Shown here: piece by piece, positions 1 to 43,908 of the stretch
Numbering within the stretch: position 1 is the stretch's first letter
Layout of the letters: the number at the start of each line of letters is the position of its first letter
Notes under the pieces: model-generated
The model's input: the letters and a program-made list of their open reading frames with translations, nothing else
Databases searched by the model: none
Told to the model about the DNA's origin: nothing
Program-made: the position numbers and the translations under genes
NCBI GenBank assembly: GCA_000310025.1
Contig: FN649729.1
Span: forward strand, 5,219,773-5,263,680
Origin: Ectocarpus siliculosus
Lineage: Eukaryota > Sar > Phaeophyceae > Ectocarpales > Ectocarpaceae
Length of the DNA stretch: 43,908 nt
Direction: 5' to 3'

Positions 1-555
1 ACTGACGCTCCATTGTTGCGGAAAATAAAAAAGCAGCGCTACGAAACCATGGCTCAGAGGTGGTTCCCGCACTAAACTCCATAAAACAACCTGTGCTATA
101 ATTGACAGTGGCGACGACATGAGAGAAGTTGAGCCTCGAGCCTATATTGACTTTCGCTTCTTATCTCCGGGCCCGTTCTGTAAACGACTAAACGACTACA
201 GTGCAGCATGACGACAATAGAACTCGTTGAAAAGTTGAAAACCACCATCAGAACCGTCTCGAAACCCCCCACTTAGAACTGGACACGTGGAACCCCCGAA
301 ATACACACACCGCTATGCATATGTGTATGTACAGCGGGAAAACGCTGCGAGGATCAAAGACTTCCAACGACGGAGATCACAATTACCACACATGGGGCCC
401 GATTGTGGATTGTGGACACTGGGTACTACACAGGCAAGGATGGGATACACCGTGCTCCCATGGAACATTTACAATAGGGGGGACGATAGGAATCTACAAG
501 TAAATAGAGAATAGGCATACTAACACCGGGGTGTTTGGCAGAAGGGGGGTCGCAC
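1..555 (-). other. Intron sequence of the HEATR5-like gene, no exon seen
   Basis: Downstream of the last exon found in the window (donor GT read on the minus strand at 555-554). No exon resembling the next HEATR5 block was recognised on the minus strand, and the short plus-strand frames have no recognisable content. Probably intron, with the remaining exons further left. Confidence 0.5.
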
Positions 556-3500
556 CTGTGCCCCCATGGTCCTCTTGAGGCACGCCAGCGCGAACATAGC
601 TCCCGCCCTGCGGTTGGCGTTGGCCGGCGCGTCTCGATCGAAAGGCTTCTTCTTTTCTGGCTTCTTGCGGAGAATCTTCAACAGATCCTGATCAAGAGAC
701 ACGAAGCAAAGACATGGAAAAAAACAGAAAAAAAAAACAACGATAACGCACCCCTGCCTAAGAGTGTATACATACAGCAGACCAATGGCAGAACAAAAAG
801 ATCATAACAAAACAGTTTTGGGCGAAGCCAATAAGGCCAATCGAGAGAAGAGTCTGAACCAAGACCAAACTAGTCAGGACGAATGCCGCGCCGCTAACAC
901 CCCGACCATGCGGGATGCAGGGGAACATGGATCTCCCACCCCACACGCAACACTTGGTGCTGCGACATTTTTCGTGTACATGCCCCCCCGGCGCTGCGAG
1001 AGCTCTCACCACCGGTGCGGGGGTACCCTTTGTGTCCGCGCCAGGAGGCCTCGTCAAATCCAATACTCCAAAAATTTAAGTGATCCACTCCGAAGAAGAC
1101 AAAACATGAAGTAAAACATTTTCACGAGTGACCTTAATCCGCATTGCCGGCCGCCTTTTCTACACCTCATATCAAGTGTCATTCCGTAACACACCCGGTG
1201 ATGCGCCATCATTCCTCAAAACACAGCCTGAAATGAGCTATCATTGCTCAACACACGATTCTACGCCTCCTATCGTAAGCCATTCCTCAACACACAGTCG
1301 GTGATGAGCGATCCTTGGTGCATGTGGTCACCTGGATCAGGTAGACGGCGTACCCGTCGCCGACCTTGAGTCCCATGAGAGCCAAACCCTCGGCGGCAGC
1401 CCTCCTGGCCATGCTATCGTCGGAGGACAGCAGTTCCAGCAGAACGTCCCTGACAAAATGTAGAAGGTAACACACAACACAAACAACACATGTTAATGCT
1501 CGCTGAAAAGACGCCAACCCGTCGCCTTAAGAGAGACCGTTTTTGTTATATGTATCTCCAACGGGTATTCTCTCTTTCAGTGAAAGGACCAATACTTCCT
1601 AAAAAATGTACAGTAGGGGGCCCGGAGGGCAGGTCGTCAAACCGAACTAACAATTATGTGTCATCATCGTAAGCCCAACACAACCACAAGAAATGCACCT
1701 GGCGAGCGTGACCCAAGGCAGGTTATGGCGGATAGGGCTGCCACTGCCTCTGGCCTCTTCCTCTTCGATGGCCGGCATCGACTTGAGTGCGGCCAGCAGT
1801 CCCGAGCAGACGTTGAGCACAGCTAAGCGGTGCTTCCTGTCCCTCTTTCTTCGGTCGTCGTCGGACAACAGACCCTGCTTAAGTACAGCAGTCGCGTAAA
1901 TGCAGCATCACGTCACGACGTGCAATACCATGGTGGACATAGGTGTACACTGTTTTGAAGAACGTTGCCGAAATAGTGCATATTACTCTGTCGGCAAGGC
2001 GTACAAACACAGGTGTAGTACATTCGTGTTCAAGAACATTGCCGAAAGAGCCCGTACAGTACCTTGCGTCACGTTTGTCGGGCACTTGAAGGGCGGCAAT
2101 ATAGGGTACTTGAGGTTTAGTCATACCGGCATGCTAAACGATGCATCCTTCTTGCTGCCCCTCGAGGAGCTCGAAGCGCCTGCACTGGCCCTGGCCTTGG
2201 CCTGAAGATATTCTGGCAACGCCTCCACAAGGCCTGAAACCCCCTCCAGCTTAGACTCCTCCGTCTGCAGCAACAACCGGGCACACAGACAACGGGTGAG
2301 CAACATCGATTACCAAGGCAACGAAGATTGTCAAAAGTGAAGGGCAACAGGCACGGCAGCGTTGCTACCATGGCAGCCATAGAAAGGATAGCAAAACAAC
2401 ACCCCCCGACAGAAAACAGCAACGGAAGGAAAACAAGGTCAAGCTCACAAAAGAATACGGAAAACATGAGCAACGGAATAACAGGAGAACATCACACAGA
2501 AAATCACAGCGACTCCAAAAAAAAACGAACACGAGGTCGACACAAGTCAAGTCTCATACACGCATATTTTACCTGTTGCCCGAAAGAGGCGGCAAACACC
2601 TGGACCGCCGCATCCAGCAGACGAACATTGATCGAGGCCGACGAGGGCAGGGGACGTCTCCAACCGCCCCCGCCCCCACCCGCCGCCGTCGAAAACCCTA
2701 CCGAGGTAGGTGGGTTTTGACCCGCCAATGAGGCGTGAAGCGGGGTGGGCGGGGTGTTTTCCAACTCGCGGCGTTTTCGTGAGGGGGAGGGGCCCCTCCC
2801 GGCCCACACTTCTGCACTGCAGACCATCGCATCGCGCTCCTGGTACACAAAAAAAACGTGGGACGGTAGGCAAATTTCCACCGAATATGTCCGCAGCGGA
2901 CGGGGGTCGCACGAATTTGTGTGGTTTGCGTCAGGAGAGGCTCGGGTGCGCGTAGAAACGGTCCGCGTTGTCAGAAAGGAGTTGTGTGAGTGATAAATAC
3001 ATGTACTGCGGAGAGTGCGAAAGGGAAAAGCCACCATGTAGTTGGAAATCTGGGCTAATAGGTAGTGGATACAACCGGCACAAGGCTTGCCGGTAAGGTG
3101 CGAAAGGAATAGACGGACACGCTCAATAGTAGAGCTCAGCGACAGCACAGCAGTTGCTAGTGCCTTGAGAAGCATCAAGAACAGCTGTTGTGTGAGTTGT
3201 GACTGCTCGTTTGCAACCCACCTGCTGGATATATGTTAGTTGGGCTCCGGTGGTGACTGCCGGGAGTAAGCACTGTAGGCAGGTCTGAACTCTCCCTGTT
3301 GAACATGTACAGATCGCGGATGTAGACACTGCTGCATACAAATGCTGCCGGCGTCCGGATACATAAGAATCTAACCCTCTGACCCTCCCCCTAATGTCAT
3401 AAATAAGAACTTTACGTATTTGTTCCATCACTTTCAATCAGCTCTCACACGCACAGCACTTCTGCAATGTAGGAGCTCCAATTCGTGGCCACACACAGCA

Positions 3501-6500
3501 AAATGTACGCATGTGTCAGCGAGCGAAAAGAGCAACAAAAGCAAGGAGGAGAAGAGGAAAGAGCACCTGAGGCCCTATGGTGACTCCCGAGACCAGGGCG
3601 ACCTGTGCGAGAACCCTGTCGCTATCTTCCGCCTCAACGAGGCTTCCCACCCCAGACATCGTCGGCACCTGGGGTTAGGGTTAGGGTTAGGGTTAGGGTT
3701 AGGGTTAGGGTTAGGGTTAGGGTTAGTTAGGGTTAGTTAGGGTTAGGGACAGTTAGGGTTAGGGTAGGGATTGTTGGGGTTAGGGACAAGGTGAGGATTA
3801 TATTGGCGCCTGAACGAGGAATGGCGTGACGGGCTTCCGCATCACGACGACAGTTTGACTTGCAAGCAAGAGAAGCAATTTGACACCCGAGTGGTATCCC
3901 CGACTTGACGGTAGGCGAGAGGCAAACGGATGACGGTTTCAAGAAAAAGTGGACGGGGAAGGGAGTGATGGCCCACCTTGGCAGAACTGGCGACGCTCAG
4001 GACGGCATCGTCCGGGTGTAGCAGCTCGGGCAGCAAAGACGACTGAACGTCGTTAAGCGTATACATCTTGAGGTGATCCAGTGACCACTGCAACGACATC
4101 AAAAGCGAAGCGAAGGCAGATACAAGACGCAGGAGTGGGCAAGGCGTTCAATTGATGTTGGACGCACCAACGGCGCAGATTGGCCAGCTACTCAAAAGTT
4201 GTCTGTTTGGATCTGGTCGTGAAGGGAAGGACTCTCTAGGTCGACATCATAATCATTGGCATGCTTATGGTACCAGGTACAGGGTTGACGTGTACCATGT
4301 AAAGTCCACTTCCTTGGTTCGGAACAGTAAGAGGGGCACGTGTACGAAGGGCATCAAAGATGGGGCTCACGGCGCGGCGGAAGAGGATGAACCGCAGAGA
4401 GGTTAAGGTTGAACAGATAAAATAATCGAACAAGTACGACAAACAAAACACACACTCCACCCCCATCTCCACCTGCAATGACAATAAACACGACGACGGA
4501 AATACCAACGACACCAGCAACAACAAACGCATGTGTGTGCGTGTTGGTCGGAGCAACGGAACCGGAAGTCTCAAGGGCATCACCTTGAAGAGGCGTGTGC
4601 TCGATCCCGGAAAGCTGCCCGGCGGGAGCCAGGCGAAGCACTCCATCAGCAGGGCCTTCAGGAGCGTGCGGCAAATCACGCCCTGCTTCTTGGTGGGCGA
4701 CTTGAGCCTTCCCTCCACCGCGTCCACCGCCGACTCCATGAGGCTTAGCGCAAGAGCTAACCTGTCTGGGGCCTGCGACCGGCAAGCATGGCGTGTTGGC
4801 AAGAAATTTCAAGTAGGAGAAAGAAAACCCACGAAAACACCGCTAGCGTTAGATGCCTGCCACCCCCCTAAAAGCTAGTTCATTTCAAGCAGCCATATAA
4901 CGGGTCTCGCCTATGGTCCTCTTGAACATGAACCTACCGAGCCAAAGAAGGCCACGCTAGCAAAAAGCTGACACACGAAGTAAACCCACACACACACATG
5001 CAAAGCTCTCATTCGAAGAATCTATCTAAAACGAGGCTATTCTAGCTCACCATGCAAAGCGTGTTGGGACAGGACCTGAGGAACCACAGCAATGCTCGAG
5101 TCGACGCGTCCAGCAAGATCAGCTCGTGTGCGGTGTCCAGACCCCTGATAAGGTACCATATTTCATCGGATCATCATCATCATCATGAGGGGAAAAGCGA
5201 TGTACACCTCAAATGTGGTATACGGTATGGAGCCATACCGCACCAAACATCACAGACCACAGAACATGACACCACGGGCGCACATGAGGGGAAAGCAATG
5301 TGCACGTCAAATGCGGAATGGAAATCATACCGCACCAAACACCACAGACCAGAGCACATCACGCCACGCCACATGATGGAAAAGCAATGCGAACCTCAAA
5401 CGCGTAATGATATACAACAAAACACCACACGATAGACCACAGCGCGCCACGTGAAACCTTCAGAAGACGCAATGACTCACCAACGTCTTCCTTTCTTTGA
5501 GGATCGAATCAAACTTCCCCTGTGGGATAGGTAGCCCGACAGCGACTAGTGGTCGCAGCGTAGGCTTCTTAACGGACCACATTTTGTCATGGTCAGGTTT
5601 TGAACTTCTAAGCGTTATGCAAGTACCTGAGGTTTGCCACTGCAGGCACAGTCCCGGCGCCAGCCCCTCTCATGCACGATGCCCAGAGCTCCATCAGGCG
5701 CTCCGCCTTTCCCTCGGCCCACTGAACGAATTGAACAATAAAACACACACACACCACACACAGCGGTACGCGCCCACGCATGTCGGGGGTCAGAAGCGTT
5801 TCGGGGTGCAGTTCGGACGGAGGACGACCGACGACCCTGATGGTCCGCGAACGACCATCTTGGAGTTGAAGAAGCCGCGCATGCTGCTGCAACATGACGC
5901 ACTCCACGCAGGCATACCAGACCACACCATACGGTTGCTCGCCGGCCGCAAGAAAGAAGAAAGTGGCGACTGACCCTTGGAAAACGAGATGCGTCACGAA
6001 AACGGAACACCACAAACATCTGCAACAGCACCGTGCACAGCGTTTCCGTACAACATGAAAGTGCAAGACCACCAAACACTGAAACGAGCGTGCTATTAAA
6101 AGCCAATTTTTCATCGCTGGTGCGTTATTTCTTGTCTGCGTACGGAGGTCTCTCACGCTTTAAGCAAGAGCTGCGTACGGTGCTCTTGAAAAAAACATGC
6201 CTCCGGGATGTTGACTCCACGGCCGAACCCCGTGTCCGGTATCACCACAAGAACTACTGTAACCCCCCACGGCGTGAACAAACCGGCCCGTCTACAATGT
6301 AGAATCAATACCGGCCATTTTAGGCCAAGGGACTATCAGGTACGAGCGACGGCAAAACGAGACAGTCACGCAAGAACACCACGGCAAAACAAGACTGTCA
6401 GGTGGGCAAATCACGGCACACGGGACTGTCAGGTTATCGACAAACCTCCTCTCCAACGCAGAACAGCGAAGACATCAAGCTCCACCCCGTCCGGACGCAC

Positions 6501-9500
6501 GAGCAAACCACCCCCATAGGCTGCTGCCCTCTCCCTCCGCCACCACCACTTGCATCCTCCCGCGGGGCCCCCTCCGCCTCTGCTGTTGCGGAAGATGAAC
6601 CCGCATCCCCTTCCGGAAGATCGCCGTCGCTGCGGCCGGCCGCGGAGGGTGAGCCCGCCGCAGGATCGGTGGGGGAATTGTTGCTACTCGGGGTGGCGCT
6701 GGTGGCGGCGGCGTGCTCGAGTCCGGCGGGGAACTGCACGCGAATGAGCTTCTCCGCCGCGATGAAGGAGTTCTCGGCGACCTTGGATGGGATGCCCATC
6801 GGGAGCTCCTTCGCCACCTATTATTGTCCCCACCCAAAAAATCACACGCGAGGCGTCGCGGCGGGTAGCAGTATGCACGAAAATTTAACCGCGGCGCTTC
6901 TGGCAATCACGCTTCGAAAATCGATCATCGCACACCTACGCAGGCGTCCGCATTCGCGTCTACCGTCACCTGGGACAGAATAACGCAGCAGAAACACCAG
7001 GACAACCCTAACCGTAGCGCCAACCTGTAGAAGAAGCGATGCGGCAGACGAGTTCCCGTGCAACAGCAGCAGCCGCAACCGCTTCGACGCTACCGTTGAC
7101 CGCCCGCCGCCACCGCCGCCGCCGCTCCTCCTGGGGCCGCCTCCTAGCCCGCCCGCGCCTACCTCTCCCCCGAGTCCACCACCGGCGGCGGCACCGACCA
7201 TCACCCCGTCGTCGTTCCCGTCTCCCGGAGACCCACCGCCTGCGTCGGCTGAAACCCCCGTGGTGGCGACTCCGCTGTGTGCGGCGGGATTAAATAGAAA
7301 CGACAGGTTTGCGTGGAGTAAGTGCGTTGTTCAGTGGTCCGGTTTCAACCCGAAAGACATAGTTCGGCGTGGTTGCTGACAGACAGCGCACTTGCTGCCA
7401 TTGCAAACACGCAGCGCACTGCTGTCAATGCTAGAGCTCGCTGATGATGATGATGATGATGGTTGTTGGTTGTTGAAGCTCGGAAGATTCGTGCCCGCAA
7501 GTTCCCTGTGCTAATCGATAGTGGATTATCAACCTTAGTCCGAAGCTCCGAACTACCCAAACCAGTTTGAGCTTAACCCTGGCGGCGAGAGACGTTATCC
7601 CACTGGCCACTGTAGACATGCTGCTCGACCTCCCAAAGTTTGAGAGCCCGGTTGGTGCATGCTGCGGTATCCTTGGCTGCGTCGTCGGTGTCCCATCATC
7701 TCGACGTAACCTGGCCCCCAAGACAACTTTCGGCCGATCATAGTTGCAAACTAGCGCACTGGCTGCTGTTGGTGATTGTTGAGGTCGTGAGGAATGAGAT
7801 GAGAGATAGGATAGTCCATGGACGACCCGTTACGGCATCCTACCCCAAGCCAGTGTCGGTGCGGTCAGCCTACATACCTCGTGCCGTCGTCGTCTAGATC
7901 AAGGTCCGCGTCAGGCTCTCCCTCCCCGGTCGCTCCGCCGCCTTCGCCGACCAGAGCTCCCTCCACCGTCAAGCTCAACGCCGACTGCACCTCATCTGGC
8001 GTCACTGCTGCTGCTGCTGCTGCTGCTGGGTTAGACAGAGTCTTCGAACCCATGGCCAATGGCGGAGGGGAGGCCGGAAGTATGCCTTCCGCCATGAGAG
8101 CATCATACTGCTGCTGAATCTCGTCCAAGCACTGCGGTAGCACAGCATGGGTGAGAGAGCACGCGGCGGGGGCGGCGGCGGGTGCAAGAAGCTTCCATGG
8201 TTAGACGTCACTACATTCGGCAGCAATCGTTGGTATTGAAAAGAATGTGTTGCGCGTTCAAGTGTACATCACGTGTTGCACTGCTGTGTATTGTACATTG
8301 TACATTGTACAGCAACACTCCGCGGAGACTGCTGTAAGCTACCCGTGGTGTGTGGAGTGGCGCCATACACGTCACAAAGACGACAATCATAACAACACAT
8401 GTGCCTCAATGTCCTGAGTTGTACCAGAAAGCACAACACCAACCAAGCCGACAAGGAAACACAACCTACACTCCGTCGTCTGTTTGACTCCGATGTTCCT
8501 TTCACTTTGCGCTTGAAATCCACGCAGTGAAACAAACAAAATAAAACAAGGGGCGCATGCATACCACCGCGAGGAATTATTGTTCATGTGGACTCCTACC
8601 GGAGCTCTTCAGACACAAAAGGTAACATCGAATAACAGCAGTAGTAGTGTAGTTTGACAAACTTGCTCGAGATGAGAATAAGAAACGGAATGATGACCAG
8701 AAAAAAAAAAAAAAAACGGTGAAACCTGAGGACATCTACTGAAACTTAACCACTACCACCCCCATCGAGGACGCGTGGACAACGGTCTAACACCTAACAC
8801 GCAAAAACACTAGTACGCCCCATCATCAGAGTTACTGAAACCAACGCTAAAGCTAAGGCTAGGGGTGACCAACGGCACCTGCTGCAGCAAGCCCGCGGCA
8901 CACCACGGAAGGGCAGAGCCGAGAGATGCCAGCGCCACGGCCGCCTCGAACCTGACTCCGTAACTGGGGTGCGCCAGAAGGGTCGACAAAGCATCCGCCA
9001 GTGTGTCCTGCGGGAAGGTGATGTTTGTCGGCACACAAGTATATCGCAGGGTTAGCAGCGAAGGCGCGCAGCCTAACTAGCATCCATGTCTACACCACAG
9101 GGAACAAAAAAAGGCGGATCGGGAGGTGCGTGCCCGGCTACCTTGGGCAGTGCAGGTGTTGCCCGCTCTGCAACTGATAAAACCAACGCTTAAACGAGCG
9201 AGCAAACCCATCAGTTTGTGAGCGGAGCGTGGCTCGAATCCTGCTGTTGGGGCCCTTGAGGTTGCAATAACTTTGTGACGGGATGTACCGCCAACAAGCC
9301 ACAACGAGCGCTGCGGACAGGGAGAGAAAACATTGAAAACACCAACATTCGAGGAGTACGCCCCCATTACGCGACAAGACAAACCGTAACACTTGATACC
9401 ACGTGGCAGGCGCGACGAGCCAAACAGAACAGAAAAGCTGTGGAACACCTCCGGCCACCGGCACCTCTACTATTAATACTACCGCGCTGCCGTATTGTTT

Positions 9501-10066
9501 CTCGAGCGCGTCGATAGGCAAACTACGATTTGTAGGAAATTCTCTTGCGACACCCGCTCATCTACGTGGATGGCTTGTCGGACATACTCTTTAGTATGGG
9601 CTGGTCAGACTTAATCAATGTACGGCTTGTTTGACATACTCCTTAGTTTGGATTGGTCAGATTTAGTCTATGTATGGCTTGTCGGACATTCTCTTTAATA
9701 TAGTATGGATTGGTCAGACATGATCACTGCATGGCTATGTCGGACATACGAAACGCGTCCCAATATGATTCATCACCTTGAGCGCGGCGCATGCCTGCCC
9801 CAATGCCCTTGTCAGGTGGCTCAGCTCCACCAGGCACACCTGAGGATTTGGATGCCGCATCGCATCATGTTCACAAGGTTAAGCAAGGTGAGACGAACGG
9901 AGACAATCACTCACCTTGTAAGCTGCTTGTGCAATTCCATGGTGTCAATCTACTGAATCGACGACACTGTTTAGGAGCGGACCGAGTCACCAACAAATTA
10001 ACTCCACCACCACCACCACCACCAGCAGCAGTGTCAACCACCACCACCACCACCACCACCACCAGT

Positions 10067-10114
<48 letters not shown>

Positions 10115-13100
10115 GGGTTAGGGTTAGGGTTGGGGTACGGTTAGGGGATACGGTAACGTGGCAACGTTGCCCTGCCCCTAGCAACACTCCTCCTGTCTTG
10201 CCTGTATCTGGTGCTCGTTGTACAATGGCGGGAATCCGGAGGCAGGAGGGGCCGACCCAGCCACTTCGGACAGGATCTGAAGCATCTCCCTCGCCACTAG
10301 CTGCTGGGACAGCTCCGGCAGGGGGGCGCTGATTCCCTCACGAATTATATACTCCACCGCTGTCCGAACCTTTTGTATTATGCAAACACACGGTACCAGA
10401 AGTGGACAAAACATTATATTTTAAAAGTTGGAGGTACGTCTGGAGTTTATTTTGTTTCAACGATTATTGGGCTAGCTTGTGCCTACCTAAAGACTAAGGT
10501 CAGAATGATTCATCATGTGATCTCAAATAGCCACCGCCAGAAAGTGGTATCAGCTCAATATGAACTGTATCAAGCTGAATGTTAGCTGGATCAAGCCAAA
10601 TGTTAACAGTATCAAGCTAAATATCAAGCAATGGTATCTTGCACTCCGTCACCGCGGGCACCTCCACAAAAACGTGGCGGAAAAACAGGACGAATCTCAA
10701 ACGACAAGAGGCGTTGTGTAACCAAGATGTTGGCACAAGTGATAACTCCGTGCAATCGAAAGAACACAAACTGCAGCATCGCCGTGTAGGCGCTATGCAA
10801 GGGTGATTTTGGCCGCTGTGTGTGATGAAGGCCTGACCCTGACTCAAAAGCGGATTGTACGAAATCAAGCAACACAATGATAAACAAAACCACCACCACC
10901 ACCGCCACCACCAGCAACGAAAACAAACCAAGCTTGAATCGCACCAGTCCGCTCGAGAACGATCACGCGAAAAGGAGACACACAACACAATAGCAACCTC
11001 TCCGCGATCAATTTAGCGCATTCAACACGCCTCTTTTCCGTTTTTTTTCTTCGTTTCTTCACTCACCACTCCAGTCTCCCCCGCCCCCTGGGGTAACCTG
11101 TCCGTGTCTAGCAGATCTAGGACAGCCCCGACCAGCCTAGGAGCGGTGGTGGAGTTGACTCTCTGCAGCATGTAGGGGCGCCTCCAGAGGCATACAAAGG
11201 CCTCGGCAACGCCTGATTGGTCGAGGTCGATACACACATGATAAGATACATGATACGCGAATATGAATATATATTCCATCATTACCCATATCACCATTGA
11301 TGGTGACTCTTCGCGGCCGTTCAAGGACGGATCTCTTTTCATTCAAAAGACAGCAGCGAACAACAACAACAACATTAGCAGCGTGTACGTTTACCTCAGT
11401 ATAGTCTTAACGCCATTTCATCAGTCTTAACGTCAAATCATCAGTCATTTCGTCATTTCCATCACCTACCAATAACAACAACCACAACAACGAGGAGAAC
11501 TCGATGTCCCAACCAATCATATTATCTTGTCACCTGCCATGTACTCTCTAGACTGCGACTGCGACTGTCCAACAGCTGCCGTGGCTCTCCCAAATAGCTC
11601 GGACAGGAATTGCACCACCTTGTCAGGCGTTAACGAATCCCCCAGGACAGGCATCTTCTCAAACAAACACAAACACGGGGAGGGGGGACAGAGGGGGGAC
11701 CGCAGAAGGTAACAACGGCGGCATCAACGTGAGGCTATCTTCCGAAACGGACAACGTATGGGGAATTTGGCATTTCCCTGCTGTGATACCTGGGGTGGCA
11801 CCTCATCATTGAAACCAAGGCAACGAAGGTACTGTACTGCTATATGGTTCCGAATATGTACACGACACAAGATAGCACATCCCGGTGACAACATATTGGC
11901 TAACAAATAAACGGGGTTTTGTTGTGGCTTGAGTCGCCCTATTACTTGATCTGAGAGTAGTTTGATGTCCTGGGCTCAACCTGACCGGAAAAAAATGTCA
12001 CCGGGTATAGTATGGTGTGGCGTGTGCCCAGAATTATGTAGGCATGTTGTCTTGTGTACAACTAGAAGTTAAAGCTACTGTTATCTGTAGGTGTGTTCTG
12101 CGGTCTACAGTACAGTACGACGGTGAGATGTCGTCATTCCATATGTTCTGGACGTCAGCTCCGATATCCTTGACTAGGTTTGGAGTTCCTCTCCTAGCCA
12201 AAACAAAAACAAACACAAAAATAACCACACTTGTCAAAGAGACGAAAAAACAAAACTTGCACCACCTTGTGGCCGTTGAGCGTTCAAATGCTACTGTAAC
12301 CTCATTTATTGGAGGTTTTACCATCAAGAAAACCATTTGTTCGGGGAAAAGCACCGAAAAAGACTAAAGGTAGCAAGAAGTGCGTCACCTTCTTGTCATT
12401 GAGCTTGGCCATGCCAACCTTCATCTCTGCCCCCATCTCCTTCAGCTTGTTGGCGAAAGTTTTGCCCCCTCCCCCGCCACTGCCACCGCCTCCTCCACCA
12501 CCCTCGTCGTCATCATCGTGGTCCTGCACCACGATATCACGATATCACGATATCACAACACCACGATATCACGATATCACGATATCACGAGGGAATCACA
12601 ACGCAGTGTTAAAATCAAAACGGTACAACCGGAAAAAATGCCGCTCTTGTTGGCGACGGAATGTTGGCGAAAAAATGTCCAACTTTGTCCCCAAGATGCT
12701 GTTTGATGGGCATATTCTTCCTGACGCAATTTATTGTTCACCTACAACGGGTTCACCTACAACGGGGCAAAATAAAAACACATGACTCTGGGTGAAAGCT
12801 GAACGTGCGGTGTGTCTCAATTCTCATGAGACGTGCCTGTCGTTGTTTGAGATGTGCTGCAGTGATAGTGTAGAGTGACGATACCAAAACTCACAATCAA
12901 ACGTACATCCCTATACTATTTGCCGCAGCAAAGCGGCATGCATATATGCACACGCACATGAGTTGCGGCTCTCCCCTATCTTGCTACCGGAAAACTTTGC
13001 AACCTTCTACTTCTGATTCAGATTCATCCATCAAGCACGGGATCCACGACATACACACCAGCAGCAGCGGCGGCACCGATTGCCGTACCGCGACCCTCAT

Positions 13101-14209
13101 TCTACCAAGTCTCCGTTCACCGCCCTTACATACCTGATCTCTCGCCGCGATGACGCCCAACCGCTCGTTCTCAGCCGCGCTACCCTCCACCCCCGCCGAC
13201 AGCGCAGCTCCCGTGGCGGCCGCCGCGGCTAGCCTGGCGGCCGGAGACTCGTCGTCCAAACCCCTCACGCACAACGCCACCAAGGTTTCCAAGGGGACAG
13301 GGGATGACGAGGCGGCCAGGTTGGGGGCCGCCTCCGCCAGCGACAGGCATAGCTTGAAGGCTTCCACGCGCACCTCTGGACACCTGCGTCGGTTGCGTCG
13401 TCTTCAAATTAGAAATGATAGAAGTAGCATCTTCTATGCGCCGGTTCCGATTCGGTGGGGGTCCCCGGAAGAAGGTGGTGGTGGGTCAGCTGATAATGAA
13501 CGCCTTATAAGGAAGGGGTAGCCACCTTTTCCAACGTGATGCAGCATGAAAAGTACACTAGTGTTGGTGTGGATCAACTGCCAGCTGCCATCACCAACGT
13601 TTCCCAAGCTCGAACAGCTCATACAGCTGACGTGTTTTCGACTCGAAGAGCCCAGCGAACCTGAACGAACCGAAAAGAAGCATTTACAAAATCTGTATAC
13701 TCACATCAGCTGACGTGTTTTTGATTCGAAGAGCCCAGCGAACCTCATCAAACCGCACACCAACTATACAAACCGGTACATTACACACTGTACAGCCTTA
13801 CTCTAGTCCCCCGCCAGCAGCCACCAAGTAAAAAACTCCCACAAAACAAATGTAGGGCTAGGACTGGCTGCTGCACCTGTCGGCGGTGGCCTTAACCGCG
13901 GCCTTGAGCACCTCCCCGTGGACTGAGCTCCCCACTCCGTCGGCCCCCTCGACGAGCGCCCTCACGGCGAACACCGCCTTCGCTCTCACCAACGCCTCGG
14001 GCTGCTTGAGCTGTTTCGCCGCCGCCGCCACCGACTCCGGCAGCACGGACACCACGCGCAGCCCTAGAGAGCGGTAGCAATAAACATGGGGGGGGGGGGG
14101 GGGGGGGGGGNNNNNNNNNNNNNNNNNNNNNNNNNNNNNNNNNNNNNNNNNNNNNNNNNNNNNNNNNNNNNNNNNNNNNNNNNNNNNNNNNNNNNNNNNN
14201 NNNNNNNNN

Positions 14210-14243
<34 letters not shown>

Positions 14244-16436
14244 GCAGAGCAGGAAAGCGAGTACGGCAGTAGTGGATCTTGGTCGGCCGTATCCTGGGCA
14301 CCGGGCGCTATCACAGCAGAGCGAGACAAGTTGCAATAATATGCTACCAAGTGTCACTTGACTTCATTGGACTTGGCCTACTTCCACACTTCCACACTGG
14401 CGGCAGTCCGGTGCACGAACCAGCGGAGCATCATGAAGACGGATAAAAGCGGACACGAATGGTGGGGTCCGACGCCTCGCTCGTCGGTACCGCTCTTCCC
14501 ACAGCCTGACTGCGCACTACAATCCTGCTCTACAATCTGGCCGACACGTACTCGGGAGTAGTAGGAACAAACAGAAACACAACAACACACAGGAACAAAG
14601 GGAGGACGCACCGGCAGCCTTGGAGACTTCTCCCAGGGCCTCAAGCACAGCCATCCTGGACTCAGGCAAAGCCTTCCTGTTGTCCAGCAGCTTGTGCAGA
14701 TCGAGGACCGCTCCGACGGCATTCAGAGACTCGCAAAGCTCAAAAACCTGCAACAGCGGCAGCAACAGCAGCGGCGGCGGTGACCATATGGTGCCAACTA
14801 TTGAAGCACGAAGGGGGTAGAGGCATCGATTGCCGAGGAAGAACGCAGCGATGCGAAACGTTCGGCTGATCAGAAGCAGCGGCAGCGGCAGCAGCGGTAA
14901 CAGAGAGCGAACCACCGAAGCGTTTACACGGGGTACTGGACCAAAAAAAGGCGGTGGGTTTTTGGGCGGATCGTACTGGAATCGCAGCGGGGCAACGGTG
15001 GTCGCCGCGATGATCGTCTTTTAATGGGGCTTGCTTCATTTCGCGGCCGGCCTGGTAATCGATTCGAAGTGAGGTGATCGCGAGGATGCTCAAGAGGAGG
15101 CGGTATCGCCGCATGATCACCGTAGATGACCTAAGATACCACACTCCTTAGACCGGGTTTGAGAAAGAAACCGCATTTACTCCGCTGTAGAAAGAGTCTT
15201 CTATTCTCCCGTAGAATGAGTGTCGGTGCCGATAATAGCGTCGTTGGAAGGCTCCCGTCAATGTAGACCTTCTCGAAAATGAATAATTTGAGCTACGAAT
15301 AGTCTTCGTTGTGAGGGTAGTCGAGCCGTCAAATCGGTCCAGGGGGCAGGGGGTGAGTCGTCATAGATAGGGGGGAGAGATAGTGTGCTATGCATGCGGA
15401 GAGTTCAGAGGCTGGGGCAGACCTGGCTGAGACACTCTGCGACGGAGCGGCAGAACGGCGCGGTGACCTCCAGCTTCTTGTTGGACAGCACTCCTTGCAA
15501 GGTGGTGTTGCACGCCTCACAGTCCGCTCGCAGCTCCGAGTCCGACTTGCCCTGATGGCGACGGCACGCCAAAGAACGAGGGGGGGGGGCACACAGATAG
15601 CAGAAAATTGTGGGGTGCTGATATTAGAAGAGAGGACGAGCAGTGAAGATCGCGAAGTTGGGGTCAGCAACCAAGCACGCCACCGGCACTCCTGCTATTG
15701 GGACACCGGCAATATACCCGTGCTGCAAAAGGGCGTCACACCACTTGATTAAAGAACCTCTTGTTTTGTCCGCGAGGCTCGGTTCTTACTATTTCCTCTC
15801 TCGGGCAATTAGCTCAACAGCTAGTGCATAGTAATCAGGATAAGCGTATTTTCATGATCGAGTTCGCATGTTTTGATATTTCGAGCCTGGACTTCTTATT
15901 TCCCAGGATCGTCAAGCGTGGGAGTTGACAATTCAGTAGAATTGGCAGCAAGTTGCTCCCCCCGCCCCCCCCCCCCCTCCCCAAAAATGCGATGTCGTTG
16001 CCTCAGGCAACCGTCAGTAGAGCACATTCGTGTAGCTAAGTAATAGGAGCATGCGCATGTACGGTCGACGCAACACATGAAACCGTCGTACAACAACAAG
16101 AAGCTCGACAAGACGCACACGCAGGCGAAACCCTCTGCAGCAGTGTATCTACACATACGCTGCAAAGCACACCACGCACACCACGCGCACCTGTCCCAGG
16201 TGTTTCATGCGCAGCTCCAGCCTCAGCACCCCGCACAGCGAGCTCAGCGCGAAAAAGAGCGTCTTGGTGGTGGCGAACCGCTGGTCCTGCGACGCCGCCA
16301 CGCGCGCTTGCAGCGCAGCCTCCACTAGCTGCGACGCATCGCCTATCCTTCCGAGTGCCGGCGGCTGCTGCTGCTGGGGCCGTTGCGAGGCCGCCGCCCC
16401 AGCCGTTGCCGCTGCTGGTGCCTCGGAACCCGCCAT
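556..16436 (-). CDS. HEATR5/Laa1/SWEETIE-family HEAT-repeat protein, 25 exons, 3' end outside window
   Basis: Large alpha-solenoid protein. Known relatives (animal HEATR5A/B, yeast Laa1, plant SWEETIE) bind the AP-1 adaptor and help clathrin-dependent traffic at the trans-Golgi and endosomes. Exons in plus coordinates, 5' to 3': 16191-16436, 15423-15551, 14612-14747, 13877-14063, 13134-13383, 12389-12523, 11534-11654, 11067-11212, 10202-10369, 9777-9839, 8879-9007, 7878-8131, 7025-7274, 6446-6817, 5627-5721, 5481-5519, 5051-5144, 4584-4772, 3977-4087, 3567-3668, 2573-2839, 2127-2264, 1699-1874, 1332-1449, 556-687. All phases close, giving 1,349 codons without a stop. I aligned by eye with the remembered HEATR5 N-terminal half: FPETVNNLLKSLK matches LPESVAAAAKQLK; CPLGIP matches LPMGIP at identical spacing from a GxS motif; LRCAAGEALGRMA matches ARRAAAEGLALMG; RTGHSLALGCL matches RAGAMFALACL. 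The start MAGSEAP (GCCATGG context) is preferred to an upstream in-frame extension. Lineage insertions: Gly-rich (exons 6, 13, 21), Ala/acidic (12), Ser/Ala/Pro (14). Family length is about 2,000 aa, so about a third is missing to the left. Exon 16 (39 bp) and the exon 7 acceptor (11654 or 11657) are the least certain. Confidence 0.87.
3672..3786. repeat. Interstitial telomere-like TTAGGG array
   Basis: About eight uninterrupted GGTTAG units run from about 3674, followed by degenerate units (TTAGTTAGGG, GGGACAG, GTAGGG) to about 3786. The array lies in intron 19 of the HEATR5-like gene and abuts the acceptor of exon 20. In transcript sense it reads CCCTAA repeats ending in CCCCAG, then the exon. 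Confidence 0.95.
5185..5453. repeat. Imperfect tandem repeat, unit about 82-99 bp, three copies
   Basis: Units begin at about 5185, 5284 and 5372, each starting with ATGAGGGGAAA or ATGATGGAAA and containing the shared blocks CTCAAA or GTCAAATG, ACCAAACA and CACAGACCA. The third unit is the most diverged. The array lies in intron 16 of the HEATR5-like gene (5145-5480) and follows a short CAT microsatellite at 5164-5187. Confidence 0.8.
9568..9745. repeat. Tandem repeat, unit about 52-57 bp, just over three copies
   Basis: Each unit contains TGGCTTGTCGGACATACTC or a close variant, then TTTAGTATGG, then GGTCAGA. It lies in intron 10 of the HEATR5-like gene (9008-9776), close to the donor of the small exon 10. 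No reading frame is conserved across the units. Confidence 0.8.
10001..10147. repeat. Compound microsatellite (CCA)n-(ACC)n-(CAA)n ending in TTAGGG units
   Basis: A run of CCA from about 10002, a second CCA run at 10038-10061, then about 16 CAA units to 10113, directly followed by GGGTTAGGGTTAGGGTTGGGG and degenerate telomere-like units. It lies in intron 9 of the HEATR5-like gene (9840-10201). Confidence 0.9.
12530..12592. repeat. Tandem ATATCACG octamer array
   Basis: Two blocks of three to four octamers (ACGATATC) separated by CACAACACC. Each unit contains GATATC, so the array is partly palindromic. It lies in intron 5 of the HEATR5-like gene (12524-13133), within 10 bp of the exon 6 acceptor. 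Confidence 0.85.
13628..13757. repeat. Direct duplication of about 48 bp, spaced 81 bp
   Basis: GCTGACGTGTTTTCGACTCG followed by AAGAGCCCAGCGAACCT at about 13628 recurs almost unchanged at about 13709. The pair lies in intron 4 of the HEATR5-like gene (13384-13876). Confidence 0.8.
14087..14240. other. Assembly gap (99 N) between poly-G and GA repeats
   Basis: A run of about 24 G precedes N from 14111 to 14209, followed by about 28 bp of alternating GA. The gap is in intron 3 of the HEATR5-like gene and removes no coding sequence that the splice phases require. The apparent long frames across it are artefacts of the N run. Confidence 0.95.
15115..15362. mobile_element. Degenerate MITE copy A
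   Basis: Left end ACCGTAGATGACCTAAGATACCACACTCCTTAGACCGGG and right end GTCAAATCGGTCCAGGGGGC...GAGTCGTCAT are recognisable counterparts of the terminal inverted repeats of the better copy at 17318-17552. It lies in intron 2 of the HEATR5-like gene. It has no coding capacity. Confidence 0.6.
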
Positions 16437-19210
16437 GGCTGATGTTGGTGTCGGAGTCGCTAGGTGGAGCGAAAGAGTCAAGCGACCACCGTACAAGGGC
16501 CGGCGGAGGGCGGCGGAGACAGCAATATTATTCGCTAAATAGCACAAATCGGCTGAGGCATTTGATGAAAAAGGTGAATTACCAAACAAATCGGCTACAG
16601 GCGTTTCATGGAAAAGGTACATCGTTCCTCACCCTAACCCAACTTCCCCGATTGCATGCTTCATCTAACATGTTTACTTATAACTATAAAAACACAAACC
16701 CTGCCAAGGCTGCTGAATATTAACCCCCCCCTCGAGGCAAGGTTCAGGATGCAACATGGGTGTGTGGGCTAAGAGAAGACGAAACGCCAAGACTAAAAGG
16801 TTGCCAGGATAAAGGGTCGCGTTGGTCGCTAGTAGTGTAGGGCGTGATCGCTGTGCCGCGTAGATAGCTCAGGTGACGGTGGTGCGATAAATGCCACCAC
16901 CTGCCACAACCAACGCCGCACTCCTGCCGGCTCTTCCTGCTCTACGTGCGCGACGAGCGCTAATAACTCCTTGGGAGGGTCATGTGCGACATTGCTGTTC
17001 GGGGACGGCATCTGCCGCAAAGTGCGGCATTTCTTGCGATGAACTTCGGCGTCGTCACACGCAACAAGTCATACTCTACAAGTGCATCACTCGCGATGCT
17101 ATCTACTCGCTCGTTATTGGCAGCTCCTTCCCGTGTGTTTAGCAGTTCTGCTCTGCTAACCTACCCTGGTTGGTGCAGCTGAATCTTGCTGCTGTGTCGG
17201 AGAGGTCGCGCGCTATTCTGCAACTGACTCTGTCGCATATGGCATGGGAAAGATCTACCAAAGGTACATTGTAGGAGTAAGGAAGGCGACCTAGAGGAGG
17301 ATACATGCGAAGGTTGTATCATACCGTAGGTGACACAAGATACCACACACCCTGAAGCTGTTTTCAAAGCTCGATTTCTCCACGACGGATTGACTGCTGC
17401 CGACAAAAATGGCGGCGTTGAACCCGTCTCGTTGAGAGCTTTCCGACATCGTGTCGATTCGTTTAAGCATCCTCTTCATCGTGCAGTAAACGAGCTTTGA
17501 AAATCGGTCGAGGGGGCGTGTTATCTTGTGTTGTCATGTACGGTACACTACGCTGACGCAACCCTTGCCTGCTCACACGCATTCGCGCGGAAGAAATTGC
17601 CGGTCTCCTTCTGAACCATGTATCCGTATGAAATGTACGTCCTAATAGATTAGAAAACATAAATACAAACACAGAAAGACTATACCCATTCGAGATAAAT
17701 GCGTCCTCATGTCCTAGACCAACAGACATGCTGTGGGAACAAATGGCTTTCCGAACAACGTCAGCTGGAATATCTAGTTGATGTGTGTCGGGGATAGAAG
17801 GGGTGCACAGGTTGAGGATGTCAAGTCCGGTTGGAATAACTCTACTTCCACGCAAAAAAAAACAGCAGCAGCAGCAGCAGCAGCAGCACGTTGGGTTTGT
17901 TCGAAACACTGAACAAGGGTTGCCTCTACTCGGCCTGTGCTTCGCTATTACAGGGGCAAAGGGGCGGCCCCCGTAGGATTGATTCATCCGCGCCCAACAG
18001 CAGTCATGCGGATTGTTCACACTCCTTGTCCTAAACACTTTACTACGTGGATGAACCTATCGAAATCTGCTTTTGTGCGACCACTGGAGTACCCCAGAAC
18101 ACGGTAGGGAGCGCCTGGAGCTCTGCATGTTAGGGTACAAACGCTGCTCCTGTCGCGCAGCAGCACAGCAGTACTTGTAGCAGCAGCACGAAAGAACAGA
18201 ACCTATCCATGCTTCAGCGTTGCTCGATGTGGGTGTTCACCACCTACTTTGTTCGACATAGATCTCCCTATTACGCCGTCAAGGAATATCGCGGTACCTG
18301 CTTGATGCTTCCCTTCTTCTTGTGCTGCTCAAGCACCTCGCGACGCCCTTCACCGGCACTCTTCCCTCTAAGCTGGTGCGCTTGGACTCCAGACTGGGGG
18401 GGCACACAGCTGTACCACAATATGAGTCCCTCAAACGGGAGTTATGAAGAAAACATGCCGCATGTCGATGTAGAGGGTGCGGGGACGCGAATTAGCCGTT
18501 TCGTTATTTAATGTATTTTTTCGCGATCTCCGACGAAAGTTGTTGGCGGCTTGGACGACCGAGGGTGTAATGCACGCGGCGATGGCGCTGGAAAACTCGC
18601 CGCATTTGGTCCTTGTCGCAAAGGGCGACCTGTACCAACGATAATTGTACAGAGGGGAGAGCCGGGGCATGGCATGAACGAGGCGTGGGCATTTGTGCCC
18701 TGGGGTGCGGAACGAACGGTGGGTGCAGGCCAACTAAGTATGTGAGGGTCTGAGTCGATTTGATCGAAAGTTGAGGTGGTTGTTCCGAGTTCCCGCCGCT
18801 TGGGTGATCTAGGCTCTCTACCGAAAGCACTTCGGGAAGGGCCCTGAAACCCTAATATCAGATTCTGTAAACAGCAGTCTGCAGCAGAGTCCCTGCGTGC
18901 TACTGCAGGCGTAATATGGAATTATGTATTGGGCCCCGTAGGACTTGCTCGCAGAGCTGCGCTGTTTCTTGGGAGTAAAGGAGGGTGCGACGGAGGCGTG
19001 TGCTATGCACTGTGTCTGTATTGTAGACTACTGTATAGACTATAACCCCGAAACATCCCTTTCCGCATCTTGCTGTTATCTCTGTGCTTGTTTCGGGCAC
19101 CGCTATTCCTTGGAAACTCCCTCGCCTCCACAGACTGCTGAAGGTGCCGCCACCCAGGAGCTGTGCAGGCGGCACGGGAAGTACGCTGAGCTGCAATAAT
19201 TGAAGGAGGG
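16437..19210. other. Divergent intergenic region between HEATR5-like gene and channel gene 1
   Basis: About 2.8 kb separates the two start codons, which point away from each other, so both promoters must lie here. I see no convincing TATA box. It contains MITE copy B and a short CAG run at 17863-17888. Open frames here are short and have no recognisable content. Confidence 0.7.
17318..17552. mobile_element. MITE copy B, best preserved, about 235 bp
   Basis: The left arm begins TACCGTAGGTGACACAAGAT and runs to TTTTCAAAGCTCG. The right arm begins CGAGCTTTGAAAATCGG and ends in ACAAC-TGTACGGTA, nearly the reverse complement of the left arm over about 40 bp. The interior shares GCGTTGAA and GAGCTTTCCGA with the copies at 39.3 and 40.9 kb. 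No transposase frame is present, so it is a non-autonomous element. A TA target duplication is possible but not proven. Confidence 0.75.
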
Positions 19211-22200
19211 ATGGAGAATGCTAACGAAGCACCTACAACATCGCTGCCGGTGCCTGCGGACGACCAGCCTGTGGAGGATGGGGTTAGAATACCGAGGCGG
19301 TGGGCAGGGGGTAATTCTGGGGGAGCGTCTACGAGCTCGACGACGGATAGCTCCAGAGGATCGTCGTTGTTGAGGACACGTGGAGACGACGACATGAGCG
19401 CGGCTTCCTTGTCTTCAAATGCCAGTTCGGTTGCCACCTTTCCTGCTTCCTCCGCTCCCGCCAACACCAACACCACCGTTTCCACCTTCGGTGGTGCACC
19501 CACCAGCAGTAGTGGAGCAAGCGTCCAGTCTCGCACTGCTGCAACAAGCGGTAGCGCTAGAGCAGAGCAACGCGGGGCTGGAAACCACAACAGCCAGGAA
19601 GATCAAGGGATTGAAGATGGGATACCCCAGATCCCGGTTGTCGTCGCCAACAAGCCGCGATGCGTCAAGACGGGGGTCGCGCCTCGCGGGCGATTTGGCC
19701 GAGCACACCGGATCGTAACCAGAGCATCAAAGGCCGAGGCGACGGGGAAGTTTTGGAGCGGAGTTAAACCGGCTCGGACCAACTCAACGCTGGTGATTCC
19801 TACAGGAGGAGGCCCGCCTGGCTTGTCGATGGCGACGTTGAGGGCGGCGATGAAGCTTAAGAAGAAGGCCAACGTGATCCAGGCCAAGTCTGTCATGTCA
19901 AAGTACATCGTGGACCCGAGGACCTCGCGCATGCAGTCCTGGAAGAACTGGATGTTCGTGAACATCATGTTCACCGTGCTGGTGACCCCGTGGCGAATAA
20001 GCTTCCGGTGCCCGGCGCACGCCTTCGGGTTGACGCTGGCCGCGATCGCCAACATTTCTTTCATCGTGGACACGGTGCTGCACTTTTTTACGGCGGTGGT
20101 GACGGAATCAGGCCTGCTGACCGAGCGCAAGGAGATCGCACGGCGGTATATCACGTCGTGGTTTTTTCTCGACCTCGTGACCTGTTTGCCGTACACAACC
20201 CTGCTCCGGAGCGTGGTCCCTGCCAGCTTGAGGGTGATGGCGCCGATGCGAGGGTTGCGCTTGCTGAAACTGCTAAAGGTGGTGAAGGTCTACACGTTGC
20301 ACTACGAGGTCAGTCCTTACAGTACGTCGTTTCTCCCGCGGCCGGCTCTTGTGTCTGGACCATCTCTTGCGTCACGAAAGTCCATTCTCGCTGTCTTGTT
20401 CCTGTAGACAGAGCGGTTTCGCAGCAGCCACGCCCAAAGCCTAACGGCCTCCTTTAGATGAAGCTTGAGGTATTGGTGGTGTTGGTGCGGTTAGCGCATG
20501 AAGGGGGAGACCTCGTTTGTCTTAAGCGCAAAGGCACATACTTCTTTCCATTATTTAAGCCAAAATAATAGTCACATGCCGCCACCCTCAATGCATGGCA
20601 GATTTTCCATCCACGGACTATCTGCTCACACAGGTAATCCCGGATGTTTTCGTTGGCGAGTCATATTCTGGAACACCACCATCAGCCCGCAAGAGGAGTG
20701 TGGTTACAGTAGATGAGAAGAAACAGCTTTTGTTTATTTAGAAGAGATGAAAAACAATTTAACGATGCTTTTCTGTTTCGACAGGTGAGCCCCGTGGCCA
20801 TGAGCATCGGGAAGACCCTGGTCACAGTTATTTTGGCGGCACATCTTCTGAGCTGCTTCTGGTTCTGGGTCCACTGCTATGACGACCTCCTAGCGGTGAG
20901 GAGGTGTACAGTAGTAGTAGCGATGGCGTTAGGATATGGTTCGGGTTCCCTCAATTGGAGGCTACTGATCAATATGTCGGAGAGGCTACAGGTCTGTGGC
21001 GCAACTTTGTTGCCGTACTATCGCCGACATACTCCTGCCTTGCGGTTGTGATCGCCAGCACTTGGCGTGCGTGTGCGACTTTGTCAGTGTTCGTCGTGTA
21101 CTATTTCCTGACGTTGTCTGCTCCACTTAACATGGACCCTCCTCCGCCTCCTCGCTCGAACCACGCCGTCGATCAAACCGAAACCGGGGATGAATCGAAA
21201 ACAACACCAACAGGGGGTAGAAACAGAATGGAAGCAGTGCGGATCATCAACATCTGTGGCAAGCCAGTACCTGTCGTCTTTTTACTTCATCATCTACACC
21301 ATGATGACGGTCGGCTACGGAGACCAACACGCAAATCCTTCTGACAAAAAGGCGAGAAACACGGAGTGGGCGAGGGGTTACGCATGTGCCCAATGAGGCT
21401 CAGGGTTGAGACTGGGCGTCACCAAGTTATTTTTTGGCGGTGTGAGAATCAGAATCTTGAAAATGGGACGAGGTAACCACAGCCCGAGCCCTTACTCGGA
21501 GAGCTCGGCCGAGAACCGAGGGGTGGCATTTTTGGGCAAAATGATCCTTCTCCTCATGGAGCTTTGTTTTCAGCAGCAAAGCGTACTCCAAGTTAGGAAT
21601 GGAAGCAAGTTTGCCGTTCCAACACGTTGGAATGTGCGTCTTGAGCCTCCCGTTCTCCCCCATATCGCTGTTTGTCCGCTACATGCCCTCTGGCTGTCAA
21701 CCCACAACATAACCCTCTCACTCTCGCCACCTTGTTCTCGTGTCGGTTAACGGCCGACATCCATCTAACGAAGCGCCTCAACCCATTCTACTGCACAACG
21801 CTTGCTGCATCATCGCGTGCCAGGGGCTGATATTGAGCGTGTTCATCCAGCTTACGGGGGCGACGCTCTTCGGTTTCATCATCGCGGCCACGAGAAGAAT
21901 AGTGCAGTTTATCGCCCCCATCCAGAAGGTCACCACCACCAACCTACAGGTAACGGCAGCACACAGACTGCCGGAGCTGACTAGGAACGCGCAGACCGCC
22001 TACAATGACCTCGGTCGAGCGCTGCTGTTGGTGTAGGAGTATGGCTTGGAATTGTGCTGCAGTTGAGGTCACGGGGACAATTTCGTGTTCAGGCTCGGGG
22101 TATTGCTTGCTGTTAGACGGACAGCGCCGATGGACTTCCATAGTGCAGTCACGCACGTTGGTTTTGTTTGGGGCTGGACTAGCCATGCTTGTGGGCTTCG

Positions 22201-25200
22201 GATATACAACTTGACCGGAGCAGGCATCGTCCTCGCCACGCTATAGGCTACGCCATTTGTGATCCGGCCACAGCAACATACTGTCCATACTACAACACTG
22301 CCAAGCAAAGCAATCTCATCTATACCCCAGACAAGAAAATGGAAGGAAGGACGTCGCTGCCGGAGAAAGGATGGCGTAGGGAACACTGGGTGAAGCGGAG
22401 GGGTTCCGAGAATCTGTTGCACCCACCAGGACCAACGACACAGCGAGGAGGGGGGGTGTCGGGATGCCAGGGGTCATCACTGAGCACAGATTAAGGGGAT
22501 TGGTCTTTTGCGCTAAGTCGGGGACACGGGAACGCGACAATACCTACCCCCATCAACCCCAATACAACCCGATCCTGAAACATGTTCTCCGAAGTTCGCA
22601 TGTCTACGCAGAAGTACTTAATAAGGAGGGCGGCCCAACAAAGAAGAGGGAAACAGAAAAACAACCGAACGCCGCGCGTACACAACAGCATACCGCCCCC
22701 CGTCGCCACCAACCACAACAACGCAACCCCACGCACGACGTCGTTCCCCGCGCCTCAGAAAATTTCTGAGTATGCGTTGGATCGAAGATTGCCGGACGGC
22801 ATTAGCTCTCGGATAAAACGACACTTCCGGTATTTTTATTTCAAGACGAGCGTTTTCGACGAGAGGGCGGTGATGGAGCATGTGCCGTGGCAGATATGCC
22901 AGGAGGTGATGTCCAAGACGCATGCCGTGGCCATCTCGGCCACGGGGCTCTTGCAGGTGAGTCAACGTGTTGCCGGTGCTTCTGTTGGGTATGCTGTCGT
23001 CGTTGTCGCTGTTGTCGCGGTTGTCGCGGTTGTCGTTGTCGTTGTCCCACGTTGTCGTTGTCGTTGTCGTTGTCGTTTTCCGATGCTGTCATTGCACGAA
23101 TGGCGCACGGCCTGGTCGTGTATGGAACCTGTTCAGTTGTAGATGGGTTTGACGGTTGTGTGTGGAGGTGATGAGTTGGTGTTGAGGTGTTGTTTTGAAA
23201 CATCAGCAGAAGAAACATCCAGACACATTGCTGTTAGCGGATACTCTCTAGGTTTGTTGTGTGTGTCAGGCTTTAGCCCGGCCTAGCAAGCCCATGGTCA
23301 CAGAGTACCAACCTCGTGTCGAAAGCGGGGAAGCGACGGTAGTGAGTGCAGCTTTCTCCGGTTCGCATTGACGCGTAAAGAGTGTGCTACTTTCAAAAGG
23401 TTCTATTCCGGTCAAATCGCCGCCATGATGAGTGAATTCCGAGGTCTCGCGCCCCTCGCCAGTGCTGGGCAAGACTACGGCTTATCATGTGTTCCAAGCG
23501 ACGGAAACATGGTAACAAGGCCATGACTCGAACCCCCGTCCAGATTGTTAGTCAGTAGCGTTCTCGACGTCTGTGCTGCCACAGTAGTCAGTGACTACCG
23601 TAGACTACTTGTATTGTGCAACCGACAGGTGCGTGGATTTCTCATGACGGGAATTGTTGCGAATCGTGCATTTTTGCAGGAATGACTCAATTCCCAGAGC
23701 CGACACCTTGGGCACTCCTTTCGACCCCGGCCTTGCGTGCTGATAAGACAGGGGAATGCGATGCGAAGTTGGTTGAATGGTCATGACACAATAATTCCGG
23801 AGTATTTCGAGTAGAGACACGCAACGTTGTCCCGCGATTCACCAAGCAAACGTTGTCAGCTCTGAAACGGATCGTAAATAAACCATGGAAAATACTCTCA
23901 AAAGGAATCCCGCCTTTCTCTTCAGGGCCACGACTTCTCGCCTATCGCGCTCATGAGGCTGGCGAGGGCGATGAAGCCGATGGAGCTGGACAGCGGGGAG
24001 GAGGCGATACTGCAGGAGGATACCGTGCTCCAGGCGTACTTCGTCATCAAGGGAAGGGTCGAGGCCTACGTGCACGAGGAGGTGCGAGGGCGCCGCTCCT
24101 CGTTCGGAGGGGGAGACGCAGACACGCCTCCCTTGCGGCAGTCCTCGTACTTGGGGGTTTGGGGACCTGGATCAATGTGGGGGCTCAGCAATATCATGCT
24201 CGGGGGGGGATCAGAGGTACGCGTGTTGGCCGGTTGTACTCCTGCATTTCTTTTTCGGGACAGGACTGGGATAACACGCCTGTTGGGAGGGGGGCTCGTG
24301 TTTGCCGCGCGCTGTGTACCGGCAGCATTCACAATCCTACAAGAAAGGGGGGGGGGCAGGCGGGCATGCAGGCCAATGATCGCAGCACGTGGGAAGCAAG
24401 CTTCTCGTTTCTGTTGGGCGTTGGGGGGAGTGTTTTCCTACTTGCCGAAGGTGTCATATACTCAATGAGCTGCAGCATCAAATACCCCTGTCCTCTAGAC
24501 TCCCTTTGCGATAGACATGGTCAACCAAACCTCGCCCAAGGTTCAATCGTTCGAATGGCAGTGGAGAAACAAGCAGACCTAGTTCGTGGGCTCGCTCTGC
24601 TCACAACCAGCAAGCCGTTAGAACTTCCATCTGCACTAAAGTTCTTGAATCGTGCACGTATGCGGATCATGTCCAGGCAACCTTTGTCGCTGCCTCCCCG
24701 AGCGACCTGCTTTGGCTAGACCAGTCAGATCTCATCGCGGCCATCGACGAGCACCCGGACATCAAGGGTTGCCTCGAAAAGACGGCCTTTGCCGACCACC
24801 ACGTAAGTCCAACACGGCGAACCCTTTAAGAACTGCTGTCTCTCTCTCCCTGGGTGCCTGCGTGGATCTGAGGAAGTGTATTGCTGTGGTCGTGAATTAA
24901 GCAACTGCCGCTCACGCACTTCTCCAACCATAGATTGAATCACTTTCACCCTTGGTAAGGAGGGCAACATCGCGCACGACTCGGGACGCTGGCCTCTCGC
25001 ATGACCCAAGATCTATGTTGTGAAGGCATCCGTAGAATGCTGAGCAGGGTGGACGAGCGAGGACGGCTGTGATAAGGCCGCAAGGGCGAAACATCATCAG
25101 CAGCTGTAACTGCAACCTCAACCAACTGCAACTATCTGTTATCCCTGTTGCATATCTCTGTTATGGTACGTCGAACGACCAGGTGTTGCGGGAAGCTGTC

Positions 25201-25801
25201 AAGTCGCCGACTATCACCAAAGAAGGGCTCAAGCTCAAGCAGATCACTCTCACCGACTTCAAGGTGAGAACAGCCATCCCGCTCCCTGCACGCCACTTTC
25301 AGTTTGTTGTAATTATCATTATCATTTTGTACTCCTACCCGCTGCAGTCCTTCGACACCTACTATTTACGAATTCCGCTTGGCTATGCGGGTTGTTACAG
25401 ACGCTGCCGCGTCTTGGGAGGTTAGGGTTCTGGGACTGAAGATATTAAGGGTGAAATCACCGACTACGACCGAAACTGAAACCCCCTCCGTCACATGATT
25501 CCCTTTCGATATCAAAACCATGCAGTCTTCCGACTTGAAGCAACAGCTCAAGCACACGGACGTTAGGAATCTCTGCATGGCTGCTAGCGCCGACCATTTA
25601 GCTGCCGCGGCGGCTAGCCAAGCCGCCGCGGCTTCACACGGAGGGATGGTGGGCATGGTGCACGACATACAGCACATGGCGGCGTTCGGGGGGAAGGGAG
25701 TGAGGGGGAGACTGAGGAGCTTTGTGGGCTCCGTCCACGGGGTGCTTCGAGGGCAGAAGATGCAGATGAGGCGAGTGAACAATAAAAATCGAATCCGGTA
25801 A
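19211..25801 (+). CDS. Six-TM potassium channel with cyclic-nucleotide-binding-like domain (channel 1), 9 exons
   Basis: Voltage-gated, CNBD-type cation channel, expected to be K+ selective and membrane-embedded. Exons: 19211-20308, 20785-20895, 21238-21351, 21824-21949, 22759-22956, 23926-24216, 24677-24802, 25183-25263, 25526-25801; every exon is an exact number of codons, giving 806 residues. Order: Ser/Thr/Gly-rich N-terminus (1-240); S1 about 244-265; S2 about 272-297; S3 about 314-330; S4 about 341-364 with basic residues in RGLRLLKLLKVVKV; S5 about 370-395; pore with TVGYGD at 427-432; S6 about 442-465; C-linker (484-549); CNBD beta-roll from 550 (KPMELDSGEEAI, then YFVIKGRVEAY); Ala-rich C-terminus. 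The third intron needs a GC donor (AAG|GCGAGA); every nearby GT donor breaks the frame. The phosphate-binding cassette is atypical (WGL for FGE, no RTA/RSA), so cyclic nucleotide binding is doubtful. The subfamily (KCNH, HCN, CNG or plant Shaker-like) is not decided. The stop TAA lies at 25799-25801, with AATAAA-like sequence just upstream. Confidence 0.9.
22990..23080. repeat. GTTGTC microsatellite
   Basis: Imperfect repeats of GTTGTC/GTCGTT in intron 5 of channel gene 1, just downstream of the C-linker exon. Confidence 0.85.
23485..23605 (-). repeat. Possible tRNA-derived (SINE-like) segment
   Basis: Read on the minus strand it contains TGGCAGCACAGACG (box A-like), then AACGCTACTGACTAACAATCT, then GGGGGTTCGAGTC (box B-like) about 50 bp further on. 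This resembles a decayed tRNA or the 5' part of a Pol III SINE. The acceptor stem does not pair convincingly, so it is not called as a tRNA. It lies in intron 5 of channel gene 1. Confidence 0.3.
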
Positions 25802-27110
25802 ACACGAAATCATCGAACATTGAGGCTAGGATACTTTGCGAGCCATTCCCAGTTTTCTGTCTGTCGCTTTCAAAATATATTCCGAATTCCTCCGTCGTTT
25901 ACTGTACAATTGTAGGATCAAGCAACGGTTGAATGTTTATTCACCTTTCCAGAACGTGACCAGCCAATCGTGGAAGCATCACACACCTGTAAAGCGCCAA
26001 ACTTTGTCGGCTGGATTGCACGAAAATGTCCTGCTTATGCCAAGTCAAGCTGAATGGAGAATTTATCCGGTTCAGGGAGCATCTTGCGAGGTTGGAAGCA
26101 TGTCGAAATAGCGTGCTAGTTCCTCCTGCTCTCGTTCTTGCGTCGTTGATTAACACCGATACGTGAGAGCGGATGCAACCTGCGTGGATGGTGTGGACAT
26201 TTCCATGCCTCCTCGGATTCGACGTAGTTTGCGCAGGATAGGAACGGTGAATGCGACCGAAGAAACGTTCGATGCGGGGTTTTGTCTTCATGAAACCCAG
26301 AATATTGGAAGGCATTTCCGACTCTTGTCCACCCGCATCAAGGCGCCGTATATCTTTATTTTATAATTATATCCGGCAACAGTAACAGCAGCAACAACAA
26401 CAACAACAACCCTTACTTGAATTATCATGTCTGCACTGAAGTGGGAACAATTTCTTGAATTTTTTTCATACGGTGAATGCGACCGCAGAAACGTTCGATG
26501 CAGGGTTTTGTCTTTATGAAACCCAGAATATAGGAAAGCATCTCCGACTCTTGTCCACCCGCATCAAGGTGCCCTATATCCCTATCTCTTTATTTTATCA
26601 TCATATCCGGCAACAACAACAACAACAACCTGTATTCGAATTATCATATCTGCACTGAAGTGGGAACAATTTCTTGGCTCCACGAGGCAACTTTGTTTTC
26701 AGATTCATTCTTATGCACTTGCTTCAGGCCGCGTTGTTGTTGCTGTTCGCGAGGTTCCAATAACTTGTTTCCCTTTTGGTATTAATAAAACTCATGTTCA
26801 CGTCGCCTGTCTGTTGGTTTCATGTAGTTTTCCACGTTTTCCAAATTTCAGTCTGTCCAAGTGAAGCGAGGTCATACCATTTCTCATTTTGTACATCGTT
26901 TTTCCCGGGGGTATGTCGTTGCATGAGCCTGGAGTGGAAGGATTTCCTTGGTCCGTGTATTACGCGCTGTCCACCACGTTGTTGAACTTGGAACGAGGCT
27001 TCAAGTCAGTAACCGCAGATCCAACAGAGCGGACTGAAGAGTGACATGTTCGCTTCGCCAACGCTACTGTACAAACTCCATAGTATCCATGTAACAAAAA
27101 AACGTTTACC
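25802..27110. other. Spacer between the two channel genes
   Basis: Holds the presumed 3' untranslated region of channel 1, a 226-bp direct duplication (26244-26676) and the presumed promoter of channel 2. No exon that would link the two channels in frame was found, and a stop codon (25799) and a new ACCATGG start (27111) bound the region. Confidence 0.65.
26244..26676. repeat. Tandem duplication, unit about 215 bp, offset 226 bp
   Basis: Copy 1 at about 26244-26457 and copy 2 at about 26470-26676 share long blocks: CGGTGAATGCGACCG, GAAACGTTCGATGC, ACTCTTGTCCACCCGCATCA and GCACTGAAGTGGGAACAATT. Both carry a CAA/CAG microsatellite of different length near the 3' end. Short frames in both copies encode similar peptides, but changes fall at all codon positions, so this looks non-coding. 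Confidence 0.85.
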
Positions 27111-30100
27111 ATGGATGCTTCGGACGACAGGCTTGTGAGAACCTGGCGAGGAGGCGACTATGGTTTTGGCGAGGTCCTCGACGGGACGGGGAAGGTGGTC
27201 AAAGGAGTTTCAGAGGTGGGTGGGCAAGCATATTGACGCTGCCGTTCACGTAATCGATTTGGAGAAAGGGTATGCAAAGCAGAACAAGACCCGGGTTCAT
27301 AGGTAAACGAACTGCCCGTTGCCTGTGCCAATGGATAAAGCAGAACAACTCCCGGGTAATGGGTAGACGAAATGCACGTCGGCTGTACCAACGGAGGACA
27401 AATGTCCATCCCAACTATCCACCGAACTCAGACGCTAATGTGAACAGTCCATTATATCTCAGTGTAGCAGCAGACGTTGTTTGCCTACCTTGAGGATCAG
27501 TTTGGCGGTTTCGGAGGTGGCATGTACTGAGATCAGACAGACCCGCTTTCGCTCGAGTGAACCAAGGCCACATCAGGCGCAACAAACAGAACAAAGGAAT
27601 GGCCATGGTGGACACACGACCTACACACACAAGGCTAACGCTTTCGGTAGGCCTTCGGGAACAATGAGTTACAATTTTCCCTCGCGCTGAGCTACTACCG
27701 ATCGCTCGATCAACATCTATGCTCCTTTTTCCCTCCTTTCCAATCACCGTCCCTCGTCCATTCGAGCAAAGCTACTTGACCTGCCTGTGTTTGATCCGAA
27801 TCCCGCTTGACCTACCACGCCCACCCACCCTCTCATAGCCTGCCTATTCTCTAAAGTGAGAGGACCTACAGTATATCACTTTGACTTCACCACCTCTGGT
27901 CGTATTGCTAACGTATACGCCTACGCGCCACAGACGGAAGAGACTCCCGAGGAGCTGAACCATCGGGCGATCATACTGCCGGACCAGCCGATCAAGCTAC
28001 GATGGGACGTGGCCATATCTATGGTGTGCGTTTTGGTCGCCGTGCTCACGCCCTACAGGATGGCCTTCGCGCACAACGATGCACTCTCGTGGTGTATATT
28101 CGACGCTGCCGTGGATATATTCTTCGTAATCGGTGAGTTCTCGCTTTATGGGGAGAACGGAGGGTCCTTGAAACCCCACCCCCAAGAGATTTTGCGTCCT
28201 CTTTGAGTTTTGGTGAAGAGGTGAAGACGGGGGAATGGTTTGAATACTGCTCAGACACAGCAGAATCGCGTCGAAATATGATTCATGCGAGACTTCTTTG
28301 AAATACGCATCAGTCCGGTGTAGTCTGCACCCCGAGGTTCCACTCCGTCGCGCCTGCGTAGTTGGCTGAACCACAGTAGACGAGAACGTTTGATGAACGA
28401 GGGGGGGGATAGCACAATATGGTCCAATGGTTTGTTTTCAGGTTTTCAGAAGTTAGGAACGATTTTCAACCTGACGTCGTTGGCGTGCTTTCGGGCATCG
28501 AAGGGTCAAAATGGAGAATGAACAGTGGAAGGACGACGAAGGTAGACGAGAGAGAGAGTTGACCCCAAAGTCGCCTGGTATGTTCCTCTGGGATACGTTA
28601 GAGTAACCAAGAGCAGAGAGGACCAACGTTACTCTGTGGTTGTTTGTTGTTTACACCCAAACTCCCCTGAATTCACCACCAACGTAGATATTCAACCAGA
28701 TGGATCATCTCCCAGAAAGCAATCGCAAGATAAATTTACGGAGGTTACAAAACAAGCTGCGACCTATGTTGTCTCCTCATGATCCGAAAGCCAAAAACCA
28801 AGAAAACCTATGCTGTAGGTGTAAACTGGAGGAGATCGACATGTTGCGGGACGGGAACGTGGTATGATGGTTTTCTTAGGAATAGCCAGTGTTGGGACAA
28901 CAAGGTGTCTTCCCGTAACGGATCTTGTGAAAAGGAATGACGAAGCGCAAACCTGTACCCCACTCCCCCAAAGAACACTTGTTTATTGCGGTTAACGGAG
29001 CGCTGCGCCTGGTTTGGCACGATACTTGTATTTATATATTTATTGGTAACTCGCAAGCCCTGATTTTTTTGTTTGCCCCTTCGCTTGTGAATGCTGGCAT
29101 CTCAGACATCTTGCTTCGGTTCCGCACAGCCTACATTGGCAACGCGGCAGACAACGTGATCGTGTACATCACGGTTCCAGGTGGGCGTCGCATGGCAGTG
29201 GAACAGTTCATCTGTATTGGATCATTGCAGGAAAACGTCGTTTTGCAGTGAAATATCGCTGTCTCACAGTGATTCATTTCTCTGAACGTCGATATCTTCA
29301 GCATCCAACGACGTGTTTTTGAGCTGTTAATCGGAATTTATTTCCAAATGAAAAGAGTAAAACCGTACAACGTTGATCCTTACTAACCCCGACTTTTTGC
29401 GGACCGAGCAGGGATGATCTTGAAGAACTACCTTCGGGGATGGATGCTCTTCGACATAGCCAGCACCATTCCGGGTTATCTGTTCGACGTTTCCGACCGA
29501 GTTTTTAGGTGAGGAGTGCCCAAGACCGGCGCCTGGTCAACACGGGTGTTCCTTCCTGTCACGGCTGGTCTGCGCTTGCCGATATACTGTAGTGCAAATC
29601 GATTCCTCTCTACCTTTGGGAAGTTGTCTGGGCTAACGCGGGGTATTCGTATGAATTACTGCAACAGGGGCCTTGTCGTGCTGAAGCTGTTGCGGATCGG
29701 GAGAGCGCCGGCGCTAGCGAAACAGCTGCACCGCTTGCGCGAGCAGGAAGCACTGGCGAGCGGAGGGGCTAAGCGAAGAAGATGGGTCCGAGGGATGAAC
29801 GTCGACGTCCCTCGGTGGTGTCTCGACGTAGTGCAGGTAAGACAGGCAAACTTGGCGATAGATGTAGAAAACCACCGGGGGACTTTGACAATGCCAAAGA
29901 GAATCCCAATACATACTTCAAGAGAGAGAGCCAGAGAGAGAGAGGTCCTCAGCGAGGAAAGTAGGGAAAACCTGTTTCTCCTCGAAGTTATTTCGATCCT
30001 TTGGTGCTTGTACCAAGCGCGGCGGGTCATGCAGACTAGGCCACCCACTCCATCAAGCGCAGGCTAGCCACCTACATCTCCATGTATATATTCGAAGTAG

Positions 30101-33100
30101 TTCCTGCTTGTACTGCGCCTGCGTCGACTTTCCTTCCTTCGCCAATATGGTGTCCGCGGAGAGTCCTGGCCGGTGTGACAAGAAAGAAGGTTAACCACAG
30201 TCTGTTCAGTATTGACCATACAACAAATTTATCTTACCACGCCAAAACCGATAAGTTCCGGAAAACACTCTGTGCGTGTCGTTCTTCGAGGACCTCCTCT
30301 CCCCCCTCCCCCCGTCTCTCTCTCGTACTGAGAAAAGGCGATCGGTCGTCCTCGTTCTCTTCCAGTACAGGTGCCCTGCAGCACAACGCATTCCACCATT
30401 GTGACGTCTGTCCGTCTGCATATCTGTTTCTCTTTTACGGTTGCGGCAGATTCTGGTGGTCATTTTGTACGCGTCGCATGTCTTCGGGTGCTTCTGGTGG
30501 GTAATGAGCCGATACGACAACGACGAATCCTGGTGGCAAAGGGACGGCTTAGATGTCGATGACGCCACGTCCACCTACATTGCCTCTCTCTACTGGGCAG
30601 CAACCACCATCACAACGGTGAGGGGCGGCAGCGTGCGTATGTGTGTGTGGTTTTGAATTCGCATCGACTGCGCGAACGGACTGACCAACGAAAAGACGTC
30701 AGTCTTGTCGCGGGATAAAAAACGCGAAACACGTTCTATTCAAAACGTTTCTACGAAGGTTTTCACGGGGTCACAGGAGTCGGACGATAGCAGCGTTCTG
30801 CTTCTGAAGTCAAGGACTTGATATTTTGCTTGTGTAGGAGTTTGTGTGCACATGCGTGCATACATGTAGTTGTGATGTTAACATCTACCGAGTGGTGCAA
30901 GAAGATGGTCACAGCCATTTTCATCTTCGAACATAATGACGGCGAAACCAACGACACCAACAACTGGGATACGCAACCGGATTCACGCGGGGCAAGGCCA
31001 AGCGTTTTACTGTAGCCGCAACCGCCTCGTCGATCTCTGGGCAAGGCAACAGCTTTGTTAGTTTCCAAGAACGGCGCACTATTTGGAACTCTCCACGATT
31101 GCGCCAACCGCTCCTGTATAGTCCTTCCTCCGACCCATCCGCTCAGTGTTTCTCGTTTGGTTGGTCGGACCTGTCCGTGTGCTTCGATGGCTTGGTGCTG
31201 ACCATGCGCTCGCAAAGGTCAAAAGTCAAACCGCTACACCGTTTATCAAGCCCTTTACGCTTGCATGGAGGGCCACCTGGAACGTTGCATATCATTCCCC
31301 CGACTGTCGGTGTGTGCATTGGTTGGATTTGGCAGGTGGGCTACGGCGATTTGGTTCCAACGAACGATCTGGAGAGGATGATTGCGTGCCTGACCATGGT
31401 TTGCGGGACAACCATGTTCTCGTACGTCATCGGTAGCGTCTCCACGCTTGTCATGTGAGTGCCCGGGCCGAGAGAGTAGCTGCCGAAAGAGATGGAACAT
31501 ATATTCTGCCGTTGTTGCTTCTGAAAGATTGTGCATGTGTCGATGCTCTTGTCATTGTCTGGGGCCTTGCAAGCACTTGCAGCTGCTTCTTTTTGTGCTC
31601 TCAATCTATCGTGGACAACATGAAAACGCCGTGCAGTGCCATCGGAAGCGTGGAGCGGCTCGTTAGAGTGGGGCCGACATCCCTCCCACTGTTCGTGTTG
31701 GAGGTTGTTGCTATTTCCTCGTGCTGTGCGGGCCGCGCTTGCCACACCTTCCCTTGTTCCTTCAACGGTAAACGAAGCCAGGCTAAACCATTCATGTACA
31801 ACGAGACCCGTTGGTGTTGTTTTGACAACCGCCATAACCCGAAACGGCAGTAAGAGTGTATCCGTGTAGCCAGTGGCCAACCCTGCGAAAGGTGGGACCG
31901 TGCGCACCCCCAGCACTCGCGAAGAAACCAACATTGCTCTAAACCTAGGCCGGGGGAACAGCTCCAAAGGATGGCTGAGCCTATCGCTCCGACGGGGAGA
32001 CAGAAAAACAAACTCCATGCTCAAGAAGCGAAACATTACCGGAAAGGTCTGCTATTATTGGTGTCGCATTAACGTGACCGTTTCTCCTCGCCGGCAGGAA
32101 TCCAACTGGGGGAAACGTGCGGCGTAACTTGGAGCTGAAGAACGTCGAAAACTATCTGGAGGAGCAGAAAGTCGGGGCTCATCTGGGCGACGTGAGTACA
32201 CTTGATGCTCTGTCGTCGTCGGGACCTGTCGCACGGTCGCTGAATGTTTCCCTTGTCTCCCAGGCGCAACACAAATATTCAGACTCTCGCTACCTCGGGG
32301 ATAACCACGAAGGGGTGGTTGGTTGTGAGAATAAGCGGTAGAAGAACCTCCGGTACTGCCCGAGAACCCTTCCTTGTGGGGCGGGTACGCCGCCGGGGGC
32401 GGTTAAAAAGCTTGGTCGCAGTGCTCTCTCCGATACAAAAGCAACGCTTCGTAAGTCGCCTCGGGAAAGTCCACTATGGGCACTTGTTGCGAGGAACAGC
32501 CGCCGTTACACGTCCATTCCGGCGCTTGAAGCCCCCCAAAAAAACTTTCGGGGAAACCGTACATTCACGTCCATTCCGGCGCTTGAAGCCCCCCAAAAAA
32601 ACTTTTGGGGAAACCGTACATTGCGTTCGGCGGAAGGCTTTGTATCTTGGTGTCAAACGCAGCACGCGACGTTTGTACGTCATATTTGTACGTCTTACCC
32701 GCACACGAGGCTGGTTTGCCCGTGGACCCTGCTTCTCTTGACGCCTGGAAAGGGTAGCGATGTCGTCGTTGTTTAGTTACGTTCGTTCTCGTTGTAAGCT
32801 GAAACTACAATAATAGTACCCTTGGCTGTAATGATAACAAAAATTGAAGTCACATGACATATATATGTTAGAGGTATTGAACAAGGTCGACACAAGCTGA
32901 CCGTTATTACCTTGATCGAAAAAATGCAGCACAGCAGGGAAAGAAATTGCTGAAGCCGAGGGATCCAAACTGAAAAAAAGTCTCCAACCAAAGTCAACGT
33001 TCGCTAACCCCAAGACGTTTCACTGCATGCATCCGCCTACAAACTACAAAACTATCGCCGAGCCCATGTGTGTCCTTGGTCTGCTCCTCCTTCCTCCCCT

Positions 33101-36100
33101 CCAACCCCAGTCTGTGCGGACACACATGATGTTCGTGACGGGTGCGAGGAGTGCCTGGAACGAAGATCACATCCTGTCCAGACTACCCCCTCGACTCCAG
33201 GAGAGGGTCTTGGAGCACGTCCACAGGGACGCAGTGCTCATCATCCCGGTCCTCAAGACGCGACCACCGAGTTTTGTGTCTGCGATCCTCAAGAACCTTC
33301 GGCCGAGACAGTATTCACAGGTACGTTTCATCTGGAGATAACTCTGCCCTCGGCTTCCGGTGAACGACGAACGCTGGATGAGTGTTGTTCGTTTCGATCA
33401 TAATCTGCTTGCTTCCTGCGCGCACCCACGGTATGTATATACTTCTATCCTGTTACATAGTGATGTCTACAATACTTACTCGTCCGCAGTGTTGCTCGAC
33501 CTCGGCGCGGATGGTTCGGATCGATAACTGTTTCCACTTCGATGGGTGACAGGCCATGACATCTTAATCAAACGGTCCTGAGTACTGGTGACCGTATTTT
33601 TCGTGACCGCCTTTTGCGTGACAAGAAGAGACCGGAATCCTTTCTTGTTTACTTATCGCACGAAAAAATAAACCAGAGAACGGCGATATCCATCATAATT
33701 CCCTCCCGGTTGTAGACATGATGGCGGTGAATACACGGGGGCTCACCCTCGCCCACCCTCTCTTATCACGGCGGAAACTCATATTTCCATGTCTGCACGC
33801 AGGGAGAAGTAGTCTTCCAAAGCCTACACATGAGTCAGGGGGTGTACTTCGTCACTAAAGGGATCGCCGAGGCTTACGTCAGAGTCACGGGCGGCGCCGG
33901 GACGGAGGAGGAGAAGGTCAAGGGGATCGTGTCCACCGGAAAGTTCTTCGGCTACACCAGGTTCCTCGCGTCGTTCCTTGAGGAGGACATGGCGGTCAAG
34001 GCTTTCACGCAACTCTATGTAAGTATCGAAGTGTCGAAAGGATGAACACAACGCACAGAAATAGGAGTGTTGCACGGTGTGATCACGTGTCCAATAGCCA
34101 AAAGTGCGCATTACTACGAGAAGTTGATAGGCATTGAAGCATTCTTACAGAACTTTTTCTCCTATAGTTTCATTGGTTTGAAGATAGATCGCCCATTCTT
34201 CAAGTACAGCAATTTTGTTCGGAAGTGACGAACGCGCATCAAAGAATAGTAACGGCATACGTACATCCTCCGACCAGTAAGCTGCACCTACGCAAACAAG
34301 TCAAGCCAGCGTTTTCCACTGGTCTTTGGGTTTGGTTCTGACAGTTTTTCAGCCTCCCAGTGAATTTCTGCCCACCAACTTCTTTCCACAGGAGGGCGCA
34401 TGCGTACAGTACCACCCGCGCGCGAGCTCGTCAAGCAAGCCTGTGTTTTGACCCGCTACCTTATACTCTCTCGACAGGTATACCTGCTGTCCAACAGCAG
34501 CATCCGATACCTCCTGCAGTACCACCCCTTTCTCGCGGAAGAGTTGAGGATGGGTCTGGAAGCAGCCATTTTCCAGCAAGCCAGGTACTCAACACGAGGT
34601 TCAATTTTCGGACTTGTTTTATGCTTCACCAGTAGTCTTAATAGTGGTGATACATGCATGGTGGGAGATTGTGGAATCGTCTTGTGGATGGAGTTGTCCT
34701 TCCGCTGTAAGACACCTCCTTTGGTCAGAAGAAGATTCATCGCGTCAAACTGGTTCCTTTATTCTCTCGGCCGGAAAGGTGAGAGTCTGATGTAGTGCGA
34801 CTAGAGTTCGAGCGGTACACGAAACATTGAGATAATGGTATTACCTACGGGTTCCCCCGGGTTGGAGATAGTAATAACGCGGGTTAGACGTTCGGTGGCA
34901 CGAGAATCAATGGTGGGCACTGCGTACGAAGCATAGCATTGCGATGTACACATCATTTTTGGCTGTCTTATTATGTTCTCTTCACGCCGTTTTCTGCGCA
35001 TGCAAGAACTACACCACACAGATTGATGCTGCCGCGACAAACTGAAAACAATCCTCAATGTCCTTCGCCCCAACGCCAACGCCGCCCTCCTTTCCCCTGC
35101 CCCCTCGGCTCCAACTCAACCCCAAACCAGCGAGGAAATCGCGGCGGAGAACAACAAGCTAGCCGCAAAGAAAGCCACCTACGGTGGCAAGAAAGGAGGC
35201 GGCGTCGCAGGGAGCAAGGCAACCCCTGGCTCGAGTGACGGCGGCGGAGGTAGCGGCGGCGGCGGCGGCGGCGGTGGCATGTTCAATGAGCGCCGAACGA
35301 CCGCTCTCGCCTCCTACCTCCGTGAGGAAAGCGTCCGGGTTGAGGGAGGGACAGGAGCGAGAATACCAAGCGCCGGCCCCGAAACGAGTCGAATACGACG
35401 GGCGAGAGATAGGCCAGAGGGGGTGGGGAAAGAAGGCGACGACGATAACGGTACGGAAGAGAAGAGGGCAGGGAACGACTCGCCGCGGAGATTGAGATAC
35501 CGCCAGGGCCGAGACGGCGGCGGTGGCGGTGGTCAAGGAGAGGCTTCCGCTACGCAGCAGCAACAGGAGGAGCAGGGGCAGGGTGGCATGACCTCGGATA
35601 GCGCGGAGGAGGACTCCCTAACGGTGCCGGGGTTGGGCGGCGTTATTGTGACGCAGCTCACGTGGGGGGCCGGCAGCGGTGCTTGGGACGCCGCATTGAA
35701 GGATGCGGCGGGGGACGCGGCGGCAGAAGGGACTGGCGCAGCAACAGCAGCAGCAGTAGGTGCGGCATCAACAGCAATAGAAACCGACGGAACAGGGCTT
35801 GTTGGCACCACTTCTGTCGCCCTGCCAGGGAACTTACACGTACAAGGCGATGACGACCTCGGAAAGTCAGCCACGCCGCCAGCAGACGAAGACTGGGACT
35901 CATCAGATGTGGAGAGGAGGGCGGGATTGGAGCGGGGTGCGGTGCAGACGTTAGACCGGTTAGGAGAAGAGGAGGCAGAGGGACACCGTGATGACGGCAG
36001 CACGCGAAGATCTACCTTTACGGAGGTGCGTACGTGTGGCCATGGCACCTCGTTGGACTCATCCGAGATTAGCCGACGGACCAGACCTGTGGCCTTGGAT

Positions 36101-36109
36101 ACCACCTAA
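27111..36109 (+). CDS. Six-TM potassium channel with cyclic-nucleotide-binding-like domain (channel 2), 12 exons
   Basis: Second CNBD-type K+ channel, head to tail with channel 1. Exons: 27111-27215, 27934-28132, 29106-29180, 29412-29508, 29668-29836, 30450-30617, 31336-31454, 32098-32191, 33111-33320, 33803-34018, 34478-34584, 35131-36109; all phases close, giving 845 residues. The start has an ACCATGG context. S1 about 58-80; S2 about 87-110, with FFVIDILLRFRTAY reassembled across a phase-1 intron; S3 about 133-148 (NYLRGWMLFDIASTIP); S4 about 159-185 (LKLLRIGRAPALAKQLHRLR); S5 about 215-235; pore helix and filter TTITT|VGYGD at 266-275, split by an intron; S6 about 282-308; C-linker about 311-411; CNBD about 412-518. 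The last exon encodes a tail of about 326 residues rich in Gly, Ala, Glu and Gln with no recognised domain. Its acceptor at 35130 was chosen because it follows a long pyrimidine tract and restores phase; the earlier AG at 35021 would end after about 70 residues. The CNBD cassette reads GKFFGY...EDMAV, without the usual FGE and Arg. Confidence 0.9.
27276..27397. repeat. 61-bp tandem duplication
   Basis: AAAGCAGAACAAGACCCGGG at 27276 recurs as AAAGCAGAACAACTCCCGGG at 27337, with the following GGTA.ACGAA.TGC.CGT and CTGT.CCAA. also shared. It lies in intron 1 of channel gene 2 (27216-27933). Confidence 0.75.
28133..29105 (+). other. Large intron 2 of channel gene 2
   Basis: 973 bp between the S2 exon (phase 1, ATC G|GTGAG) and the next exon (CTCAG|ACATC). 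The join gives an Asp codon and the expected S2 sequence VIDILLRFR. No other coding or repeat content was recognised. Confidence 0.75.
32509..32622. repeat. 57-bp perfect-class tandem duplication
   Basis: Units 32509-32565 and 32566-32622 begin CACGTCCATTCCGGCGCTTG and end GGGGAAACCGTACATT. They differ at a single base (TTTCGGGG versus TTTTGGGG), so the duplication is recent or subject to conversion. It lies in intron 8 of channel gene 2 (32192-33110). Each unit also contains CCCCCCAAAAAAACTTT..GGGG, a possible hairpin. Confidence 0.9.
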
Positions 36110-38815
36110 ATAGTGCTACTTACTCGAAGCAAGAACTTCAGCAAAGTGTTTTCGCGCAACCGTGACTGTTGGCGTGATCACGCCATGGTTGAAGTCGTAG
36201 GATGGTTGCTGTGAGTATCATCAGCCAGCCGTCGCGTACAAGAAGAAACGTCTACGTGCTCCTTACTGTAAAAGGTGTCATTTTGAGGGTTGGTCTTTCT
36301 CGCAAAGAGAAAATTGAGTAAAACAAAACTCGAGCCACGGATTTTACCGTATGGGGCACTATTCGGTCCATACTTGCACGTCCTGGGAGCTAGTACACTC
36401 GAAATGTCCACACCAACGCGGTGTCCGTCGCATGTTTTTCTCCCTCCATTGAACCCTGAACACCCCTGAATCTTTCCCCCTGCCTTATTACATATGTTTC
36501 GCGTAATGAAGCCTGCGGTGTAGACCTCTAAAAGGTTGGCCCTGGCTCTGGTTCAATACTGTACCAACCATCTGTAGGTCCGTGGTGTGAACAGTATCAT
36601 TTTGCAGCCAGAATTTGCTTCCCTCAATCGTAATCGCATCACCCGTATTTGACGAAGCTCCCATGTTTTTTTCTCTCCCTTTCAACTTGGATTCGGGGAT
36701 TTCTCTTCTGTTTCTGTTCTGGCCCAGCAGCGGTTAGCACCACTACGGCAATCTCTAGGCGATGTGCCTGCTCCAAGTCTTGAGCACGAACAAGACGCGC
36801 GTCATATCCCACCATCGACCTCTCCATCAATAGATAGAGATAAATCCCGAGAACATGCGGGTATGCCTCAAGGGGAGAGCGAAGTGGATAGTGGAGACGT
36901 GGCCCGGCGATAGCACGAAAAAATAGGTAGAATTTGTTGTTCTGTCCTGTAGAGTCATGCTATTGGAAGGTGCGCAATGTTATGTAAATCAGTGAGCGGT
37001 GGGCAAATAGAGGGGGAAGTATTGGGGTAGAAACATCCACTGGGTCAGGTGCAAAGTGTTGTAGTCCATACTGCTGTTTGTCGGAGTTGTGAGGCGAAAA
37101 ATATCGCAAAACCATTTGGTGATGATTCCTGCAGCTGAAGCACAGCTTCTGCTCCCCACACAGAGCACCAGAACGCGTGTTCGCCGCGATTGCACGACGG
37201 GGAAACCCATGTTCAAGCGCAAATAATGTAGGTTCCGCTTTCCACGAAGTCCATCTGGCACCGTTCGTTTGTTGGTTGCCTGGGGACACTCTGTCGCGGC
37301 GGCGACAGATCCCTTCCACGTGAGCAAACGCAAACACGGCTAGCTCCCAGTCACAGACCTGTTGTTCCAGTTATCGACCCCTAGCCACGCCTTGGCCCTA
37401 GCGGGGCGTAGTGGAAGTAGCAGATCACTCTCGAGGAACCCATGATAGGCACATCCATACACAGACTACACATTGACGCACGAAAGCGCCGTCAACCGTT
37501 TGTACTTGTGCTCTCCGTTACGCAGTCGACCGAGCAACCACCCACGCTTCGTGTGCCGGCGGCAATCGACACCACACAATCGACACCACACACTGTGGCT
37601 CTCTCAGATGGCCCCGGCATTTCCGCGGGTAGTGCAATAGACTCCGGTATGGGATCGTGGCACATGTACATATGTAGTCTACTGTATGTCGGACACACGC
37701 ACTTTATCGCGGGCGGACACGAACGCACGACAGACCTCGCTCGTCAATAGTCCATGTGGGCCGTTGGCGATTGGTGTTGGTGTCCACTATTCTTGTCCAC
37801 CTTTACTCCCTGCGGTACGCGCCAGGAGGCATAATTATAAGAGTCAGAACAAGAGAGTATTGTAAGGATCGTCCAGCTGGCAACGGACCGAACCTGGGAA
37901 CACCACAATTCCCGGCCATGCGCGATGGCGAAGAACCCAAAACTTCCTTACACTGACAGTATTCCAAAAGCTGGTCATGGAGGTCATGATGGGTGGTGCG
38001 TGAGTCGCACAGTGCGAAGGGATACGCAGAAGAGGGAACCTACCGCAAATAGGGTACCCGGCGGCGTTGGTGGTTGGGGGGCGCGAAACATTCGTCCGAC
38101 AGATCCTTCCTACAGCAGTCAGTACCGTAAAAAAAGCAGTGCTCTGATGTGTTCTGCATGCTTGAAAGGAATTGAGACATCTAGACGGCAGCGGTACAGA
38201 AGCACGCGACAGGGAGAAATGCGCTAGTGCATCTACCGACAGGAACCTCCTCTTGGGAGACACTACAGCGCACTTGGAGGCAAGACTTGTGTATGCATAC
38301 GCAACTTGTCGCGTTTCGTCTTTCTTTTTCGTCGAAAACCGTCAGCACGAAGAGCGTTTCAGAATTCAACATGCGGGGCATGTTCACTTCGAACTCCCTC
38401 AAATCCCCAAATAGAGGAATAAAGGTGCCGCGTGCCGCCGGGAGCGTGTCCTTGCTTGCGGCCTCTCAGCGCAACTGCAACGACTGCATGCGTGACAGCT
38501 TGCTGCCGTACGTATTCCTTGCTTTCGTCTGGCTGTTATCTCTCAGGAGCCGGATACAAAATCAAAATCTGCAATAGCGCGCGCTGCAATCAATCTCTCC
38601 CGCGAAATTGGCAAACGGTCATTTGGCGGGAAAAAGGTGTAGGTGTTGTCCTGCACACAACAGCTGTGGAGAGGGAGGGAGGGAGGAACAGGGGGAGGCG
38701 GCGCACTCATCAAGACAGTGGGCGGGACAGCGAAGATATCGGTGCTGCATCCCTGCAGTTTGTTTTGCTGCCTTGGGTGCATCTTGCGTCAATCGACACG
38801 TGACATATATACACC
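36110..38815. other. Intergenic region between channel 2 and the securin-like gene
   Basis: About 2.7 kb. Several frames of 60-140 codons occur on both strands, but none has recognisable sequence, splice-supported partners or consistent composition. Contains the presumed 3' region of channel 2 and the promoter of the next gene. A small ATCGACACCACACA direct repeat lies at about 37563-37593. Confidence 0.6.
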
Positions 38816-41241
38816 ATGTTGAGCACGTGGAATGCCGAGAACATCAACCAAGTCGGTCCGTCCCAGCGTGGGCTCGGCGGAGGCAAGAGCTTCAAGCCTC
38901 TAGGCGATGCAGGTGCGGGAAGGACACAGCTGTAGTTTCCCTCGTGTGCGGGTGTTGCTACCCAGGGGTCTGCGCCTGCTGCCAGCGTGTAGGGTAGGGA
39001 ACAACACAACGAGTGCATCTGCACAACGTGTGCGACGTGAGCAGCCTTGTGCAGAGCGAAATAGACTCTGGCTGTGCCGTGCGGCAGCACTCCCTGGGCC
39101 TAAGCCCCCTGCCACTCCTGCGTACAACCTGGCAAAGAGGTGGAAGTGTTGCGGAGGTGTTGTGTAGAGTAGACAGAAGTTGCTCACGGCCGTGCGGGGT
39201 CTATTGCTGGTGTAGACTACCACTTACTACTGCTGCCGTGAGGTTGCCTGTGATGCACCCGTTGACCGGTTTCAAAGCTCGATAGCTCTGCGGCAAAGCC
39301 AGTGACGTGCCGGAAATATACCAGCGTTGAAACCGTGTCGTGGAGCGCTTTCCGAAAAGGTATCATCTGATTATTGCACCCTCATCATCGTGGAGTGTAT
39401 TAGGGCTTTGAACATCGATCCGGTGGGGGGGGTGGTATCTTGTGTCATATCACCAACCGAGTGTTTCGCGATCATCAGGCAGCGCGTTTAGGATGTAGTT
39501 CGTGTGCACTAGTGTCTTCGTCCCGATATGCTGGCGCCAGTCTTCGCATCTGTCGGTTCATATTTCTCACGTATTTTAACCGAAGTCATACAACATATTT
39601 TCTTTATTTGCGTCTCTCGTTTTATTGACCCATCTCGTGTAGCGGTGTGCCACAAACCAACCCACAACCCAACATAAAACTATTCAATGATTGTCATTGA
39701 ACTTTCGCGCCGCTTTGCACCCAGGGTCGTCAGAGAACCCCCCCTCAGCTTCCGGGAAGGGCATTCTTCAGCGCAAGCTCAAACCCCTGGGCAGCTACTC
39801 CGAAAACGCGCCGCCTTCGGCCGCGAAAGGAAAAGCGGCCGGCGGTGGCCGTGGGCTCGGAGGCCTTCCCCCGAACTCTTCCGCCAAGAAGCAGCCTCGA
39901 CGGGCGCTGGGCGACATCTCAAACGCGGGCAACGGCCCTCCGCCAGCGGCGACCAACAACGCCCCCTCCAAGCTCTCGGGAAAGCAGCAGCTCCTCACCC
40001 CAGGGTTAAAGTTTACCGTACACAGCGATTCGAACAAGGCGGCGGGCGGGGCGGTAAGGCCGCGAGGCGCTGGTTCAAGGGTCGTAGCGAGCGGGAGCGG
40101 AAAGAACGTGGTAGGGTCGAATGGGCGCGTGGATGACATCGAGCTGCCTCTTGGTAGGACCGGAGACGAGGAGGAGGTTCTCGTGGAGAGACGGGCGGAG
40201 GAGAGAGCGGCTGAGAAGTTCGCCAGGCCTCACAGGTGAGCAAGGACATGATGGCTGCACCGCTACTGTCCACAGCAGCAGAGTACCGAAGGTTGTATCG
40301 CTGGTTTTTGGCGGTTTCGCCCGCTTTGTGGGCGAGGATTGGGAGGGTGGAGAATGCGATGGGTGAGAGCTCTCTAAGCAGCAGCAGCAGCAGTAGCGGC
40401 GGCGGCCGTCAGGGTTTGTTAGGAGATACAGTACATGCAGCACTTGACGGCTCGCCACTTGTACGCTTGCCCATGCCTGACACGAGCGGATTGTGAGGAA
40501 CAAGGCGACATCTCTGATCACCGACAGCTAGGCTACGTAGTATCGCGGTACGGTTGTGCAAGTGTGTGGTATGGTTACGGCGGGTGTGATCGCCTGCAAA
40601 AGCCTCTTCGTTGCCTGCTTGGGCTGAATGCTGCTGCCAAGTCTCTATCAAGAACGAAATGACACCAACCCAAATACCGTAAGGATGCGAGAGAATGCAC
40701 CGGGGTGTTAAGTAGTGTTTCTCAACGCCTGATTGCTCCACAACCAGAAGGGTGCAAACACCAACCGACACCTCTCAGGAAAGCCCTCGGCGGGTTGTCG
40801 GCAGTGGTACCCCCGTGCGTTCTCTCGCATCCTTCGGTACCGTAGGCGACGTAAGATATCACACCCCCTAGCCCAATTTTGAAAGCTCGATCAAATCTGC
40901 TCCAAAGACGGTGACGGTGCTGAAACTGGAGGTGTTGAATGCTTCTCGTCCAGAGCTTTCCGAAAATGTGTCGTTTGGTCGGACCATCCCTTTCGTCGTG
41001 GAGTAGTCAAGCTATATACTTGGGCCCGGGATGTATGAGCTCTATGTTACCAGTGGGTCGAGTTCCCGTGTTCTGCTTGTTGTAATTGTCGTTGCTCAGG
41101 GACTTTCACGCCTAGAAAGCACAAGGCACCTTGTGGCCTGTGGTAGAGGATGCTGTTGCCAGCGGTGATGGTGTAGATGTTTGTACGGTGGGGTCTCTTT
41201 GCTGGCGACTTAATTCAGCCCCCACACCATCTTCCTTTTGT

Positions 41242-41278
<37 letters not shown>

Positions 41279-42065
41279 TTCTCTTTCTCTCTCTTTCTCT
41301 CTCTCCCTCTCTCTCTGTCTGTCTCTCTCTCTATTGATGATATATCTATCTCACACACACTCTCACTCTCTCTCCCTCCCTGCCCTCTCTGTGTGCGTCC
41401 CCCCCTCCCCCTCCCCCTGTCCCGCCCGATGGGCTTCCCACCCTCAAGGTCATCCGCCGTCCGTTCAAGCCGATCGCGATCACAGTCAACCTCGTCATCG
41501 TTCCCAAAGGCGTCTTCTTCTTCCCATTCTCGCTCAAAGGGCCGTTTCGGAAGGGATATCACTAACACTGCCGCGGCTGGTGCCAATACTGTTGCCGCTG
41601 CTTCCGGTGTGCTCGAGAAAAGCTTCGACAGCGCTATCAAGGGCATCGTGCGCGCCGACTTTGAAGGTGATTGTGATTGGTAACAATCCTGGCTTCGTAC
41701 ATGTCCTTGTTGACGTTGTTTTCCAGGGTTCCGCCTCTTTGGGGACGCATGGTTTTGACTCTGTGAGTGTCAGGCTCGCCTAAATGACGCTCACTGCATG
41801 GAATAAAACACAGAAGAAATGTCGCAATTTCCAAGACATGGGGAAGGAACATGGCGTTGTTGTTGTTGTTGTTTTTTAAGTCCGCACTGCTTCCTTTGGT
41901 GCAATCCATGCATCCATCCAGAGCGCGAGAAGGAGATCTCCGGGGATGACAAGAACAAGAACAAGGAGAGGGCAGAGGCAAGCCGTGCCGTTCTGGAGGA
42001 CGATTCAGCCCTCGACCTGGATATGGAGGCTGTGGTGAGCTAGTTGCCGTTTCTGTAGTAGGTCC

Positions 42066-42100
<35 letters not shown>

Positions 42101-43027
42101 GTCGTTGTTGTGCTGTTTGGTATAAATTTCTCTACATACTATCTCTTGATTGAATAAAGACCGCATCGTTTGAAAGAATGCTCCGAGGGAAAAGAACTAT
42201 AGACGGTGCGATTTGTATAGGAGTCCTCGAGAAGATGCAAGGAATGGTTCAGCAGCACCCTATTCAACACAAGAGGGCCTTGTTGTGGGTGGTATGGTTT
42301 AATATTCCGCCCTGTCATGTTGACCCGAAAAGTAGTGTCGTGTTCTTCTTGTGTCGTTTCGGTAGATACGCTTTGGACGATACTGCTGAAGCCCGGTCTT
42401 TTTCTGATCTACGTCATCTTTCGTCAAATCTGTCCTAAACACCTACAGTGATTCGGACGAGAGCGTACATTGCTGACACCGCTTCAGCAGGCGTTGGTTG
42501 CTCCTGTGCTTCGTAGCTTTGCCGTTGCCATTTGCAGAGCCGGGTGTGTGTGTGTCAACAGAGAATCTCTGCCGTACATTGCCGTGCGTGCATTTTGCAT
42601 CCTGTTGCTGTGCAGCAGCATGGTTGTGGTGAGCTGGCTGCCGTGCTTTGCCGTATGCACACGTGTATTTTGCATCTTGTTGCCGTGCGCTGGGCTGATT
42701 TTTTCATCTCTCTGATCCTCCAGAATGGAGACCCAGCAACCCTCTGCCCTCTCGGCTCTCCCCCGTTAGCTATTTTCTTGCTAGCTGTCTTGTTCCTCAC
42801 GCCCGATTAGTAGTTCTATTGCCCACAAGGGCGAGCCACCGTACCCGTTGGTCTCTCTACTTTCCTTCGAGATCGGTCATTGCGCTCCGCCCATTGTTCC
42901 TCCCCAATACTGTATCCGGTTGTGCTGTGAACAGACCATGGCACTGGAGGCGCTGGAGTCGACGCCTCTCGATCTCGTGGACGACGGTTTCCTCACACGC
43001 GACCTGGACGACCTGAGCTTCGCATAG
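38816..43027 (+). CDS. Candidate APC/C substrate, securin/Patronus-like disordered protein, 5 exons
   Basis: Exons: 38816-38912, 39725-40235, 41449-41666, 41922-42034, 42935-43027; phases 1, 2, 1 and 0 all match and give 343 residues ending TAG at 43025-43027. The start lies in CACCATG. The protein is Gly/Ala/Ser-rich and basic in its first half, and acidic at the C-terminus (LDLDMEAV, then FLTRDLDDLSFA), with no folded domain evident. Visible motifs: a canonical destruction box RRALGDISN at 91-99 (RxxLxxxxN); FTVHSD at 129-134, which fits the ABBA consensus Fx[ILV][FHY]x[DE]; a second degenerate block RFGRDITN at 235-242; and a repeated KPLG...SEN motif (27-36 and 52-60). A D-box plus ABBA, with a basic N-terminal part and an acidic tail, is what is known for securins, Patronus proteins and cyclin N-termini. 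There is no cyclin box, KEN box or recognised separase-binding motif. Function is inferred; the gene model itself is well supported. Confidence 0.7.
39255..39465. mobile_element. Degenerate MITE copy C
   Basis: Shares GGTTTCAAAGCTCGAT, GCGTTGAAACCGTGTCG, GCTTTCCGA and CATCATCGTGGAGT with copies B and D. The right terminus GGTGGTATCTTGTGTCATAT is the well-kept inverted end; the left terminus is eroded. It lies in intron 1 of the securin-like gene (38913-39724). Confidence 0.65.
40838..41035. mobile_element. Degenerate MITE copy D
   Basis: The left end TACCGTAGGCGACGTAAGAT followed by ATCACACCCCC and TTTTGAAAGCTCGAT matches the left arm of copy B. The interior shares GAGCTTTCCGA and TCGTCGTGGAGTA. 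The right arm is largely eroded. It lies in intron 2 of the securin-like gene (40236-41448). Confidence 0.65.
41241..41396. repeat. CT-rich microsatellite, serves as pyrimidine tract
   Basis: Long runs of CT with TTTCT interruptions, then CA/CT, ending about 50 bp upstream of the exon 3 acceptor of the securin-like gene (41448). Confidence 0.9.
42069..42101. repeat. CTG microsatellite
   Basis: About ten GCT/CTG units in intron 4 of the securin-like gene (42035-42934). Non-coding in this model. Confidence 0.9.
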
Positions 43028-43908
43028 CATACCTTAGCTTAGCTTGGCTTAGCGTAGCTTGGCCGTGGGTATTCCCATCCGTCGCAAGACCCGTGTGGTG
43101 CAAAATCGTGGTGGGTGTTTGGATTGTGTAGAATAGCGGTGTTTCCCACGCTGGACAACGATCCCGGGGTTATTCTCGGGAATTTGGATTCGCGGCGCGT
43201 GGCTGCTTCCCGAATGAAAGTTGGCCTTGCCGTTGCCTGGGTTCAAACCGTCACGTGCTGATCGATGGTACAATGGGATATCGAAGAATTTTCTTTGGCC
43301 GGGGGCAAGCCATGGAGGTTAAGTTGGTGTTGCATGTTGTGTGCCTGGTATGAAATTGCGTGTTGTTTTTTGCGTTTTTTTTGTTTCGCAGAGGGGGTGT
43401 AGATACGGACGTATTGTTTCCGGCGTTCGTTATTATTTGTACCTCTGTCGTTAAATTGTTGATAATCGCTGCTGAGGGATGCGGACATGGGCTTGAGCTG
43501 AAGGTGGAAACCTGATGGTGATGTTATCTCGCCGGTTACTTTGTCCTCGGTACTTGGAATATGTGTCTTGCTTGGCTTCATTTTGACGCAGCCGTTTCCG
43601 CGCTATTCTATTGCAACGGTGCGTCCGAAGCTAAAGTAGCTAAAGTAGTTCTTCTACTTTTCTTTGCACACTCGGTTTGCACGCCACACCTAGGCAGCTA
43701 GGCAGGCGCTCTGGCGCAACAGTTAAATGTCGCAGGCGCAACGCTGCTCGCTGACGAAATGAGAGGTCGATTGCAGATTGATACATAGTAGCACCGGATC
43801 GATTTTCTGCTGAATCGGCAGCCTAATAGATATCGTATCTGATCGCATGTTTCCCTCGTGTTTGGGAGAGAGACTGGTCATCAAAGCCGACCGCCCTGCG
43901 TTGGAGTT
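43028..43908. other. 3' flank of the securin-like gene
   Basis: Begins with a pentamer run (TTAGC/TTGGC, 43030-43064) in the presumed 3' untranslated region. A GCTAAAGTA duplication lies at about 43630. A segment at about 43705-43785 has weak Pol III box A and B resemblance (TGGCGCAACAGTTAAATG, later GGTCGATTGC), too weak to call. No gene seen. Confidence 0.5.

Follow-up and report, generated by a model that had tools for sequence, protein, structure and literature searches.

A candidate securin gene of the brown alga Ectocarpus siliculosus with a separase-site-like motif behind its destruction box

A 2011 survey recorded separase in over half of the Heterokonta that it covered, while securin was listed only for animals and fungi, whose securins are described there as mutually non-homologous (PMC3195147); recognition of the plant securin is recent (PMC9448001). 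A literature search gave no earlier stramenopile or brown-algal securin among the matches listed. The locus described here raises the question of whether a gene in the window analysed, a 43,908-nucleotide stretch of the Ectocarpus siliculosus genome, encodes a securin or, as the original prediction also allowed, another mitotic substrate of the APC/C.

Gene structure and upstream region

The gene spans positions 38816..43027 of the forward strand, on which all features lie unless stated otherwise. Its model was built from genomic sequence alone, without transcripts, and comprises five exons (38816..38912, with the ATG start codon at 38816; 39725..40235; 41449..41666; 41922..42034; and 42935..43027, with the TAG stop at 43025-43027). 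The four introns are all GT-AG and the reading frame is preserved across the splices, reproducing exactly the 343-aa protein that had been predicted. Third-position GC of the candidate codons is 0.70 overall and ranges from 0.56 to 0.81 across exons, and the gene is present as a single copy in the genome.

Exon 5 encodes the acidic C-terminus, with RDLDDLSFA as its last residues, and the acidity claimed for this end was borne out by 14 D/E against 2 K/R in aa 297-343. Charge is split along the protein, with a net +17 in aa 1-168 and a net -11 in aa 169-343, a division that was equally extreme in 40 of 20,000 shuffles. The description of the rest of the protein as disordered is supported by its composition (S+A+G+P about 42%) and the lack of a Pfam domain, but the charge-hydropathy value of 0.426, against a boundary of 0.420, places it just on the folded side. 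Pfam searches with the whole protein and five fragments returned two non-significant matches (E 2.7 and 2.9) and no domain, the Securin family PF04856 included. Relatives were found neither in the PDB nor in viral and prokaryote contigs, none of which covers brown algae, and the genome profile search with PF04856 gave no match, a kind of search that cannot show absence. Exon 2 contains an internal repeat pair, FKPLGDAGSSENPPSA and LKPLGSYSENAPPSA, with none of 500 shuffles as good; the repeats are only weakly similar to the destruction box segment (23/500 and 17/500 shuffles, respectively).

Two E2F-like sites were found upstream of the gene, which are the only matches at up to one mismatch in the whole window; at least two such matches occurred in 7 of 100 window shuffles. 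The first, TTTCGCGGGAGA, lies on the reverse strand at 38596..38607 (209-220 bp upstream of the ATG) with one mismatch to TTTSGCGGGAAA, and the second, TTTGGCGGGAAA, is exact and lies at 38622..38633. They flank an AACGG at 38614..38618, which we take to be a MYB/MSA core by analogy with plant G2/M genes. AACGG and GCGGGAAA were also found upstream of a cyclin gene of the same genome (locus C82, see below), and the 351 bp upstream of Rad21 contain AACGG and no such E2F-like site. Judged by the E2F-like sites and the MYB core, the upstream elements appear to be of cell-cycle type.

Destruction motifs

The protein carries a destruction box (D-box), RRALGDISN (aa 91-99, positions 39898..39924, exon 2), that had been called perfect. 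It fits RxxLx[D/E]ΦxN throughout, but the tenth residue is A, where the published consensus has N or S (PMC5717348). The pattern R..L.[DE]Φ.N arose in 0.285% of 20,000 composition shuffles, and among the window's 87,812 six-frame codons it has no match other than this D-box. Across the 189 Mb genome, for matches uninterrupted by introns, R-x-A-L-G-D-[I/V]-x-N had four matches against one in the backward control, and R-x-[AGPR]-L-x-D-I-[ST]-N had three against seven, so that the counts alone do not clearly exceed the control. The weight lies on the placement of the latter three matches rather than on their number: they map to the candidate, to the C82 cyclin and to a 70-aa frame without gene signs.

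The C82 locus encodes a cyclin, with a cyclin box (PF00134) and PF02984, and it is the only one of three cyclin loci examined that contains a convincing D-box. The N-terminus of the candidate aligns with its degron region (9 of 2,000 shuffles; 45 of 2,000 once the D-boxes were masked), and both proteins have the layout ENA.PS...GKAA.GGG..GLGG...RR.L.DI[ST]N, a likeness that falls in low-complexity G/A/K sequence. The cyclin box, in contrast, is present in the C82 cyclin and was not detected in the candidate by the Pfam scan.

Two further motifs of the original prediction did not survive inspection. RFGRDITN (aa 235-242, 41543..41566, exon 3), proposed as a repeat D-box, has R at the fourth position and, when aligned on DITN, lacks both the first-position Arg and the fourth-position Leu. 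FTVHSD (aa 129-134, 40012..40029) is ABBA-like, but has His where the strict consensus Fx[ILV][FY]x[DE] (PMC5717348) demands F or Y at position 4; the strict pattern is absent from the protein. A looser ABBA pattern arose in 5.9% of shuffles. The KEN box, usual in securins although not defining, was not found in the 343 residues, which contain instead one AEN (aa 7-9, 38834..38842), a weak KEN/DEN-like motif not above chance in shuffles, and two SEN, one within repeat FKPLGDAGSSENPPSA (aa 35-37, 39730..39738) and the other within LKPLGSYSENAPPSA (aa 58-60, 39799..39807), where the C82 cyclin has DENAKPS in the alignment. In two Mad3/Bub1 loci, whose exons were left unmodelled, the coding strand showed no KEN and two ABBA-like matches, one in a 64-aa frame and the other in a 39-aa frame. 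The candidate is judged to be very probably an APC/C substrate.

A separase-site-like motif behind the D-box

About 70 residues C-terminal to the D-box lies RVDDIELPL (aa 167-175, 40126..40152), followed by G, which we propose as a separase pseudosubstrate. The genome encodes a separase (793-aa frame, PF03568 at 1.5e-70), which itself carries a predicted site, SLDIENGR, and a Rad21, detected by PF04825. The C-terminal domain of Rad21, PF04824, had no match in the genome profile search, so this gene is only partly modelled. Two separase sites are predicted in Rad21, RVSDIEAVR|D as the first and HDDVEVTR|R as the second; spliced in frame, they read SRVSDIEAVRDGD and DHDDVEVTRRADD. RVDDIE of the candidate is identical to the first of these at five of six residues (P9-P4), a similarity matched in 31 of 20,000 shuffles, although the motif was spotted post hoc, after inspection of the sequence. 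Only one other match of this grade was found in 230,800 six-frame codons from 11 stretches, the Rad21 loci left out. A D-box followed by [DSE][DE]ΦExxΦ occurred in 3 of 200,000 shuffles; the bare published pattern [DES]ΦExxΦ is common (18% of shuffles), as is [DE]ΦExxΦ (8-9%).

Replacement of the P1 arginine is the hallmark of securin pseudosubstrates, and in the known securins P1 is described as hydrophobic and P6 as acidic (PMC10317155; PMC6858450; PMC12609080). Human securin is reported to become cleavable once its P1 residue is exchanged for Arg (PMC6858450; PMC10317155). The DDIELPL of the candidate (aa 169-175) likewise has a hydrophobic P1 and an acidic P6 and lies C-terminal to the degron. 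RVDDIELPL is proposed to be the same kind of site as those predicted in Rad21, with the P1 Arg changed to Leu. A second possible pseudosubstrate, VLEKSF (aa 257-262), which recalls human EIEKFF, was dropped because its P6 is V. The motif scan found neither a strict NxLxΦE nor an LPE docking motif in the candidate; EEVLVE (aa 182-187, 40171..40188) is at best a degenerate counterpart of the former. LPE, whose reported conservation extends over vertebrates and a number of lower eukaryotes (PMC6858450), is not universal among securins.

Securin function, alternatives and known systems

The candidate combines a predicted division-type destruction tag with a "blunted" copy of a predicted separase site behind that tag, and for this reason the gene probably encodes the securin of E. 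siliculosus, or a protein that acts like one. Compared with the original prediction, the idea lost its ABBA and second D-box arguments and gained a cyclin-like degron, promoter elements and, above all, a P1-substituted copy of the genome's own predicted separase motif behind the degron. In the mechanism that we infer, which extends to APC/C recognition, binding and inhibition of separase, timing and true cleavage of the Rad21 and separase sites, E2F/MYB-type factors would turn the gene on ahead of mitosis. The C-terminal part, in which acidity increases, would run along separase and place RVDDIELPL in its active site, where this motif would be held yet uncut, because Leu replaces the Arg that separase needs, and Rad21 cohesin would thereby be spared. 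At metaphase the APC/C would read the N-terminal D-box, perhaps aided by the xEN motifs, and the candidate would be degraded; the freed separase could then cut Rad21 at RVSDIEAVR and HDDVEVTR and the sisters would part.

It is possible but rather unlikely that the protein is an APC/C substrate serving mitosis in a different way, for instance as a spindle, replication or checkpoint regulator, and that its separase-like motif arose by chance. Such a protein would fit three observations: none of the remaining motifs comes near the D-box in strength, the loose pseudosubstrate patterns are as frequent in shuffles as given above, and the docking motifs of securins are absent. Against it, the motif matches the genome's own predicted Rad21 site beyond the general rule and sits C-terminal to the D-box, the arrangement seen in securins, and a Pfam domain that would hint at a different role is lacking. 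That separase cuts the protein instead of being inhibited by it, or that the gene model is an artefact, seems barely probable. Substrates also have the [D/E/S]ΦExxR context (PMC12609080; PMC10317155), but Arg is described as strictly required at P1 (PMC10317155), where the candidate has Leu; [DES]ΦExxR is absent from it and the single bare ExxR is EASR (aa 294). The exons come from genomic sequence, but the intact GT-AG introns, the preserved frame and the third-position GC argue for a real gene.

A sororin-like cohesin protector removed by the APC/C, which the original prediction had offered as an alternative, is disfavoured and very unlikely. Sororin is, like the candidate, a small APC/C-linked type of cohesion regulator, and the C-terminal RDLDDL is faintly similar to YFRDIDAFE, the Sororin motif of Arabidopsis Haspin (PMC11148194). 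However, the core F-x-x-[ILV]-D-x-[FY], derived here from that motif and the mutated S. pombe residues (PMC11148194), is absent from the candidate even with [FYL] ends. The candidate also lacks YSR and PIM-type motifs (it has one FGR, at aa 236) and, with so few basic residues in aa 297-343, the K/R cluster that precedes the C-terminus in Sororin. Sororin_middle (PF09666) had no match in the genome profile search, which is likewise unable to show absence.

If the securin reading holds, the protein may well be the first stramenopile securin. It would have no detectable similarity to the animal and fungal proteins and yet have arrived at the same solution, in which a degron of cyclin type is followed by a copy of the cohesin's own separase site that cannot be cleaved, and it would be recognisable by its match to the kleisin of its genome. 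The candidate bears on how stramenopiles, including kelps and diatoms, restrain separase, and its defined degron and defined P1 residue turn this question into a single-gene experiment. Comparing a protein with the Rad21 separase sites of its own genome is a search method independent of homology, which, if the reading is true, could find missing securins in other lineages.

The candidate differs from animal and fungal securins by the absence of KEN, strict NxLxΦE, LPE and a Pfam Securin match, and it is longer than human securin, with 343 aa against 202 (PMC6858450; PMC10317155). With PATRONUS, the land-plant securin, it shares by description a D-box plus an xEN-type motif, which is AEN/SEN in the candidate and a DEN box in PATRONUS (PMC4536785). 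Since Patronus is itself a securin (PMC9448001), the Patronus-like alternative originally proposed is not distinct from the securin reading. Human PTTG1 and yeast Pds1, like the candidate, have an N-terminal D-box followed by a pseudosubstrate-like motif with a hydrophobic P1, and no detectable domain. The C-terminus of PATRONUS is DDLF-like. In known securins, as in the candidate, the C-terminal part is acidic.

Gene structure and genomic setting

The candidate gene occupies positions 38816..43027 of the forward strand, exactly as originally predicted, and consists of one open frame of 343 aa from five exons (38816-38912, 39725-40235, 41449-41666, 41922-42034 and 42935-43027, all +), all with GT/AG splice borders. 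Third-codon-position GC is 0.70 overall, with the lowest exon value (0.56) in exon 3. Neither a significant Pfam match nor a PDB relative was found for the protein, and no relatives were detected in viral and prokaryote contig collections, which were not built for brown algae. When the protein was searched against the genome that encodes it (492 contigs totalling 189 Mb; the window lies at C4:5219773-5263680), all five matches were its own five exons, so the gene is single-copy within the reach of this search. The EsV-1-7 repeat was matched by all of the 150 candidates scored, out of 880 first-look candidates; PMC7457493 describes this family as expanded in brown algae, which makes the brown-algal lineage plausible.

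Upstream, ion-channel exons (PF00520, PF07885) at 19190-20404 and 30940-31455 (+) probably represent one or two channel genes. Frames resembling HEAT-type helical repeats at 12987-16628 (-) are possibly one long repeat-protein gene; the three frames scanned there had no Pfam match.

Degron motifs

The predicted D-box, RRALGDISN, was confirmed and lies near the optimum published in PMC5717348. In 20,000 composition shuffles of the candidate, R..L.[DE]Phi.N (Phi, hydrophobic residue) appeared in 0.285% and R.[AGS]LG[DE][IV].N in 0.005%, and among the 87,812 codons read from the window in six frames, the motif is the only match to the D-box pattern. Genome-wide searches, which miss intron-split D-boxes and those of other types, gave four DNA matches to R-x-A-L-G-D-[I/V]-x-N (the candidate itself, a match running antisense to a larger frame, and an identical DNA word at contigs C17 and C29) versus one for the backward control. 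For R-x-[AGPR]-L-x-D-I-[ST]-N there were three versus seven: the candidate, a cyclin on contig C82 (RRGLRDITN) and a 70-aa frame without gene signs, the first two being those within coding exons. Given these controls, the counts by themselves are no proof. A dispersed repeat is suggested by the C17 and C29 stretches (L005 and L006), which carry the same word for RFALGDVLN in differing surroundings, L005 also having a variant, RFALDDVLN, close by.

Other proposed degrons did not hold: the ABBA motif departs from the strict consensus, and RFGRDITN, put forward as a D-box-like repeat, is not a D-box. KEN is absent from the candidate. Both it and the C82 cyclin contain xEN motifs, possible KEN substitutes of the kind that DEN may represent in Patronus (PMC4536785). 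On the coding strand of L027 and L028, 10-kb stretches with Mad3/Bub1 loci, no KEN triplet was found in the unspliced sequence. Mad3/BubR1 usually carries KEN; its absence here could stem from introns or from the range scanned, or could reflect replacement of KEN by xEN.

Among three scanned cyclin loci, only C82 had a convincing D-box. The N-terminus of this cyclin aligns with that of the candidate (ENA.PS..GKAA.GGG..GLGG..RR.L.DI[ST]N) in low-complexity sequence, a match equalled in 9 of 2,000 shuffles; when the D-boxes are masked, 45 of 2,000 do as well. The candidate is very probably an APC/C substrate.

Predicted separase sites and a putative blunted site

Separase cuts after the Arg of [D/E/S]PhiExxR. 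Securin occupies its active site, P6 being acidic and a bulky hydrophobic residue taking the place of the Arg; introducing Arg at this position renders securin cleavable (PMC10317155, PMC12609080 and PMC6858450). The genome's own separase targets were therefore read. The cohesin kleisin Rad21 was found at contig C188 (PF04825), without detection of its C-terminal domain PF04824. Two cleavage sites are predicted in in-frame spliced exon pairs (slash, cut or corresponding position): ...SRVSDIEAVR/DGD..., and ...DHDDVEVTR/RADD... behind an RKRKL...MKAQL block, a placement like that of human site 2. A third ExxR, GLEMDR/P, lacks an acidic P6. The separase frame on contig C2 (793 aa; PF03568, 1.5e-70) contains GHG and GCS stretches, presumably catalytic, and seven ExxR; the full context is present in one of them, SLDIENGR, likewise a predicted site. 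A SAP domain (PF02037, 1.2e-9) lies at aa 392-429 (L021:7299-7412, G000 C2), between two C50 protease model matches and near the proposed DIENGR self-cleavage site; to our knowledge, a DNA-binding module built into separase would be unusual.

Residues 165-183 of the candidate, NGRVDDIELPL/GRTGDEEE, resemble such a site in blunted form. RVDDIE is identical to RVSDIE of Rad21 site 1 at five of six positions (31 of 20,000 shuffles as good), the best match to the second site being 3/6. In 230,800 six-frame codons from 11 stretches, Rad21 loci left out, the one other match of 5/6 grade was RVSDIQ, on the window minus strand. A D-box followed by [DSE][DE]PhiExxPhi occurred in 3 of 200,000 shuffles; all these comparisons are post hoc, and looser patterns arise frequently ([DES]PhiExxPhi in 18% of shuffles, [DE]PhiExxPhi in 8-9%, D[IV]ExxPhi in 1.9%). 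Strict NxLxPhiE and LPE are absent, and EEVLVE (aa 182-187) could at most be a degenerate form of the first docking motif. Net charge is +17 over residues 1-168 and -11 over the rest (as asymmetric in 40 of 20,000 shuffles), the layout of a putative degron arm and separase-binding arm. Composition suggests a disordered protein; the charge-hydropathy value falls just on the folded side.

Promoter elements and comparison with known regulators

At up to one mismatch, TTTSGCGGGAAA has two matches in the window, both 183-220 bp upstream of the candidate ATG and spanning 38 bp with AACGG between; 0.44 were expected, and at least two occurred in 7 of 100 shuffles, their adjacency at the start codon coming on top of this. 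Upstream of the C82 cyclin start lie AACGG and GCGGGAAA at a distance of 25 bp; Rad21 carries AACGG twice, but the 351 bp examined there showed no E2F-like site of this kind.

The Sororin-like role offered as an alternative in the original prediction is disfavoured, the candidate not matching the residues named in PMC11148194. Separase inhibition is the best-supported specific role, and one that we moderately favour from the sequence. Among the matches listed in the literature searches there was no stramenopile securin. A separase inhibitor here would be a known function new to the supergroup of brown algae, for which the PMC3195147 survey records no securin.
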